Shown here in pieces: positions 1-64,000 of a DNA stretch of 64,000 nt. Position numbers and translations under genes: made by a program. Under the pieces are notes generated by a model. That model was not told the DNA's origin and ran no database searches. It worked only from the letters and a program-made list of their open reading frames with translations. Source of the stretch: Phycisphaerae bacterium (lineage in GTDB: Bacteria > Planctomycetota > Phycisphaerae > UBA1845 > UTPLA1); the NCBI GenBank assembly GCA_023150615.1, contig JAKLKO010000002.1, positions 124,001-188,000 on the forward strand. The letters run 5' to 3'. How positions within the stretch are numbered: position 1 is the first letter of the stretch; every line of letters starts with the position of its first letter.

Positions 1-1628
1 ACGGCGTCCTGCTCCCGGCCCTCAACGGTGGCTCGGGCGTAGCAGCGGGCACGATCCGACTGACGGATCGAAGCGGGGCCAGCGTGGACATCGACCTGGG
101 CGGCGCCGAGACGCTCGGCGATGTGATCGACGCCGTCAACGCCGCGGGCGCGGCCATTCGCGCCCGCGTCAGCGCTTCCGGTCTCGGTCTCGATCTGATC
201 GACGAGTCGGGCGGAAGCGGCAATCTCATCGTCGAAGACGTCTCCGGCACGCTCGCGGCCGATCTCGGCATTGCGGTAAACGCCGCAGTATCGAGCGTCT
301 CCAATCGAAACCTCCAGCGGCAATACCTGTCCGAAAGCACGCGGCTGGATTCGTTCAGATCAACGTCGCCCTTTGTGCGCGGCAAGTTTCGCATCACCAG
401 CAGTGCCGGCGTTTCGGCGGTCGTCGATCTGACACAAGGCAATGAGCAGACGCTCGGCGATGTCATCGCCGAGATCAACAGCCGCGGGATCTCCGTCGTG
501 GCCTCGATCAATGCGACCGGCGACGGACTGCTGCTTGTCGACACCGCCGGCGGCGGGGGGCGGCTGACGGTTGCAGAGGAGGGGGGCGGCTCCACGGCCC
601 GAAGCCTCGGCCTCCTCGGCTCGGCCGCCGTCGGTCAAACGCAGATCGACGGCACGCTCGAAACACGGATCGAACTTACGGCCGGCGATACGCTCAATAC
701 GCTCGTCAGCCGGCTGCGCGCGTCGCGCGCTCCTGTCGCCGCATCCATCATCAACGACGGCACCGGCACGGCGCCCTATCGCCTGAACCTGACCAGCCTG
801 GCCGGCGGCGCGGCCGGCAACTTCGCCATCGACGCGGGTGCGACCGGCCTGACCTTCGCGACGGTCTCCGAAGGCCGCGATGCGGCGTTGCTCTTCGGTC
901 CTTCTGATGCGACCACGCCACTGCTGCTGACCAGTTCGACGAATACGTTCAGCGACGTCATTCCCGGCGTGACCATCGCGGCGCGATCGGCTTCAGCCAC
1001 GCCGGTCACAATCGACGTTGCGACCAACGTGGAAGCGGCCGTCACGGCGATTCAGGATTTTGTCGAGGCGTTCAACGGCGTGGTCGAGAGAATCGACCAG
1101 CTCACGGAATTCGACTCCACGACGAACAAGCGCGGCCTGCTGCTCGGCGACGCGACCGTCCAGCGCATCGAGTCGCGCCTCTACCGGCTCGTGTCGCAGA
1201 CCGTGGTCGAAGACAACGGTGTCATTAGTCGTTTCGCGTCAGTCGGCATCCGGCTCGGCTCAGGCGGCGAACTGACTTTCGACGAGGATCGCTTCCGCGC
1301 TGCGGCCGAGGACGATCCCGCCGCCGTGGAGTCGGTCTTCACGCGTGCGACGACGGGGCTTGCCGTGATCTTTGAGGAGCAACTCAAGACGCTGACCGAT
1401 TCGACGACGGGGCTTTTGCAGACCCGCAGCGACACCCTGTCCCGGACCGTCGATACGCTTTCCGTACGGGCGGCCCAATTGCAGACCCTGCTCGACAAGC
1501 AGCGGGAGCGCCTGACCGCGCGTTTCCAGGCCACCGAGCGGGCATTGGCGCAACTTCAATCCCAGCAGACGGCCCTCGGTGGCTTGTCGAGCCTCGGCTC
1601 GATCTCGTCCCTGAGCATCAGGTCGTAG
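1..1628 (+). CDS. fliD: Flagellar hook-associated protein 2 (FliD, filament cap), 5' end missing
   Basis: FliD caps the growing flagellar filament and folds incoming flagellin outside the cell. The frame is already open at base 3, so the N-terminus lies before the window; 541 codons remain. Visible are flagellin hook IN-type repeats (first: TIRLTDRSG to LIDESGG, second: GKFRITSSAG to LVDTAGG, a weaker third around ELTAGDTLNTLVSRL). A FliD C-terminal domain follows (FSDVIPGVTI, then VEAFNGVVERIDQLTEFD and GLLLGDATVQRI), and the last ~80 residues are a heptad-rich helix expected to pack in the cap stalk. Next downstream is fliS, the usual fliD neighbour. The GTG at 84 lies inside the coding frame and is not the start. 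Confidence 0.93.
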   Translation, partial: GVLLPALNGGSGVAAGTIRLTDRSGASVDIDLGGAETLGDVIDAVNAAGAAIRARVSASGLGLDLIDESGGSGNLIVEDVSGTLAADLGIAVNAAVSSVSNRNLQRQYLSESTRLDSFRSTSPFVRGKFRITSSAGVSAVVDLTQGNEQTLGDVIAEINSRGISVVASINATGDGLLLVDTAGGGGRLTVAEEGGGSTARSLGLLGSAAVGQTQIDGTLETRIELTAGDTLNTLVSRLRASRAPVAASIINDGTGTAPYRLNLTSLAGGAAGNFAIDAGATGLTFATVSEGRDAALLFGPSDATTPLLLTSSTNTFSDVIPGVTIAARSASATPVTIDVATNVEAAVTAIQDFVEAFNGVVERIDQLTEFDSTTNKRGLLLGDATVQRIESRLYRLVSQTVVEDNGVISRFASVGIRLGSGGELTFDEDRFRAAAEDDPAAVESVFTRATTGLAVIFEEQLKTLTDSTTGLLQTRSDTLSRTVDTLSVRAAQLQTLLDKQRERLTARFQATERALAQLQSQQTALGGLSSLGSISSLSIRS

Positions 1629-1748
1629 GGCTGATCGCCGCACGGTTTTTAGCTCAATCGGCCCGCCGTCCGGGTCGATTCGCCAAAGGTCCGACGTCCG
1701 CCCACGTTCCGTCCGGGTGGTCGGCGTCGCGGACCGAGAGCGAGAGAC

Positions 1749-2186
1749 ATGAGCCAGACCGCGTCCTCCGAGTACCTTCGCAACGCCGTGCTCACGGCGC
1801 GACCCGAGCAATTGCAGCTCATGCTGTACGACGGGGCGATTCGATTCGCCACGACGGCGCGCGAGGCCCTCACACGCAATGACCTCGAATCGAGCTGCGA
1901 GGCGCTGCTCCGGGCCCAGCGGATCGTGGTCGAGCTGGAAAGCGGCCTGCGTCACGACGTGAATCCGAACCTGTGCTCCCAGATGGCGGCGCTGTATCAG
2001 TTCGTCTATCGACGGCTGGTCGATGCCAACACGCAGCGCGACGTGGACGCGATCGATGATGCGCTCCAGATCCTCCGACATCAGCGCGAAACATGGGAAC
2101 TGCTGCTGCGGAAACTGGCCGAGACCGCGGATGCGCCCACGGCGCTCGAACGATCGGAGCATCCGTCGCTTTGCGTCCAGGGATGA
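1749..2186 (+). CDS. fliS: Flagellar export chaperone FliS
   Basis: FliS binds the C-terminus of flagellin in the cytoplasm and keeps it unpolymerised until export. The 145-residue product has the typical FliS pattern: an N-terminal SSEYLRNAVLTARPEQLQLM segment, then LYDGAIRF, and four amphipathic helices ending in ETWELLLRKL. The ATG at 1749 follows a purine-rich GAGAGCGAGAG stretch that can serve as ribosome binding site. It lies 120 bp after fliD, likely in the same flagellar transcription unit. Size and motif order match the family. Confidence 0.93.
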   Translation: MSQTASSEYLRNAVLTARPEQLQLMLYDGAIRFATTAREALTRNDLESSCEALLRAQRIVVELESGLRHDVNPNLCSQMAALYQFVYRRLVDANTQRDVDAIDDALQILRHQRETWELLLRKLAETADAPTALERSEHPSLCVQG

Positions 2187-2235
2187 GACACGTCGCATCG
2201 TGACGCTCGCGTGGCGGCGGCGAACTTGAATGGCG

Positions 2236-2264
2236 TTGACGCGCCGAATTCGGACACCTATAGT
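2236..2264 (+). promoter_or_regulatory. Sigma70-type promoter for the TPR protein gene
   Basis: TTGACG (2236-2241) and TATAGT (2259-2264) are separated by 17 bp, close to consensus. Predicted transcription start is near 2271. This excludes the ATG at 2230, which would lie upstream of the transcript, and supports the ATG at 2353 for the next gene. Confidence 0.7.
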
Positions 2265-2352
2265 CGCCTCATCAATCGACCGCGTTCGATTCCGGCTCGT
2301 GGGTTGTCGCGCCGACGACCACCGCGCTGCGTCGAGCACGCCGGGTGTGAGA

Positions 2353-3540
2353 ATGCCGACGAGTGCATCCTTGATCAAAAGCGCCTCTCGCACGAACGGC
2401 GTACGACGCCGCCATTCACCTCGCTCGGTTGTCGCATGGCTGCCCGCGGTTGCATGCCTCTTCGTCGTCGGTCCGACGATCCTGCACGCTCAGGCCACCG
2501 CAACGCCGCCGACCACGGCCCCGGCCGAACGGGCGCCGACGCCGTCTGCCCGCGAACTGGCCGTTGAGGCCCTCAAGCTGTTCGACGCTGCGCAGTACAC
2601 GAAGGCCTACCAGTTGGCCCAGCAGGCGCTCTCCGTTCGGCCTGATCAACCCGAGGCGCTGCTCGTCACCGGGCTGATCCTCATCCACAGCGGCCGGAAC
2701 CGTGAGGCGATCGAGCCGCTGGCGCAATACAACAAGTCGGACGTGGGTCGCAACGACTACCGCGGTTACGAAGCGCTCGGCGACCTGTACATGCGCTCCT
2801 CCGCGCATCGCATGGCCCACGACCAGTTCTTCATCGCCGTGTCGAAGGCTCCCATCACGGTCGGGGACAAGCCCACGCGTGCGCTGATCCGAATGAAACT
2901 CGCCCAGGCGCTCGTGGGCATGGGCCGCTTCGATGACGCGATCAAGAACGCCGAGGACGCGTCACAATCCGCTCCCCGTTCGGCCACGGTCCTCTGGGAC
3001 CTGGCGCGGATCTACTCCCGCGCAGAGCAGGATGAGAAGGCGGTTCCGCTGATGGAGTCCGCCGCGCGGCTGGCCCGCGAGGAGCTCTTCTCGGCGCAAT
3101 TCAAGCAGAGCCTCGCCGATGACCTGCAGGTCGTCCGGGAGAAGCTCACACTCCTGTCCGACGTGCACAAGGCGATCGTCACGTCGCGGCGGAACCTCAT
3201 TCAAAAAGACCGATCCGTCGATCCGGAAAAGTACCTGGCGCTCGCCCGGGCCATGTCCGAACAGGCCGAAATCTCGCGCCTGCAATCGCTGAACGACGCG
3301 ATGATCGTGTGCGTTGAGGTCATGCGGGCCGCGCCGAAGTCGGTCGATGCGGTCATCCTGCTCGCCGAACTTCAGCGCCAGAGCGGCATGACGGCGGCCG
3401 CGACGCGCACGTATCAGATGGCCCTTCAGCTTGCGCCGAATGACATGCGAATCCTGGATGCACTCCGCGCAATTGGCGCTCCGACGACGCTTCCCACGAC
3501 GGCGCCGACGACCGTACCAGCGACCGTGCGTAACCAATGA
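2353..3540 (+). CDS. Secreted or periplasmic tetratricopeptide-repeat protein
   Basis: The frame is open from 2230, but a promoter at 2236-2264 and a signal peptide beginning at the ATG at 2353 favour this start (395 residues). The signal has an arginine-rich n-region and a hydrophobic core VVAWLPAVACLFVVG ending at LHAQA. A Thr/Pro-rich linker follows, then TPR-like helical pairs (ALKLFDAAQYTKAYQLAQQA, EALLVTGLILIHSGRNREAI, DYRGYEALGDLYMRSS, MGRFDDAIKNAEDA, LWDLARIYSRAEQDEKAVPL, and a last unit AELQRQSGMTAAATRTYQMA). The C-terminus is a low-complexity Thr/Pro/Ala tail. TPRs imply a scaffold role; the partner is unknown. It follows fliS, but the separate promoter argues against a flagellar function. 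Confidence 0.8.
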   Translation: MPTSASLIKSASRTNGVRRRHSPRSVVAWLPAVACLFVVGPTILHAQATATPPTTAPAERAPTPSARELAVEALKLFDAAQYTKAYQLAQQALSVRPDQPEALLVTGLILIHSGRNREAIEPLAQYNKSDVGRNDYRGYEALGDLYMRSSAHRMAHDQFFIAVSKAPITVGDKPTRALIRMKLAQALVGMGRFDDAIKNAEDASQSAPRSATVLWDLARIYSRAEQDEKAVPLMESAARLAREELFSAQFKQSLADDLQVVREKLTLLSDVHKAIVTSRRNLIQKDRSVDPEKYLALARAMSEQAEISRLQSLNDAMIVCVEVMRAAPKSVDAVILLAELQRQSGMTAAATRTYQMALQLAPNDMRILDALRAIGAPTTLPTTAPTTVPATVRNQ

Positions 3541-3760
3541 TCTGACAAACAGTTGCGTCCGATCGGCAATCTTCGCCCATCTCAAGTTTCCGTTCGTTCC
3601 GAGTCGATAAATCAGCGGCGTCTTATCGGACAATCGTTCGATCCGCACGCCGCGGTTCTCCGCCGGTTGTTTCGCCGCCGACGCAGAAACGCCCCGTGTC
3701 TTCGTCGCCGGAAACCCGCGAGGCCGACGCCCACGCGCCTCGTCTGGACGGAACTCTCCC

Positions 3761-4876
3761 ATGCGCAGAAATTTGAGATCCCTGTGGCTGGTCGGCGGCA
3801 TCATCGGCCTGGCCGGGTTGATCGCCTGCAACGAGTTCATGCACCGCGACGCGGACGTGGGCTCGGAGGCGTGTTCAGCGACGCCGGACGCTCCGCCACG
3901 TTCCGATGCGCCGTCCGGGCCGCGGCACGACGCCGGCACGCCCGCCGTGGCGACGATCGCGCGCGACGTGCCGCAGGAACGCTCCGCCACAGGCTCGGCC
4001 CGTCAGCACACATTCACGGCCGATGGCGCCGACTTCGATCCCGTCGTCGACCGCTCCGGAACCTGGCTGGCCTTCGCGTCGAGCCGGCATTCGTCGCGCA
4101 GCCGGCTTTACCTCAAGCGGATCGCCGGAAACGTCGTCACGCAACTGACCGACTCGCGCGGCAGCGATTGCCAACCGGCCTTTTCGCCGGATGGCGAACG
4201 GATCGCCTTCGCCAGCGACCGCGCCGGAAACTGGGACATCTGGGTCGTCAACGCCGACGGCACGGACCCGCAGCAGATCACGCGCGACCCCACCCCCGAG
4301 TTGCATCCGAGCTGGTCGCCGGACGGCAAGCACCTGGCGTTTTGTCGCGCGGGGCGCCGCGCTGGGTCCGGCGAGATCTGGGCGGTGGACGTCGATTCGC
4401 CGGGAACGCTTCGCCTGATCTGCGATGGCCTGTTCCCGGACTGGAACCCCGTCGAGGACAAACTCGTCTATCAACGCGCCCGCGAGCGCGGCGATCGCTG
4501 GTTCAGCATCTGGACAATCGAGCTGTCCGGCGGCGAGGCCCGCTATCCAACCGAGATCGTCTCGAGTCCGGATGCCGCACTCATTACTCCGCGCTGGTCC
4601 GCCGATGGCCGCCGAATCACCTTCTGCATTGTCAGCGAGGGGCCGTCCGGCCACGCGCGAGTTTCTGACGTGGCCGTGGTACAGGACGATGGCAGCCGCC
4701 GCAGCATTCTCACGTCGGGCGATGGCGAGCACTACGCGCCCGCCTGGTCCGGCGACGGCGAGGTCTATTTCACGCGCCGCGCCGATGGCGCCGAGACGAT
4801 CTGGAGCATGCGCGTTGCTCCGGGATCGATGCCCGGGCGTGCCAACTCGACCAAGACGGTCTCCGCGATTCCGTGA
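3761..4876 (+). CDS. Lipoprotein with a six-bladed TolB-like (PD40) beta-propeller
   Basis: The 371-residue product begins with a lipoprotein signal (RRNLRSLWLVGG, lipobox-like GLIAC, Cys 23) followed by a Pro/Ala-rich linker. From about residue 85 there are six WD40-like/PD40 repeats, best seen as CQPAFSPDGERIAFASDRAG, LHPSWSPDGKHLAFCRAG, LFPDWNPVEDKLVYQ, ITPRWSADGRRITFC and YAPAWSGDGEVYFTRR. Such propellers occur in the C-terminal domain of TolB. No N-terminal TolB domain is present here. The next gene starts 4 bp after its stop and encodes a TolB-N-like lipoprotein, so the two are probably cotranscribed. A periplasmic binding or scaffold role is likely; the ligand is unknown. Confidence 0.8.
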   Translation: MRRNLRSLWLVGGIIGLAGLIACNEFMHRDADVGSEACSATPDAPPRSDAPSGPRHDAGTPAVATIARDVPQERSATGSARQHTFTADGADFDPVVDRSGTWLAFASSRHSSRSRLYLKRIAGNVVTQLTDSRGSDCQPAFSPDGERIAFASDRAGNWDIWVVNADGTDPQQITRDPTPELHPSWSPDGKHLAFCRAGRRAGSGEIWAVDVDSPGTLRLICDGLFPDWNPVEDKLVYQRARERGDRWFSIWTIELSGGEARYPTEIVSSPDAALITPRWSADGRRITFCIVSEGPSGHARVSDVAVVQDDGSRRSILTSGDGEHYAPAWSGDGEVYFTRRADGAETIWSMRVAPGSMPGRANSTKTVSAIP

Positions 4877-4880
4877 CGTC

Positions 4881-5732
4881 ATGTCGCTCAGGACCGACCG
4901 AATGGCAGGCACCTGCGAATCCCGGCGAACCCCGACGCGAGCGGCGACGTCCGCTCATCACGCGTTGAGCCGGACCCGGGCGACCGTCGCCTCGCAGTGT
5001 TTCGCGGCCTTGTTCGGCTGGATTCTGTTGGTGGCTGCCGGTTGCACGCAGAAGAAACCGGTCGAGCGCCCGCCGGCCAGCCCGTTCCCGCCCGGATACA
5101 GCATTGCCGTTGCGCCGGCGTTGAACTTCAGCGGCGCGACCGAGTTGGATCCCGTTCGCGTCGCGGATCTGTTCGCCTCGGAGCTGGACAGCATTGACGG
5201 CCTGACCATTCTGCCGGTCAGTCGGACGGTGGCAGTTCTTGCGCGGGAAGGGCGGCGCCAGGTCGAGTCGCCTGCACACGCCGTCTCCGTTGCGGAACGT
5301 GTCGGCGCCGACGCGATCATCGTCCTCGGCATCACGGAATACGATCCGTACACACCCATGGTCGTCGGACTGGCCGCCCAGCTCTACGAGCGGTCCACCG
5401 GCGACTGGTCCCGCGACCTGCAGCCGGTCGAGTGGTCGCGCGAGGGGCGGCCGTTTCCGATCTCGGCCTACGCCGCCGACCCGCTACGCCCGAGAATACA
5501 GGTCCAGCGCGTTTACAACGCGGCCCACGAGGCCGTGGCCGACCGGATAAAAAAGTACGCCTCTCGCCGGAATGCAGATCAAAGCCCGTACGGATGGCGC
5601 CGATATATGGTGAGTCAGGAGCTATATCTCCGGTTCTGCTGCTGGGAGGCCGCGAATCGGATGATCGAAGAGCGATGGCAGAATCGCGCGGAAATGACGG
5701 CGTCGCTCGAACACGCGAAGGATCGCCCATGA
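4881..5732 (+). CDS. Lipoprotein with a TolB-N/LpoB-like alpha/beta domain
   Basis: The start is the ATG at 4881, 4 bp after the previous stop; the frame remains open far upstream but overlaps the previous gene. The 283-residue product has an unusually long n-region and then a lipoprotein signal ending LLVAAGC. The mature part contains IAVAPALNFSG, FASELDSIDGLTILPVSRTV and GADAIIVLGITEYDPYTPM. That layout recalls small periplasmic alpha/beta domains such as the N-terminal domain of TolB or LpoB/CsgG-like proteins. The family assignment is inference from this pattern. The C-terminal ~100 residues are charged and helical. It overlaps the next gene by ATGA, so an operon with it is nearly certain. 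Confidence 0.7.
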   Translation: MSLRTDRMAGTCESRRTPTRAATSAHHALSRTRATVASQCFAALFGWILLVAAGCTQKKPVERPPASPFPPGYSIAVAPALNFSGATELDPVRVADLFASELDSIDGLTILPVSRTVAVLAREGRRQVESPAHAVSVAERVGADAIIVLGITEYDPYTPMVVGLAAQLYERSTGDWSRDLQPVEWSREGRPFPISAYAADPLRPRIQVQRVYNAAHEAVADRIKKYASRRNADQSPYGWRRYMVSQELYLRFCCWEAANRMIEERWQNRAEMTASLEHAKDRP

Positions 5733-5944
5733 ACGGCATGCAGCAGCTCTCGCTGGTCAAGGGATCGCACCGCTACGTCTTTCGCTATCCGCAAGGACGC
5801 GAAGCCGACGTCATCGGCGCGTTCGCTGCGCTGGCCGGCGATCCGGAGAGCAACTTCGATTGGTTCGATGCCGCCGTCCTGAGCTATCAGATGGGCCGCC
5901 GCCTGGAACTGGAACTGGACCAGGCGTCGTCGCCCGCGAACTGA
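5729..5944 (+). CDS. Small protein of 71 residues, function unknown
   Basis: The start ATG at 5729 overlaps the stop of the upstream lipoprotein gene (ATGA), which implies translational coupling. The product begins MNGMQQLSLVKGSHRYVFRY and includes GREADVIGAFAALAGDPESN and DWFDAAVLSYQMGRRLELEL. It has no signal peptide or membrane span and should be a small soluble cytoplasmic protein. I do not recognise the family. Reality is supported by the coupled start and by the same coding style as its neighbours. Confidence 0.65.
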   Translation: MNGMQQLSLVKGSHRYVFRYPQGREADVIGAFAALAGDPESNFDWFDAAVLSYQMGRRLELELDQASSPAN

Positions 5945-6072
5945 CGTTGGAGTACGAGGTCGCCGACGGCGATCTTGATGACAATGCGGACGCCGGGGGA
6001 GTCGGCGTCAGGATCTCGATGCAGGTCGCGGGACCGCGGAGCGGGCCGCCCGGCAAAGTAGGCAGAAGATCA

Positions 6073-7143
6073 ATGATCGCCGAAAAGAGTCCCGCTGTCA
6101 TGAGCGATGTCGCGAACCACCCGCTGATTACGGACTTCCTCAACTACCTTCGCTACGAGCGTCATTTCTCGCCGCACACCGGAAAGTGCTACGCGGCCGA
6201 TCTCGAGCAGTTCTGCGAATTCCTCGTCCACGGGGAATCTGCCGACACGAGCGGCCCGGCGCCCGCGACGCCCGGCGGCGCGGCCGGAATGGACTCGCGG
6301 TTCACGCCTCCGCCCGGCCAGGCCGTCGCCGTTGCCGCGGCGCGAAGCAGCCTCCAGATCGACGAGGGCGAGCTGCGCACGCGCTTGCTTGGCGTGGATG
6401 CCAATCTCGTGCGGCGGTACCTCGGCTATCTGCGGGCCCGCGAATACGCGAAGGCAACCACGGCCCGCAAGCTTGCCACGCTCCGCAGCTTCTACAAATT
6501 CTGCGTCCGCCGCGGCTACATCACGACCAATCCCGTCTCCACGATCCGCACGCCGAAACAGGAGAAGCGCCTGCCGAAGTTCCTCGACATCGAGCAGGTC
6601 AACAAGCTCCTCTCGACGCCCGACGATGGCTCGCTCCTCGGCGCCCGTGATCGCGCGATGCTCGAAACTCTGTATTCGACGGGCGTCCGGGTCAGTGAAC
6701 TCGTCGCACTGAACGTCGAAGACCTTGACCCGGCCGGCCCGGTCCTTCGGGTTCGCGGCAAGGGCCGCAAGGAACGCCGCGCGCCGCTGGGGCAGTCGGC
6801 CCTCGCGGCGATCCACCGTTATCTGGCAATGCGTCGTTCCGATCCGCGCGGCGCCGCCTTCGACAATCAGCCGCTCTTCGTCAACAAGCACGGGCAGCGG
6901 CTCAGCACGCGCAGCGTCCGCCGCAAGCTCGACAAGTACCTGCTTCAGTGCGGTCTCGATCCATCCATCAGCCCGCACACCCTGCGGCATACCTTTGCGA
7001 CGCACATGCTCAACAACGGCGCCGATCTGCGGAGCGTCCAGGAGCTCCTCGGCCATCAGTCCATCAGCACGACGCAGGTCTACACGCACGTCACGACGTC
7101 GCAGATGAAGAAGTCCTACGACGAGAGTCACCCGCGATCTTGA
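6073..7143 (+). CDS. xerC: Tyrosine recombinase of the XerC/XerD type
   Basis: This is a site-specific recombinase that would resolve chromosome dimers at dif. All catalytic residues are visible, numbered from the ATG at 6073 (356 residues): R206 (STGVRVSEL), K230 (RVRGKGRKER), H302 and R305 (PHTLRHTFATHM), H328 (LLGHQS) and the nucleophile Y337 (TTQVYTHV). The N-terminal SAM-like DNA-binding domain spans about 15-160. It is interrupted by a Gly/Ala/Pro-rich insertion at about 56-93, which makes the protein roughly 50 residues longer than usual XerC/D. ATG 6100 is an alternative start. XerC and XerD cannot be told apart here. No phage or integron context is seen, so a housekeeping role is likely. 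Confidence 0.88.
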   Translation: MIAEKSPAVMSDVANHPLITDFLNYLRYERHFSPHTGKCYAADLEQFCEFLVHGESADTSGPAPATPGGAAGMDSRFTPPPGQAVAVAAARSSLQIDEGELRTRLLGVDANLVRRYLGYLRAREYAKATTARKLATLRSFYKFCVRRGYITTNPVSTIRTPKQEKRLPKFLDIEQVNKLLSTPDDGSLLGARDRAMLETLYSTGVRVSELVALNVEDLDPAGPVLRVRGKGRKERRAPLGQSALAAIHRYLAMRRSDPRGAAFDNQPLFVNKHGQRLSTRSVRRKLDKYLLQCGLDPSISPHTLRHTFATHMLNNGADLRSVQELLGHQSISTTQVYTHVTTSQMKKSYDESHPRS

Positions 7144-7260
7144 TCGCGGCCGATCGATGTGGGGATCACTCCGCGGCGGTCCTGCCTCCGGGCATGGCCG
7201 CCGCGGCTGTTCTTGCGTCGATCCGGGAGGCGGGCTGCCGCGCCCGACTCCGTGCATGCA

Positions 7261-8064
7261 TCAGATAAACACCACGATCACGTCGTACATGACGTGGCTG
7301 CCGACCGCGATCCCGAAGCCGCGGAACACGAACACCCCGGCCAGGTACGCCCCGGCCGCCGCCCGAAATGCGAAGTCGCCGACGGAAAAGACATCACTGC
7401 CGATCGGGGCGTAATGGTGCGCCGCAAACGCCAGCGAGGACGCGATGACCGTCAGCGCCACCGCCGCCGTCTGCCGCATTCCGCCGATGTCTTTGAGCAG
7501 CATCATCAGGAACGAGATCACGATCAGCCGGAAGACCAGCTCTTCGTAGATTCCCGCCCCAATGCTGAGCAACAGGTCCACCGCCACCGACGGCTCGCCA
7601 AACGCCGCCAGGGATCGTTGTCGAACGAACTGGTTCATCGCCAGCAGCGGGATCGCGAACAGCACGCTCTCGGCGAGCATCCCGCCCAGCGCGACGCCGT
7701 CGATCGACCACGGCTGCCGTGACGCCACGTGCCATGCAAGCAGCACGGCGACCAGCGCCAGCCCGGGAAGGTAGTAGCCCGATGCGCCGAAGAGACTGAA
7801 GAGCCACTGCAGCAGAAGCTGCGCCGCCAGGTCGTGCCGCTGCGGACCGGAGCTCCACTGGTGCACCAGCGCCATGCCCACCTCGTACGCTGCAACGAGT
7901 GGCAGCAGGAACACGAGGCATTGAAGCGGCCGGTGCGTCAGGTCGTAGTAACCTCCGGCGCTCGGCGCGACGGCGGGGCGCGCCGGCGGCTTTCGCACCG
8001 CGGAACTCCGGATTCGTTGTCTGGTGGGGCGCCGTCCCATGACGCTAGAATGGCCGCGCTTCAT
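7261..8064 (-). CDS. CPBP-family intramembrane metalloprotease (Abi/CAAX-like)
   Basis: This is a polytopic membrane protein of 267 residues (259 if it starts at the ATG at 8040). About six to eight hydrophobic segments begin at LQCLVFLLPLVAAYEVG. The three motifs of the CPBP (Abi) family are present: IYEELVFRL with the Glu-Glu pair and Arg, FAAHHY with the metal-ligand His, and GSHVMYD near the C-terminus. Members cleave or process membrane or prenylated substrates; the substrate is not predictable here. The N-terminal ~35 residues are Arg/Pro-rich and cytoplasmic. The gene diverges from the DNA glycosylase gene. Confidence 0.85.
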   Translation of the reverse strand: MKRGHSSVMGRRPTRQRIRSSAVRKPPARPAVAPSAGGYYDLTHRPLQCLVFLLPLVAAYEVGMALVHQWSSGPQRHDLAAQLLLQWLFSLFGASGYYLPGLALVAVLLAWHVASRQPWSIDGVALGGMLAESVLFAIPLLAMNQFVRQRSLAAFGEPSVAVDLLLSIGAGIYEELVFRLIVISFLMMLLKDIGGMRQTAAVALTVIASSLAFAAHHYAPIGSDVFSVGDFAFRAAAGAYLAGVFVFRGFGIAVGSHVMYDVIVVFI

Positions 8065-8094
8065 GCATGGGCCGTATCGAAAGGGTTTCCCCGC

Positions 8095-8769
8095 ATGGCG
8101 TCAAGCACTGGCGAGCAGCTCATGGCGTTCTACGATGCGCTGTACGACGCCTACGGTCCGCAGCACTGGTGGCCCGGCGAATCGCCGACCGAGGTCATCA
8201 TCGGCGCGATTCTGACGCAGAACACGAACTGGACAAACGTCGAAAAAGCGATCGTCCGCCTGCGGGAAGCAGACGTTCTTGGCTTCGAAGCGCTCCGCGA
8301 CATCGACGTGCAGGTGCTGGCGGAGCACATTCGACCGGCCGGCTACTACAACGTGAAGGCCCGACGCCTGAAGACGTTCGTCGAGTGGTTGTGGCGTGAG
8401 CACGACGGCGACCTGTCGGCCCTCGAGCGCCTGCCGCTGGAGTCGCTTCGCGAGCAACTGCTCCAACTGAAGGGAATCGGTCCCGAGACCGCCGACTCGA
8501 TCCTGCTTTACGCCCTGGGTCGGCCGACGTTCGTCGTCGATGCGTACACCGCGCGCATCCTGGGCCGACACAAGATCATCGAGTCCGGCGCGGACTATCA
8601 CGAAATCAAGTCGGTTTTCGAAAACGCGCTTCCCCCGGACCCGGCGCTTTTCAACGAGTACCACGCGCTGTTCGTGGCCGTGGGAAAACGCCACTGCCGG
8701 CCCCGCGCCCGATGCGAAGGTTGCCCGCTGGAGCATTTCGAGCACGACGCGTCGACTCCCGACGCGTGA
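8095..8769 (+). CDS. HhH-GPD DNA glycosylase, endonuclease III / MagIII-like
   Basis: This is a base-excision repair glycosylase of 224 residues. The endonuclease III fold is shown by WWPGESPTEVIIGAILTQNT, the hairpin LKGIGPETADSILLY and the catalytic Asp in TFVVDAYTARIL. The Lys of true endonuclease III (LPGVGRKTA) is replaced by Glu in the hairpin, so lyase activity is probably lost. The C-terminal cluster motif has only three Cys (CRPRARCEGCPLEHF) instead of four. Both traits fit the alkyl-adenine glycosylase MagIII branch better than Nth. ATG 8095 is chosen over ATG 8050, because a TAGAAT at 8046-8051 probably forms the promoter. Confidence 0.82.
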   Translation: MASSTGEQLMAFYDALYDAYGPQHWWPGESPTEVIIGAILTQNTNWTNVEKAIVRLREADVLGFEALRDIDVQVLAEHIRPAGYYNVKARRLKTFVEWLWREHDGDLSALERLPLESLREQLLQLKGIGPETADSILLYALGRPTFVVDAYTARILGRHKIIESGADYHEIKSVFENALPPDPALFNEYHALFVAVGKRHCRPRARCEGCPLEHFEHDASTPDA

Positions 8770-8835
8770 CGCAGCCGCCGGCCCGATCCCGCGCGCGGCG
8801 AATCGAGCGCCGCTCGCGGCCCGTTGCCGCTCAAC

Positions 8836-8961
8836 TCACATCTGCTTGTTCTTGTAGAGCTTGTAGGCGACCAGAACGATGATCAGCAATCCGAGCAGGA
8901 TCCCGTTCCGCAGATTCAAGATCGCACTCTCTTGCGCGAGCACGTCCAGCAACAGGTTCAT
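8836..8961 (-). CDS. 41-residue single-span membrane protein
   Basis: This small gene has a good start context: GGAGGAG ten bases before the ATG (8961) and a TTGACA-N17-TACGAC promoter upstream (9057-9029). The product has a short polar N-terminus (MNLLLDVLAQESAILNLRN), one span GILLGLLIIVLVAYKLY and a basic tail KNKQM, so the C-terminus should be cytoplasmic. The function is unknown. Its size, topology and private promoter resemble bacterial regulatory micro-proteins that bind larger membrane complexes, but that is inference. It diverges from hutH. Confidence 0.62.
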   Translation of the reverse strand: MNLLLDVLAQESAILNLRNGILLGLLIIVLVAYKLYKNKQM

Positions 8962-9028
8962 GGGGCCGACTCCTCCACGCGAACTGACGACCACGTAGAG
9001 CGAAGCGCGCCGCTTCCACTCGCGCGTT

Positions 9029-9057
9029 GTCGTATCAACGCTGCGCGGGCCTGTCAA
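9029..9057 (-). promoter_or_regulatory. Promoter of the 41-residue membrane protein gene
   Basis: On the minus strand TTGACA (9057-9052) is followed after 17 bp by TACGAC (9034-9029). The -35 is a perfect consensus hexamer. Predicted transcription start is near 9022, giving a leader of about 60 bases that contains GGAGGAG. Confidence 0.55.
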
Positions 9058-9097
9058 CCCCCCGGACGGACCCTGCGGCGCAGCCCGTCCGGCCCCG

Positions 9098-9103
9098 TAT
9101 AAT
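9098..9103 (+). promoter_or_regulatory. -10 element TATAAT placed for a leaderless hutH transcript
   Basis: A perfect TATAAT ends 7 bases before the ATG at 9111. Transcription starting 7-8 bases after a -10 would begin at the start codon itself. No clear -35 is seen. No Shine-Dalgarno sequence precedes either ATG 9111 or ATG 9102. Confidence 0.55.
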
Positions 9104-9110
9104 GCGGCCC

Positions 9111-10652
9111 ATGGCTCTCGGTCAGGATCTGCGCGCGTCGATCTCCATTGGAGACCGCCCGATCGGTATGGACGAACTGCGCCGCGCGTGGGCCCGTCCA
9201 CTGCGCGTTCAGCTGTCGCAGGCGGTGCGGACCCGGATCGGCGAGAGCCGACGCATCCTCGATCGCCTCGCCTCCGGACCGGACGCGGTCTACGGCGTCA
9301 ACACGGGTGTCGGGCAGCTCTGCCGGCAGCGGATTCCGCAGGACCAGCTCGCGCGGTTGCAGCACAATCTGATCGTCTCGCACGCCGTCGGCGTCGGTCC
9401 GCCGATGCCCGCCGAACTGGTCCGCTGGATGATCTGGTTCAAGCTGGAGGCCCTCGCGCGTGGATTCAGCGGCATTCAGCCCACCGTCACCGAGTGCCTG
9501 TGCGCGTTGCTCAACGCCGACTGCCTGCCGGTCGTCCCGAATCGCGGCTCGCTCGGCGCCAGCGGCGACCTTGCACCGCTCGCGCACCTGGCGCTGCCCC
9601 TCATCGGGCTGGGCGCCGCCTCGTTCGAGGGAGCCGTGCTACCCGGCGCGGAGGCGCTCCGCCGAGCAGGGATCCAACCCGTTTCGCTCGGCCCCAAGGA
9701 TGGTTTGGCGCTGATCAACGGCACGCAGTTCATGACCGCTTACGCCGCGGCCATCGCGGTTCGAGCCGCGAAGCTCGCTCGACTGGCCGACGTCGCGGCC
9801 GCCATGTCGCTCGAGGCTTTGCGCGGAAGCGTCCGGCCGTTTGACCAGGCGCTGATTGAGCTGCGGCCGCATCCCGGCGCGCTGGCCGTCGCGGAAAACA
9901 TCCGCTCCATGATGCGCGACAGCCAGATCGTCCCGAGCCACGCGAATTGCGGAAAGGTGCAGGACCCGTATTCGCTCCGGTGCGTCCCGCAGGTCCACGG
10001 CGCGTGCCGGGATGCCCTCACGCACGCAACCGATACCGTCCTTCGCGAGATCAACTCCGTGACGGACAACCCGGTCATCTTCGAATCCGGTGCCGTCTCG
10101 GGCGGGAACTTTCACGGCGAGCCGATCGCCCTCGTCACCGATTATCTCGCGATGGCCCTCACCGAATGGGGCAATGTCTCCGAACGACGGACCTACCTTC
10201 TTCTCTCCGGCCATGACGGCCTGCCCACTCTGCTTCTGCGCGACACCGGGATCAACAGCGGCTTGATGCTTCCGCAGTACACCGCGGCCGCGCTGCTCAA
10301 CGAATGCAAAGTCCTCAGCCACCCGGCCGCCACGGACTCCATCCCAACATCGCTCGGCCAGGAGGACCACGTCAGCATGGGTGCTCAGTCGGTCCTTAAG
10401 TGCTGGCAGATCATCGAGAACGCGGAGACGATTCTCGCGGTGGAGCTGTTTTGCGCTGCGCAGGCGCTCGACTTCCGGGCGCCGCTCCGCGCCGGACGCG
10501 GACCCGCGGCCGCGCACGAGTGCCTGCGGCGACACGTCTCGCACGCCGATACCGATCGTGTCTTCGGCGATGATCTGCGCACCGTGCTGAGGCTCGTCCA
10601 GTCCGACGAAATACTGGACGCCGTCGAGGCCGCCGTCGGGACGCTTCACTAG
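9111..10652 (+). CDS. hutH: Histidine ammonia-lyase (HutH)
   Basis: The enzyme converts L-histidine to urocanate and ammonia, the first step of histidine degradation. The 513-residue product carries YGVNTGVG near the N-terminus (catalytic Tyr region) and [14 protein letters not shown], whose Ala-Ser-Gly (150-152) cyclises to the MIO electrophile. It also has the [12 protein letters not shown] and [11 protein letters not shown] signatures of the aromatic amino acid lyase family. Histidine rather than phenylalanine or tyrosine specificity is inferred from the adjacent urocanase gene, 56 bp downstream. The frame is open upstream, but ATG 9111 (or 9102) directly after TATAAT is the likely start. 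hutI and hutG are not in the window. Confidence 0.93.
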
Positions 10653-10708
10653 GATCGGGCAAAACGTCGAGGCACGCGCCGCGCGAGGATTCCGAGGAGG
10701 TGTCGATC

Positions 10709-12385
<1,677 letters not shown>

Positions 12386-12418
12386 GGCGCTCCGGCTGGA
12401 CCTGCGATCAAGTCCGGA

Positions 12419-12448
12419 CTGGCAAAACGAGCGTCGGCGGGCTAGAAA
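12419..12448 (+). promoter_or_regulatory. Probable promoter of the yceI-like gene
   Basis: CTGGCA (12419-12424) and TAGAAA (12443-12448) are 18 bp apart. The predicted transcript starts near 12455 and has a ~65-base leader carrying AAAGGAG before the ATG at 12520. The match is moderate. Confidence 0.4.
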
Positions 12449-12519
12449 ACACGCATGGGCGCCGCCGCGTCGGGCCGGTGCGGCGGGAGACGGACAACCT
12501 CTTCGAAAGGAGCACGTTC

Positions 12520-13113
12520 ATGCGGACTGCAAACTCCGTTCTGTTAGCGGGTATCGCCGCGACGACGCTTCTCGTGGGAAGTCCGGCGGCGCACGCCGAG
12601 GCCGGCGAGTACTCGATCGACGCGTCGCACTCGGCCGTGCTCTTCAAGATCCGCCATCTGGAAACGAGCTGGTTCTACGGGCGATTCAACCATTTCTCCG
12701 GAAAAATCTCGTTCGATGAGCAGAAGCCGGAGGAAATGACGATTGGCGTGACGGTCAAGGCCGCCAGCATCGACACCGGCAATACCAAGCGCGACCTGCA
12801 CCTCAAGAGCCCGGACTTCTTCAACGCCAAGCAATTCCCCAAGATCACGTTCAAGAGCCAAAAGGTGAAGCGTGCAAGTGAAGGGAACAAGACCTATGAG
12901 GTCTCCGGCGAGCTCACGCTGCACGGCGTCACAAAGAACATCACCGTCCAATTGACCCACGTCGGCTCCGGCAAGGGCATGTCGGGTGGAAAGCTCGTCG
13001 GCTTCCATACCAACTTCACCATCAAGCGCAGCGACTTCGGCATGGGCTATATGCAAAAGGGACTCGGCGACGACGTCGAAATTACGGTCTCGCTGGAAGC
13101 CGTCCAGAAATAG
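12520..13113 (+). CDS. YceI-family periplasmic lipid-binding protein
   Basis: YceI proteins are single-domain lipocalin-like beta barrels that bind isoprenoid-type lipids in the periplasm. The 197-residue product has a signal peptide (MRTANSVLLAGIAATTLLVG, cleavage after AHA). The YceI domain follows: YSIDASHSAVLFKIRHLETS, FNHFSGKISFDEQ, DLHLKSPDFFNAKQFPKITF, the GELTLHGVTKNI motif and DFGMGYMQKGLGDDVEI. AAAGGAG lies 9 bases before ATG 12520 and settles the start; the frame is open from 12478. The ligand is unknown. It appears monocistronic. Confidence 0.92.
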   Translation: MRTANSVLLAGIAATTLLVGSPAAHAEAGEYSIDASHSAVLFKIRHLETSWFYGRFNHFSGKISFDEQKPEEMTIGVTVKAASIDTGNTKRDLHLKSPDFFNAKQFPKITFKSQKVKRASEGNKTYEVSGELTLHGVTKNITVQLTHVGSGKGMSGGKLVGFHTNFTIKRSDFGMGYMQKGLGDDVEITVSLEAVQK

Positions 13114-13136
13114 CCCGCGCCGTCGTTTGAACGCCC

Positions 13137-13164
13137 CCGCACGCGCGCCAGAATCGCGGGCTTG
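13137..13164 (+). promoter_or_regulatory. Probable promoter of the polytopic membrane protein gene
   Basis: TTGAAC (13137-13142) and CAGAAT (13159-13164) are 16 bp apart. The predicted start near 13171 leaves an ~11-base leader before the GTG at 13182. Confidence 0.4.
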
Positions 13165-13181
13165 GCTGGTGGAGCCGACGC

Positions 13182-14072
13182 GTGGCAATTCCCGTATTGC
13201 TGTTCAACGCGGTGGCCCCGTTCCTTGGGGTCATCGCGGTGCTTTCATTCGCGCGCTGGTCGGCGCGAGGCCGCGGAACGAGTCCGGACCTGCCCGCATG
13301 GAGCGGTCCGGTCGCGCTCACCCTGGCTTTCGTGGCTACGTTCGGAGGGCTGCTGGAATGGCCCGCGATTCCGCCCGTCGAGTCGTGGCAGTGGCTGGTG
13401 TTCCTTGTTCCAGCGGCCGGGGCGTGGGGCATTGTCGACGCAGTCCTTCGTTCGGCGTTCTGGAGTCGAGCCCTAATCGAAATCGGCCTCCTCGCACTGG
13501 CCGCGTGGCTGCTCGTGCCCGAGTGGTTCGAGTCACGCTTCATTGCGGTGGCCGTGCTCGCGTCCGCGACTTTTGTCATGACGGTCGCCCATCGCGCGGC
13601 GTGTCCATCCTCCGCGCCCGCTGCCGTGCCGCTCGCCTGCGCGCTCACATTCATCGGAACGGCCGTCCTCCTTGAACGCTCCGCAAACGCCAAGCTCGCG
13701 CAGCTCGCCGGGTCGCTCACCGTCGCACTCCTCGCCGCGACGGCCTTCGCCGCCTGGACACGGCGTTCGGTGCTGACGGCATCCTCCGCGCCGCTCCTCG
13801 CGTTTGCCCTCGCCGGGCTGCTGTTCAACGGCCATGCAAACGACTACGCCAACGTGCCGCTCTGGAGCTTCGTGCTGATCGCATCGGTTCCGCTCGTCCT
13901 GGCCGCTTTGCGAGTGGTACTGACCCGTGCCGGGCTTCGCCCGTTCTCGACGGCGTCTTCGATGTTGCTGGCCGTCGTCCTCATCCTTTCGACCGCGGTC
14001 TGCGGCGCCGTATTATCAAGCGCCGATGCGCCGCTCGAAGCCGACGATGCCGCCTACACGACGACCGAGTGA
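13182..14072 (+). CDS. Polytopic membrane protein, function unknown
   Basis: The 296-residue product begins with GTG and contains about eight hydrophobic segments (for example VLLFNAVAPFLGVIAVLSF, VALTLAFVATFGGLLEW, WLVFLVPAAGAWGIVDAVL, SFVLIASVPLVLAALRVVL, SMLLAVVLILSTAVCGAVL). The last span is followed by a short acidic tail. No conserved motif is recognised, and charged residues within spans are rare. Its 3' end overlaps the start of the next gene by 47 bp in another frame, and a TATTAT lies inside the overlap. Confidence 0.7.
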   Translation: MAIPVLLFNAVAPFLGVIAVLSFARWSARGRGTSPDLPAWSGPVALTLAFVATFGGLLEWPAIPPVESWQWLVFLVPAAGAWGIVDAVLRSAFWSRALIEIGLLALAAWLLVPEWFESRFIAVAVLASATFVMTVAHRAACPSSAPAAVPLACALTFIGTAVLLERSANAKLAQLAGSLTVALLAATAFAAWTRRSVLTASSAPLLAFALAGLLFNGHANDYANVPLWSFVLIASVPLVLAALRVVLTRAGLRPFSTASSMLLAVVLILSTAVCGAVLSSADAPLEADDAAYTTTE

Positions 14073-14934
14073 CGCAGTTCGCGCTCTCTTACTCGCGGGA
14101 GCGGCGTCATTGCTTGCGACCTTCGTCGCTGGCTGCGCCTGTCCGACGCCGCGCTCGGAAGGCCCGAACGACTCGCCGGCGACCGACGTCGCGATTCGCT
14201 CGCAGGCGCACACGACCTTCGACTCCGTCGTGTACTACAAGCCCGCCGAGGACCTCGATCCCGGCGAGCTGCTCACCTACGCGCCGCTGATCGTCTGGGA
14301 GTCGCCAGCGGCCGGGCGGCTCGCTGCCGACGGGCGTCCGCCCGTGCTGTGGGCCGATGAATCGACGACCGTGATCCACGGCCGTGCGCTTCGGCAAGTC
14401 GCCTACGTCTGGAGAATCGAATCGGCGTCGGTTGCCGAGTCACCTGACGCGGGACGAATCGGCGGCGTGCGGTTGACGCTCGATGAACATGGTCATCCGA
14501 TCGTCTGGGAGGCGATCGACGCCGGCTCCGCGGCCTCAAAGCTGTTCGTCGCGGCCTCGCTCGAACGGGCGGCCGCGGAAGGGTTCGGACCGCCGCTTCC
14601 GGGACGCGCCTTTTCGATCGAGCGATCGCGAGACGATGCCGGCTCGGCAATCGTCGTCCGCATCCTCGACGATGGACCCGTGCCGATGGGTCCGTGGGTC
14701 TATCTCGATCGCAACGGCCACGTCACCACCGTGCTCTGCCGCTGCATGCCGTCCCAGTTTTCGCGCGCAGAATCGACTGTGACATATCGAATCCGGCCGC
14801 TCCGCGGCCGGGACGACGGTCCGTTGTCAGCTCCCGGCGTGCGCGACTTTCTGGGGCGTCGCCGCGCAGGATCGTCGCTCGCGCATTTGTTGCGATGGCC
14901 CGACGTTTCGCGCAAGAGTCCGAATCGAAGATAG
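14026..14934 (+). CDS. Putative lipoprotein, function unknown
   Basis: The 302-residue product has a lipoprotein signal, AVRALLLAGAASLLATFVAG followed by Cys. The ATG at 14026 overlaps the previous gene by 47 bp; ATG 14047 is an in-frame alternative. The mature part holds paired beta-rich segments (VVYYKPAEDLDPGELLTYAP, VAYVWRIESAS, GVRLTLDEHGHPIVWEAI, PWVYLDRNGHVTTVLCRCMP). The CRC motif near the end of the conserved part could bind metal or form a disulfide. A TATTAT sits 9 bases upstream of ATG 14026. I do not recognise the family. It converges with the heparinase-like gene, with 13 bp between the stops. Confidence 0.68.
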   Translation: MRRSKPTMPPTRRPSDAVRALLLAGAASLLATFVAGCACPTPRSEGPNDSPATDVAIRSQAHTTFDSVVYYKPAEDLDPGELLTYAPLIVWESPAAGRLAADGRPPVLWADESTTVIHGRALRQVAYVWRIESASVAESPDAGRIGGVRLTLDEHGHPIVWEAIDAGSAASKLFVAASLERAAAEGFGPPLPGRAFSIERSRDDAGSAIVVRILDDGPVPMGPWVYLDRNGHVTTVLCRCMPSQFSRAESTVTYRIRPLRGRDDGPLSAPGVRDFLGRRRAGSSLAHLLRWPDVSRKSPNRR

Positions 14935-14947
14935 TGCGGCGGTCCGG

Positions 14948-17293
14948 CTATTCCGTCGGAATCGGACGATCCGCTTCGATCTGCGTCGGGATCGGTCGAC
15001 GGATCGCGTCGTCCTGCCCGGCGTCGTGAACCTCGACGAATCCGGCCGCCGGCTCGTACGGATTCACGACGATCGTATAGCGCCGCGCTCTCAGGATCGT
15101 TCGCAGCGCAATCGTCTCACCGCGACGCTCGAACTCCAGTTTCGGCGGCGACTCCTGTCGGCGATCGCATGGATACAGCGCGTGAACGAAAACGAGACTC
15201 GTCGAGTCATCGACCGCCTCGACTTCAATCCGGCCCCAGCTCGACCCCGATCCGAACGCATCGCCGAGCGTTGCCGGTTGTCCGAGGCGATACCACGCGT
15301 TGGCCCCGTCCTTCATCGGGGCCGGAGAGAGCCAGTACTCGAACCCGCGCGGACTCCCGCCGATGTATGGCCGACCCTGAAATGACCCTCGCGGAATCCG
15401 CTGTACGTCGGCCGGTCCGCCGATGAGATGGACCCGGTTCTTGGCCGGGCTGATGACGCGAAGGTACAGTCGTCCGTCCCCGTCGTCGCACGACAGCCAG
15501 TTCGCGAGATTTGGAAACACCCATGTCCCCGCCGTTGCGCCCTCGGCTCGACGCCGCAGCGCCGGGTCCAGCGCCTCGCCGTCGATTCGCGGTGCACTGG
15601 GCACGTGCAGCAGCCAACTCGTCCGCACCTCCGCGGACGCGCGCTCGATCCGATCGATCACGAGCACGAGTCCGTCCTGTATGAACAACACACCGCGGTC
15701 GAACACCAGCGCCATCTGCGGCGAATACGCCTTCGCGATGTCCGCCAGCGCGTAGCTGAAGAGCTCGTTCGTGCCGAACGCCAGCAGCCGGCCCGTGATA
15801 CGCTGCGACGCCAACTCCGCCGATTCGACGCCCGTCGGCAGGGGAGGCGGCGATCGCTGATTCCCGACCCGGATCCAATTCTCGCCGATCCGCCGCGCGG
15901 TTTCGCGCGGACCGACCATCGTGACGCAGTTGTGCGCCAACGTCGATGCCGCATACAGATCGAAATCCGACGGCGTATCGCCGATGTTTTGTTCGCCCCC
16001 GCGCGGCCGAATGGCCTCGAGCGCCACGTCGTCCCCACTGTCGATGGCAAGTCGGCCCTTCCGTACGATCTGGAACTGGCCCGTGTCGAGGTGCTGGCGC
16101 GCGACGTCGAACGACTGTCCCGCATCAAACGCCACCAGCGTCGCACCGATGCCCCAGTCGCCGCGCATCAGCACCCACTGATTGCCAAGTCGCCGCGCCA
16201 GCGGCAGGCGCTCTCGATGTGCCGGACGGATGCTCGGATCGCCGTGAATGATCCGCAGCATCGCGCGAACCGCGCGTCGGATCGGCGAAACGTCGGTCTC
16301 GGACGGAATCGCTGCGAAGTACGCCGCGGCGGGGCTTCCGGTGCGGCGCGCCAACACCTCGGCAATCCCCGCGGCGAACGCCGACGAGCCCGTTCCCGGC
16401 CGCAGCGGCGCCGTGGTCCCGGCATCGTGCAGCAGACCGCTGGTCAGTCCCGGCCACTGCGTGTCCGACCAGAGGTACACGTCGAGCATGTCCCGAAATC
16501 CGGCGGCCAGCTTCGTCCACGCTTCCTCATCGAGCGATTGCCACAGTTCCGCTGCGAACACGATGTCGGACTCGAAATCGCCTCGAATCGCCGGCGTCGG
16601 GGCCGTTCCGCGGAGTCGCTCGGCGATCACCGGCAGGACCCGCGAGAGATAAGCCTTTCCATCGTCGATGACCGCCGTCGCACGTTCCGCGTTCGGCGTA
16701 CCTGCGGGCCATTCGCGACGCGCCGCAAGCGCCGTGGCGAGGTGGCACAGCTTCGGGTGAAAAAGTGCGTGCTCGAACGGCCGGTCGCGCTCGCTCAATC
16801 GGGCAAACGTGGATGACCACCGCTTTGCGACCTGCCGTCGCACCTCTGGCGTCAGCGCGTCGAAGCACCAGTCGAACGCCACCGCGGCGTCGTCGAAGTC
16901 CACGACGTACGACGTCCGCTGCTGCAACGAACGCTCGACGAACTGGCTGTACTTGTCGGAGATGCCCGGCTCGCCGGTCGCAAGGTGCATGAACGCAGCG
17001 GGATACAGGCCGCCCGGCTCCGCCGTCAGGGCCAGGTTCTCGTCGGCGTATTGACGCACGATGCGAAAGTCGGACGCGTGCGTCGCGAAACCGTTGCGCC
17101 CATCGCCCGCGGACGCGCCCCCGATGCGAGTCCCGCAGCGCAGCCGAATGCGGTCAACGTCGATTGTCCGAAGCAGCAGTCGCGGCGCGAAAAACGGCGG
17201 CTCGGCCCGACGACTCGTCGGCGGGGGCGCCTGTGCGAGCGCAACGGTCGCCACGGCCGCAACGAGAAGGCCCGTGCAAGGCAGGTTCGTCAC
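14948..17293 (-). CDS. Secreted heparinase II/III-like (polysaccharide lyase-type) protein
   Basis: The 781-residue product starts at GTG 17293 with a signal peptide (LLVAAVATVALAQA). An all-helical N-terminal part follows to about residue 370 (for example LTPEVRRQVAKRWSSTF, FRDMLDVYLWSDTQWPG). The heparinase II/III-like segment has DTGQFQIVRKGRLAIDSGDD and STLAHNCVTMVGP. The C-terminal third is beta-sandwich-like (LVLVIDRIERASAEVRTSWL). Family members are uronate-polysaccharide lyases using Tyr/His catalysis; the substrate cannot be told here and loss of activity is possible. A TTGGCG-N17-TATATT promoter ends 7 bases before the GTG, which strongly fixes the start and suggests a leaderless mRNA. 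Confidence 0.72.
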   Translation of the reverse strand: MTNLPCTGLLVAAVATVALAQAPPPTSRRAEPPFFAPRLLLRTIDVDRIRLRCGTRIGGASAGDGRNGFATHASDFRIVRQYADENLALTAEPGGLYPAAFMHLATGEPGISDKYSQFVERSLQQRTSYVVDFDDAAVAFDWCFDALTPEVRRQVAKRWSSTFARLSERDRPFEHALFHPKLCHLATALAARREWPAGTPNAERATAVIDDGKAYLSRVLPVIAERLRGTAPTPAIRGDFESDIVFAAELWQSLDEEAWTKLAAGFRDMLDVYLWSDTQWPGLTSGLLHDAGTTAPLRPGTGSSAFAAGIAEVLARRTGSPAAAYFAAIPSETDVSPIRRAVRAMLRIIHGDPSIRPAHRERLPLARRLGNQWVLMRGDWGIGATLVAFDAGQSFDVARQHLDTGQFQIVRKGRLAIDSGDDVALEAIRPRGGEQNIGDTPSDFDLYAASTLAHNCVTMVGPRETARRIGENWIRVGNQRSPPPLPTGVESAELASQRITGRLLAFGTNELFSYALADIAKAYSPQMALVFDRGVLFIQDGLVLVIDRIERASAEVRTSWLLHVPSAPRIDGEALDPALRRRAEGATAGTWVFPNLANWLSCDDGDGRLYLRVISPAKNRVHLIGGPADVQRIPRGSFQGRPYIGGSPRGFEYWLSPAPMKDGANAWYRLGQPATLGDAFGSGSSWGRIEVEAVDDSTSLVFVHALYPCDRRQESPPKLEFERRGETIALRTILRARRYTIVVNPYEPAAGFVEVHDAGQDDAIRRPIPTQIEADRPIPTE

Positions 17294-17300
17294 GGCCGCG

Positions 17301-17329
17301 AATATATCAACCGGCGTTCAGAACGCCAA
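17301..17329 (-). promoter_or_regulatory. Promoter of the heparinase-like gene, leaderless type
   Basis: On the minus strand TTGGCG (17329-17324) and TATATT (17306-17301) are 17 bp apart. The GTG start at 17293 begins 7 bases after the -10, which is where RNA synthesis should begin. No ribosome binding site can exist in such a transcript. Confidence 0.65.
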
Positions 17330-17343
17330 TCGCCGCAAGTGGT

Positions 17344-17372
17344 TTGCCGGGCTGCCGGCGGCGACATAGAAT
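17344..17372 (+). promoter_or_regulatory. Promoter of the first uvrA frame
   Basis: TTGCCG (17344-17349) and TAGAAT (17367-17372) are 17 bp apart. The predicted start near 17379 gives a leader of about 60 bases. No LexA-like palindrome is evident between it and the ATG at 17439. Confidence 0.55.
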
Positions 17373-17438
17373 GCGAAACTCCGCGGTCCGAGGTCTTCCC
17401 GGGAGTGGTCGCGGCAGCGCCGCCGCGCCGTTGTTGTC

Positions 17439-19430
17439 ATGGAACCGACCACGATCGAAATCCGCGGAGCGCGCGAGCACAATCTCCGGAACGTCTCGCT
17501 CTCCCTGCCGCGAAACGCGCTGATCTGCCTCACCGGCGTCTCGGGCAGCGGAAAGAGCTCCCTCGCGTTCGACACGCTCTACGCTGAGGGCCAGCGCCGA
17601 TACGTCGAGTCGCTCTCTTCCTACGCGCGACAGTTCCTCGGGCAGCTTCAGAAGCCCGATTGCGATCAGATCACGGGCCTGTCGCCCGCCATCGCCATTC
17701 AACAGAAGACCAGCGGCTGGAACCCGCGTTCGACCGTCGGCACCGTCACGGGCCTCTACGACTTCCTGCGCGTCCTCTACGCCCGCGTCGGCGTGCAGCA
17801 TTGCACTCGCTGCCATCGCCCGATCTCCGCGCAGTCCCGCGAGCAGATCATCGCCGCGATCCTGCAGCAGTTCCCGGCCGTCGCCGGCGGCGATCGCGGT
17901 CGGCGTCTGATCGTCCTCGCGCCGGTGGCCCGCGCGCAAAAGGGCGAATTCCGCGAGCTGTTCGAGGACATGGTCCGCGGCGGGCATGTCCGGGCCCGCG
18001 TCGATGGTCGAATTGTCGAGCTCCGCAGCGACCTGGCGCTCGAAAAGAACAAACGTCACGACATCGAGATCGTCATCGATCGGCTCGTCCTGCACGAAGG
18101 CGAGCGCCATCGAATCGCCGAAGCCGTCGACAACGCCCTGCGCCTCGGCGAAGGCACGCTGATCGTTGCCGAGGCGGATTCAGCCACCGAACACAAACCG
18201 CGCGAGATGATCTTTTCCTCGAGATTCGCCTGCGCCCGCTGCGGGCTCTCCTTTGAGCCGCCGTCCCCGCAACTGTTCTCGTTCAATTCGCCGACCGGAA
18301 TGTGCCTGACCTGCGATGGCCTCGGCGAACGCATTGACTTCGATCCGGACCTGCTCGTTCCCGATCCGTCTCTGAACTTCTACGCGCCCTGCGTCGCACC
18401 GCTGCGACATCCGCCCGGCCGCTGGCGGCGGCACATTTACGACGGCGTCGCGCGACACCTCGGGGTCGACCTGCGCAAGGCGTGGAAGGATCTGCCCGAG
18501 TCCGCCCGTCGCGCTCTGCTCTACGGCACCGGCGATGCGCACATCACATTCGAGTGGTTCGGCTCCGGCGGACGCTGGAAACACGGCGGGACCTTCGAAG
18601 GTGTGATCGCGGAACTGCACGACAAGTACCGCAAGGCGAAGGCGGCCTTCGTGCGGGAATACTACGAAAAATACATGCGCCGCGGGCCGTGCCCCGCCTG
18701 CCACGGCGCCCGACTCAATCCGCAGGCGCGCGAAGTTCGGATTCCGATCTCGCCGACCGCGACCGACCGGGCGATTCGCTCGCGGCGATTCGGCGCCGGC
18801 GGCCCGAACATCCACGAACTTGGCTCCCTGCCGGTCGATGCGCTCGCAACCGCGATCGCGCGGCTCCGACTCTCGGCCGTCCAGCAGCTCATTGTCGCCG
18901 ATGCGCTCAAGGAGATCCGCACGCGCCTCGACTTCCTGCTCGATGTCGGGCTTGACTACCTCACGCTCAACCGAACGGCGCCGACGCTCTCCGGCGGAGA
19001 GAGCCAACGCATCCGCCTCGCCGGCCAGATCGGCAGCGGACTCACCGGTGTCCTCTACGTCCTCGACGAGCCCAGCGTCGGCCTCCACGCCCGCGACAAC
19101 CTGCGGCTGCTCGAATCGCTCCGACGCCTTCGCGACATGGGCAACACCGTCGTTGTCGTTGAGCATGACGAGGAGACGATGCGCGCCGCCGACCGGCTCA
19201 TTGACTTCGGCCCCGGGCCCGGCGTTCGTGGCGGCCAGATCGTCGCCGAAGGGTCGGCGGCCGACGTTAGTCGGAATCCCGCCTCGCTCACCGGCGACTA
19301 CCTCGCCGGCCGCAAGCGCATCGAGGTTCCGAAGATCCGGCGGCCCGTTGGACCGCCGCCGCTGACCGCGCCCGGTACGAAGTCATCGTCGCGTCGTGGA
19401 ATCCGCAGGCCGGGGGGGTCGCGCAAGTGA
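17439..19430 (+). CDS. uvrA: UvrA excinuclease subunit, first ATPase half of a duplicated UvrA
   Basis: UvrA is the damage-recognition ATPase of nucleotide excision repair. This 663-residue frame matches only the N-terminal half: IEIRGAREHNLRNVSLSLPR, Walker A GVSGSGKSS (33-41), AEGQRRYVESLSSYARQFLG, a small CxxC site (CTRC), the first zinc module (CARC ... CLTC), CPACHGARL, the ABC signature LSGGESQRIRLA and Walker B VLYVLDEPSVGLH. It ends just where the second half should begin, after a basic tail. The stop overlaps the GTG of the next frame by 4 bp (GTGA), and a run of seven G lies at 19412-19418. Either the subunit is truly split or the frames are joined by a frameshift or sequence error. 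Confidence 0.93.
   Translation: MEPTTIEIRGAREHNLRNVSLSLPRNALICLTGVSGSGKSSLAFDTLYAEGQRRYVESLSSYARQFLGQLQKPDCDQITGLSPAIAIQQKTSGWNPRSTVGTVTGLYDFLRVLYARVGVQHCTRCHRPISAQSREQIIAAILQQFPAVAGGDRGRRLIVLAPVARAQKGEFRELFEDMVRGGHVRARVDGRIVELRSDLALEKNKRHDIEIVIDRLVLHEGERHRIAEAVDNALRLGEGTLIVAEADSATEHKPREMIFSSRFACARCGLSFEPPSPQLFSFNSPTGMCLTCDGLGERIDFDPDLLVPDPSLNFYAPCVAPLRHPPGRWRRHIYDGVARHLGVDLRKAWKDLPESARRALLYGTGDAHITFEWFGSGGRWKHGGTFEGVIAELHDKYRKAKAAFVREYYEKYMRRGPCPACHGARLNPQAREVRIPISPTATDRAIRSRRFGAGGPNIHELGSLPVDALATAIARLRLSAVQQLIVADALKEIRTRLDFLLDVGLDYLTLNRTAPTLSGGESQRIRLAGQIGSGLTGVLYVLDEPSVGLHARDNLRLLESLRRLRDMGNTVVVVEHDEETMRAADRLIDFGPGPGVRGGQIVAEGSAADVSRNPASLTGDYLAGRKRIEVPKIRRPVGPPPLTAPGTKSSSRRGIRRPGGSRK
19412..19418 (+). 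other. Run of seven G at the uvrA frame junction, possible slippage site
   Basis: In the first frame the run is read as part of CCG GGG GGG TCG, ten bases before the stop codon. A -1 shift here continues directly in the second frame (GTC GCG CAA GTG ACG) and would fuse both products. The same outcome would follow if the true sequence had one more or two fewer G. Confidence 0.4.
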
Positions 19431-22400
19431 CGACGGCCGTTCAGACAGGACCCGCGCGCGGACTCGGCCCCCGCCCAGCGCCCAAACGTTCAGCGCACGC
19501 TGCGCCGGAAACGAACTGGCTCATCCTTCGCGGTGCCTGCCACAACAACTTGAAGGACATCGACGTCGCGATCCCCCTTGCGCGTTTCGTCTGCGTCACC
19601 GGCGTCTCCGGCTCCGGCAAGTCCTCGCTCGTGAACGACATCCTCTGGAACCGGCTCTCGCGCGACCTCAATGGCACCCAGGCGGACGTGCCCGGAAAGC
19701 ACCGCGCCATCGAAGGCGCAACGCATCTCGACAAGATCATCGACATCGACCAGACGCCGATCGGTCGGACGCCCCGGTCCAACCCGGCCACCTACATCAA
19801 GGTCTTCGACGAGATTCGCGATCTCTACGCTTCGCTGCCCGACGCAAAGGTCCGCGGCTACAAACCCGGGCGCTTCAGCTTCAACGTCAAGTCCGACGCC
19901 CGAATCGCCGCCGCCGCCTCGGCCGGCCGCTGCGAGGCGTGCGACGGCAACGGCGCGAACCGGATCGAGATGGACTTTCTCGCCGATGTCTGGGTGACGT
20001 GTCCCGTCTGCAACGGTCACCGTTTCAACCGCGAAACGCTCCAGATTCACTTCAAAGGCAAATCCATCGCCGACGTGCTCGAGATGGACGTGCAGCAGGC
20101 GCTCGACCACTTCGAGAGCGTCCCGAAAATCACCCACATGCTGCGGACCCTGCACGCCGTTGGCCTCGACTACATCAAGCTCGGCCAGCCCAGCACAACG
20201 CTCTCCGGCGGCGAGGCGCAGCGGATCAAGCTCGCCCGCGAGCTTGTTAAGCGCGCCACCGGCCGCACGCTCTACATCCTCGACGAACCGACCACCGGCC
20301 TGCATTTCGACGATATCCGCAAACTCCTCGAGGTCCTGCACGGATTCGTCGATGTCGGAAACACCGTCCTTGTCATCGAGCACAATCTCGACGTCATCAA
20401 GACCGCCGACTGGATCATCGACTTGGGTCCCGAGGGGGGCGAGGCCGGCGGCTTCGTTGTGGCGACAGGCACGCCCGAGCAAGTCGCCGGGCATCCGACC
20501 TCCTACACCGCCGCAGCGCTGCGGCGCGTGCTCAACGGCTCGCCGCGCGGCGCGTCGTCACGGCCGGCAGCAGGTCGTACTCGCCGTGCCCGCCGTTCAA
20601 CGGATTCCTCCCCCGGTGTGATCCGCGTCATCGGCGCGTCCGAACACAATCTCCGCAATGTCTCGGTCGACATCCCGCGGAACGCAATCACCCTCTGCGC
20701 CGGCGTCTCCGGCAGCGGCAAGTCCAGCCTCGCCATGGACACGATCTACGTCGAGGGCCAGCGCCGATACGTCGAGTCGCTCTCCGCCTACGCCCGCCAG
20801 TTCCTCGGGCAATTCCAGAAACCGAAAGTCGAGCACATCAGCGGCCTTTCCCCTGCCATCGCCATCGAGCAGAAGAACGCCAGCAAGAGCCCGCGTTCCA
20901 CCGTCGGCACCGTTACCGAAATCTACGACTACATGCGCGTGCTCTGGGCACGGCTCGGCCGGCCGTACTGCCCACGGTGCAACGTCCCCGTCGGAACCCA
21001 GACCCCGGACGAGATCATCGACGCCATCATGCGCCTGCCGGCGGGCAGCCGACTGCTCATCTGCGCCCCCATCGAGCGCGGAGAGGCCGAATCATACGAT
21101 GCATTGCTCGCACGCCTGCGCGGCAGCGGCTACGCCCGCATTCGCCTCGACGGCGTGGTTCATTCCATCGAGTCCCCGCCCATGATCGACGGCCGACGCC
21201 GCCACGCCCTCGAAGTCGTCGTGGATCGCGTCGTCATCCAGCCCACTCATCGGTCCAGGATCGCGGACAGCGTCGAACACGGCCTCTCGATCGGCAATGG
21301 AATCGTCTGGGTCGCGCCGGCCGACGGCGGCGGAAGCAGCGGACCCGGGCCGGCCCGGCGTTTCTCGCAGCATCGCTCTTGCGAGCAGTGCGGTCGCAGC
21401 TTCGACGAGCTGACCCCGCACCACTTCTCGTTCAACAGTCGTCTCGGATGGTGCCCGACGTGCGAAGGGTTGGGTGTGCAGCGTGGGACGCGCGACAGCA
21501 CTGTTGCCGTCCATCCCGAACGATCGCTGCTGGACGGCGCCATCGCCGGTTGGACCTGGCTTGCGGACCGTCCGCTCCTGCGCGAGCTGATCGTCGCCCT
21601 CGCGCACCAGCTCGGCTTCGATGCGAAAACGCCCTGGAAGGATCTGACGGACGAACAGCGCCACGCGATGCTCTACGGCACCGGCGATCACTGGATCGAA
21701 GTCCGCGCGCGCGACGGCGCGTCGACCGTTCCGCTACGCGTCCAGTTTAAAGGCTTCTTCCCAGCCATCGATGAGGCCACGCGGATGTCGTGGCAGTACC
21801 GCCTGCGGCTTGAGGATCTCGTCACGGAAATCCCGTGCCAGGTCTGCCACGGTGGCCGGCTCCGCGCCGAGTCCGCCGCCGCGCGCCTGGCCGACCGCAC
21901 AATCGTCGAAGTCAGCAATCTGCCGCTCCGTGACGCCATGCGCTATTTCGTCTCGCTGAAGGCGTCGCTGTCGCGCGTCGAACGCAAGATCGCGGGCGAG
22001 CTGTTGCACGAAATCTCCTCGCGCGTCCGCTTCCTGAACGACGTCGGACTCGAGTACCTGACGCTCCATCGCGCTGCGCCCACGCTCTCCGGTGGGGAGG
22101 CACAACGCATCCAGCTCGCCGCCCAGATTGGCAGCGGCCTCACCGGCGTCCTCTACGTCTTGGATGAGCCGACGGTCGGCCTCCATCCGCGCGACACGCA
22201 GAGGCTCGTCGCCGCGCTTCACCGACTCCGCGACATCGGAAACACGTTGCTCGTCGTCGAGCACGATCGCGAGGTGATCACGCAGGCCGATCGCATCCTC
22301 GACTTCGGTCCCGGTGCCGGCATCGAGGGCGGCCAGATCATCGCCGCCGGCGCGCCCGCGGACCTGCGATCGTCCGCGCGATCGGTCACGGGGCGATACC

Positions 22401-24514
22401 TCGCCGGACGCGCGTCGATCATCGTTCCGTCCGATCGCCGTCCCGTCGTCGTCGATGGTCGCGCCGCGCCGAAGGAGTGGCTCCGCGTCACCGACGCGCG
22501 TCACAACAACCTGGCCGGGATCTCCGCCGACTTTCCGCTCGGTCGCTTCGTCGCCGTGACCGGCGTCTCGGGGAGCGGCAAGAGCTCGCTCATCATCGAT
22601 GTGCTCTATTCCGCCCTGGCGCAGCGTCTGCATCACGCCCGCGTCACGCCGGGCCCGCATCGCGAGATCCGCGGGCTTCAGTTCATTGATAAGGCGATTC
22701 TGGTCGACCAATCGCCCATCGGGAATTCGCCGCTCTCCAATCCCTGCACCTACACCGGCGCGTTCGATCTCATCCGCGAGCTCTTCGCTCGCCTGCCCGA
22801 AAGCCGCGTCCGCGGCTACAACCCGAACCGCTTCAGCTTCAATCGACCCGGCGGCCGTTGCGAGGATTGCGAGGGGCTCGGGCAGGTCTGCTACGAGATG
22901 CACTTCCTGCCCGACGTCTGGGTCCAGTGCGACGTCTGCGCAGGAAAACGCTTCAATCCCGAGACGCTGGAGATCCGCTACAAGGACAAATCCATCGCGG
23001 ACGTCCTCGAAATGCGCATCACCGACGCACTCCGGCATTTCGCCGCCGTTCCACGAATACGCCGCTTACTACAGACGCTCGTGGACGTGGGTCTTGGATA
23101 CCTCTCGCTCGGTCAGTCGGCGCCGACGCTCAGCGGCGGCGAGGCCCAGCGCGTCAAGCTCGCCGCGGAACTCGGCCGCGTCAGCACCGGTCGGACGCTC
23201 TACGTCCTCGACGAACCGACCACCGGCCTGCACCTCGAAGACATCCGAAAGCTGCTCGCCGTGCTGCATCGCCTCGTCGAGCAGGGCAACACCGTCGTCT
23301 GCATCGAACACAATCTCGACGTCATCAAGACCGCCGACTGGGTCATCGACCTTGGACCCGACGCCGGCGCGGACGGCGGACGAATCGTCGCCGCCGCGAC
23401 GCCCGAAGGCATCGCGGCGTGCCGCGATTCGCATACCGGTCGCATGCTGAAACCGTTGCTCGAGCAGGGGCCTCGCGCTCCGCGCGAGCAGCTCGTTCCG
23501 CCCGCGCCGGTCGAGCCGCCGGCGGACACGAGCGAATCGGTTCCGGCCGATGCCGCGGTCCGCATGCCATGGCAGCGCGACGGTCGCCGCTGGCATACGC
23601 GAGACCGACTGAGCCGATGCGGCGACACGATCGAATGGGACGGCGCTGCGCTCGAGTTCATTGTCTCGGAGATCGAACGGCTCGGCCGCGACCGCTTCGA
23701 GCCGACCGACTGGAGCGATCGCACGCGAGTCGAGATTCGCGCCCGCCGGCCCCCCGGCTGCACCGCCGAACCCGTCGGCTGGTTCCTGCACGCCCTGACC
23801 GGCAGCCGCTGGCTGCTTGATCTCTCATTCCGCGTGCCCACGCGCACGTTCGCCTCGTCCGAGCTTGCCGCACGCCTCAGGCTCAAGCCGCTCGATGAGC
23901 GCGACGACCTCCCGGTTTACGGCCGGGCGCAGCGCGTGCGCATTCGCCCTGCGTCACCCGAGCTTGATCAGGTGCGAATCTGGATTCACGATCGCCCCGA
24001 GGTGACTACGCCCGCCTTCCGCTCGTTCCTCAAGACCGCCGTCCGCGCCTATCTCGGCTACGCCGCGTCGCTTTTCCGCGATAAGTCGAAGGCGCGCCCG
24101 TGGATCACCGATGGTCGCACCTGGCACCTTTCTCAGCGAGCCGTCCCGCCGGGTCCGGCGCCGGATTGGAAGCCGGCCCTCCTGCTTGAGGTGATCGGCC
24201 GCATTACGAAACATCGAAAGGGGCTTCGGCCTGACTGGGGCCGCAAGACGGTCGTGGCGCTCAGCGACGCCTCCGGGGGCACGGTCGCACGCATCCACAC
24301 GAATCTGCGCCCCGGCCTGCGGCTCGAAATCTCCGTTCCGAGAGGACGCTTTACCCCGACTCAAATCGAGCGTCTGGGCGTGCAGCCGAGGGTCGTCACC
24401 GGCGCGCAGTCCGCCCGAATCGAATGCCTCGTCACCGAATTGTCGCAGCTCGACTCCGCGACTCTCTCGACCGTGCTCGCCGACGCGACGGCGACGGCTT
24501 CGGTGGCCGATTGA
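19427..24514 (+). CDS. uvrA: UvrA excinuclease subunit, second to fourth ATPase halves plus C-terminal extension
   Basis: The 1,695-residue frame (GTG start) contains three UvrA halves. The first (about 30-380) is a C-terminal-type half with GVSGSGKSS near 59, zinc module CEAC ... CPVC and LSGGEAQRIKLA. The second (about 400-1000) is a full N-terminal-type half with GVSGSGKSS near 424, CPRC, CEQC ... CPTC and LSGGEAQRIQLA. The third (about 1020-1330) is a C-terminal-type half with GVSGSGKSS near 1044, CEDC ... CDVC and LSGGEAQRVKLA. All Walker and signature motifs are intact. From about 1341 a charged 350-residue extension follows that I cannot assign. With the preceding frame this gives a tandem double UvrA, a form I recall from Chlamydiae and planctomycetes. 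Confidence 0.93.
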   Translation: MTTAVQTGPARGLGPRPAPKRSAHAAPETNWLILRGACHNNLKDIDVAIPLARFVCVTGVSGSGKSSLVNDILWNRLSRDLNGTQADVPGKHRAIEGATHLDKIIDIDQTPIGRTPRSNPATYIKVFDEIRDLYASLPDAKVRGYKPGRFSFNVKSDARIAAAASAGRCEACDGNGANRIEMDFLADVWVTCPVCNGHRFNRETLQIHFKGKSIADVLEMDVQQALDHFESVPKITHMLRTLHAVGLDYIKLGQPSTTLSGGEAQRIKLARELVKRATGRTLYILDEPTTGLHFDDIRKLLEVLHGFVDVGNTVLVIEHNLDVIKTADWIIDLGPEGGEAGGFVVATGTPEQVAGHPTSYTAAALRRVLNGSPRGASSRPAAGRTRRARRSTDSSPGVIRVIGASEHNLRNVSVDIPRNAITLCAGVSGSGKSSLAMDTIYVEGQRRYVESLSAYARQFLGQFQKPKVEHISGLSPAIAIEQKNASKSPRSTVGTVTEIYDYMRVLWARLGRPYCPRCNVPVGTQTPDEIIDAIMRLPAGSRLLICAPIERGEAESYDALLARLRGSGYARIRLDGVVHSIESPPMIDGRRRHALEVVVDRVVIQPTHRSRIADSVEHGLSIGNGIVWVAPADGGGSSGPGPARRFSQHRSCEQCGRSFDELTPHHFSFNSRLGWCPTCEGLGVQRGTRDSTVAVHPERSLLDGAIAGWTWLADRPLLRELIVALAHQLGFDAKTPWKDLTDEQRHAMLYGTGDHWIEVRARDGASTVPLRVQFKGFFPAIDEATRMSWQYRLRLEDLVTEIPCQVCHGGRLRAESAAARLADRTIVEVSNLPLRDAMRYFVSLKASLSRVERKIAGELLHEISSRVRFLNDVGLEYLTLHRAAPTLSGGEAQRIQLAAQIGSGLTGVLYVLDEPTVGLHPRDTQRLVAALHRLRDIGNTLLVVEHDREVITQADRILDFGPGAGIEGGQIIAAGAPADLRSSARSVTGRYLAGRASIIVPSDRRPVVVDGRAAPKEWLRVTDARHNNLAGISADFPLGRFVAVTGVSGSGKSSLIIDVLYSALAQRLHHARVTPGPHREIRGLQFIDKAILVDQSPIGNSPLSNPCTYTGAFDLIRELFARLPESRVRGYNPNRFSFNRPGGRCEDCEGLGQVCYEMHFLPDVWVQCDVCAGKRFNPETLEIRYKDKSIADVLEMRITDALRHFAAVPRIRRLLQTLVDVGLGYLSLGQSAPTLSGGEAQRVKLAAELGRVSTGRTLYVLDEPTTGLHLEDIRKLLAVLHRLVEQGNTVVCIEHNLDVIKTADWVIDLGPDAGADGGRIVAAATPEGIAACRDSHTGRMLKPLLEQGPRAPREQLVPPAPVEPPADTSESVPADAAVRMPWQRDGRRWHTRDRLSRCGDTIEWDGAALEFIVSEIERLGRDRFEPTDWSDRTRVEIRARRPPGCTAEPVGWFLHALTGSRWLLDLSFRVPTRTFASSELAARLRLKPLDERDDLPVYGRAQRVRIRPASPELDQVRIWIHDRPEVTTPAFRSFLKTAVRAYLGYAASLFRDKSKARPWITDGRTWHLSQRAVPPGPAPDWKPALLLEVIGRITKHRKGLRPDWGRKTVVALSDASGGTVARIHTNLRPGLRLEISVPRGRFTPTQIERLGVQPRVVTGAQSARIECLVTELSQLDSATLSTVLADATATASVAD

Positions 24515-24539
24515 CAGTCGCCGCGGGGGGCCCAACAAT
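24511..24539 (+). promoter_or_regulatory. Promoter of the small lipoprotein-like gene
   Basis: TTGACA (24511-24516) overlaps the uvrA stop codon and is followed after 17 bp by AACAAT (24534-24539). The -35 is perfect. Predicted start is near 24546, 25 bases before the ATG at 24571. Confidence 0.5.
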
Positions 24540-24570
24540 CGACTGTTCACGCCCGATCGGGAGATGAGCG

Positions 24571-24765
24571 ATGAAACGACGGTGGGCCTTCTGGCGGATC
24601 GCGGCATCGGTGACACTTGCGGCGCCGGCGGCGATCGGACTTGGTAGCTGTACCCGCGTCCTCCAGCAGAATATCGAAGTGCTCTTCGCACCCGAAGTGC
24701 TGCAAACCGCGGTATTCCTGCCGTTTACTTGGATCTACCGGGTCTTTGGGGGATGGCAGCTCTGA
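24571..24765 (+). CDS. Small exported protein of 64 residues, possibly a lipoprotein
   Basis: The ATG at 24571 follows GGGAGATGAGCG, a usable ribosome site. The product has a basic start MKRRWAFWRIAASV, a hydrophobic core TLAAPAAIGLG and then SCTRVLQQNIEV. The Cys at residue 27 could be a lipidation site, though GLGSC is an imperfect lipobox. The rest is short and hydrophobic (VLQTAVFLPFTWIYRVFGGW). The function is unknown. Its own promoter and the 19-bp gap to the FHA phosphatase gene suggest that both are cotranscribed. Confidence 0.6.
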   Translation: MKRRWAFWRIAASVTLAAPAAIGLGSCTRVLQQNIEVLFAPEVLQTAVFLPFTWIYRVFGGWQL

Positions 24766-24784
24766 AACGACTGCCGGCGGCGAA

Positions 24785-26392
24785 ATGTACGAGGTCCACA
24801 TCCAGCTTCCCGGCGGCAAGGTCGTGCGACAACCCATCGATCGCGCGACCTGCTACATCGGCCGAGACGCCTCGTGCGAAATTACGCTCGAAGACTCGCT
24901 CGTCACGCGACGCCACGCACGGCTCTACCGCGACAACCTCGGCCACTTCTGGGTCGAGGACCTCCGCAGCAAGAACGGCACGACCGTCAACGACAATGCC
25001 ATCACCAACGCTCGCGTTCGCGAGGGCGATCGCATCGGAATCGGCTCCTGCGTGCTCACGCTTCACGAACTCGAAGGCGAGCATGTCGTCCTCGCCGAGA
25101 TCGAGACCCGCTTCGGCAGCACGTCCGTCTGGCGGAAGGACCAGCGGTTCAATCTCCCCCAGGTACGCCTCGAAAAGCTCTACGAGCTCAACGAGCGCAT
25201 CACCGGCCGCTTCGACCGCGACCAGCTCCTCGCCGAACTGATCAACGTCTGCATCGACGCGCTGCGATTCGATCGCGCCGGCATCGCCCTTTGGCCCGGC
25301 GAACCCCATCCGCCTCAGTGGGTCGCGCTCCGCAGCCTCGTCCGCGACGCCAGCGGCGAATTCCGAATCAGCCGCAGCATCGTTCAGCGCGCCCTGCAGC
25401 TCGGCGAACGCATCCTCATCAACGACGTCGCCAGCGATCTCCCCGATCCGACCGCCAGCATGATCAGCAACAACATCCGCTCTGCGATCTGCGTGCCGCT
25501 CCTCTTCCACGACAAGGTCCACGGCGTGCTGTACGGCGACCGGGTCACCGCCACGGCAGGCTACACCAAGGAAGACGTCGACTTCTTCGCCGCCCTCGCC
25601 CGACAGGCCGCCATCGCACTCGCCAACGTCCAGCTCCTCGAAGAGCGCCAGCAGCGCCAACGCGTCGAACTTCAGTTCCAGCTCGCACGCCAGATTCAGA
25701 ATCGCCTCTTTCCCGGCGAGCCGCTGCACTGCGGCGGAGTTACCATCGAGGCCGTTAACGACCCGGGACAGACCGTCAGTGGCGATTACTTCGACTATTT
25801 TCTCCGGCCGGACGGCCAAATTGTCTTCGTCCTCGCCGACGTCGCCGGCAAGGGCATCCCGGCCGCGCTGCTCATGGCCAACCTGCAGGCCGCCGTGCAC
25901 GTCCTGATGTACGAGGCCCGCGACCTGCCCAGGGCCGTTACCGCCATCAATCGGCTCGTCTGCGCCAACGTCGAAAGCGGCCGGTTTATCACCGGCATCT
26001 TCGGCTGGCTCGATCCGGAGCAACGCAGCCTCTCGTTCGTCAACGCCGGCCATCCCCCGATCCTGCTCGTTCGCGCCGGTGGCGAAGTTGAGCCGCTGGC
26101 CTGCCCGCCCAGACTGCCGCTTGGCGTCGAGTCCGACGACTTGTACACGTCCGAGCACGTCGATCTGGGCAGCGACCCGCTGACGCTCTTTCTCTATTCC
26201 GACGGCGTTCCCGACGCGGCCAACGATCGCGATGAGCGATTCGGCGACAGGCGGATCGTGGACTCGCTCCGCGCATCCGCACGAGATACGCCCGCGGAGC
26301 AGCTCGCCCGCATGCGACGTGTGATCCAGCAATTCACCCGCAACCAGCCGCAGGTAGACGACATCACGATGCTCGCGATCCGCCTGGCGTAA
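24785..26392 (+). CDS. FHA-GAF-PP2C (SpoIIE/RsbU-type) serine phosphatase
   Basis: The 535-residue cytoplasmic signalling protein has three domains. A FHA phosphothreonine reader (about 5-95) shows CYIGRDASCEITLEDSLVTR and LRSKNGTTVN. A GAF domain (about 130-285) shows YELNERITGRFDRDQLLAEL, SAICVPLLFHDKVHGVLYGD and FFAALARQAAIALANVQLLE. A PP2C phosphatase domain (about 300-535) shows LARQIQNRLFPGE, SGDYFDYF, FVLADVAGKGIPAALLMANL, FVNAGHPP, LFLYSDGVPDA and DDITMLAIRL, including the metal-binding Asp residues. Such enzymes dephosphorylate anti-anti-sigma factors or other Ser/Thr phosphoproteins. The FHA domain implies coupling to a Ser/Thr kinase; the only kinase in the window is at 58620-61580. 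ATG 24785 is chosen because it opens the FHA domain. Confidence 0.9.
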   Translation: MYEVHIQLPGGKVVRQPIDRATCYIGRDASCEITLEDSLVTRRHARLYRDNLGHFWVEDLRSKNGTTVNDNAITNARVREGDRIGIGSCVLTLHELEGEHVVLAEIETRFGSTSVWRKDQRFNLPQVRLEKLYELNERITGRFDRDQLLAELINVCIDALRFDRAGIALWPGEPHPPQWVALRSLVRDASGEFRISRSIVQRALQLGERILINDVASDLPDPTASMISNNIRSAICVPLLFHDKVHGVLYGDRVTATAGYTKEDVDFFAALARQAAIALANVQLLEERQQRQRVELQFQLARQIQNRLFPGEPLHCGGVTIEAVNDPGQTVSGDYFDYFLRPDGQIVFVLADVAGKGIPAALLMANLQAAVHVLMYEARDLPRAVTAINRLVCANVESGRFITGIFGWLDPEQRSLSFVNAGHPPILLVRAGGEVEPLACPPRLPLGVESDDLYTSEHVDLGSDPLTLFLYSDGVPDAANDRDERFGDRRIVDSLRASARDTPAEQLARMRRVIQQFTRNQPQVDDITMLAIRLA

Positions 26393-26396
26393 CGTG

Positions 26397-26411
26397 CGCC
26401 GGCCGCCGGCG
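26397..26411. terminator. GC-rich palindrome between convergent genes, possible terminator
   Basis: CGCCGGC and GCCGGCG face each other around a single C in the 44-bp gap between the converging phosphatase and sigma genes. No T-tract follows on either strand, so intrinsic termination is uncertain. Confidence 0.25.
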
Positions 26412-26436
26412 GGAGAGAGATGCGCGGAGTCGTGTG

Positions 26437-28137
26437 CTATTCGTCGGCGTCGCCGAACGAGTGCTCGAGGTGATGGGTCGCGAGGACGCGTCGCAGCTTC
26501 CGCAGCGCCCGCTCCTTGATCTGCCGCGTCCGTTCCTTGCTGATCCCCAGTTCGACGCCAACCTCGTCGAGCGTCACTGGAGAGTTCGATGCCGCGGCGA
26601 GCCCGAAGTACCTTTCGAGCACCGTCCGCTCACGCGGATCGAGCTCCGACACGGCTTGCCGCAGTAATCGCGCCATGTCCGCATTGGGCTCGCGGCGGGG
26701 TTCATCCGACGCGGGCGCGTCGACGGGCTCCATCGTCGCCGCCGCGCCGGTTCGATGCCGACGCTGCCATTGAATCGAGTCCGGGACCACCCGCGCCAGC
26801 CGCCGGGTGATGACCCACGTCGCATAGGTGCTGAATCGGAACCCGCGCGAATAGTCGAATCGATCGATTGCGTGCAGCAGCGAGATGTTACCTTCGCCGA
26901 TCAGGTCTGCCAGCGCGACGCCGTGCAGCCCGCGGACGTGCCGCTTTGCGATGCTGATCACGAGCCGCAGATTTGCCTCGACGATCGCCGCCTTGACCCT
27001 CGCCGCGCGCGTAAGCCACTCCCGCACCTCGGCCACGGCGGCGTCCGACGGCGTCAACGGCCGGATCGCCTGTCGGACGCGTTCCGCCCTGAACTTCAGG
27101 TAGTTGTATCGCCGGAACAACTCGCGTTCGCCCGCCGCCGTCAGCAGCGGTACGCGATAGCACGCCACCAGGCTCGGACCCAGCGAATCCGGAACCCGTC
27201 CGTCCGGCCGCTCCCGCAGGACGTCCTCGACCGGACCGTCGCCCGGCCCACCGAGAATCATCGCTTCGGCATCCGGCGCGTCGAACACATCCGAATGCAC
27301 GTATTCGATCGGCCGCTCGGCAATCTCGCGCGCCCTCGCCCGTGCGATCGCCGCCTCGATCGCCTCGCGCGGCTGCACCAGCCGCTGCGCGAGCGACGCC
27401 GTGTCCTCGCCCGCGCGAACCGCCGCGAGCAGCTCGCCATCCGTATCCGGCGTTCGATCGAACGCCGCGCAATCGGCGTCGAGTTCAATCGGCTCGATCG
27501 CGCGTCGCAGCAGGACTCGGATCGTCTCCGTCGCCCGGCCCGTCTCCGACGCGATCCGCCGCGCCAGCGCGTGGATCGATTGTGGCTCCTCGGCAAGCAG
27601 CGCCCGCGCCCGTGCAACGATCGCCGCGCGCTCCGCAACGGTCATGACCTGGAAGCGGCCCGCGCGCCGAACGAGTTCCGCCTGCTTCCGCAGAAAACGA
27701 TGCACCGAGTCGATGGAATATGCGAGGTACGGCCGGCCCTCGGGCGCGACGTACCATCGTCCGCACAACCCTCGACTTCGCCAGCGCGACAGCGTCCGGC
27801 CGCACACGTGCAATCGCGATTCGAGCTGGTCAGCCCTCAGCAGCGCACCGCCGGCCGAGGCGTCCGCCAACGGCGCCGACGAACTGAGCGATTCGATCAG
27901 CAAGACAAGATCGGCGATCAGATCAGCGCCGGGCAGGGCGCTCGACGTACCGGATCGCCTGGGTCGGTAACCGGTCAGCGAAAACGTGACGAACTCGAGC
28001 GGGTACTCGCGCGCGGATTCGACAAAGCCGAGCAGCCGCTCCGCTGCGGCTAGCTGCCGCAACCGATGGCGAACGGGCGACATGCTCAACTCGTGAGCCA
28101 AGCGAGCGATCTCAGGCAGTCGATAGTCGCTTTTCAT
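26437..28137 (-). CDS. Sigma70-family sigma factor with long N-terminal extension and no region 3
   Basis: The 566-residue product ends in a recognisable sigma core. Region 1.2/2 spans about 340-455 (LTAAGERELFRRYNYLKFRA, ANLRLVISIAKRHVRGLHGV, DLIGEGNISLLHAIDRFDYS, RGFRFSTYATWVITRRL). Region 4 covers the last ~70 residues (SELDPRERTVLERYFGL, LDEVGVELGISKERTRQIKE). Only about 45 charged residues lie between them, so region 3 is missing. The first ~340 residues include helix-turn-helix-like parts (LESRLHVCGRTLSRWRSRGL, ARRIASETGRATETIRVLL) and are unlike standard sigma regions. It is probably an alternative sigma of a lineage-specific type. A TATAAC with an overlapping inverted repeat precedes the ATG. 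Confidence 0.88.
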   Translation of the reverse strand: MKSDYRLPEIARLAHELSMSPVRHRLRQLAAAERLLGFVESAREYPLEFVTFSLTGYRPRRSGTSSALPGADLIADLVLLIESLSSSAPLADASAGGALLRADQLESRLHVCGRTLSRWRSRGLCGRWYVAPEGRPYLAYSIDSVHRFLRKQAELVRRAGRFQVMTVAERAAIVARARALLAEEPQSIHALARRIASETGRATETIRVLLRRAIEPIELDADCAAFDRTPDTDGELLAAVRAGEDTASLAQRLVQPREAIEAAIARARAREIAERPIEYVHSDVFDAPDAEAMILGGPGDGPVEDVLRERPDGRVPDSLGPSLVACYRVPLLTAAGERELFRRYNYLKFRAERVRQAIRPLTPSDAAVAEVREWLTRAARVKAAIVEANLRLVISIAKRHVRGLHGVALADLIGEGNISLLHAIDRFDYSRGFRFSTYATWVITRRLARVVPDSIQWQRRHRTGAAATMEPVDAPASDEPRREPNADMARLLRQAVSELDPRERTVLERYFGLAAASNSPVTLDEVGVELGISKERTRQIKERALRKLRRVLATHHLEHSFGDADE

Positions 28138-28148
28138 AACTCAAGCAC

Positions 28149-28167
28149 GGAACATCAGTTATATTCC
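28149..28167. promoter_or_regulatory. Inverted repeat overlapping the sigma gene -10, possible operator
   Basis: GGAACAT and ATATTCC face each other across CAGTT with one mismatch. On the minus strand the repeat covers the TATAAC -10 (28163-28158) of the sigma gene, 12 bp upstream of its ATG. This is a typical place for a repressor or autoregulatory site. Confidence 0.4.
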
Positions 28168-28234
28168 GGGCCGCCAAAGGCGCGCAGCGCGCATGCCTTC
28201 ATACAGTAGATTATCTGCCGCAAGTCATGAAAAG

Positions 28235-28765
28235 TCAACGACTTCCCGATGCCCCCGCCTCAAGACTCTCGGCCCCAGGTATCGATCGCAGGCGTGCGCG
28301 GAGCGGGTCGCCGTCTGGACCCAACTCGCCGAGGCCATTCATGCCGGAGTCGACCCGGTACGCCGCATCGGTCGCACCGCATTTCGGACACGCAATCCGA
28401 TTTACGCTCCGATCCGTTCGCTCATGGAGTGCCTGTCGGTAGGTCACGGGCGACATCTCGAACCGCGAATCGCACGTCCGGCAGGCCATCCTGTACGAAC
28501 GGGGAAGCCCCGCGATGCTCGCTTCACCATCGCCCCCGGCCGAATTCGCCCAAACGGCCCAGCCGCCGAACGATCCGATCGCGATCGCCAATACGAGCAT
28601 CGCCGCGCGGCGACGACCGTCGCGCCGCACGACGGCGCCCGCGGCGGTTCCCCTCGGGATGACGCCGCTCCGCGCTCTGCCCGACGTCGGGATTTCGCCG
28701 CTCCGTCCGCGCTCATCGACGCGGCCGGACCCGGCGTTGATCGAAACTCGCCCCGAATTCGACAC
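28235..28765 (-). CDS. Membrane-anchored zinc-ribbon protein
   Basis: The start is set at GTG 28765, 7 bases after TAGGAG, which overlaps the stop codon of the pseudopilin gene; this implies coupling. The 176-residue product has a basic N-terminal tail, one span (AAMLVLAIAIGSFGGWAVWA, about 55-75) and a C-terminal zinc ribbon with two CxxC pairs (MACRTCDSRFEMSP and RIACPKCGATDAAYRVD). The ribbon could hold zinc and mediate protein contacts. Because it follows the pseudopilin gene, a role in that secretion or pilus system is possible but unproven. Confidence 0.72.
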   Translation of the reverse strand: MSNSGRVSINAGSGRVDERGRSGEIPTSGRARSGVIPRGTAAGAVVRRDGRRRAAMLVLAIAIGSFGGWAVWANSAGGDGEASIAGLPRSYRMACRTCDSRFEMSPVTYRQALHERTDRSVNRIACPKCGATDAAYRVDSGMNGLGELGPDGDPLRARLRSIPGAESLEAGASGSR

Positions 28766-28773
28766 GAACGCTC

Positions 28774-29604
28774 CTACCACCGATCGAGGATCGGCGGATC
28801 GGGGTAGCAATCCAGTCGCCAACCATCACCCCGAAAAACCCAGTATCCGTCGTACTCGTCGCGCGGTGGCTCGTGGTTGCCCCGAATCTCGATCGTCGCC
28901 GAGTGCCCGTCGGTGAATGCCGCGTTGTACGTCCGCGGCCGGACGTGCCAGCCGCGAACGAAGATCGGCGGCGCGTTGTACACCGCCGCCTGTCCGATCG
29001 TCTCCATCAGCGCCACGGTCCGACCCGTGTCGGGGATCCGATTCACGCGCCGCAGGTAAGGGCCGTGGAAGTACCGGCTCGTGTACATCTCGATGTGATT
29101 GTTCACGCGGTAGCTCGTGCCGGTTACGTCGCGCATCGGCACATCGATCGGCAGGGCAGGATCGAAGTTGCGCGGCGCATCCTGCAGGCCCGTGTCGCCC
29201 GGACAGTGAAACAGGCGTAGATCGGTCGCCGCCGTCACCTCGCCGTACAATTGCCAGTTCAGCAACCGGTTCTCCGGGCCGAATGTCTTGCGGTAAATAT
29301 TGCCGATCGGACCGGGAATCGTCGCCGCCGATCCGCCGTACTCGTATTCGCCGTCAAACGTCCAGCCGCGCTCCGCCGCGGGATGCACGGGAATCAGGAA
29401 CCCCTCCGAATCATCGACCGAGTACGACCCGAGCGCCTGTCCGATCGATTGCAGGTTGCTCAGGCACTTGATCCGCAGCGCCTCATTGCGGGCCGCCGTC
29501 AGCGACGGCAGCAGAATGCCGATCAGAAGCGCGACGATCGCGATGACGACGAGCAGCTCCAGCAGCGTGAAGCCGCCGAGGGCCTGTGTGGAATTCGCTC
29601 GCAT
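28774..29604 (-). CDS. Type II secretion / type IV pilus pseudopilin-like protein
   Basis: The 276-residue product has a prepilin peptidase signal: GGFTLLELLVVIAIVALLIG with Glu at +5, near residues 10-30. The globular part (IKCLSNLQSIGQALGSYSVD, LFHCPGDTG, YNAAFTDGHSATI) matches the large planctomycete prepilin-like group, whose many paralogues carry a similar H...DGH-type motif near the C-terminus. The processed protein would sit in the inner membrane or in a pseudopilus. A TAGAAT lies on the minus strand at 29640-29635, placing a transcription start about 25 bases before the ATG. The gene is coupled to the zinc-ribbon gene. Confidence 0.87.
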   Translation of the reverse strand: MRANSTQALGGFTLLELLVVIAIVALLIGILLPSLTAARNEALRIKCLSNLQSIGQALGSYSVDDSEGFLIPVHPAAERGWTFDGEYEYGGSAATIPGPIGNIYRKTFGPENRLLNWQLYGEVTAATDLRLFHCPGDTGLQDAPRNFDPALPIDVPMRDVTGTSYRVNNHIEMYTSRYFHGPYLRRVNRIPDTGRTVALMETIGQAAVYNAPPIFVRGWHVRPRTYNAAFTDGHSATIEIRGNHEPPRDEYDGYWVFRGDGWRLDCYPDPPILDRW

Positions 29605-29660
29605 GACGTGAGTCCGTCCGCCGGCTCCACCTGCATTCTACCGCGTTCGAGGCCCGCCCG

Positions 29661-30908
29661 TTACCGCAAACTTCGCGCGTCAAGGCCCAGCAGGCGCCGC
29701 GCCATCCCCAGCGCGGCCGCACGGTCGCACACGTCGCCGTTGAGCTGAGCGTAGTAAACGCGTTCCAGAACGGTCCGGTAGATCGGTCCCGCCGGGATGT
29801 TCCAATCTGACAGGTCCGTCCCCGTCACCAACGGTGGGGGGGCGACCCGGTTCGGCAGAATCGACGCCACGCGCCGCATGAGCCGTCGATGCGCCTCCAA
29901 TGATTGGCGGCGCGCCCGATGCACCGCGCCCGCGAGCGCCAGCAGGTCGTCCATCGACCCGCGTGCCATCAAAAGCTTCAGGTCCGCCAGCGTCAGCGCA
30001 CGCGGGTCGAGCACTTGGGGCAGCGATGAGCAAAACCACATCACCGCCTTCCGTATTTCGTTGCTGGTCCGCAGCGCCGCGCAACTCGCTCCCACGTCCG
30101 CCGCGCCCATCGGCAGGAGGACGGCGGCCAGTCCGAGCGCGAACGAAATCCGCCGCGGCAGGTCGGAAAGCACCCGCACCGTCTCGCCAACGTGCGGAAC
30201 GAGCCGGTCTGCGGTCGACCAGAGGTGGGGGAGCAGCCCATGTCGCTCGAGGCTTCGCCACGCCTCGGCCCGCGAAGGATGTGCCAAAATCCGATCCAAC
30301 TCGTCACAGACGCGCTCGGCGCTCACCCGCCGGATGCCGGCCGCGCTGCCGGCCAGCGCCTCGGCGGTGCGCGGTTCGATGCGGAATCCGAATCGCGCCG
30401 CGAAGCGGATGGCGCGGAGGAGCCGCAGATGATCTTCCGCGAATCGCTCCGCCGGCTCGCCGATCGCGCGAACGACGCGTTGCTTCAGATCGCGCTGCCC
30501 ACCGACGTAGTCGATCACGCGCCGTCTGATCGGATCGTAGAACATCCCGTTGATCGTGAAGTCGCGCCGCGCCGCGTCCTCCTGTGGCGTGCTGAATTGA
30601 ACGCCGCTCGGGTGTCGCCCGTCGGCATAGGCCAGGTCGCTGCGAAACGTCGCCACCTCGATCCAGTGCGGACCGACTCCCACGATGACGACGCCGAACT
30701 GCACCCCCACCTTCTGAGTCCGCCGGAACAGCTTCAACAGGACGTCCGGCGTCGCGTCCGTCGCAATGTCGAAATCGTCCGCGCGACGCCGCATCAACAT
30801 GTCGCGGACGCATCCGCCCGCGAACAGCGCCGTGTACCCCGCCTCGCGAAGCGTCCGCACGATCCGCAGCGCGGCCTGACGCATCGTCAGCGACGAAGCC
30901 GTGCTCAT
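29661..30908 (-). CDS. cca: CCA tRNA nucleotidyltransferase / poly(A) polymerase family protein
   Basis: The protein (415 residues from ATG 30908) is a class II nucleotidyltransferase that adds or repairs the tRNA 3' CCA, or adds poly(A). Motifs: AGGCVRDMLMRRRADDFDIA with the metal-binding DxD, the GVQFGVVIV strand, RRDFTINGMFYDP, the RLLRAIRFAARFGF neck segment, and a helical C-terminal body. CCA-adding and poly(A) enzymes cannot be separated by eye. The frame is open to 31034, but the ATG at 30908 overlaps the rsmD stop (ATGA), which marks the true start and an rsmD-cca operon. The length is normal for bacterial enzymes without a HD domain. Confidence 0.88.
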   Translation of the reverse strand: MSTASSLTMRQAALRIVRTLREAGYTALFAGGCVRDMLMRRRADDFDIATDATPDVLLKLFRRTQKVGVQFGVVIVGVGPHWIEVATFRSDLAYADGRHPSGVQFSTPQEDAARRDFTINGMFYDPIRRRVIDYVGGQRDLKQRVVRAIGEPAERFAEDHLRLLRAIRFAARFGFRIEPRTAEALAGSAAGIRRVSAERVCDELDRILAHPSRAEAWRSLERHGLLPHLWSTADRLVPHVGETVRVLSDLPRRISFALGLAAVLLPMGAADVGASCAALRTSNEIRKAVMWFCSSLPQVLDPRALTLADLKLLMARGSMDDLLALAGAVHRARRQSLEAHRRLMRRVASILPNRVAPPPLVTGTDLSDWNIPAGPIYRTVLERVYYAQLNGDVCDRAAALGMARRLLGLDARSLR

Positions 30909-31501
30909 GCCGTCTCCCGACCCAGAAAGGCGACCGACATGCTGCCGTAGTCGCACCGCTCGGCCAGCCGCCAGCCGCCGGGCAGATCGGGCCGTGAACC
31001 GTAGTCGATCGGAAATCGCCAGACGACCATGCACCGCGCCCCGAGCTGGATCTCCCGGCCGAGCCGCGTCATCGTTCGCCCGAGCGGGGAAGCATCCGAC
31101 AGTCCGAGCGAAAGCGGATAGGGGGGATCGAGGAAGACGAGCGAATACCCGCCGCGGTCTGCCGCCGGAATCACTGCTGATTCGGCCCGGCCGGCGACGA
31201 TTCGCGCGCGGTCGGCGATCCCGAGCGATTCGACGTTGGCGCGGAGGCTTCGAATGGCTGCCGGCGATTCATCGACGAAGCAGCACCGCGCTGCGCCGCG
31301 CGAAAGCGCCTCCAGCCCCAGGCTGCCGCCGCCGCAGTACAGATCCAGCACGTCGATCGAATCCAGGAGCGAAGGCTGACCCAACCTGACGCACACGCGA
31401 TCGAACACGGCCTGCTTCACACGATCCAGAATCGGGCGCGTCTCAGCGCCGTCCGGACTCGACAGCGTTCGGCCGCGGAACTCGCCGGCGATGATGCGCA
31501 C
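30905..31501 (-). CDS. rsmD: 16S rRNA (guanine966-N2)-methyltransferase RsmD
   Basis: RsmD methylates G966 of 16S rRNA using S-adenosylmethionine. The 198-residue product shows the family start MRIIAGEFRGRTLSSPDGAE, then TRPILDRVKQAVFDRV, the cofactor motif DVLDLYCGGGSLGLEALSRG, the FVDESPAAI strand and the catalytic LVFLDPPYPL. The start is GTG at 31501. A TATAAT ends 6 bases upstream of it on the minus strand, so the mRNA is probably leaderless. The stop overlaps the start of the nucleotidyltransferase gene, joining two RNA-processing functions in one operon. Confidence 0.92.
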   Translation of the reverse strand: MRIIAGEFRGRTLSSPDGAETRPILDRVKQAVFDRVCVRLGQPSLLDSIDVLDLYCGGGSLGLEALSRGAARCCFVDESPAAIRSLRANVESLGIADRARIVAGRAESAVIPAADRGGYSLVFLDPPYPLSLGLSDASPLGRTMTRLGREIQLGARCMVVWRFPIDYGSRPDLPGGWRLAERCDYGSMSVAFLGRETA

Positions 31502-31507
31502 GGCCGG

Positions 31508-31513
31508 ATTATA
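31508..31513 (-). promoter_or_regulatory. -10 element of rsmD, leaderless position
   Basis: TATAAT on the minus strand (31513-31508) is followed by 6 bases and then the GTG start of rsmD (31501). The -35 region is weak. It faces the hisS promoter in a 104-bp divergent gap. Confidence 0.5.
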
Positions 31514-31555
31514 CGGGGAGGTCCTTCGCGCCGACGCGCACGAACGGTCCCGCGT

Positions 31556-31583
31556 TTGACGCCCCTCCGCACGGCATTAGAAT
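31556..31583 (+). promoter_or_regulatory. Promoter of hisS
   Basis: TTGACG (31556-31561) and TAGAAT (31578-31583) are 16 bp apart. Predicted start near 31590 gives a leader of about 16 bases to the ATG at 31606, too short for a T-box. Confidence 0.65.
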
Positions 31584-31605
31584 CGCGAGGCACGGTCCGA
31601 AACGG

Positions 31606-32958
31606 ATGGCCACAGTGGCACAGTCGATCCCTCCCGTCAAAGGCACGCGCGACTTCTTCCCCGAGGACTTCGCCATCCTCCGCTGGCTGACCGAGACCTG
31701 GCGCAACACGTCGCGCCGGCATGGCTTCGTCGAGTTCGACGGGCCGACCCTCGAACACCTCGAGCTCTACACGCGAAAGAGCGGCGATGAAATCGTCGAG
31801 CAGCTTTTCCATCTGACCGACCGCGGCGGACGCGACCTCGCGCTTCGCCCGGAAATGACCCCGACCCTCGCCCGGATGGTCGCGGCCCGACTCGGTTCGT
31901 TGCCGCGTCCGCTGAAGTGGTTCTGCATCCCTCGCATGTTCCGGGGCGAGCGCCCGCAGCGCGGCCGGCTGCGCGAGTTCGTGCAGTGGAACATCGACAT
32001 CCTCGGCACGGACAGTCCGACCGCCGACGCCGAATGCATCCTCGTTGCGGTCGATGCCCTCCGCGCGCTCGGCCTCACGCGAGACGATTTCGCCGTGCAT
32101 GTCAGCGACCGACGCCTCGTGGCGGCCATCCTCGCCGCGCTGGGTGTGACATCCGAGGCGATCCCGGCGGCCTTCGATCTGCTCGATAAGGCCGAGCGCC
32201 TGCCGGGAGACGAGCTCGCCCGTCGGTGGGGCGAATCGCTTGGAACGCGCGTCGATTTCGCGCGGGTGTGGGACGCGCTGGCGATGCCCGATCCGGCCGC
32301 CCTGCGCGGCGAACTGTCGAAATCCGCGGACGCAGCGGCGGTGGATCCGGTCCTGGCTCGCTTTACGGCGGTGCTCGGTGCGATACAGGATTTTGGAATT
32401 ACAGAATTCTGTAAGTTTGATCTACGCGTGGTCCGCGGCCTGGCGTACTACACAGGCGTCGTGTTCGAGGCGTACGACCGACCACGCGAATTTCGGGCCA
32501 TCCTCGGCGGCGGACGATACGACGATCTGCTCGCGATGTTTGGCGGAAAACCTCTGCCCGCCGTCGGATTCGGAATGGGCGACGCCGTCCTCCTCGAATT
32601 GCTCGCCAGCCGGCAACTGACCCGCGCCGTCGGCCTGGAACCTCCCGAGGTCTTCGTCATCGAGGCGCCGGCCGAGACCGGCGTCGCTGGGCAGGGGGGC
32701 ACCGTCCGGCGGATCCTCGCCACACTCCGCCGCGCCGGGATCGCCGCCGAGGCCGGCTACGAAGTGCAGGCGGTGGCCAAGCAGATGAAACGCGCCGCGG
32801 AGCGCGGCGTCGGGCACGTCATCTTCGTCGGCGACGAGACCCACAGCAGGGGGGTCGTCGCGGTCAAGAACATGAAGAGCGGCGAGCAGCGCGACGTGGC
32901 CGTCGACGCGCTGCTGGCTGATCCCGCGGGCGTGATCGGCGGGGCAGGCGGTGTATGA
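31606..32958 (+). CDS. hisS: Histidyl-tRNA synthetase
   Basis: This class II aminoacyl-tRNA synthetase charges tRNA-His. The 450-residue product shows IPPVKGTRDFFPED, motif 1 region LEHLELYTRKSGDEIVEQLF, LRPEMTPTLARMV, motif 2 CIPRMFRGERPQRGRLREF, the histidine motif AYYTGVVFEAY, GGGRYDDLL and motif 3 PAVGFGMGDAVL. The anticodon-binding domain occupies the last ~110 residues. ATG 31606 follows its promoter closely. The stop overlaps the ATG of the HYExAFE gene (ATGA). The protein is complete and unremarkable. Confidence 0.95.
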   Translation: MATVAQSIPPVKGTRDFFPEDFAILRWLTETWRNTSRRHGFVEFDGPTLEHLELYTRKSGDEIVEQLFHLTDRGGRDLALRPEMTPTLARMVAARLGSLPRPLKWFCIPRMFRGERPQRGRLREFVQWNIDILGTDSPTADAECILVAVDALRALGLTRDDFAVHVSDRRLVAAILAALGVTSEAIPAAFDLLDKAERLPGDELARRWGESLGTRVDFARVWDALAMPDPAALRGELSKSADAAAVDPVLARFTAVLGAIQDFGITEFCKFDLRVVRGLAYYTGVVFEAYDRPREFRAILGGGRYDDLLAMFGGKPLPAVGFGMGDAVLLELLASRQLTRAVGLEPPEVFVIEAPAETGVAGQGGTVRRILATLRRAGIAAEAGYEVQAVAKQMKRAAERGVGHVIFVGDETHSRGVVAVKNMKSGEQRDVAVDALLADPAGVIGGAGGV

Positions 32959-33503
32959 GCCGTGTCCATTACGAGATGGCGTTCGAGGCCCACCTCGAGC
33001 AAATTCACGTCCCGTTTGTCCGTGCCGAGGCAGCCCGCCGGCACGTCGTCGGTCAGGCCGGCCTGAAGTTCTTCGATTATGTGGTCTATCCGCCGACTGG
33101 CCGGGCGATTCTCGTCGACGTGAAGGGTCGAAAACGGTCCGACGGCGCCGACCGTGGCCGAAGCGGTTTCGATACCTGGGTCACGCGCCGCGATCTCGAC
33201 GGCCTGTCCGGCTGGCGGCAGGTCTTCGGTCCGAACTTCGACGCCGGGTTCGTCTTCTCGTACTGGTGGGCTGGACCGTCGGCGCCGCGTCGCGGCCTGA
33301 TGCAGTTGGCGGGGCGCTCGTACAGCTTCCTGCTGATCCTCCTGCCGGATTATCTCGAACATCAGCGGGAACGGTCGCCGCGGTGGGGGACGGTGCACCT
33401 TCGGCGGGACTCGATGATGCAGATCGCCCGCGTTCCGGAGGAGTGCTGGACGGCCTCGCGCGATCCGTGCCGCGCTGTAGGCGCAACGACCGCCCGCGTA
33501 TAA
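32955..33503 (+). CDS. HYExAFE family protein
   Basis: The 182-residue product begins MSRVHYEMAFEAHLEQIHVP and carries the HYExAFE motif (HYEMAFE) that names this planctomycete-associated family. The core resembles a PD-(D/E)xK nuclease-like alpha/beta fold: Asp in FFDYVVYPP, then RAILVDVKGRK with the Asp...LysGlyArg pattern, and QVFGPNFDAGFVFSYWW. Catalysis on nucleic acid is therefore conceivable but unproven. It is translationally coupled to hisS, whose stop it overlaps. The cellular role is unknown. Confidence 0.85.
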   Translation: MSRVHYEMAFEAHLEQIHVPFVRAEAARRHVVGQAGLKFFDYVVYPPTGRAILVDVKGRKRSDGADRGRSGFDTWVTRRDLDGLSGWRQVFGPNFDAGFVFSYWWAGPSAPRRGLMQLAGRSYSFLLILLPDYLEHQRERSPRWGTVHLRRDSMMQIARVPEECWTASRDPCRAVGATTARV

Positions 33504-33504
33504 T
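33499..33504 (+). promoter_or_regulatory. -10 element before the small membrane protein cluster
   Basis: A perfect TATAAT overlaps the stop codon of the HYExAFE gene. Its -35 is poor (CTGTAG at 18 bp). Predicted start near 33511 lies 28 bases before the ATG at 33539. Confidence 0.45.
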
Positions 33505-33538
33505 CCGCCGCGGACCGCGAGACCGTGACGTGAGCCCG

Positions 33539-33781
33539 ATGACGCTTTGGAATCGACGCAGACGCTTGCCCGCGCGGCTTGCCGCTGCGCTCGCCGCTCT
33601 GGTGGCTTCGGCGGGGGCGCTGAGCGCCCGCGCGCAGGAATTGGGCGTCGATGCCTCGCAAAGCCAGATTCCGGGCCTCAAAGAGGAAACGCCGCTCGTC
33701 GCCTGGGGTCTTTCCGCGCTCTTCTGCATCGCCAGCCTGGTCCTGGCCTTCTGGAGCAGCAAGCGGGGCCACCTGGATTGA
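33539..33781 (+). CDS. Small membrane protein with signal peptide (80 residues)
   Basis: The product starts at ATG 33539 (an in-frame GTG lies at 33530). It has an Arg-rich signal (RRRRLPARLAAALAALVASA, cleavage near ARA), about 25 exported residues and a C-terminal span (LVAWGLSALFCIASLVLAFW) followed by SSKRGHLD. Mature topology would be N-out, C-in. I do not recognise the family. Two further small membrane proteins follow within 10 bp, so all three are likely one unit. Confidence 0.7.
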   Translation: MTLWNRRRRLPARLAAALAALVASAGALSARAQELGVDASQSQIPGLKEETPLVAWGLSALFCIASLVLAFWSSKRGHLD

Positions 33782-33790
33782 GGTAAAGAC

Positions 33791-34078
33791 ATGACCAAAC
33801 GTGCGCTGATCGTCCTGCTGGTGGGGATCAACCTGATCCTCGCGGCGACCCTGATCCTGATGGCCGGCCGGCCGGCGGCCGCACTGGCGCAGGGGGCACC
33901 GCTCGCATCGAACTACCTGATGGTCTCCGGCGTCGTTCAGCAGAGCCATGACGCGCTTTACGTGATCGACCTGTCCAACCGCGAGCTGCACTGCTTCGGC
34001 GTGGATCGCACGACGAAGAAGATCATGCATCGGGGAAGCCGCGACCTGCTTCGCGATTTCCGGGCGGACCAGCGATGA
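33791..34078 (+). CDS. Small membrane-anchored protein, paralogue of the next gene
   Basis: The ATG at 33791 follows GAGGTAAAGAC. The 95-residue product has an N-terminal span or uncleaved signal (LIVLLVGINLILAATLILMA) and a short exported domain: NYLMVSGVVQQSHDALYVID, then ELHCFGVDRTTKKIM. The next protein has the same layout with DYIMVTSQFNTGTELVYVVD and AYAYDINRKQIV, so the two look like tandem duplicates. The overlap with the next gene is ATGA. The function is unknown. Confidence 0.7.
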   Translation: MTKRALIVLLVGINLILAATLILMAGRPAAALAQGAPLASNYLMVSGVVQQSHDALYVIDLSNRELHCFGVDRTTKKIMHRGSRDLLRDFRADQR

Positions 34079-34407
34079 ACCAGAACGCACCGGAGACCGG
34101 CGTCATGATCGACTCAAAGACCTTCGCCATCGGCATCCTGACCGTGACCGCCCTGATCCTCGCGGTCGGCATCGCCGTCGTCGCAACGCTGCCGCAGCCC
34201 GCCCTGGCCATCGGCCAGACCGATCGCGGCGGCGACTACATCATGGTCACCAGCCAGTTCAACACCGGGACCGAGCTGGTGTACGTCGTCGACGGCGCCA
34301 CCTCGCGCATGACCGCGTACGCCTACGACATCAACCGCAAGCAGATCGTGCCGTGGGACTGGATCGAGTTCCGCCACTTCATGCGGCCGCCGGGTGGCGG
34401 CCGGTAG
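34075..34407 (+). CDS. Small membrane-anchored protein, paralogue of the previous gene
   Basis: The 110-residue product begins at ATG 34075, overlapping the previous stop. A span (FAIGILTVTALILAVGIAVV) is followed by a domain with GGDYIMVTSQFNTGTELVYV and YAYDINRKQIVPWDWIEF. It resembles its neighbour in spacing and sequence (Y-[IL]-M-V, then a YV[IV]D element). A perfect hairpin lies across the last codons. The function is unknown; an envelope location is likely. Confidence 0.7.
   Translation: MNQNAPETGVMIDSKTFAIGILTVTALILAVGIAVVATLPQPALAIGQTDRGGDYIMVTSQFNTGTELVYVVDGATSRMTAYAYDINRKQIVPWDWIEFRHFMRPPGGGR
34384..34403 (+). terminator. Perfect 8-bp hairpin at the end of the small membrane protein cluster
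   Basis: CGGCCGCC and GGCGGCCG pair around GGGT, ending one base before the stop codon of the last gene. It lacks a following T-run, so it may be an RNA-stabilising stem or a weak terminator. Confidence 0.3.
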
Positions 34408-34458
34408 GCAGACCTCATCCTGCCGGGATTGCGAGTCTCTTCCGGATTGAAGCCCCCT

Positions 34459-34478
34459 AACGCAACATAACATGCGTT
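34459..34478. promoter_or_regulatory. Intergenic inverted repeat in an AT-rich patch
   Basis: AACGCA and TGCGTT face each other across ACATAACA, in a locally AT-rich stretch between converging genes. It lies 50 bp beyond the stop of the ArsR-like regulator gene. It could bind a dimeric regulator; no partner is shown. Confidence 0.25.
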
Positions 34479-34527
34479 ATGAGACCTTGAATCCCGCGCA
34501 CGCCCTGACCCGGCATCCATGTCCGGC

Positions 34528-35049
34528 TCACGCGCTCCGCCGCTGCCGTCGCTCCATTACGATCGTCAGCAGCAACCAAGTCCGTCCCGCGGGCGTCAGT
34601 TCGTAGTGGTTTCGGCGGCTGGCCGAAACCAGCCCCGCCCGCTCCAGCGTCCGCAGGTGGTGATAGAGCGGTCCGGGTGCCAGCCCGATCCGTGCCGCGA
34701 GTTCAGCGTGCGTTCGCGCACCGGTGAGGATCGCCCGTCCAATTCGAAGCCGGTCCACGTGGGCCAGCCCTTCGAGCGCCCGGGCCGAATCCGGGGATCG
34801 CCGTTCGGGCCTGCGACGGCGGCGGCCGTCGGACTCGTCCTGGAGGGAGATGCGTTCCCGGATCGTCCGGCGCTGTACGCCCGCCGCCGAACGGTCGTCA
34901 ATACGGACCTCGACGATGATGCCGCGCCTCGGAGGGCGTCCGCGGGTCGATCGGCGCGGCGTTGCTGACGTCCTCCGACAAGCGCGTTTTGCGTTTCGCC
35001 GACGTGCCCGGTCGGACGCCCGGCGATCGGGCTTCATGCGATCGGTCAT
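34528..35049 (-). CDS. ArsR-like winged-helix transcriptional regulator
   Basis: The last ~80 residues form a winged helix: LAHVDRLRIGRAILTGARTH, ELAARIGLAPGPLYHHLRTL with the recognition helix, and the wing RAGLVSASRRNHYELTPAGR. Before it lie about 90 Arg-rich, low-complexity residues that may be partly non-coding. I chose ATG 35049 (173 residues), but a downstream GTG is possible and the frame is open to 35163. No metal-binding Cys motif is seen. On the plus strand a TTCTGTAA direct repeat (35079-35094) lies 30 bp upstream of this start and could be part of its control region. Confidence 0.65.
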   Translation of the reverse strand: MTDRMKPDRRASDRARRRNAKRACRRTSATPRRSTRGRPPRRGIIVEVRIDDRSAAGVQRRTIRERISLQDESDGRRRRRPERRSPDSARALEGLAHVDRLRIGRAILTGARTHAELAARIGLAPGPLYHHLRTLERAGLVSASRRNHYELTPAGRTWLLLTIVMERRQRRSA

Positions 35050-35202
35050 TCCGGCTGTATCGGCCGGTAGGAACACATTTCTGTAATTCTGTAATCGTGT
35101 GGTTTGAGCCTCGGCAGGTCGAGTCGCGCCGCGTGGGCGATCCGCGCCGCAAAGGAAACTCACGGGTTCGCCGCGGCCGAGTGAACCGGCCGGGCGCGGC
35201 GG

Positions 35203-35805
35203 TCATGTCGTCCGCGGATCGGGCTTCGTCACGAACCCCGACAGGTCGATCTCCGGTCGCGCCGGCCGCACGACCTGCGATACCCGAACTCGCCGTCGAT
35301 GCCGCTCCACGAGGAGGTAAGTCACGACGTACCCGGCAATCCCGCTGACCGCCCCCACCGCCAACGACCCGAGCCAGATCTCCGTGCCGAGGGCCCCCGC
35401 CGCCTTAAGCACGCCTGTCCAGAAGGTCGGTTGCAGCGCGTCCGACAAGCTCGTCCAGCTCGACGCCTGGACCAGCGCGCAGAACTCGTCCCACTCCACG
35501 CCCGGCTCCCCGCCGCTCCAGCGGATCATCGACCGCCCCACCACCCACGTCATCCAGTACAACGGGATGGTCGTAAGGGGGTTCATCAGGATCAGCATCG
35601 GAAGGACCCCCGATGCCTTGTTGGCCCGAAGGATCGCCGCGAGCAGCCAGAATGCGAGGAACTGCAACCCCAGCGTTGGCGACCATCCGACCGCCAGGCC
35701 AAGAGCGACGCCGAGCGCAATCCGGTGCGGGGAGTCATCCAGATGGAGAATCCGCCTGTTGACCGAGATGCGCGCACGCTGGAGAAGCCGTCTGGGGTCC
35801 ATCAA
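35203..35805 (-). CDS. DUF2062 membrane protein
   Basis: The 200-residue product matches DUF2062: RILHLDDSPHRIALGVALGL, AVGWSPTLGLQFLAFWLLAA, RANKASGVLPMLILMNPLTT and IPLYWMTWVVGRSMI. Two to three spans precede a C-terminal span (LGSLAVGAVSGIAGYVVTYL) and a basic tail. The family is common in bacteria and often linked to envelope or glycosyltransferase genes, but its activity is undefined. MM at the start gives two adjacent ATGs (35805, 35802). There is no operon partner. Confidence 0.85.
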   Translation of the reverse strand: MMDPRRLLQRARISVNRRILHLDDSPHRIALGVALGLAVGWSPTLGLQFLAFWLLAAILRANKASGVLPMLILMNPLTTIPLYWMTWVVGRSMIRWSGGEPGVEWDEFCALVQASSWTSLSDALQPTFWTGVLKAAGALGTEIWLGSLAVGAVSGIAGYVVTYLLVERHRRRVRVSQVVRPARPEIDLSGFVTKPDPRTT

Positions 35806-35937
35806 CCCTCACAATCCGGGGCTGGGGCCCCTGACCGCGACCGTTACGCCTTAGTATCGTACCCGACGGGCTGGGGGAATTCGAGGATTTACCCCCCCTT
35901 CAGGTCCCCTGGCCACGGGCGACGAGAACCCGGCGGT

Positions 35938-37689
35938 TCAGCCCCTTGTGTAGGTCCTTTCGACGACGAATCGATGCTTGATTGCCTGGTTTCCGACGAT
36001 GCCGTCGCTTGGTGCAGCGACGTCCCGTCCGAAATCGATGTAAGCGGACCGATAAACGCACTTTACGCGGGCCGGCGCCACCGAGCAGAAGATGTGTCCG
36101 GCGTTGGACCGCCGCGCCCCCTCCGGGTCAGGATCGTCATACGCGATCATCGGGAAGTGACCGTCATCGTACGGCGTGTCCTTCTCGCCGGCCGGGCGAG
36201 GAACCTGCACGTACCGGACGCCGTCCAGAACCCAGGTGCAATAGAAGTGCCCGTGCCCGAGGAAGACGACGACCGACTTTCCTCGCTCGACACCATAACG
36301 CACGAGGGCGCGGTGGAACCCGAGTTGCGTCAGCGTTCCCTGGTAGCCGTACGGGTTGGACCACTGGTTGCCCGCATCATGTTCTGCGCAGTCGTTCCCG
36401 GCGACGGATTCGGAGCAGTAGTCCTTGAGACCCCAACCGTATGAACGGTTCGGGCCGACGCGCTTTCCCCCGAGCAGGTTGTGCATGAAGCAGAAGATAA
36501 ACGGCGCCGAAGTCTTCGGGATGATGCCGGACTGCTCATTGAAGAAGTACTGCCACTGATCGGCGCCGAGCGTGTGCAGGTGCGTGCCCGGCGCGCCGCC
36601 GCTCGTGAAATTCGCCGGTGCGAACGGCAGGATGGGCGGCAGCGCCGCGCCGTAGCGTGTGGCGCGGTACGTATTGAAGACGCAAAACCTCGCAGGCCCC
36701 CACCGGAACGAGAAATAGAGGCCCGCGGCCGCGTCGTGATCGGCCGGTCCGGCATGGATTCCGGTGTTGTTGGGCGAGCCGTAGTACTGCGCGATGGCGT
36801 TGTCGACGTAGCGCGCCGTGTCGCTGACCCCGCCATTGTTCTCCGCGTAGTGCCAGTGATGACTGCCCTCGTGGTTTCCGCGGACGACGAACGTGGGAAG
36901 CGAATGCATCGAGGCATCGCCGAGCCGGGTGAGAAACGCCAACCGATCCGCATCCAACTGGCTGGTGGCGAAGGGCGCCAGTCCATCGCCGATCGGCATT
37001 CCGAATTCGTCGATCGGAAAGTTCTGCGGTACGCCCGGAAGGATGATCTGTTGATTGTACTTCGCGTGAAGGTGATCGCCGCAGTCGATTCGAAACGCCG
37101 GCAGCCGATTCAGCGCGTCCCGCTCCTGCAGGATGTTGTAGTGCATCCGCGCGATCAACTCGCATCGCCGCGTCTCGCCCGCGTACGATTCACGCAGCGC
37201 GTCGAGGTAGTGACTGTCCGACGTGACGATGAACGCAAACGGCGACTCCGGACCCGCCTGCGTCTGGAATTGTCGGATGGGGCCGACGAGCGCCGTCCCG
37301 CCGCGAATCAGGCGCGTGCGGTAGTAGACGATCTCGTCCGGCCGGAGCGAGTCGATCGACGCGGAGACCACCTGTCCCCTGCTCGCGCCGCCCACGGGGA
37401 CCTGCGCAGCGACGACGGCGTCCGAGAGCCCGGGATCGGAGCCGACGTCCAGTTCGATCAGGTCGTCCCACGCCTGCGGATCGGTCCGCAGCCCCCACGA
37501 AAGTACCGCCGATCGGTCCTGCACGAGCTGCGGCGCCTCGTCGATAAACGGCGCGAGCGCTTCCCGCGCCCCGGCGCCCGTGGCGGAGAGAGGCTTGAGT
37601 AGCGGGCCGCCGATCGCGCGTTGCGAACCAGAAATGACGCCAATCGCGGCGGCCGCGGACGTGCGCAGAAATCCGCGTCGCGTTTGCAC
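35938..37689 (-). CDS. Tat-exported calcineurin-like metallophosphoesterase
   Basis: The 583-residue product (GTG 37689) begins with a twin-arginine signal, TRRGFLRTSAAAAIGVISG. A beta-rich N-terminal domain (about 55-150, VLSWGLRTDPQAWDDLIELD) resembles the fibronectin-like domain of PhoD or purple acid phosphatases. The catalytic domain has the metal motifs TSDSHY, RIDCGDHL, VVRGNHEGSHHW, CFMHNLLGG and LGHGHFYCT. It is probably a periplasmic phosphatase or phosphodiesterase; the natural substrate is unknown. The Tat signal implies folding or metal loading before export. The 426-bp region upstream also holds the divergent promoter of the 87-residue gene. Confidence 0.85.
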   Translation of the reverse strand: MQTRRGFLRTSAAAAIGVISGSQRAIGGPLLKPLSATGAGAREALAPFIDEAPQLVQDRSAVLSWGLRTDPQAWDDLIELDVGSDPGLSDAVVAAQVPVGGASRGQVVSASIDSLRPDEIVYYRTRLIRGGTALVGPIRQFQTQAGPESPFAFIVTSDSHYLDALRESYAGETRRCELIARMHYNILQERDALNRLPAFRIDCGDHLHAKYNQQIILPGVPQNFPIDEFGMPIGDGLAPFATSQLDADRLAFLTRLGDASMHSLPTFVVRGNHEGSHHWHYAENNGGVSDTARYVDNAIAQYYGSPNNTGIHAGPADHDAAAGLYFSFRWGPARFCVFNTYRATRYGAALPPILPFAPANFTSGGAPGTHLHTLGADQWQYFFNEQSGIIPKTSAPFIFCFMHNLLGGKRVGPNRSYGWGLKDYCSESVAGNDCAEHDAGNQWSNPYGYQGTLTQLGFHRALVRYGVERGKSVVVFLGHGHFYCTWVLDGVRYVQVPRPAGEKDTPYDDGHFPMIAYDDPDPEGARRSNAGHIFCSVAPARVKCVYRSAYIDFGRDVAAPSDGIVGNQAIKHRFVVERTYTRG

Positions 37690-38115
37690 GAGATTTGACC
37701 CGATGCGAACATGCTATCACGCGTCGAGTGCATACAAAAGAAAAATCGCGAAACCAGCGCAGTCGAGCGCAGCGCGACATGTCACTGTTTCGGAATACGT
37801 GTTTTCCGGTACATCGTCCCCTTCTGCCTCCATTGAACCGTTGGATGAACCAGCGGCGAGCATCTCCCGCCTCCCGCCCGTCCGCAGCCCCCCGATTCCC
37901 CCGTTGACAACCCATTCCGACGATTGCTAGTGTTTCCTGCCGGCGACGACCGGCCGGCCGCAATAGCCGTTCGTCTGATGCCCCCATGGAGGGTGGGCCG
38001 TGGGGGTTTCGCAATCCGATTCGTTTTCGGGACGTGCCGTTCCGAGCGGCGGACCGGTTCATGCGGGTTGTCGCGGGCGCGCAGCATCGACCGCCCGGGT
38101 CGGGAGGTAGGCGAG
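37690..38115. other. 426-bp divergent intergenic region with a long leader
   Basis: Nothing here looks coding. It contains the plus-strand promoter at 37904-37933 and about 175 bases of leader for the gene at 38116. Within the leader CCCCCA (37981-37986) can pair with TGGGGG (38001-38006), followed by TTT. No known riboswitch is recognised. Confidence 0.4.
37904..37933 (+). promoter_or_regulatory. Strong sigma70-type promoter
   Basis: TTGACA (37904-37909) and TAGTGT (37928-37933) are 18 bp apart. Predicted start is near 37940, so the mRNA of the 87-residue protein would have an unusually long leader. Confidence 0.55.
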
Positions 38116-38379
38116 ATGATCCATTCCGGTCCCAAACCGCTTCGCGTGGCGGCCGAACTGACCAAGCGACTGCATCAGGACCTCAGCCGGCACATGACGC
38201 CCGAACACCGCCGCGATTTTGGACGCCTCATCCGACTCATCGAAGAAGCCGAGCGCAACCACGTCGTCGAAGTCACTCGTTTGCACCAGCGTCTCTCGTC
38301 CGGGCAATTGTCGACGTCGCCGTCGGCCGCCCCGACCGACGTATCGAAACCCGCGCGCCGGCGGTTCCTCTGGGTGTAA
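38116..38379 (+). CDS. Small soluble protein of 87 residues, function unknown
   Basis: The ATG at 38116 follows GGTAGGCGAG. The product is mostly helical and charged (LRVAAELTKRLHQDLSRHMT, EHRRDFGRLIRLIEEAERNH, VVEVTRLHQRL), with a Ser/Pro-rich C-terminal tail and a basic end. It has no signal or membrane span. The two amphipathic helices could form a coiled-coil dimer. I do not recognise the family. Its private strong promoter and long leader suggest regulated expression. Confidence 0.6.
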   Translation: MIHSGPKPLRVAAELTKRLHQDLSRHMTPEHRRDFGRLIRLIEEAERNHVVEVTRLHQRLSSGQLSTSPSAAPTDVSKPARRRFLWV

Positions 38380-38494
38380 GTCCATCGAGTCCGCCCCCGG
38401 GTTCCGCCATCGCCGACCGAGCGATACCGCCCCCGTGACCTGCCGGCCCGTCAATCGCTTGCATCGCCTGAGCCGGTGCGGTACAGGCGTCACG

Positions 38495-40030
38495 ATGAAT
38501 CGTGCACCATGGTCCTGCCAGCGCCTCTCCAATCCACGAGTCAAGCCCCTACTGCGGCTCGGGCGTGCGGCGTGCGCACTCCTGATCGTTGCGGCAAGCC
38601 TGGCCACCGGGCACGCGGCCGTCACGGTTGATTCGAGTCCCGCCGACCTCCTACGGACCATCCCCGCCGACAGCATGGTCGTTATCGTCACACAACCGGC
38701 GACGCGCGACATCGCAACGCGCCCCGGCCGTCCTACGACGATGCCCGAGCCGGCCCCTCCCCTGCCGGTCTGGTCGTCACTCTTCTCCGTTCTCGGCGCA
38801 TCCGGCGTCGTCGATGGTGAGGCACAGATCTTCGCGGACGTCGCGTCGATCTTCCCGCTTCTCGGCCGACACCGCTGCGCGGCGGTGCTGATGGACCTCC
38901 GCGCCCGCGCGCTCGCGCCGACCACGTCGCGCCCGCGCGGCATGTCGAGCATCCGCCTCGACCGCATGTCCGCTGCGCTCGTCGTCGAAGCGCCGGCCGA
39001 CAGCGAATCCGTCGTCTCGATCCTGAATCGAATCGTTGGCCGCCACACGAACACCCGACTGGCGCGGCTCGAGGACCGCGCGCTCGGCGACGACCACTAC
39101 CAGCGTCTGATCGACAAGCGGCTGCCCGCCTGGGCTGCGTGGGAATGGGGCCGCCTCGGCCCGTTCTACGTCATCGCGCTGGGCAGGGGCGCCTATGAGT
39201 CGGTCGCCCGCGCCTATCGCGGCTCGCACACGGCGCTCGCTGCCGACGCGTGGTTTCAAGCGGCCCATCGCTCGATCGGCGGCGACGGTGCCCTCGTCGA
39301 ATGGCACGTCAGCTTCGCGCGAATCCGCTCGAGCCTTGCCGAAATCAGCGAAACCCGTACGCACCGGGTCTTCGATGCCCTCGGCGCCGCGGGGATTGAA
39401 CGCGACGTCTGGGCCATCGGCCGCGCCGGCCGGGAGATCACCTGCCGGCGGTTCCTCCGAATCGACGGCGCGGACCAGGCCCGCCTCTTCGCCGGCGATC
39501 CGGCGCGAACCCGTGCACACGCGGCCGTCATTCCGCCGCGGGCCGCGCACTTCGCCGTGCTCAACATCCCCAGCCGCTGGCTCGTCGAGACGCTGCCCGA
39601 GGCGATCCTCGCGGCGCAGACGCCGCGCCGCGCGGCCGCCATGCAGCGGTTCTGGGCCCGCGCCGAGGAGCGGCTCGGTGTGGACGTCGATCAGAAGCTG
39701 CTGAAAAACCTCCGCGACGACTTGATCGTGTGCGACTTTCCACCGCATCCGATCTCTTTCCCGTTCGCGCTGACGGTTGCGATTTCCATCGACAACGCTC
39801 ACGACGTCACGCTCGCTCTCGACACGCTGCTCCGGGTCCTTGCCGAGCATCTCGACGAGGGCGCCGACGATCGCCTCTTCCCCGTCGCGCTGAAGCAGGC
39901 GGACGACGGCATCTGGTACATCCAGGCGGGACTGCTCGGACCGGCGCTCGCCGTCACGCCGCGCTACATCGTCGTGAGCTGGTCCCCGCACGCGCTGCGC
40001 GAGGCCCTGCCGTTCTTCCGCGGTCCGTGA
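38495..40030 (+). CDS. Secreted DUF3352-like protein
   Basis: The 511-residue product starts at ATG 38495 with a signal peptide (LLRLGRAACALLIVAASLAT, cleavage near GHAA). The mature start reads VDSSPADLLRTIPADSMVVI. Two other secreted proteins in the window (52011 and 53966) open with a comparable leucine-Ile-Pro-Ala segment and have the same loose alpha/beta layout. Helix-strand units such as ALVVEAPADSESVVSILNRI and FALTVAISIDNAHDVTLALD resemble DUF3352 proteins, which are exported and of unknown function. The C-terminus contains YIQAGLLGPALAVTPRYIVV. This is a family-level guess from pattern only. Confidence 0.62.
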   Translation: MNRAPWSCQRLSNPRVKPLLRLGRAACALLIVAASLATGHAAVTVDSSPADLLRTIPADSMVVIVTQPATRDIATRPGRPTTMPEPAPPLPVWSSLFSVLGASGVVDGEAQIFADVASIFPLLGRHRCAAVLMDLRARALAPTTSRPRGMSSIRLDRMSAALVVEAPADSESVVSILNRIVGRHTNTRLARLEDRALGDDHYQRLIDKRLPAWAAWEWGRLGPFYVIALGRGAYESVARAYRGSHTALAADAWFQAAHRSIGGDGALVEWHVSFARIRSSLAEISETRTHRVFDALGAAGIERDVWAIGRAGREITCRRFLRIDGADQARLFAGDPARTRAHAAVIPPRAAHFAVLNIPSRWLVETLPEAILAAQTPRRAAAMQRFWARAEERLGVDVDQKLLKNLRDDLIVCDFPPHPISFPFALTVAISIDNAHDVTLALDTLLRVLAEHLDEGADDRLFPVALKQADDGIWYIQAGLLGPALAVTPRYIVVSWSPHALREALPFFRGP

Positions 40031-40091
40031 CGCTGGCCCGACTCGGCGCGCGGCCCTATGCTCTTACCGGGTACGAGCACGGCAGCTTCTC

Positions 40092-40769
40092 ATGCGGATC
40101 AAGATCTGCGGCATCACGCGAGTGACGGATGCACGCAGCGCGGCCGACGCCGGCGCTGACGCCATCGGACTGGTCTTCGCCCCATCACCGCGCCGCGTCG
40201 ATGTCCGGACCGCGCGCAAGATCGTCCGCGCTTTGCCGCCGTTCGTCACGCCGGTCGGCGTCTTCGTGAACGCCCCGCCGCGTCACATTCGACGCATCGC
40301 CGGCGACGTCGGCCTGTCCGTCGTACAGCTTCACGGCGACGAACCCCCCGGATTCGTCGCCGCGCTTGCCCCGCTGCGGGTCATCAAGACCGTTCGCCTC
40401 CGCACATCGGAAGACCTCCGAGATTGGAAGGCGTGGCATCGCGCCGCCCGCGTTCCTCCCGCCGGCGTCCTGATCGACTCCTTCGTGGACCAAGTCCGGG
40501 GCGGCACGGGCCGGACCGCGGACTGGCGACTGGCCGGGCAATTCCGCGGAGGCCGGCGCGATCGAGACGCCCTGCCTCTCATCCTGGCCGGCGGACTGAC
40601 CGCCGCGAACGTCACCGCTGCGATTCGCCTGGTTCGACCCGACGCCGTCGATGTCTCATCGGGGGTCGAGCAGTCGCCCGGAATCAAGAATCCGCGTAAG
40701 ATGTCCCGTTTCGTGTCCGCGGCCCGCGATGCGTTCCGACGCTACTCCGCCGCCGCGAGGAATCGTTGA
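40092..40769 (+). CDS. trpF: Phosphoribosylanthranilate isomerase (TrpF)
   Basis: TrpF catalyses the third step of tryptophan synthesis, an Amadori rearrangement of phosphoribosylanthranilate. The 225-residue TIM barrel shows the catalytic Cys in [38 protein letters not shown], the catalytic Asp in GVLIDSF, the glycine loop GTGRTADW, and the phosphate-binding [12 protein letters not shown] with VDVSSGVE. It lies 61 bp after the preceding gene and 16 bp before ahcY, so trpF-ahcY may be cotranscribed. No other trp gene is present; trp genes are commonly dispersed outside operon-bearing lineages. Confidence 0.94.
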
Positions 40770-40785
40770 TTGGGAGTACCCGAAC

Positions 40786-42045
40786 ATGAAAGCTGATGTC
40801 ACCGACCGGAAGCTCGCCCCGGAGGGCAAGCGCCGAATCCTCTGGGCCGACGCCGATATGCCCGTCCTGCAGCTCGTCCGCGAGCGGTTCGCCAAGGACA
40901 AGCCCCTCAAGGGCATCCGGATGGGCTGCTGCCTGCACGTCACGGCCGAGACCGCCAACCTCATGCGCACGCTCCAGGCCGGCGGCGCGGACGTCGCACT
41001 GTGCGCCAGCAACCCGCTCTCGACGCAGGACGACGTCGCGGCCAGCCTAGTCAAGGACTTCGGCATTCCCGTCTTCGCGCGCAAGGGCGAAAACGTCGCC
41101 ACGTTCTACAAGCACCTGAACGCCGTCCTGGACCGCCGGCCGAACCTGACCATGGACGATGGCGCTGACCTGGTAAACCTGCTGCACACGAAGCGAACGG
41201 CGGAAGCCCGAAATATCATCGCATCCCTCGAGGAGACCACGACCGGCGTGATCCGGCTCCGCGCGATGGCGCAGCACGGCATACTCAAGTTCCCGGTCAT
41301 CGCCGTGAACGACGCCGCGACCAAGCACCTGTTCGACAACCGCTACGGCACCGGCCAGAGCACGATCGACGGGGTCATCCGCGCGACCGACATGCTCCTC
41401 GCCGGAAAGCGCGTCGTCGTCGTCGGATTCGGGATGTGCGGCCGGGGCGTCGCCGCCCGCGCGCGGGGGCTCGGAGCGCAGGTGACCATCACCGAGGTCA
41501 GTCCGCTTCGCGCCCTCGAAGCCGTCATGGAAGGCTATGACGTGCGCCCGATGGCCGACGCCTGCAGGAGCGGTGACCTCTTCGTCACCGTCACCGGAAA
41601 CAAGCACGTCCTGCGCGACGAGCACTTCCGCCGCATGAAGGATGGCGCGGTCGTTTGCAACAGCGGCCATTTCGACGTGGAGATCGACATCCCCGCGCTG
41701 CGAAAGCTCGCCCGGAAGGTCCATCGCCAGGTCCGCCGGAACGTCGACGAGTTTCAGATGCGGGATGGACGGCGGATCTACCTGCTCGCCGAGGGTCGGC
41801 TGGTGAATCTCGCCGCCGCCGAGGGACATCCGGCCAGCGTGATGGACATGAGCTTCGCGACGCAGGCCCTCGCCTCGTCGTACGCCCGAAAGCAGAATGG
41901 CCGGTTGCAGGTCGGCGTCCACGGCGTGCCGCGCGAGATCGAGGACTGGGTGGCCGAGTTGAAGCTCAAGGCGATGGACGTGCGGATCGACCGGCTCTCG
42001 CCCGAGCAGCAGCGCTACCTCGCCTCGAGCAGCGAAGGCACGTAA
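40786..42045 (+). CDS. ahcY: Adenosylhomocysteinase (S-adenosylhomocysteine hydrolase)
   Basis: The cytoplasmic enzyme reversibly splits S-adenosylhomocysteine into adenosine and homocysteine and so keeps methyltransferases active. The 419-residue product has [62 protein letters not shown] and the NAD-binding [20 protein letters not shown]. It also has [23 protein letters not shown] and the family C-terminus PEQQRYL. It belongs to the short form that lacks the ~40-residue insertion of eukaryotic-type enzymes. The open frame reaches 40651, but ATG 40786 lies just after trpF. Confidence 0.95.
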
Positions 42046-42054
42046 TCGCGACGG

Positions 42055-44097
42055 CTATTTGGATGACTGCTGCAGATAGAGGACCAGGTCGACCGCCGGC
42101 GTCAGGAGCGGGCTGCCCTCGCGGCCTTTGACGGCCTCGGTCAGCAGTTCGTAGGCCTTCGCCCGCTGGGCGTTCATTTCGTCGAGGTCCGTCTCCGGAT
42201 CGACGATCTGCGACCGCAGCAGATGCACGGCGGCCAGCGCGCCCTGGAACTGCCAGCGGTAGTTCGCGCCCTGCACTCGCGTCGTTCCAACGGAATGGCT
42301 GGCGCCCTTCACGGCGTTGTCAGCCGAGGTCAGTTCGGCGACGGCTTTGTCCAGCCGCGTGAGCGCGTTCGTGCGCGCTTCGGCGATCACGTCCGCGTGC
42401 GGCTCGCTTTGTCGAGCCCCGCCCAGCGACACCCGCAACGACTCGAGCGCGTCCATCTCGGTCGCATCCTGAATCCGCGCCAGATACACCTCCGCGGCGG
42501 CCGATGCGATTTGCGCCGCCAGGAACCGCAGCGACGCCTCGTTGTCCTTGTCCGAGACGATCAGGTTCAACCGTTCATTCGGCTTGCCGGCCGCGGCGCT
42601 GACCTGCTGACGTGCCTCGTTGACGCGCTTCTGCAGCGCGCCCAGCGCCGTGGAGATGAATTGCGTCGCCGCGTCCGCGTGTTTGATGGCGCGATCTTCC
42701 GTCTCCCGCGCGGCGCTCGATTGCTTGCCGGCGCGCTCGACGAGCGCGTCCACCGTCTGAAACGCCGCCGCCACGGCGTCGTTGACCGCCTTCGCCTGCT
42801 TCTCCAGTGTCGCCGCCGTCGCCGTCAGGCGCTCCAGCTCCGTCCGCTTCGCGTCGAGCATCCGGCTCGTTGCATCGACCGTCTCGCGCGCCCCGACCAG
42901 TCGTGCCCGAAGCGTCACCAGTCCCGGGAGCTTGCCGTCGATGCGCGGGATGGCCGCGAGCAGTCCGCCCGGTTCGATCGCGAGACCGTCAGCGTCTGCG
43001 AACTCGTTTTCGAGCCGCTCCGCCCGAGCATCAGCGGCCCGCATCGCCTTCGAGACCTCGTCGTACTTGCGTCGAAATGACTCGAAGTCCGAACGCCCGC
43101 GGATGGCGCGCCGCGAGCCGTCCAGTTCGGCCAGCGCCCGTTCCTGCTCGCGCGCCGTCGCGCGAAGCGCGTTGACCTCCTCCGATGTCCGTTTGACCAG
43201 CGCTTCCAGCAACTTGTATTCCGCTTCGAGGCGACCGACCGACGCTTCCAGACCCCCGATAACGGCCTGCGTTTGCTTCACGGCCTGCGTCGGGGCGCGC
43301 TTCGCCACCGATTCCGAGACGCGCCGCAGTTCGGCCACCTGCCACAGCAGCATCCGCGCTGTCGCGCGATCGCTCTCGGCCTCGCGCCGCAGCAGTTCCG
43401 CGTGATTACCCTCGATCAGGCTCCGCTGGTATGCCACCAGCGCGCCGAGCTGGTTCACCCCCACGTCGTTCCGTGCCGATGCCGATCCAACCGTCTTCCC
43501 TACCAGCGCCCGGACCTCGCGCTCCGCCAGGTCCAGCCCTGACTGGTTCGCCTGAATCAGCGAACGCAGCTCGTTGACCGTCGCCCGTGCCACTTGACCA
43601 TACGCGCCGCGGCCGCCGATCCCCGTCGACGGCCGACCGGTCCCCACGTCCGGGTACTTCCGCTGCACGTTTGCCAGCAGCGTCGCCGTCGCGGCCACCT
43701 GTTCCTCGACCTCGCTGAGCGATTCGGCGTTCTCGGAGGCCAGCTTCGACAGCGCGTCCGCCGTCAGCTCCACCTGCGCCGCTTCCAACTGCCGCCGAAG
43801 CTCCGACAGTGTGATGAGGTTCGCGCTTACGTCGGCGAGCCGGGCCGCGACGCGCTCAGCGCCCTCGCGAAGCTCCGTCGCCAACCTGTCGTCGTCGGAG
43901 GCGACCGTCGGCAGGTACAGCGGCGCGGCGGCGGCGGCGAGCAAGAACACCACCGCCACGATGACGGCAAGGGTCGAACCGCCCCGGCGTGCGTTCAGGC
44001 CTGGCACTATCATTACTCCGGAAACGCGCGATCGAGACATCGCCCCGGTGCGCCCGCGATGCACATCGCTCGTAACTTCTTTATTTACCGAGATCAT
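42055..44097 (-). CDS. Membrane-anchored coiled-coil protein
   Basis: The 680-residue product has one N-terminal span (STLAVIVAVVFLLAAAAAPL) near residue 45. Hundreds of residues of heptad-rich, Ala/Glu/Arg-rich helix follow (for example LSKLASENAESLSEVEEQVA, SVGRLEAEYKLLEALVKRTS). A short break has IGGRGAYGQVARATVNEL. The C-terminus (QFQGALAAVHLLRSQIVDPE) is a small helical domain. Starts at 44097, 44040 and 44013 are possible; a perfect inverted repeat lies 3 bp upstream of the first. The protein probably spans the periplasm or forms a scaffold. It lies downstream of rex on the same strand, 79 bp away. Confidence 0.72.
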   Translation of the reverse strand: MISVNKEVTSDVHRGRTGAMSRSRVSGVMIVPGLNARRGGSTLAVIVAVVFLLAAAAAPLYLPTVASDDDRLATELREGAERVAARLADVSANLITLSELRRQLEAAQVELTADALSKLASENAESLSEVEEQVAATATLLANVQRKYPDVGTGRPSTGIGGRGAYGQVARATVNELRSLIQANQSGLDLAEREVRALVGKTVGSASARNDVGVNQLGALVAYQRSLIEGNHAELLRREAESDRATARMLLWQVAELRRVSESVAKRAPTQAVKQTQAVIGGLEASVGRLEAEYKLLEALVKRTSEEVNALRATAREQERALAELDGSRRAIRGRSDFESFRRKYDEVSKAMRAADARAERLENEFADADGLAIEPGGLLAAIPRIDGKLPGLVTLRARLVGARETVDATSRMLDAKRTELERLTATAATLEKQAKAVNDAVAAAFQTVDALVERAGKQSSAARETEDRAIKHADAATQFISTALGALQKRVNEARQQVSAAAGKPNERLNLIVSDKDNEASLRFLAAQIASAAAEVYLARIQDATEMDALESLRVSLGGARQSEPHADVIAEARTNALTRLDKAVAELTSADNAVKGASHSVGTTRVQGANYRWQFQGALAAVHLLRSQIVDPETDLDEMNAQRAKAYELLTEAVKGREGSPLLTPAVDLVLYLQQSSK

Positions 44098-44100
44098 CGG

Positions 44101-44123
44101 CGAAAGTCAACGTGTGACTTTCG
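44101..44123. promoter_or_regulatory. Perfect 9-bp inverted repeat upstream of the coiled-coil gene
   Basis: CGAAAGTCA and TGACTTTCG face each other across ACGTG. The site lies between rex and the coiled-coil gene, directly before its first possible ATG. No T-run follows, so an operator is more likely than a terminator. It is not a Rex-type TTGTGAA...TTCACAA box. Confidence 0.45.
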
Positions 44124-44176
44124 GCCGTTTCGCCCCGCGAGTCGCCGCCGCCACCGCCCGCCCGCCGGGCCGGCCC

Positions 44177-44836
44177 CTACCCCGACCGGGCCGGCAGCCG
44201 CTGCATCATCCCGAGTTGAAAACTCAGTTGCTCAAGCTGCACCGCCATATCAACCGCCGAGACCGCGATCTCCGACGGAACCGTCAGCGCGGTCGGGGCG
44301 AAGTTGAGCACGCCCCGCACCCCCGCCTCCACCAGCAGGTCCGCCACCTGCTGCGCCGCTTCCGCCGGCACCGAGATGATCGCCAGCCGGACGTCATACT
44401 GCTTCACCGTCTTCGCGATTTCGCCCAGCGGTTGGATCGTGATGCTCTCAACGCTGGGCACCGGCCGCCCGATCTTTCGCGGGTCCGAGTCAAACACCGC
44501 GACGAGGTGGAAGCCGCGCTTGGAGAATCCGCGGTACGCGGCCAGCGCCGTGCCGAGGTTTCCCGCGCCGACCAGCAGGATGTTCCACGTTCGATCGGTG
44601 CCGAGGATCCGGCGAATCTCGGTGCTCAGCTCCGTGATGTCATAGCCGATCCCCGGATGCCCGAACTGACCGAAGTAGGCGAGGTCCTTGCGGACCTGCG
44701 CGTCCGTCAGGCCCAGTGCGTCACCCAGTCGGCGACTGGAGACGGTCGTGCGTCCGCCGCGCTGGAGGTTCTCGAGTTCACGCAGGTAAAGGCTAAGGCG
44801 CTTGACCGCGGGGGCGGGTATGTGGTCCGCCTTCAT
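44177..44836 (-). CDS. rex: Redox-sensing transcriptional repressor Rex
   Basis: Rex binds DNA when NADH/NAD+ is low and releases it when NADH is high, controlling fermentation and respiratory genes. The 219-residue product has the N-terminal winged helix (AVKRLSLYLRELENLQRGGR, SSRRLGDALGLTDAQVRKDL, AYFGQFGHPGIGY). The Rossmann domain shows ILLVGAGNLGTALAAYRGF, VAVFDSDPRKIG, the LAIISVPAEAAQQVADLL helix and GVRGVLNFAPT. The C-terminal domain-swap helix is VSAVDMAVQLEQLSFQL. The length is normal. A TTGACG-N18-TATAGT promoter lies upstream. Target genes cannot be identified within the window. Confidence 0.95.
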   Translation of the reverse strand: MKADHIPAPAVKRLSLYLRELENLQRGGRTTVSSRRLGDALGLTDAQVRKDLAYFGQFGHPGIGYDITELSTEIRRILGTDRTWNILLVGAGNLGTALAAYRGFSKRGFHLVAVFDSDPRKIGRPVPSVESITIQPLGEIAKTVKQYDVRLAIISVPAEAAQQVADLLVEAGVRGVLNFAPTALTVPSEIAVSAVDMAVQLEQLSFQLGMMQRLPARSG

Positions 44837-44880
44837 AGGATGGTCCGATCGTCGTCCGTTCGTGTTCGTCCCGGGCGCGG

Positions 44881-44910
44881 ACTATACCGCTGCTCGTTTT
44901 TCCGCGTCAA
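44881..44910 (-). promoter_or_regulatory. Promoter of rex
   Basis: On the minus strand TTGACG (44910-44905) and TATAGT (44886-44881) are 18 bp apart. Predicted start near 44874 gives a leader of about 38 bases. No clear Rex box is visible for autoregulation. Confidence 0.65.
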
Positions 44911-45083
44911 GCGAACCGATGTCCCCGCTCGATTGTATTCTCGATGCTGCTGGAGTATCTTCACGGGCGAGTTTGATGCGGATCGCCCCATGCCCGCGGC
45001 GATCCCGGCTTCCATCGATTCGCGGCGCGTGCCCGTCGGCTTGCCCGGCCGGGTGCGGAGTCCGGAGCGCTCCGACGGCGGAT

Positions 45084-46142
45084 ATGACGACGGCACGACG
45101 ACGGCTCTCAACGGTTGCGTGGCTCACCGCGTTGATCGTCCTCGGCGGCGTGCAATCCGCACGTGCGCAGATCGACATTGCGGGCCTTTCCTCGAAGCGC
45201 GAGTTCACGGCATCCGAACGCAATCGCGTCCGCGCCTGGGTCGATGAGCGGGTCGCGGCCCTCGGTCGCGCCAAGCGCCCCAACGATCAGAAACGCGCCC
45301 GCGATGATCTGATCAAGCCGTTCGAGGCCGAAGGCGCGACGGCCCAGTTCCGCGATCTGTACGGCCGCGAGTGCGGCCGGGCCCTCGCGCCGCTCGTTGG
45401 CGGACCGGACTTCAGCTTCGCGCACCCCCTCGCGCTGTTGCTGCTCCGCATGCCCGTCGTCGGCACGGCCGATGCGCTGCTCTCCGCGATTCAGTCTCCG
45501 CATGCCGCGGTGCGCTATCAGGCAGCGAAGGGCCTCCGTGCCCTGCACGCCGTGCTGAGCGATCCCGCCGAGTACGGGCCGGTCCTTGACGCGCTCTCGC
45601 AGGCCGGCATCGCCGAGTCCGAGCCGATCGTCGTCGAGGCCATCTACCGCGCCATCGATTTCAGCGACGTAAAGGGATTCACCGGAGCGGATGCCGTCGC
45701 GCGGGCGCTGATTCCGATCCTCCGCTCGCGCTTCCTTCAGCTCGAGACCCGCTCCCGTCACGAAGTCGCCGACATCCCCGCGTTTCAGGCCATCGCCAGC
45801 GTCTTTCCGAAGACCACGGAGCCGGACCTCCGCCAGCAGGTCGCGTGGACCCTTGCGCGATTCCTCCGACATTACTCCCGTCGTTACACCGAACTGGGCG
45901 TGACCGGCGGCGGCGCCAGCCTGCTCGCGCCGATCGATGCGTGCGAGCGTGCCCTCGAAGCCGTGGCCAAGTCGGCCGAGGGATCTCCCCCGCCGCGGGA
46001 TCGCGTCGCGGCCCAGATTCGGGCCAAGGCCGACCATTCCAAGGTCCTCGCCGCGCTCGCGGGGTGGATCGGCGAGGGCGACAAATCCGGAACGCTCAAC
46101 GGCGCGCCGTGGAATCTCCCGCGCGGTCTGTCGGAGAAGTAG
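45084..46142 (+). CDS. Secreted helical-repeat (HEAT-like) protein
   Basis: The open frame begins far upstream, but ATG 45084 opens a clear signal peptide (LSTVAWLTALIVLGGVQSAR, cleavage near ARAQ), giving 352 residues. The mature protein is nearly all helical with repeat-like pairs (VGTADALLSAIQSPHAAVRY, QAAKGLRALHAVLSDPAEYG, LRQQVAWTLARFLRHYSRRY) that look like HEAT or armadillo units. Such proteins are protein-binding scaffolds; the partner is unknown. It precedes the opp operon on the same strand by 66 bp and might be cotranscribed with it. The divergent gap to rex is 247 bp. Confidence 0.68.
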   Translation: MTTARRRLSTVAWLTALIVLGGVQSARAQIDIAGLSSKREFTASERNRVRAWVDERVAALGRAKRPNDQKRARDDLIKPFEAEGATAQFRDLYGRECGRALAPLVGGPDFSFAHPLALLLLRMPVVGTADALLSAIQSPHAAVRYQAAKGLRALHAVLSDPAEYGPVLDALSQAGIAESEPIVVEAIYRAIDFSDVKGFTGADAVARALIPILRSRFLQLETRSRHEVADIPAFQAIASVFPKTTEPDLRQQVAWTLARFLRHYSRRYTELGVTGGGASLLAPIDACERALEAVAKSAEGSPPPRDRVAAQIRAKADHSKVLAALAGWIGEGDKSGTLNGAPWNLPRGLSEK

Positions 46143-46208
46143 CCGGTCCCGACACGTCGGTTGAATGTGACGGCCGCAAGATCTCGCATCGTCGGTTCCG
46201 CTTCGGAA

Positions 46209-48023
46209 ATGTCGTTACCCATGCTGTCGCTTCATCGCATCCGTGCCGGGATTCAACTCGCTCTGCTTCTTGTCCTGGCGATGGTCGTCGCCTGCGGGTT
46301 GCTCTGGCTCGGGTCCGCACCGCCAGACGCCGCGGAACTGAGCATCGTCGAAGGTGTCTCCATCGCCACGCTCGATCCGGCGGAGGTGAGCTGGCTCCAG
46401 GACATCCGCATCGTCTCGCAACTCTACGAGGGCCTTTACGCTCCCGATCCGCGCGGAATGGAATCCCATCCCGCATGCAGCGAACCGGCCGAGCGCCTCG
46501 AACTCCCGGCCGGCGGCGTACGCTATCGCTTCCGTATTCGAGCCGGCTCGGTCTGGAGCGATGGCTCACCGGTCACGGCCGATGACTTTCTTTTCGCTTG
46601 GAGGCGCGCGCTCGAACCGGGGACGGCCCGCGACTACAGCTTTTTCTTTCACCATATCCGCGGCGTTGCCGAGTACGTGGACTGGCGCCATCGCGAGATT
46701 GAGCGCATCCGCGAGCTACCCCACTCGAACGGCATCGTCGAACGCCATGCGCACCTTCGCGACGCCGACCTGCACTTCGCTGAGACGGTTGGCCTGCGTG
46801 CCCCGGACCCGCGAACGCTCGACGTGGAACTGGTGCGGCCGATTCCCTACTTTCTTCACCTCGTCTCGTTGCCGGTATTCCTGCCGCTGCATCGTGCGAC
46901 CGTCGAGCCGCACAGGCGCATCAGCGACGCCGGCCTTTTCTACTACGACCCCCAATGGACGAAGCCCGGCCGCACTGCCTACAACGGCCCGTACATCCTC
47001 GACCACTGGCGATTCAAGCGCGGCCTGCGGCTGCGCCGGAACGAGCGCTTTCGTGCTGCGACACCCGATGCACCGCAGACCGTTGACGTGCTCGATGTCA
47101 ACGACACAAACACCGCCTGGCTCATGTACGAGACGGGCCGCGCGGATTGGCTCCTTTCGATCGACACCAGCTTCGTTTCCCAGCTCGTCCGGATTGCCGA
47201 TTCGCCCCTGCCCGGCGCGATCAACACGGGCGGCACGATTCGCCGGGACATCCATTCCTTCGAAACGTTCGGAACCTATTTCTTCAACGTCAACTGCCGA
47301 CCGACGCTCAACGATGGCTCCCCCAACCCCTTCGCCGATCCGCGCGTCCGACGCGCCGTCAGCCTCGCGATCGACCGCGAGGCCATCTGCCGCGACGTGA
47401 CGCGCCGCGGCGAGCCGCCGGCCACGACGCTCGTCCCGCCGAAGATGCTCCCCGACTATCCGACGCTCTCGGGACTCTCATTCAGTCCAACGGCCGCGCG
47501 TGCCGCTCTCGACGATGCCGGCTGGACGGCCGGAAAACCCCCGCCGGAGATCACCATCCTCTACAGCACCGACGCCAACCATCCGCTCATCGCGCAGGCC
47601 GTCGCATCGATGCTGACGAGGCACCTCGGACTCCGCACGCGCCTGATCGGGAAGGAGCCGCGTTCCTACCGCGCCGACAAGCAGCGCCACGATTTCATGC
47701 TCGCGCGCGGCGCGTGGTTCGGCGATTACCCTGATCCCTGCACGTTTCTGGAGATCTTCCGCACGGGCGACGGCAACAACGACTCGGCATACGATGACCC
47801 CGTGTACGACGACCTGCTTCGACGCGCCAACGAGTGCGACGATCCGGCCGAGCGCGGGCGCCGGCTCGCCGACGCCGAACACCGACTCATCACCGAGACC
47901 GTCCCGGCCATCCCCCTCTTTCACTTCGTCAACACCTACGCCCTCGACCCCCACGTGATCGCGGGAGTCCAACTCAACCCGCGATTGCTCGTCCAGCTTC
48001 GATCCATCGCGGTGAAGCCGTGA
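46209..48023 (+). CDS. oppA: Oligopeptide-type ABC transporter substrate-binding lipoprotein
   Basis: This is an extracytoplasmic receptor of a peptide/opine/nickel-type importer (family 5 solute-binding protein). From ATG 46209 (604 residues) there is a lipoprotein signal, GIQLALLLVLAMVVAC with Cys 29 as lipid site. The family-5 pattern follows: SIVEGVSIATLDPAEVSWLQ, LYEGLYAPDPRG, VWSDGSPVTADDFLFAWRRA, AYNGPYILDHWRFKR, FADPRVRRAVSLAIDREAIC, VPPKMLPDYP and DYPDPCTFLEIF. The start shown by the longest frame is a TTG at 46161 and is unlikely. The stop overlaps the GTG of the first permease gene. Specificity cannot be read from sequence. Confidence 0.9.
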   Translation: MSLPMLSLHRIRAGIQLALLLVLAMVVACGLLWLGSAPPDAAELSIVEGVSIATLDPAEVSWLQDIRIVSQLYEGLYAPDPRGMESHPACSEPAERLELPAGGVRYRFRIRAGSVWSDGSPVTADDFLFAWRRALEPGTARDYSFFFHHIRGVAEYVDWRHREIERIRELPHSNGIVERHAHLRDADLHFAETVGLRAPDPRTLDVELVRPIPYFLHLVSLPVFLPLHRATVEPHRRISDAGLFYYDPQWTKPGRTAYNGPYILDHWRFKRGLRLRRNERFRAATPDAPQTVDVLDVNDTNTAWLMYETGRADWLLSIDTSFVSQLVRIADSPLPGAINTGGTIRRDIHSFETFGTYFFNVNCRPTLNDGSPNPFADPRVRRAVSLAIDREAICRDVTRRGEPPATTLVPPKMLPDYPTLSGLSFSPTAARAALDDAGWTAGKPPPEITILYSTDANHPLIAQAVASMLTRHLGLRTRLIGKEPRSYRADKQRHDFMLARGAWFGDYPDPCTFLEIFRTGDGNNDSAYDDPVYDDLLRRANECDDPAERGRRLADAEHRLITETVPAIPLFHFVNTYALDPHVIAGVQLNPRLLVQLRSIAVKP

Positions 48024-48952
48024 TCCGGCGTATTGCAACACGTCTCATCCAGTTGCCCCTCCTCCTCTTCGTCATCTACTCGTTGACGTTTCTCATGATC
48101 GTGGCCGTCCCGGGCAATCCCTTTCAGCGCGATGGGGGCCGGGCGATTTCGCCCGTCGTCGAACAAGCCCTTCGCGAGCGCTACGGCATGCAGGACAATC
48201 TCGCGTTCTACGGTCGCTATTTGCAGCGATTGTTCCACGGCGACCTCGGCCGATCACTCCAGTACGAGAACTGGTCCTGCAACGAGATCATCGCCGCCAG
48301 CCTGCCGGTCTCGATCACCGTGGGTCTGACCGCCATCGCCATCGCCACGCTCGGCGGCGTCACGCTCGGCATTCTCGCCGCCATCTACCGTCACGGCGCC
48401 TGCGACGCGTTCGCGCTGTTCGTCAGCATCCTCGGCGTCAGCGTCCCGACGTTCGTCATTGGCGCGGGCCTGCTCGTGCTATTCAGTGTCACCCTCCCGG
48501 TGCTGCCCGTCGGGACGTGGGATTCGCCGCTCGATCTCGTGCGTCCCGCCGTCACGCTCTCGCTCGTTCCTCTGGCCTACATCCTCCGACTCACGCGACT
48601 TGGCATGATCGAGGCCCTCCAGAGCGACTACGTCCGCACCGCCCGCGCAAAGGGCCTCTCCGAATCCACGGTGATCTTCCGCCACGCTCTGCCCAACGCG
48701 ATGCCTCCGGTGCTCGCCTACCTCGGGCCCGCGTCCGCCGCCGCCATGACCGGCTCCTTCGTCATTGAGCGCGTCTTCAACATCCCCGGCATGGGCCTGC
48801 ACTTCGTCAACAGCGTTCTCAATCGAGACCAGATGCTCATCCTCGCCTGTGTGCTCGTCTACTCCGCGATCCTCATCACTCTCAATGCTGTCGTTGACGT
48901 CGCGCACGCCTGGATCGATCCTCGTATTCGAGTCGGAGGGGCACGCGCATGA
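48020..48952 (+). CDS. oppB: Peptide ABC transporter permease (OppB-type)
   Basis: This is one of two inner-membrane permeases of the importer. The 310-residue product starts at GTG 48020, overlapping the oppA stop (GTGA). It shows RLIQLPLLLFVIYSLTFLMI, the conserved PGNPFQRDGG, LRERYGMQDNLAFYGRYL, DLGRSLQYENW, six expected spans, and the EAA loop EALQSDYVRTARAKGLSEST followed by RHALPNAMPPVLAYLG. The EAA loop docks on the ATPases. The C-terminus ends with the typical AWIDPRIR. Confidence 0.93.
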   Translation: MIRRIATRLIQLPLLLFVIYSLTFLMIVAVPGNPFQRDGGRAISPVVEQALRERYGMQDNLAFYGRYLQRLFHGDLGRSLQYENWSCNEIIAASLPVSITVGLTAIAIATLGGVTLGILAAIYRHGACDAFALFVSILGVSVPTFVIGAGLLVLFSVTLPVLPVGTWDSPLDLVRPAVTLSLVPLAYILRLTRLGMIEALQSDYVRTARAKGLSESTVIFRHALPNAMPPVLAYLGPASAAAMTGSFVIERVFNIPGMGLHFVNSVLNRDQMLILACVLVYSAILITLNAVVDVAHAWIDPRIRVGGARA

Positions 48953-49866
48953 CCGCGATGTCGTCCGGCACTGCCGCGCCGCGAGCTTCGGCGACTCGCA
49001 GGCTGCTTCGCAGCCGTCGAACCACGGTCGCCTCGCCGATCCTCCTCGGAATCATCGTCGTTTGCTTCATCGGCGCCTGGCCTGCCGTCAAGCGCAGCGA
49101 CGTGACCTCGCTGTCCAACGCCCGCATGCCGCCGGGCGCGCAAGCCTGGTTCGGCACGGACCTGCTCGGCCGATCGCTCGCCGCGAGATGCATCCTCGGC
49201 GGCGCGATCAGTCTCGCTGTCGGGATCGCCGCGGCGATCTTCAGTGTCGGCCTCGGCGTCGTCTGGGGATCGGTGGCCGCGATGGCCGGCGGTCGGGTCG
49301 ATGCGATCATGATGCGGATCGTCGACGTGCTCTTCGGCCTGCCCTACATCCTCCTCGTTATTCTGCTGAAAATCGGGCTGGAGGGCCTTTTGCGACTGCG
49401 GCTCGGTCTCGGACATCACGCCACCGACCTCGTCATCCTCATGCTCGCGATCGGCGGCGTCAGTTGGCTGACCATGGCCCGCGTCATCCGCGCGCGCATG
49501 CTCACCCTGCTCGCGGCCCCGTTCATCGAAGCCGCCCGAGCAATCGGCGTCTCGCCGATCGGCGTCTGGCGGCGGCACCTGCTCCCGAATCTCCTCGACA
49601 CGATCATCGTCTACGCGGCGCTGACCGTTCCACAGGCCATCCTGCAGGAGTCGTTCCTCAGCTTCCTGGGCATCGGCGTCGCACCGCCGCTCCCGAGCTG
49701 GGGCAATCTCGCCGCCGATGGCGTCGCGGCCGTCAACACGATCGAGAGCTTCTGGTGGATGCTCGTGTTTCCGTGCGGACTGCTCTCGCTCACGTTGCTT
49801 TGTATGAACGCGCTCGGAGAAGGGCTTCGCGACGCCCTCGATCCGCGCGGAGATCGTCGCGCATGA
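48949..49866 (+). CDS. oppC: Peptide ABC transporter permease (OppC-type)
   Basis: This is the second permease, 305 residues, overlapping oppB by ATGA. Motifs: an N-terminal cytoplasmic stretch, a first span SPILLGIIVVCFIGAWPAV, WFGTDLLGRSLAARCILGGA (the TDxxGRD-like permease motif), a multi-span core, the EAA loop FIEAARAIGVSPIGVWRRHL, and the OppC-type ESFLSFLGIGVAPPLPSWG. The last segment ALGEGLRDALDPR is also typical. It pairs with OppB to form the transmembrane channel. Confidence 0.93.
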   Translation: MTAMSSGTAAPRASATRRLLRSRRTTVASPILLGIIVVCFIGAWPAVKRSDVTSLSNARMPPGAQAWFGTDLLGRSLAARCILGGAISLAVGIAAAIFSVGLGVVWGSVAAMAGGRVDAIMMRIVDVLFGLPYILLVILLKIGLEGLLRLRLGLGHHATDLVILMLAIGGVSWLTMARVIRARMLTLLAAPFIEAARAIGVSPIGVWRRHLLPNLLDTIIVYAALTVPQAILQESFLSFLGIGVAPPLPSWGNLAADGVAAVNTIESFWWMLVFPCGLLSLTLLCMNALGEGLRDALDPRGDRRA

Positions 49867-50849
49867 CAGACCGCCCCCGTCTGATAGACGTGTCGGACCT
49901 TACGGTCGTCGTCCGCGCCGCCGGTGCGGAACTTCCCGCGGTCGACCGCGTCTCGTTTCATGTCGATCGTGCCGAGACCGTTGCCCTCGTCGGCGAAAGC
50001 GGCTCCGGAAAGACGCTCGCCGCGCTCGCCCTCATGAACCTCCTGCCCGACGGCGTTCGCCGTTCGTCCGGTTCGATTCGCCTCGATGGCCGCGAGCTTT
50101 CCACCCTCTCCCCGCGCGAGTGGCGCACCATCCGCGGCTCGCGGATCGCGATGGTCTTTCAGGAGCCGATGACCGCCCTGAATCCCCTCATGCGAATCGC
50201 TGATCAGGTCGCCGAGGCCGCGCGAGGCCCGTCCGGAGAACGGCTGCCGCCCGATGCCGCGCGACGGGAGGCGATTGAACTCCTCCGCAGTGTCGGGATC
50301 GCCGATGCCGCACTCTGCGCGGACCGCTACCCGCACGAGCTTTCCGGCGGAATGCGCCAGCGCGTGCTGATTGCGATGGCCATCGCCGGCCGGCCCGACC
50401 TCCTCATCGCCGATGAGCCGACCACGGCCCTCGACGTCACCATCCAGGCGCAGATCCTCGCGCTGCTCAAGTCCCTGCGCCGCGGTGAACAGATGGGAAT
50501 GCTCGTCATCACCCACGACTTCGGCATCGTCGCAGAACTCGCCGACCGCGTGGTCGTCCTCTACGCAGGTCGTGTCGCGGAGGCGGGCCAGACGCGCGAC
50601 GTGCTCCGACGCCCGCTTCATCCGTACACCCGCGGACTGCTCGAGTGCATGCCGGTCATGCAAGCATCCGCGACGCGACTGCCGGTGATTAACGGCTGCG
50701 TGCCCGGGATCGCGGACCGCCCGTGCGGCTGTCGCTTTCACCCGCGCTGCACGCTCGGACGCGACGACCCGACGTGCATATCGACGGAGCCCGCACTCGC
50801 AGGCATGGGCGGAGATCGACTCGTCGCCTGCTGGAAGGCCGCAACATGA
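49863..50849 (+). CDS. oppD: Peptide ABC transporter ATPase (OppD-type)
   Basis: This is a cytoplasmic ATPase of the importer. The 328-residue product (ATG 49863, overlapping oppC) has Walker [10 protein letters not shown] near 37-45, the Q-loop region [14 protein letters not shown], signature [16 protein letters not shown], Walker [15 protein letters not shown] and the switch THDF. The C-terminal oligopeptide-transporter domain has [15 protein letters not shown] and the Cys-bearing [12 protein letters not shown]. All catalytic residues are present. It should form a heterodimer with the next gene product. Confidence 0.94.
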
Positions 50850-51877
50850 CTCGCGCTTCGTCGCATCCGCTGCTGGAGGTCGAAAACCTCCACGTTCGCT
50901 TCGCCTCGACGGATCAACACGGCCGGTACGCAACCCTTCATGCCGTCACCGGCGTTTCATTCCGTATCGCGCCCGGTGAGACGCTCGGCATCGTTGGCGA
51001 AAGCGGCTGCGGCAAGTCCACGCTCGCGCGGGCCGTCCTGCGCCTCGTCCCGTGCACGGCCGATCGGCTTCACTTCGCCGGCCAGGACCTCCGATCACTC
51101 CGCGGCCGCGCGCTGCGCGCCGTGCGTCGCGAGGCGCAGATGGTCTTTCAGGATCCCTACGGCACGCTCAATCCCCGCATGACCGTTGAGCAGATCGTCG
51201 GCGAACCGTTGCAGGTCCATCGCCTCGTCGATGACGCAGGGCGCCGTCGCCGGGTCATCGAGCTGCTGCAACGCGTCGGGCTGTCGGACGACCATCTTCT
51301 GCGCTATCCGCACGAATTCTCCGGCGGACAGCGCCAGCGGATCGGCATCGCCCGCGCGCTGGCGACCAACCCGCGACTCCTCGTCTGCGATGAACCCGTC
51401 TCGGCGCTGGATCTCTCAGTCCAGTCGCAGATCATCAACCTGATCGCAGGCCTCCGGCGCGACCTCGGCCTCGCGTGCCTCTTCATCGCGCACAACCTCG
51501 CCGTCGTCCGCCATCTGTGCGATCGTGTCGCGGTGCTCTATCTCGGCCGCATCGTGGAACTTGGACCGACCACGGCCGTATTCGACGATCCGCGCCACCC
51601 CTACACACAGAGCCTGCTCGCGTCCGTTCCGCGCGCTGATCCGGACGAAGGCCGGACCTTGCCGACGTTGACCGGCGAACCCCCATCGCCCCTGAACCCT
51701 CCGCACGGCTGTACGTTTCACCCGCGCTGCCCGTTTGTCGAGCCGCGCTGTCGCGAAATAGAGCCGACGCTTCAGGCGCACGCCGGCCTGGACCACGGCC
51801 ACCTCGCTGCCTGCCACCTTGCCGAAACCCTCACCCCGAATGCCACCGCGCATGCCCTGTCCGGGCTGCGTGCGTGA
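50846..51877 (+). CDS. oppF: Peptide ABC transporter ATPase (OppF-type)
   Basis: This is the second ATPase, 343 residues, overlapping oppD by ATGA. Motifs: Walker A GESGCGKST, MVFQDPYGTLNPRMTVEQIV, signature FSGGQRQRIGIARALA, Walker B LLVCDEPVSALDLS, switch IAHNLAVVRHL, and the C-terminal RHPYTQSLLASVPRADPDE with GCTFHPRCPF. The GESGCGKST and VSALD forms are typical of OppF/DppF. It is the last gene of the operon. A 6-bp hairpin (51909-51928) lies beyond the stop, without a T-run. Confidence 0.94.
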   Translation: MTRASSHPLLEVENLHVRFASTDQHGRYATLHAVTGVSFRIAPGETLGIVGESGCGKSTLARAVLRLVPCTADRLHFAGQDLRSLRGRALRAVRREAQMVFQDPYGTLNPRMTVEQIVGEPLQVHRLVDDAGRRRRVIELLQRVGLSDDHLLRYPHEFSGGQRQRIGIARALATNPRLLVCDEPVSALDLSVQSQIINLIAGLRRDLGLACLFIAHNLAVVRHLCDRVAVLYLGRIVELGPTTAVFDDPRHPYTQSLLASVPRADPDEGRTLPTLTGEPPSPLNPPHGCTFHPRCPFVEPRCREIEPTLQAHAGLDHGHLAACHLAETLTPNATAHALSGLRA

Positions 51878-52010
51878 ACCGGCCGAGCGCAGCCCGTTAG
51901 GGGTGATGGGCCGATACGCCTTTCGGCCGCGCGGATGCGTGCGCGCAACGATTGGCAGACGGCGGATCGCCTGGTGCTTGCGACGCTAAATGCTTTTGGC
52001 GTAACACGTT

Positions 52011-53819
52011 ATGGTCAGATTCGGCAGGAACTGTATCGCGGCGATGCTCTCCGCTACCGCCATCGCGCTTGCCGATGCGCCGCTGACTGACCTTATTCCG
52101 GCAAGAGCGGCGACAACTGTTGTTCTGACTCGCGTCGGGAAGACGCGGGCGGAGTTGGCCCGCTTCGCCCGGGAGATCGGCGTCGGTCCGGACTGGTTCG
52201 CCGCCTTCGGTGACGTCGGCGAGCGCGGCATTCCCGGAGAAGCCATCGACCTCGGGTCCCCCGTCGCGCTCGTCTATTTCGAGCCTGGAGTGGGCAACGA
52301 GCGTCCGGTCGTCGTATTCCGTCGGGTTCGGGAGTCCGAGTGGTCGCGAAGATTCGCGGCCGTCGCGAGCGCTCCCGCTGATGGTGCCATCCACCGCCTG
52401 ACCGACGGCGAGCATTCACTCTACGTCGCCGACCGCGATGGCTGGACGATCGCCGGTCGATCCCGTCGCGACGTACGCCGGCTGATCCGGCCCCGCGGCG
52501 AAGTCCTGACGACGGCGCTCACGGATGATGAACGGGCGCGGATTTCCGCCTCTGACGCATTCGTCTACGTCGATGTTCGGGCCTGGCAGCCGCGGATTGC
52601 TCCCATCCTGGCCCTCATGAAGCTGCTCAGCGCCGCCTCGTCGCAGCAGAACGACGCCTTCGCCGAGACCAACGCCGCGATCACGGATTGGTTTTTCAGC
52701 GGCACGAGCCGGATCATCGGCGAGATGACCACCGTCTCCATCGCCCTGTGCATCGACGACGCGGGCTTTCACGTGACGCACGAGCATCATTTCCAGCCCG
52801 AAGGCGAGGTCGATCGGTACGTCGGCTCTGTGTCGAAGACCGGTGGGAATCCTTGGCGCGGGATCGACGACCGGCCGTTCCTCGCTGCATTCAACTTCGC
52901 GTGGCAATCCTCGCGCGATGATTCGATCGCCCGCTCCATGATGAATCGACTCCTCGCCTCGCCGGGTATCAAGCAGCAGATCGGCGACGAAGACGCCGCC
53001 GGTGTGCTCGACTCCATGATGCGCCTCTCGACCGACATGCACGGCGGCGCGTACGTCTTCTCGCTGACGGGCGACGGCCACATGCAGTTCGTGACACAGC
53101 ACCGGTACGACGACGCCCGCGCCCACGTCCCCGTCCTGCGCTCGGTCGTCGACCGTTGTTTCGCCCTTGCCGGGGTCGTCCTCCACGGCCTGGGTCCGTC
53201 GTCGACCTTCGAGGAACGACGGACTGGCGACGCGACCTACTTCGAAACGAAATTCGACCTCGAGGCCATGTCGCGCGAGGAGCGAATCGCTTTCCAACGA
53301 ATCTACGGCCCTGCCGTCTACTACCAGTTCGGCGCAACCACGGACGACCTCCTGACGTACTACATGGGCTCGGACCGTGACGCGTGGGGGGAGCTGGTCC
53401 GATGCGCGGGAAAGGACCGGCGGACGCTCGCGTCCAATCCGCGCATCGCCGAGCTGGAGCGGCAGCTCGCCGCGGACCGCGTGATGACCGCCGTCGTCGA
53501 CCTCCGCGCCGTTGCCAAGCTGGCCACGCGCGTGGTCGCTTCGAGCGCAAGGACATCCGAACGCCCGGCGACGACGGCCGAGTCCGCGCCGCCCCGACCG
53601 GACGAACCGCAAGGACCGCTGCTCGGTTGGAGCGTCTCCTTTCAGCCTCAACGGATTCGCGGCGAGGGACATATCTCCCGCGCCGATGCCGCGCAGAGCG
53701 TGGCGCTCTTCAAGCCCCTGTTCGCAAAAGCCGCCGTCGCGCGCGGCTCCTCTTCCGGCTTCAACATTGAAGTTCGGACGCAGCGCACGACCGACGGCCC
53801 GAGGAAGCACCGGGAGTAA
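52011..53819 (+). CDS. Secreted DUF3352-like protein
   Basis: The 602-residue product begins with a short signal peptide (RNCIAAMLSATAIALADA) and then PLTDLIPARAATTVVLTRVG. It resembles the other two DUF3352-like proteins (38495 and 53966) in the opening segment, size and repeated helix-strand units (ALVYFEPGVGNERPVVVFRR, YVADRDGWTIAGRSRRDVRR, TVSIALCIDDAGFHVTHEHH). The final part has SAPPRPDEPQGPLLGWSVSF and a basic tail. No enzyme motif is visible. It lies beside the 53966 gene (146 bp gap), which suggests a duplicated pair. Confidence 0.62.
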   Translation: MVRFGRNCIAAMLSATAIALADAPLTDLIPARAATTVVLTRVGKTRAELARFAREIGVGPDWFAAFGDVGERGIPGEAIDLGSPVALVYFEPGVGNERPVVVFRRVRESEWSRRFAAVASAPADGAIHRLTDGEHSLYVADRDGWTIAGRSRRDVRRLIRPRGEVLTTALTDDERARISASDAFVYVDVRAWQPRIAPILALMKLLSAASSQQNDAFAETNAAITDWFFSGTSRIIGEMTTVSIALCIDDAGFHVTHEHHFQPEGEVDRYVGSVSKTGGNPWRGIDDRPFLAAFNFAWQSSRDDSIARSMMNRLLASPGIKQQIGDEDAAGVLDSMMRLSTDMHGGAYVFSLTGDGHMQFVTQHRYDDARAHVPVLRSVVDRCFALAGVVLHGLGPSSTFEERRTGDATYFETKFDLEAMSREERIAFQRIYGPAVYYQFGATTDDLLTYYMGSDRDAWGELVRCAGKDRRTLASNPRIAELERQLAADRVMTAVVDLRAVAKLATRVVASSARTSERPATTAESAPPRPDEPQGPLLGWSVSFQPQRIRGEGHISRADAAQSVALFKPLFAKAAVARGSSSGFNIEVRTQRTTDGPRKHRE

Positions 53820-53868
53820 GACCGCTCTCGAACCGGAGAGGATGTGACCCGACCGAATCGCGGCCGGC

Positions 53869-53897
53869 TTGACGTGGCCGTGCCGCCGTCCTATAAG
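53869..53897 (+). promoter_or_regulatory. Strong sigma70-type promoter of the acidic secreted protein gene
   Basis: TTGACG (53869-53874) and TATAAG (53892-53897) are 17 bp apart. The predicted transcript starts near 53904 and carries AAGGAG before the ATG at 53966. Both expression signals are among the best in the window. Confidence 0.65.
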
Positions 53898-53965
53898 CGT
53901 GGGTTTCGTCGCCTTCGACCGGCGACGCGCTCGATCTCGCGTTCCTCAGGTGCAAGGAGAATCTC

Positions 53966-55906
53966 ATGATCGTTCTGCGTAGAAACTCGTTTCGTGTCTG
54001 TCTTTTCGCCCTCGCGGCAGCGGCCCTGACCGGCCGGGTTGCCCACGCGCAGGCGAATGCCGCACTGCTCGACTCGATCCCCGCGGATGCGTGGGGATAT
54101 CTCGTCATCCCGAGCCTCGAAAAGCTGGATGCCAAGGCCTCCATGCTCAGCGCAAAGGTCGGCATGCCGATTCCCCCGCCGGTGACCTCGGCAGCCGCGA
54201 GCTTCGGCCTCACTGAAGGGCTGGATGTCAAGTCCGGTCTCGCGGTCGTCGTGCTCGATTTCAAGAAGTACGGCCAGGAAGGCGTCGCCATGCTGATCCC
54301 CTCCAGCGACGCCAGGAAGATGGTCGCCGGCCTGCCATCGGCGGAAGCCGATGACAAGGCCGCCGGTGACGATGAAGGAGAGGAGGACGAAGAAGACGAG
54401 GGGGAGAAGTCGGCTGGCGACGAGCCGAAGCCGGCCAAGGAGAAGGCCTCGATCGGCGATTTGAAGCGATGCCGCCTCGTCGGAATGCCCGTCTTTGCCG
54501 GGACGAAGGGTTCGTTCGTAGTCATCGGCCGCTCGGCGGAGGCCTGCCACGCCGTCATCAAGAACAAGAAGTCGCTCGCATCGATCATCAGCAAGGAACG
54601 CAAGGCGGCGATTGATCGCTCCGATCTGATCCTGTCGCTCGGAATCGGGACGATCACGAAGGCCTACGCTGATCAGATTGCCGCGTTGGTGGAAATGTTC
54701 TCCGCCATGAGCGGCCCCGAAAGCGCGCAGGTCAAGTCCGGCATTGACGACCTGATCAAGATGGCCCGGGAGATGGATGCGCTGGACATCGGTCTGGCGA
54801 TCCAGGACTACGGCGTGTCGATCAGCGCCATCGCCGTTCCGCAGAGCGGCTCCGAACTTGCCGAAACGCTGAAGTCGCCGGCCCCGAAGTCCGGCTCGTA
54901 TCTCCGGCTCCTCCCGAAAGAGAAGTTCCTCTTCGCCATGGGCGCGGGTGGCAACGAAAACGTGAAGGAGGAGGACTGGCTCAAGGCCGCCAAGGGCATC
55001 GCGTCGATGCCAGGCGCGAAGGAGTCCGTCGACGAGAAGAAGCTGAACGAACTCGCCAAGGACCTCGCGGCATGGCAGAAGTCGGTCTCCAGCGCCGCGA
55101 TCGCCATCTGCGTCTTGCCTGAAGGTCCGGACGGAATCCTCGGCGCGGCCATCGTGATGGAGTCGTCCGACGCCGCCGGCATGCTCAAGACCATCGGCAA
55201 GCTCGTCGAGAAGGGCAAGGCCCTCTCCACCGATGAGGAGTTCAAGAAGGCCGCCGCGATCGTCGAGCACAAGTCCGGCGCTGAGTCGATCGGCGACGTC
55301 TCGGTCGATCACCTGACCTTCAACCTCAAGAAGCTCGGCGACGACATCGATGAGGAAGACCTTGAGTCCGTCGATAAGGTCCTCGGCAAGGAGGGCCTCA
55401 CCGTCCGCATTGGCGCCGCCGACAAGTCCCACGTCGTCATGAGTCTCGGCGGCGGAAAGGGCCGCTTCGAGAAACTCCTGAACGCCGCGCAGAAGGGTCA
55501 GGATGGACTCGACGAAGACGGCGGCATCGTCCGCGTGAGCAAGCGCCTGCCGGCGCAGAAGACCGGTGAGTTCTATGTCGCCGTGGACTCGATCCTCGGT
55601 GCCGTCGGCCGAGTCATGACCGCTCTCGGCGAGGAAGAGGAGATGCCCTTCAAGCTCGCCGACGTCAATGCGCCGATCGCAGCCTCCACCACCGTCGAAG
55701 GGGACGCCGGTCGCTTCGACCTCTTCGTCCCCATGGAACTGATTAACGCCGTCAAGGATGCCTACATGGCCTCGATGGCCGGCGATGAGGAGATGGAAGA
55801 GGACGAGGAAATGGAGGCCGATGAGAAGGCCGGCGACAAGGAGGAAGCGTCGGACGAAGAGAAGTCGGAGAAAGGCGACGACTCGGACGACGACGGCGGA
55901 GAATAA
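53966..55906 (+). CDS. Secreted acidic DUF3352-like protein
   Basis: The 646-residue product has a signal peptide (FRVCLFALAAAALTGRVAHA) and a mature start NAALLDSIPADAWGYLVIPS. It is unusually rich in Lys, Glu and Asp for this genome. An acidic block around residues 130-155 (DDEGEEDEEDEGEKSAGDEP) interrupts the N-terminal domain, and the C-terminal ~40 residues are almost all Glu, Asp, Lys and Ser. The folded part has paired units such as SGLAVVVLDFKKYGQEGVAM, LDIGLAIQDYGVSISAIAVP and GFAIG-like strands ending in RFDLFVPMELINAVKDAYMA. Strong promoter and ribosome site suggest abundant expression. The function is unknown. Confidence 0.7.
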   Translation: MIVLRRNSFRVCLFALAAAALTGRVAHAQANAALLDSIPADAWGYLVIPSLEKLDAKASMLSAKVGMPIPPPVTSAAASFGLTEGLDVKSGLAVVVLDFKKYGQEGVAMLIPSSDARKMVAGLPSAEADDKAAGDDEGEEDEEDEGEKSAGDEPKPAKEKASIGDLKRCRLVGMPVFAGTKGSFVVIGRSAEACHAVIKNKKSLASIISKERKAAIDRSDLILSLGIGTITKAYADQIAALVEMFSAMSGPESAQVKSGIDDLIKMAREMDALDIGLAIQDYGVSISAIAVPQSGSELAETLKSPAPKSGSYLRLLPKEKFLFAMGAGGNENVKEEDWLKAAKGIASMPGAKESVDEKKLNELAKDLAAWQKSVSSAAIAICVLPEGPDGILGAAIVMESSDAAGMLKTIGKLVEKGKALSTDEEFKKAAAIVEHKSGAESIGDVSVDHLTFNLKKLGDDIDEEDLESVDKVLGKEGLTVRIGAADKSHVVMSLGGGKGRFEKLLNAAQKGQDGLDEDGGIVRVSKRLPAQKTGEFYVAVDSILGAVGRVMTALGEEEEMPFKLADVNAPIAASTTVEGDAGRFDLFVPMELINAVKDAYMASMAGDEEMEEDEEMEADEKAGDKEEASDEEKSEKGDDSDDDGGE

Positions 55907-56022
55907 CCGCCGCGAACCCATCGATTCACGCTCGAACGGACGGACGGCGGCCCACGGGATCACTCCCACCGGCCGCGTCCCTTCTGAAACCGGCGATTCG
56001 ATCTCGCGTCGTGCGCGACGCA

Positions 56023-56051
56023 TTGTCGCCGCCGGTCCGTCCGCCTAGACT
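56023..56051 (+). promoter_or_regulatory. Promoter of mnmA, near-leaderless
   Basis: TTGTCG (56023-56028) and TAGACT (56046-56051) are 17 bp apart. The ATG of mnmA (56060) begins 8 bases after the -10, so transcription should start at or within a base or two of it. Confidence 0.55.
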
Positions 56052-56059
56052 GATCCTCA

Positions 56060-57154
56060 ATGAACGCCCGCACGCGCGTAGTGGTCGCGATGTCCGGCGG
56101 CGTCGACAGCAGTGTCGCCGCCGCCCTGCTCGTCGAGCGCGGCTACGACGTAGTCGGCGTCTTCATGCGGGTCGGCCGGCGGGATTCCGAGAGCGAGATC
56201 TTGCCGATCGCCCCGTCGCACCAGGGCTGCTGCTCCGCCGTCGACGCCGCTGATGCGCGCCGCGTCGCGGGCCGGCTCGGCATTCCCTTCTACGCCCTGA
56301 ACTTCGAGAGCGAGTTCGATCGACTCATCGATCGGTTCGCCGACGAGTATGCCGCCGCGCGAACGCCCAATCCGTGCGTCCTCTGCAATCAGTGGCTCAA
56401 GTTCGGTCGGCTCATCGACTATGCCAATACGCTCGGCGCTTCGCGGGTCGCCACCGGCCACTTCGCACGCGTCGAGCTTGCGCCCCACGGCGTGATCCTC
56501 AGACGCGGGCTCGACCCGGCCAAGGACCAGTCGTACGTGCTCTTCGGCGTCCCGGCCGATGCACTCCGGAGAACGCTCTTCCCGCTCGGCGAGCTTACCA
56601 AGTCCGACGTCCGCGCCACGGCGAAACGCCTCGGCCTGCCGGTGCATGACAAGCCGGAGTCGCAGGACATCTGTTTCGCTCCTGATCGCGACTACGCCGG
56701 CGTCGTTCGCGCGCGCCGCGCCGACGCATTCCGGCCCGGCGAGATCCGTCACCGCGACGGTCGCATCGTCGGGCGACACCCCGGCCTTCCGAATTTCACG
56801 ATCGGCCAGCGGCACGGGCTGCGCATCGCCCTCGGCGCGCCGGTTTACGTCACGCACCTCGATCCGATGACGAACACCGTCACCGTCGGCCCCCGGGAGG
56901 ATCTCGCCTGTCGCACGTTCGAGGCCGATGACGTCCGGTGGATCGGTCCGCCGCCTGGCGCGCCGTTCGCTGCCGACGTGAAGATTCGCTACAACCACGC
57001 GCCCGCACCGGCGCGCATCGCCCCGCTGACGTCGCAGCGGGTTCGCGTGACCTTTGATGAGCCGCAGTCCGCCGTCGCGCCTGGTCAGGCCGCCGTCGTC
57101 TACTCCGGTGACGTCGTCCTCGGGGGCGGCTGGATCGACCGCTCCAACTCCTGA
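56060..57154 (+). CDS. mnmA: tRNA-uridine 2-sulfurtransferase (MnmA)
   Basis: MnmA thiolates U34 of tRNA-Lys, -Glu and -Gln at position 2. The 364-residue product has the ATP-pyrophosphatase P-loop VAMSGGVDSSVAAALL (SGGVDSS at 12-18), the TPNPCVLCNQWLKFG segment with the first catalytic Cys near 107, and ATGHFARV. It also has DQSYVLFGV and ESQDICFAPD with the second catalytic Cys near 202. C-terminal beta domains carry GLPNFTIGQRHGL and APGQAAVVYSGDVVLGGG. Everything needed for activity is visible. There is no ribosome site, in line with a leaderless transcript. Confidence 0.95.
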   Translation: MNARTRVVVAMSGGVDSSVAAALLVERGYDVVGVFMRVGRRDSESEILPIAPSHQGCCSAVDAADARRVAGRLGIPFYALNFESEFDRLIDRFADEYAAARTPNPCVLCNQWLKFGRLIDYANTLGASRVATGHFARVELAPHGVILRRGLDPAKDQSYVLFGVPADALRRTLFPLGELTKSDVRATAKRLGLPVHDKPESQDICFAPDRDYAGVVRARRADAFRPGEIRHRDGRIVGRHPGLPNFTIGQRHGLRIALGAPVYVTHLDPMTNTVTVGPREDLACRTFEADDVRWIGPPPGAPFAADVKIRYNHAPAPARIAPLTSQRVRVTFDEPQSAVAPGQAAVVYSGDVVLGGGWIDRSNS

Positions 57155-57164
57155 GACGCGGCGA

Positions 57165-57722
57165 TCAGCGCAGTTTCTCCGCCTCGTGCGTTGCCCCGAG
57201 CGTCTCGGCCGACCGCCGAGCCTGTTCCGCCAGACCCCGCGCCACGTCTTCCTCGACCCAACGTACGACCGTGGCCCCGGGTGTACGGAAAAGCACCAAC
57301 CGGCCTTCCGAACAGAAGACACCGTGCGTCTCCGCGCAAACCGCGAGCGGAATCTCCTCGTTGGTCGCCGGCTGGCGGGCCCAGTTCGTCACAAAAACCT
57401 CGAAGTGCGATGGCAGGACGTTGTGCGGCCCTCGGTCGATATTCTGCCACTGCAATTCGAGCGCCGCCGGCGGCGTCTCTTCAAGATGCACGCGCTCTCC
57501 CGCGGCCGCGAAGTACTCCAGCGCCGCTCGACAACGATCACGCAGCGCGACGCGTCGAACGTAATAGACCGACGTGCCAAGCAGTGCCCCGAGCAGGATC
57601 AGTCCAACGGCGCTGCGCCAGAAACGAACGCGCCGCCGAAGGGCCAGGATTTCGTCGCGCTGCAACGCCAGCGTCTCTTCGGACTCACCCATCCGCGGTC
57701 GTACGCCGTTTCGAAGTGGCAT
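57165..57722 (-). CDS. Single-span membrane protein, function unknown
   Basis: The 185-residue product starts at ATG 57722, preceded by GGGAG; ATG 57692 is an alternative. It has a short coiled-coil (SEETLALQRDEILALRRRVR), one span (SAVGLILLGALLGTSVYYV, about 38-58) and a C-terminal exported domain (LEYFAAAGERVHLEETPPAA, HFEVFVTNWARQPATNEEIP, EGRLVLFRTPGATVVRWVEE). The family is not recognised. It converges with mnmA (10 bp apart). A strong palindrome lies 23 bp upstream of its start. Confidence 0.7.
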   Translation of the reverse strand: MPLRNGVRPRMGESEETLALQRDEILALRRRVRFWRSAVGLILLGALLGTSVYYVRRVALRDRCRAALEYFAAAGERVHLEETPPAALELQWQNIDRGPHNVLPSHFEVFVTNWARQPATNEEIPLAVCAETHGVFCSEGRLVLFRTPGATVVRWVEEDVARGLAEQARRSAETLGATHEAEKLR

Positions 57723-57744
57723 CGCGTCTCCCGCACATCAGGTC

Positions 57745-57771
57745 CCGACATCCGTGAATCACGGACGTCGG
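57745..57771. promoter_or_regulatory. 27-bp near-perfect palindrome, possible operator
   Basis: CCGACaTCCGTG and CACGGAcGTCGG pair around AAT: 12-bp arms with one mismatch. It lies 23 bp upstream of the minus-strand gene start at 57722 and about 310 bp before the CHRD gene. No gene ends here, so a binding site for a dimeric regulator is more likely than a terminator. Confidence 0.5.
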
Positions 57772-57962
57772 CACGACTCAACCCGCTCCGGTCGCCGGAA
57801 CTACTCTACTTCACACAACCAGCCTCGCAAAGGCCGAATGGACGGCCGTCAGACCGGTGGCCGTCGGGTGAATGACCGCTCGTTCGAGGGGTGTCAGACC
57901 ACACGCGCCTCAATCGCGAGACATGCGAATCGACCGACCGCACTCGGTGGGGCGGGTTTCCC

Positions 57963-57992
57963 TTGCAGTCGCGCCTCGATCCGGGTTATGAA
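57963..57992 (+). promoter_or_regulatory. Probable promoter of the CHRD/PEP-CTERM gene
   Basis: TTGCAG (57963-57968) and TATGAA (57987-57992) are 18 bp apart. Predicted start near 57999 gives a leader of about 85 bases with GGAAGGAAA before the ATG. Confidence 0.4.
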
Positions 57993-58084
57993 GAACGTGC
58001 GGTACTGCTCCGATACGGCTTCAGTACCAGACGCCCTGGAGGGCGCGTCCATCGCGCGGGCCGGTCAATAAACGGAAGGAAATC

Positions 58085-58582
58085 ATGAATACAAAACCGT
58101 TGCCCATGATCGTGGCGCTGTCGCTCGCCGTGTTATCGATCTCCGGCGCTCAGGCGGCGGTGCACAACCTCACGGCCACGCTCGACGGCCTCCAGGAAAC
58201 GCCGCCGGTCGTGACACCTGGGAGTGGCGCTGCGACGATGACTTTGGACGACGTCACGAACCAGTTCACGCTCACGGGGACATTTCAAAACCTGATCGGC
58301 CCGACGAGCGCTGCCCACGTGCACGGCCCCGCCCCCGTGGGGGCGCCGGCCGGCGTGCTCTTCGGCATCCTGTTCGACTTAGGCGTGGCGTCGGGCAATT
58401 TCAGTTTCAACGGCGTCATCACGCCCGCGCAGACGCAGACGATTCTCGACGGGCTGGCGTACATCAACATCCACACGAACTTCCGCCCCGGCGGCGAGAT
58501 CCGCGGGCAGATCACTCCGGAGCCGTCGTCGCTTGCGCTGCTTGGCGCGGGTCTGATCGGCCTCATCCGTCGCCGGCGCTAG
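58085..58582 (+). CDS. CHRD-domain protein with PEP-CTERM sorting signal
   Basis: The 165-residue exported protein has a signal peptide (PMIVALSLAVLSISGAQA). A CHRD domain (about 27-140) shows LTATLDGLQETPPVVTPGSG, AHVHGPAPVGAPAGVLFGIL and the typical end YINIHTNFRPGGEIRGQI. The C-terminal PEP-CTERM signal reads PEPSSLALLGAGLIGLIRRR. PEP-CTERM proteins are cleaved by an exosortase and usually reach the cell surface or matrix; no exosortase gene is in the window. CHRD domains occur in chordin and many bacterial surface proteins; the ligand is unknown. GGAAGGAAA before ATG 58085 is a good ribosome site. Confidence 0.93.
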   Translation: MNTKPLPMIVALSLAVLSISGAQAAVHNLTATLDGLQETPPVVTPGSGAATMTLDDVTNQFTLTGTFQNLIGPTSAAHVHGPAPVGAPAGVLFGILFDLGVASGNFSFNGVITPAQTQTILDGLAYINIHTNFRPGGEIRGQITPEPSSLALLGAGLIGLIRRRR

Positions 58583-58619
58583 GAAACACGAAGCCGTTCG
58601 GGCCCGTTTGTCCCCTCCA

Positions 58620-61580
58620 TCAGCGCTCGTTCCGACGCGACCCGAATCCAGCGCCAACGCGAACGGCCGACCTCTCGACCGGCTGCTCGTGACTGGACTC
58701 CGAATTCCGCACCCACCAGTCCAGAACGCCCGGCCGGACACGCAGCGGACCGGACGGCGACAGCTCGACGTTTCGCAGCGACCGGGACCTGGCCCAAAGA
58801 TCGGGCCGATGATACAGAAACAGCATCGGCTGGTCCTCGTAGATCACCCGGTGTACGCGCCGAAGTGACGCCGCCCGGACCTGCGGATCGGCGGTCGATG
58901 CGGCCTTCGCAAACAACTCATCGACCTCCGAATTGGAGTAGCGGCCGAAGTTCCGCCTTGATTTCGTCCCGTAGTACTCGCGCCACATCGCCACATCAAC
59001 GGACGGCCGCACCTCGCCGATGATCGCGTCAAACTGCGCGTCCGTCATCCGCCGCCTGTACTCCGTATCGTCAGCCGGACCGGCAGTGCTCAGCGGCTCC
59101 GTCGTGACTTCGACGCCGATCGCGTGCAGCGATGCCCGGACGATCTCCGCGATCTTCCGACACGTCGCGCTCGACTCCGGGACCGCCAGACGAAATGCCA
59201 ACCGCCCTTTTGCGGTCGGCGCGGACGTCGCCGTCCCACGGCCGGCCGGCGCGTCGAACCCTGCCTCGCGAAGTAATCGCGCGGCCAAAGCTGGGTCGAA
59301 TCGAAGCAGCCGAACGTCGGGATGAAAGTACGGTGAATCCACCGGGAACGGGCCGCCGCAGGGCATGCCCATGCGATTCGACGCCTGATCCCGGATCTGC
59401 TGCACGTGGATGGCGTGCGCCATCGCGCGCCGCACGCGCCGGTCCGCGAACGGCGAGCCGCTCGCATGATCGCAATTCCATAGCACATACAGGAAGTTCG
59501 AATACGGCGACTCACATGCCGGTAGCAGTTCTCCTTGCGACGTAAACTCGGCGGTGTACGCGTCGATCGTCGCCTGCGACTCCGAGATGCGGATCAGGTC
59601 CAACTCGCGCTTCATGAACAGCGATAGCTGATCCGCCGGGCTTACCTTTCGGAGGACGACTCGATTCACCAACGGCCGCGGCCCGGCGTCCTCGAATCGC
59701 TCCAGCGTGAGCGTGTCCTCGTCCATCGACGCCAGCCGGTACGGGCCGCAGCCCACCGGGTCCGGCTCGATGGGCCACTCGCCGTCGGCGCCGGCCGACT
59801 CGCGGACGGCTGAGACATACGAGGAGTACGTTTCGCGCGGAATCAGTTCGAAGTTCAACAGGCGCTTCCAGTCGGCGTCCGGCGACTTGAAGACGACACG
59901 GACCGCCTCCTCGCCCTCTTTCGAGATGGACTCGATTTCGCGCCCCTCGGCGTGCCGCGCCGCATCGGGAACCTCGCACGCGGCCTTCCAGCTGAACACG
60001 ATGTCCTCCGGCGTGATCGGCGACCCGTCATGCCAGTGCAGATTCGGCTTCAATCGAACGATGCGAATGCGCGGATCGCCCGTCGCCTCGATCGCGCACA
60101 ACCGCTCGTTCGGGTGAAACGTGAAGTCCGCCCGTAGTTCGCAGAGCGAATCAAACAGAAGCGAGAGTACCGTCAACTCGGCCTCATTCCGCGGCCAGAA
60201 CGGCGCCAGCGTCCCCACGTCCTCGAAGATCGCCGCGCGCACCGTTGCGTCACGATCGACAAGCCGCAGGTCGGCCGGCGGCGGCTCGGGCTTCGGTCGA
60301 TCACGGCCGGACAGTTCCGCCTCGATCTCCTGCTTGAGTGCCTGCGACCGGTACTCATTGAGTTCGCGCGCCAGGGCCTCGGTCTTCTGTCGGACCGTAT
60401 CCAGTTCTGTGGCCGATCGGACGGTGAGGTATCCCGCACCCAGCACCGTCGCGCCGATCAACCCGAACGTCGCGATCGACCGCCGGTGGTGCGACACGCG
60501 CTTTCGGAAGAGGTACCACCCCCTGTCGCGCTTCGCCTCGATCGGCTCTCCCGCGAGAAAGTGCGCCAGGTCCTTCCCGAATTCGCTGGCCGACTGATAA
60601 CGCCGCTCGGGCTCCTTCGACAGTGCCTTCAGCACGATCGTCTCGAGATCGTTGTCCAGTTTGCGGCGAACCGCGCTCGGGCGCCGCGGCGCAGCCTTGA
60701 GGATGTTGTCGAGCACTTCGCGCATGTTGCCGACGACGTTGTACGGAAACGCCCCCGTCAGGAGCTGATACAGGATTACTCCGAGCGAGTAGATGTCCGT
60801 GCGTGAATCGACGTGCTCCGAATCGCCGGACGCCTGTTCCGGGCTCATGTACGGCAGCGTGCCGAGCACCTGGCCCGAGAGCGAGATCAGGATCGGCCCG
60901 TCTTGGCCGCTGAGCCTTCCGCCCGCGGACTTGGCCATGCCGAAATCGAGCACGTGCGGTTCGCCACGATGGTCGACGAGGATGTTCGACGGCTTGAGAT
61001 CCCGATGCACGATCCCGCGCCGGTGCGCGTAGTCGACCGCGTCGCAGACCTTCGTGAACGTCGCCAGCATCTGCTTGACCGGCACGTTCGAGCCATGCAC
61101 GGACTCGTCGAACCGCTTCCCGCGGATATAGTCCATCGCGTAGAAGTAGAATCCCCGGCTCACGCCGCTGCCGACGACCTTGACGATGTTCGGATGATCA
61201 AGCGCCGCGATCAGCTCGATCTCGCGCTTGAAGCGCTCCTTCGCATCGTCGCCGGCGAACGGCCCTTCGCCGATCACCTTGATCGCGACCTTGCGGTTCG
61301 TCTCGATCTGCACTGCCTGGAACACGACCCCCTGACCGCCGCGGTGAATCTCCCGAATCAGCCGGTATCCGGGGAACGCGTCGGCCGGGAGGTCAAACGG
61401 AAGGTCCGACGCTCCGGCCCTCGCCCGGCCCCGCGCGAACTGGTCCCACTCCGTATTTGCACCCGCGGCCGCTTCCGCCTCCTCGACCTGTTCGCGCGCA
61501 CGGCGAATGAACGAATCATCCACGCGACGCGCCCCGCCCGCGGCATCCCGATCATGCTCATCCCGCGCCGGCGAATTCAT
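58620..61580 (-). CDS. Ser/Thr protein kinase fused to a periplasmic family-5 solute-binding domain
   Basis: The 986-residue receptor-like protein has a cytoplasmic kinase domain (about 71-345): glycine loop IHRGGQGVVFQAV, catalytic Lys 101 (VAIKVI), Glu 120, HRDLKPSN with Asp 194, DFG 212-214 and MSPEQ at 245-249. All key residues are present, so it should be active. One span follows (IATFGLIGATVLGAGYL, about 369-387), then a coiled-coil (about 392-425) and a Pro-rich hinge. Residues ~440-960 match a family-5 solute-binding protein: HWHDGSPITPEDIVFSWKAA, GCGPYRLASMDEDTLTLERF, FADRRVRRAMAHAIHVQQIR and GPFPVDSPYFHPDVRLL. Ligand binding outside probably controls the kinase. An ECF sigma gene lies 56 bp upstream on the same strand. 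Confidence 0.9.
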   Translation of the reverse strand: MNSPARDEHDRDAAGGARRVDDSFIRRAREQVEEAEAAAGANTEWDQFARGRARAGASDLPFDLPADAFPGYRLIREIHRGGQGVVFQAVQIETNRKVAIKVIGEGPFAGDDAKERFKREIELIAALDHPNIVKVVGSGVSRGFYFYAMDYIRGKRFDESVHGSNVPVKQMLATFTKVCDAVDYAHRRGIVHRDLKPSNILVDHRGEPHVLDFGMAKSAGGRLSGQDGPILISLSGQVLGTLPYMSPEQASGDSEHVDSRTDIYSLGVILYQLLTGAFPYNVVGNMREVLDNILKAAPRRPSAVRRKLDNDLETIVLKALSKEPERRYQSASEFGKDLAHFLAGEPIEAKRDRGWYLFRKRVSHHRRSIATFGLIGATVLGAGYLTVRSATELDTVRQKTEALARELNEYRSQALKQEIEAELSGRDRPKPEPPPADLRLVDRDATVRAAIFEDVGTLAPFWPRNEAELTVLSLLFDSLCELRADFTFHPNERLCAIEATGDPRIRIVRLKPNLHWHDGSPITPEDIVFSWKAACEVPDAARHAEGREIESISKEGEEAVRVVFKSPDADWKRLLNFELIPRETYSSYVSAVRESAGADGEWPIEPDPVGCGPYRLASMDEDTLTLERFEDAGPRPLVNRVVLRKVSPADQLSLFMKRELDLIRISESQATIDAYTAEFTSQGELLPACESPYSNFLYVLWNCDHASGSPFADRRVRRAMAHAIHVQQIRDQASNRMGMPCGGPFPVDSPYFHPDVRLLRFDPALAARLLREAGFDAPAGRGTATSAPTAKGRLAFRLAVPESSATCRKIAEIVRASLHAIGVEVTTEPLSTAGPADDTEYRRRMTDAQFDAIIGEVRPSVDVAMWREYYGTKSRRNFGRYSNSEVDELFAKAASTADPQVRAASLRRVHRVIYEDQPMLFLYHRPDLWARSRSLRNVELSPSGPLRVRPGVLDWWVRNSESSHEQPVERSAVRVGAGFGSRRNER

Positions 61581-61636
61581 TCCGCAGACCTCGATCGCTC
61601 ACGAAACCTCGGCCGGATCACGCTTGCCCGCGCCCG

Positions 61637-62236
61637 TCAGGACCTGGAGTCGATCTCCAGCAACTCCCGCAGACGATCGTGCGCCCGCGCGCGGAGCATG
61701 TACACCGCTCCCTCCGACCGGCCCAACGCGCGCGACACGTCCGCGATCGACTCGTCCGCGAGATCGTACCGCTCGACGACCAATCGATAATCCGCCGGCA
61801 ATTCCCGAACCGCCGATCGCAAGATCGAAATCGCCTCGTTCCGCACGAACTGCGCGCTCGGCGTCGAAACCGATCCGCTCAGCATGTCGAGCAGCGCTAC
61901 GGCCGATTCATCCCCGTCGCCGCAGACCTGCCGCCGCGGATTCGGACGCTTGTCCGCTTCGAGGCCGCGAATGGCGTCGCGCAAGTTGTTCTCCGCAATC
62001 CGTGCCAGCCACGGGACGAACGATGCCGACTCATGCAGCTCGAAACTCCCGATCCGCAGAAACGCCTCCAGGTACGTGACCTGCATCACGTCGTCTGCCG
62101 AAAGCACCGACTGGTACGCCGACGCGATCCGGCCGGCCAGCTTGGCCCGCACCTCCGGACCATGCCGCTGCAAGAGCGCGCTAATCGCGTCGCGATCCCC
62201 CTCGATCACCGCCTTCGTCAGCAGTTCGTCCGCCAT
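61637..62236 (-). CDS. ECF-type sigma factor linked to the receptor kinase
   Basis: From ATG 62236 (AGGG five bases upstream) the product has 199 residues, typical for ECF sigmas. Region 2 (about 20-90): AYQSVLSADDVMQVTYLEAF, SASFVPWLARIAENNLRDAI. Region 4 (about 135-190): AVRELPADYRLVVERYDLAD, ESIADVSRALGRSEGAVYML, RARAHDRLREL. The final helix-turn-helix is clear. ATG 62305 (222 residues) is a rival start, lying 6 bases after a TACAAT. No anti-sigma gene follows. Sigma factors paired with Ser/Thr kinases are a known planctomycete theme, and such sigmas may be controlled by phosphorylation. Cotranscription with the kinase gene is very likely. Confidence 0.9.
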   Translation of the reverse strand: MADELLTKAVIEGDRDAISALLQRHGPEVRAKLAGRIASAYQSVLSADDVMQVTYLEAFLRIGSFELHESASFVPWLARIAENNLRDAIRGLEADKRPNPRRQVCGDGDESAVALLDMLSGSVSTPSAQFVRNEAISILRSAVRELPADYRLVVERYDLADESIADVSRALGRSEGAVYMLRARAHDRLRELLEIDSRS

Positions 62237-62311
62237 CTCACCCTGCTGATCCGGATCGCGCGGCCCGCCGGCGGCGCACGGCTCGATGCACCCGCTGCCG
62301 GCCATCCCGCC

Positions 62312-62317
62312 ATTGTA
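62312..62317 (-). promoter_or_regulatory. -10 element of the ECF sigma / kinase operon
   Basis: TACAAT on the minus strand (62317-62312) with a weak CTTGGT 16 bp upstream. Transcription would begin near 62305, coinciding with an in-frame ATG; the better-placed ribosome site is 70 bases further down at 62236. Confidence 0.45.
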
Positions 62318-62638
62318 CAAGCGACGAATCCGGACCAAGCACACACCGATTCCGCAAGAACTCGACGGGCCGCCGGCCGGACGCCCGCGGCGACGCCGAA
62401 ATCGGGTTGAGATTCCGCGTGAGTGCGGCACGCAGCGGACGCCAGATTCCTGCGGACCATGATGCCGTAACGTCATGAAACGCGGAAAAACCCTTATGCG
62501 AAGCCCGGTGCGAATGCCTCGCCCCGTCGGCGCGACGCATCATGTCCCGACTGCCACGTCCGCCGGCGAACGACCCTCTCAGGCCCGACTGGTTGCACCG
62601 GCCGGGGGCGGCGAGCGCGCTTCGCACCGAGTTCGACC

Positions 62639-62712
62639 GTGGCGGGCGGTGTACTCCATCGGCGAATTGAGTTCGGTTCGCCGACTCGAAGGGCCGGAGT
62701 CCCGCCCGCCAC
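62639..62712 (+). repeat. Palindrome-bounded intergenic repeat, copy 1
   Basis: The 74-bp unit is bounded by GTGGCGGGCGG and its exact reverse complement CCGCCCGCCAC. Inside it shares GGCGGGCGGTGT, TCCATCGGCGA-like and CGAAGGGC..GG..CCCGCC blocks with copy 2, in the same orientation. It can fold into a long stem. Confidence 0.6.
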
Positions 62713-62853
62713 GAATAGAGGGTAGAGCGATAGAACGGGTGAGCAGGAGAGCATGGGCGTCCGGGCCGTGCGTTCCGCCGCGCGGCCGCGTTCGCCGCGA
62801 CAGCGAAGATCGGTGCCCGACCGGCCGCACGAGCGTCCGGGGGGTAGCCAAAC

Positions 62854-62926
62854 GGCGGGCGGTGTGCCCCAGCGGCGATCGGCGCGCGAGCGCTGACCGT
62901 CCGAAGGGCGGGGCCCCGCCCGCCAC
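62854..62926 (+). repeat. Palindrome-bounded intergenic repeat, copy 2
   Basis: The 73-bp unit is bounded by GGCGGGCGG and CCGCCCGCC. It aligns with copy 1 over its full length (GGCGGGCGGTGT, CGGCGAT, CGAAGGGC, CCCGCCCGCCAC) with scattered changes. The two copies start 215 bp apart. Confidence 0.6.
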
Positions 62927-63086
62927 TGACGGCATGCGAAAGACTTCGGGAAAGCTTGGAATCCAGGCCCTGAGACGGTAGAATGGCCTTTGCCCTTCAA
63001 AGAGCGCGAATACCCTGGCCGGCCGCGCGGGCCGCTCAGACAGCGGCGTCAACCTCGCGGCGAACAAGACGTAGCGAGGTGGGACG

Positions 63087-64000
63087 ATGACCGCGCCCAA
63101 GAACCGCCTGCGATCATGGCTTGCGTGCCTGGCGACCGGCCTCGTGCTGATCGGCTCCGTCCGCGGCGCGACGGCCCAGCCGATCCTGTACGTCAACGCC
63201 TCGGCGAGCGGGGCCAACAACGGCTCAAGCTGGGCGGACGCCTTCGTTCATTTGCAGGACGCCTTTGCCAACGCACAGCCCGGAAGCGGCGTGACGCAGA
63301 TTTGGGTGGCGGCGGGTACCTACCGACCGGATGAGAGCACGGTCAGTCCAACTGGCACAGGCGATATCAACGCGACGTTTTTGCTCATCGACGGCGTGGC
63401 TTTATACGGTGGTTTTGCAGGTGTGGAGGCGCAACTTAATCAGCGCGATTTCACGACTAATCTAACGGTGCTGAGCGGCGATCTAGGCGCCGATGACGCT
63501 CCCATCACGCCCGGCTTTCCACAGCCGAGTTGGGCGGACAATTGCTATCACGTAGTCAGCGCGATGGGCGTCGGCGGCTCGGCACTTTTGGATGGGTTCA
63601 TCGTCACTCACGGCCACGCGAGCGCAGGCGGTGGACCCGACCCACGTGCGTTCGGCGCCGCGTTGTTTGTGTCGTCCGCCAGCCCTGTCATTCAGAATTG
63701 CAGATTCACAACGAACTGGGCATCCGTGACCAATGCGTCACAAGGCGCCGGGGTATTCGTGACCGGCGTATCGAGCAATCCGCTCTTCGTGACTTCCATC
63801 GTGGATAGCAATCGCTCCGAGGGCGGCTCGGGCGGAGCATGCGTGTCTGGCGGCGCAACCGCTCAGTTCATCAATTGCGTGCTTCGCGGCAACAGTTGCC
63901 GGACAAGCGGCGGGGCTTTCACGGCTTCCGCCGGGGCTGCGAGCACGCTCGTCAATTGCACACTCGACGCGAATCACGCCGACGCGGCCGAGTTTTCTCA
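63087..64000 (+). CDS. Secreted right-handed beta-helix protein, 3' end beyond the window
   Basis: The frame opens at ATG 63087, after GAGGTGGGACG, and has no stop before base 64000 (304 codons visible). A signal peptide (RSWLACLATGLVLIGSVRGA) is followed by YVNASASGANNGSSWADAFV, a common planctomycete opening. A pectin-lyase-like domain comes next: IWVAAGTYRPD, LIDGVALYGGFAG, TVLSGDLGADD, LDGFIVTHGHASAGGG, then rungs PVIQNCRFTTN, PLFVTSIVDSN, AQFINCVLRGN, STLVNCTLDAN. Such proteins are usually surface or matrix polysaccharide-binding or -degrading proteins. Codons like TTA, CTA, AGT and TTT are commoner than in neighbouring genes, which may reflect a foreign or relaxed origin. Confidence 0.85.
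   Translation, partial: MTAPKNRLRSWLACLATGLVLIGSVRGATAQPILYVNASASGANNGSSWADAFVHLQDAFANAQPGSGVTQIWVAAGTYRPDESTVSPTGTGDINATFLLIDGVALYGGFAGVEAQLNQRDFTTNLTVLSGDLGADDAPITPGFPQPSWADNCYHVVSAMGVGGSALLDGFIVTHGHASAGGGPDPRAFGAALFVSSASPVIQNCRFTTNWASVTNASQGAGVFVTGVSSNPLFVTSIVDSNRSEGGSGGACVSGGATAQFINCVLRGNSCRTSGGAFTASAGAASTLVNCTLDANHADAAEFS

Follow-up and report, generated by a model that had tools for sequence, protein, structure and literature searches.

A receptor-like Ser/Thr kinase with a transporter-derived solute-binding ectodomain, encoded beside an ECF sigma factor in a planctomycete

Why should a solute-binding protein (SBP) be joined to a Ser/Thr kinase, and is the sigma factor encoded next door its target? 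The question is raised by a gene within a 64,000-nucleotide stretch of a Phycisphaerae genome (the window), the relevant features of which are collected in Table 1. The product, P0001, is read from a frame of 986 codons without interruption. It contains a protein kinase domain (Pkinase, E 5e-45, far over the Pfam cut-off) and a family-5 solute-binding domain (SBP_bac_5, E 2e-52 for residues 502–859; PF00496 scores 181.9 bits against a cut-off of 32.4). The VAIK, HRDLKPSN and DFG motifs are all intact, the nearest solved structure to the kinase domain is PknB, and the combination of catalytic Lys, HRD Asp, DFG and one span places the protein among the Hanks-type transmembrane Ser/Thr kinases. 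The hydropathy scan shows no second hydrophobic stretch before the SBP part that could act as a signal peptide, and it puts the span of the other fusions (see below) at the same place. Because a basic stretch, RKRVSHHRR, precedes the span, the kinase is predicted to lie inside and the SBP outside. The full-length model (pLDDT 79, 22 alignment rows) is less certain; in it a helical stalk follows the span and, with low confidence, residues 22–40 form a helix. An earlier, sequence-only reading had described a kinase with intact motifs, one span and a whole family-5 SBP on the far side of the membrane, and the Pfam matches, the hydropathy scan and the AlphaFold model agree with that description.

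Table 1. Positions, within the window, of the genes and protein segments discussed
Feature	Position	Strand	Basis or remark
ECF-type sigma factor, P0002, 199 aa, regions 2 and 4	61637..62236	(-)	Pfam Sigma70_r2, r4_2
Sigma region 2.2 motif S46-A-D-D-V-M-Q-V	62078..62101	(-)	Alignment
Receptor-like Ser/Thr kinase with SBP ectodomain, P0001, 986 aa	58620..61580	(-)	Pfam
N-terminal helix motif FIRRAREQVEEAEA, residues 24–37	61470..61511	(-)	Candidate sigma-docking segment, motif comparison
Protein kinase domain, residues 72–329	60594..61367	(-)	Pfam PF00069
Single transmembrane span, residues 369–387	60420..60476	(-)	Hydropathy scan
Extracytoplasmic helical stalk, residues about 388–426	60303..60419	(-)	Predicted helix 383–426
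Complete family-5 solute-binding domain, residues about 444–958	58707..60251	(-)	Pfam PF00496, AF2, Foldseek, VIA-align
oppA-B-C-D-F peptide importer operon	46161..51877	(+)	Pfam; context
FHA-GAF-SpoIIE phosphatase	24617..26392	(+)	Pfam; context, 32 kb from kinase gene

A structure prediction had been proposed as a check on the ectodomain. The AlphaFold (AF2) model, built on a 39-row alignment, has a pLDDT of 87.2 and a pTM of 0.86. Its top Foldseek matches are family-5 SBPs without exception, and in VIA-align it superposes on unliganded NikZ (4oet) with a Z of 35.9 and an rmsd of 2.5 over 470 residues, compared with an rmsd of 4.1 for the liganded form of the same protein. These matches show that the ectodomain has both lobes of an SBP in full and that the model represents the open state. 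Both profile and fold are those of the SBP_bac_5 family, and the fold motifs WHDG, GxGPY and RVRRA are intact.

The binding pocket is another matter. Family-5 SBPs bind peptides, nickel complexes, sialic acid, opines and other ligands, and in OppA-type peptide binders a conserved W..D segment holds the amino end of the peptide. This signature is absent from the fused domain, which in the alignment has EVRPS where the OppA of the window has AWFGD. AppA (1xoc), a nonapeptide binder, likewise lacks the Asp of W..D, so that absence of the signature leaves peptide binding possible. Of the 97 positions that transporter relatives keep, however, the fused SBPs lack between 23 and 40; gone from all five fusions are the aromatic WNxW segment and the Trp of the pocket motif (segment ‘AAW-GTxxDPD’). 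With the W..D signature absent and this Trp gone, the earlier description of the ectodomain as a peptide-binding sensor is not supported, and the extent of the losses means that the domain might have given up small-molecule binding altogether. An alternative, credible although we consider it unlikely, is that the ectodomain now has a structural or protein-docking role and responds to a partner, for example the OppA/OppBC importer or some component of the envelope, with the output from kinase to sigma unchanged. The shared losses would suit such a role, as would the state of the window copy, which is the most eroded (57/97 kept) and sits on a long, fast-evolving branch of the SBP tree, but they have left the whole two-lobe fold and its motifs in place, in a model that resembles open, unliganded SBPs. 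The genomic context is similarly divided: a full opp operon lies about 7 kb from the kinase gene, yet no opp genes occur near the other fusions with a readable neighbourhood.

No ABC permease genes adjoin the fusion itself, and the opp permeases of the window belong with their own OppA, which together with the P0001 ectodomain accounts for the only two SBP_bac_5 matches in the genome. The proposal of a pathway without a transporter thus holds for the immediate neighbourhood only, since a complete oppABCDF importer shares the window. The suggestion that an FHA phosphatase opposes the kinase found no support; at 32 kb, the FHA-GAF-SpoIIE gene is too distant to imply a link.

Relatives were sought among 100 related genomes. 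In all, five genomes were found to carry the fusion, from two families of one planctomycete order: G000 (the window), G003, G016, G492 and G495, the G016 and G495 copies being cut by contig ends. Searches of the family (17 genomes) and the class (397 genomes) gave no further fusions, and a scan of a genome collection with a three-row SBP alignment found fusions only in the G003 and G016 records, the rest being free SBPs, many of them from other phyla. As four other genomes carry it, the fusion in P0001 is not an accident of assembly. That it is a functionless product of decaying or mis-joined genes is very improbable: the SBP part does evolve fast, but the same fusion recurs in five genomes of two families, and all five copies read without stops and keep the fold and the catalytic motifs.

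The source of the ectodomain can be traced. None of the relatives of the domain examined outside the five genomes is joined to a kinase, and most adjoin peptide-importer permease genes. The nearest, which adjoin genes for OppB/OppC-type permeases, are mostly the second SBP (SBP2) of double operons with the order oppA-B-C-SBP2-B'-C'-D-F, or the SBPs of single opp-type operons; the phylum-wide matches that were inspected show the same pattern. By these sequence relationships the ectodomain derives from transporter SBPs, in line with the original idea that an SBP had been turned into the ectodomain of a kinase. In the tree of SBPs, one clade (100/99) unites four of the fused domains, and the fifth, from G495, joins it weakly (90/57). 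Raw identity groups the same four and places G495 nearer the transporters. Most fused SBPs are mutually closer by raw identity, which makes long-branch attraction alone a less likely source of the clade. Strict novelties shared by the fused SBPs, however, number only two positions, and with the domain of G495 standing closer to the transporters a second capture is possible. The best reading is one capture, perhaps two.

The sigma gene lies directly upstream of the kinase gene, as first described, and ends 56 bp before it. P0002 has only sigma-70 regions 2 and 4 (Pfam), the make-up of an ECF (group 4 sigma-70) factor, and scores 64.2 bits against the NCBIfam model sigma70-ECF (cut-off 42.9). 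Its nearest NCBIfam model is Sig-70_plancto1 (TIGR02984), at 105.8 bits, under the curated cut-off of 183.75. Region 2.2 reads LSADDVMQVTY, so that the first acidic residue of DxxDxxQE, which is D or E in nearly all relatives, is Ser46. This serine is not unique to P0002, as another sigma factor of the group (L277) also has Ser. In ECF43 factors the DAED motif is replaced by a neutral one with a phospho-acceptor Thr; P0002 has SADD instead, and most relatives D/ExxD. Because two acidic residues are kept, P0002 need not rely on phosphorylation as ECF43 factors do, and an ECF43-like phospho-switch at Ser46 or Thr52 is possible.

The pairing of sigma and kinase is not particular to the window. 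Among relatives with at least 44% identity to P0002, a co-directional kinase lies directly downstream at 20/22 testable loci in the family (the window excluded) and at 18/21 testable loci that for the most part belong to other families of the order, 38 of 43 in total. The sigma gene on contig C581 of G016 was considered as a possible upstream neighbour of that genome's fused kinase, but no kinase could be clearly read in the 262 bases that follow it. A kinase next door and the absence of an anti-sigma are the marks of a kinase-activated ECF; both are found at the P0002 locus, where, as the sequence-only reading had it, no anti-sigma gene is evident beside the pair. The conserved gene order identifies the pair as an old module and not an accidental one. 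The partner kinases that were scanned with Pfam usually carry TPR ectodomains. Ahead of the kinase domain, the sigma-paired kinases share a motif, [WLF]-I-x-x-A-R-x-[QE], which in a slightly looser form is present in 21/23 paired and 2/29 unpaired kinases. The two exceptions, L238 and L239, are in fact near a gene of the sigma group (G016:C162:3424-3822 and G014:C1:1821595-1822164, respectively). In a second set of loci the fixed pattern occurs in 12/18, and most others are close variants by eye. The window kinase has the motif in the form FIRRAREQVEEAEA, which 13 of 20000 shuffles equalled. From this comparison we regard the N-terminal helix as probably serving to dock the sigma, and the window kinase probably controls the neighbouring sigma.

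In the kinase tree, the fusions do not stay together. The kinase domains of the window and G492 group with each other (100/99), that of G003 falls within the region of sigma-paired kinases, and those of G016 and G495 lie near other kinases. A single group of all five, which was set by architecture before the tree and includes two incomplete kinase rows, is rejected (AU p = 7e-6), and so is a group of the three fusions with complete kinase domains (AU p = 2.6e-4). Grouping the window kinase domain with the sigma-paired kinases is also rejected (AU p 1.7e-52). The N-terminal parts differ as well: a short helix motif in the window, a zf-HC2 finger in G492, and a class III cyclase followed by a degenerate kinase in G003. 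The G492 kinase, although kin of the window kinase domain, lacks the N-terminal motif. As to the neighbours, the earlier expectation that homologues should be found beside ECF genes is borne out in 2 of the 3 fusions with readable upstream DNA, the window and G492. The order in G492 is a different ECF sigma (with DAED kept), a zf-HC2 kinase and then the fusion, so that the sigma gene is one gene away; near the G003 fusion no sigma gene is recognised. For these reasons, a fusion–sigma pairing ancestral to all fusions was discarded.

Such differently wired sister fusions, together with the acidic residues kept in region 2.2, could mean that the sigma is not a substrate of the kinase, which would have other targets, the neighbourhood reflecting co-expression only. 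This is improbable in view of the kinase that follows so consistently in the sigma relatives and of an N-terminal motif that tracks the pairing; on a chimeric kinase such as that of the window, the motif is hard to account for without contact. Since the SBP ectodomains of four fusions form a clade and the kinases of the fusions do not, one capture of the sensor, or two, seems to have been followed by rewiring to different outputs; it appears that the SBP ectodomain moved between kinases, or that kinases and N-terminal modules were exchanged under it. Three outputs can be named: in the window a kinase with the candidate docking helix, in G492 a zf-HC2 kinase that has a different ECF sigma nearby, and in G003 a chain of cyclase, pseudokinase and kinase. 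We would tentatively go as far as regarding the transporter SBP as a portable receptor ectodomain with at least three outputs, which in the window would form a single-protein path from solute to sigma, the N-terminal helix being a new sigma-docking element.

The reading of P0001 that we favour, with reasonable but limited confidence, is that of a one-span receptor kinase in which an SBP has replaced the TPR ectodomain, passing the presence of a solute or partner through the kinase to a docked ECF sigma. In this model SBP2 of a duplicated peptide/nickel-type importer operon would have taken the place of the usual TPR ectodomain in a sigma-paired kinase. Outside the membrane, the two-lobed domain would close or change shape on meeting a small solute (or a protein partner), and the helical stalk and span would relay the signal as a change in the dimer or activity of the kinase. 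Held to its sigma by the N-terminal helix, the kinase may then phosphorylate or otherwise switch the adjoining factor, which would direct RNA polymerase to its own promoters. Sequence and prediction support the model as far as the sigma–kinase pairing and the N-terminal motif; the ligand sensing, kinase activation, docking, phosphorylation and promoter steps we infer. Counted against the model were the G003 fusion, with no sigma gene recognised nearby, the acidic pair in SADD and the lost pocket positions.

Already known are ECF–kinase pairs, including planctomycete groups (PMC8999054), direct phosphorylation of sigma factors (PMC13147305) and SBP control of a Ser/Thr kinase through separate proteins (PMC6069109). 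A literature search covering main texts and few subscription papers brought up no Ser/Thr kinase to which a family-5 SBP is fused. What appears new is the SBP ectodomain on an ECF-paired Ser/Thr kinase and its unusual evolutionary history. What switches on bacterial Ser/Thr kinases is regarded in the field as an unsettled question (PMC6069109), and numerous sigma–kinase pairs were found here in planctomycetes. With a soluble two-lobed ectodomain, and family ligands that can be screened by standard methods, the input of such a pair becomes directly testable. The motif found across the order is a concrete candidate for how partner kinases find their sigma, and the disagreement between the SBP and kinase trees suggests that receptors evolved here through the exchange of ectodomains. 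If correct, the model suggests how a molecule outside the cell could be linked directly to gene expression.

The closest systems are those in which a Hanks-type kinase is known to activate the sigma encoded next to it, namely the ECF43 pairs EcfP/PknT of Vibrio parahaemolyticus and EcfK/PknS of Xanthomonas citri (PMC8999054, PMC13147305). There too, the gene of a transmembrane Hanks-type kinase stands beside that of an ECF sigma with no anti-sigma partner. In these pairs the kinase phosphorylates and activates the sigma, and direct phosphorylation is known (PMC13147305), whereas phosphorylation of the window sigma would be an analogous step. ECF43 sigmas have the neutral STTA, QTTA or QATE in region 2.2 in place of SADD, and the available portions of these papers report no SBP ectodomain on ECF43 kinases and mention no shared N-terminal motif, both of which the window kinase has. 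By gene order, the planctomycete groups ECF59, ECF61, ECF62 and ECF217, which are proposed to be kinase-regulated, are alike in having the ECF beside a Ser/Thr kinase (STPK) and not an anti-sigma; groups other than ECF43 retain the acidic region 2.2 motif, as the window sigma does in part (PMC8999054). GlnH-GlnX-PknG of mycobacteria and corynebacteria also has an outside SBP that controls an inside Ser/Thr kinase, but through three separate proteins, with an SBP of the aspartate/glutamate type, and there the kinase is soluble and its target metabolic (PMC6069109, PMC9769921). P0001 differs from it in being one polypeptide with a family-5 SBP and, probably, a sigma target. The closest sequence relatives of the ectodomain, SBP2 of the duplicated opp operons in the same order, are free proteins encoded beside permeases and conserve the pocket-motif Trp that the fused ectodomain lacks. 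Finally, BvgS-type histidine kinases use the periplasmic binding-protein fold as a sensor, and so are likewise kinases with SBP-fold sensors, but they carry small Venus-flytrap domains on a histidine kinase, not a family-5 domain on a Ser/Thr kinase.

Kinases adjoining this sigma group (the relatives of the window ECF sigma, mostly with a kinase gene directly downstream) carry a short N-terminal helix motif, [WLF]IxxARx[QE], found order-wide (L187-L211, L268-L288), which is a candidate sigma-docking element. The window's own genome encodes another sigma of this group together with its kinase, whose ectodomain is TPR. In G003, a genome of the same order, five parts are combined in a single protein of 1571 aa (locus L231, likewise L053). 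Double peptide-importer operons, in which a single ATPase pair serves both SBPs and both permease pairs, are common in this order (L035, L036, L038, L039, L042 and others).

Features in the window and in related loci
Feature	Location	Strand	Composition
1571-aa fusion protein (G003)	L231:5708-10423		class III cyclase, degenerate kinase, intact kinase, span, SBP_bac_5
Second sigma-kinase pair (G000:C33)	L228:6269-9360
Sigma-kinase-kinase locus (G492)	L215:5433-11275		ECF sigma, zf-HC2 kinase, second zf-HC2 kinase (in gene order)
566-aa protein	window 26437-28137	-	long N-terminal part, sigma-70 regions 2 and 4
Small protein	window 58085-58582	+	CHRD domain, PEP-CTERM sorting signal

Within the window, the CHRD-domain protein gene is convergent with the kinase gene, and the gene for the 566-aa protein with that for the FHA-GAF-SpoIIE phosphatase.

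At the G492 locus, the SBP ectodomain is carried by the second of the two kinases. Their zf-HC2 is an anti-sigma-like finger, joined to kinases that adjoin their sigma.
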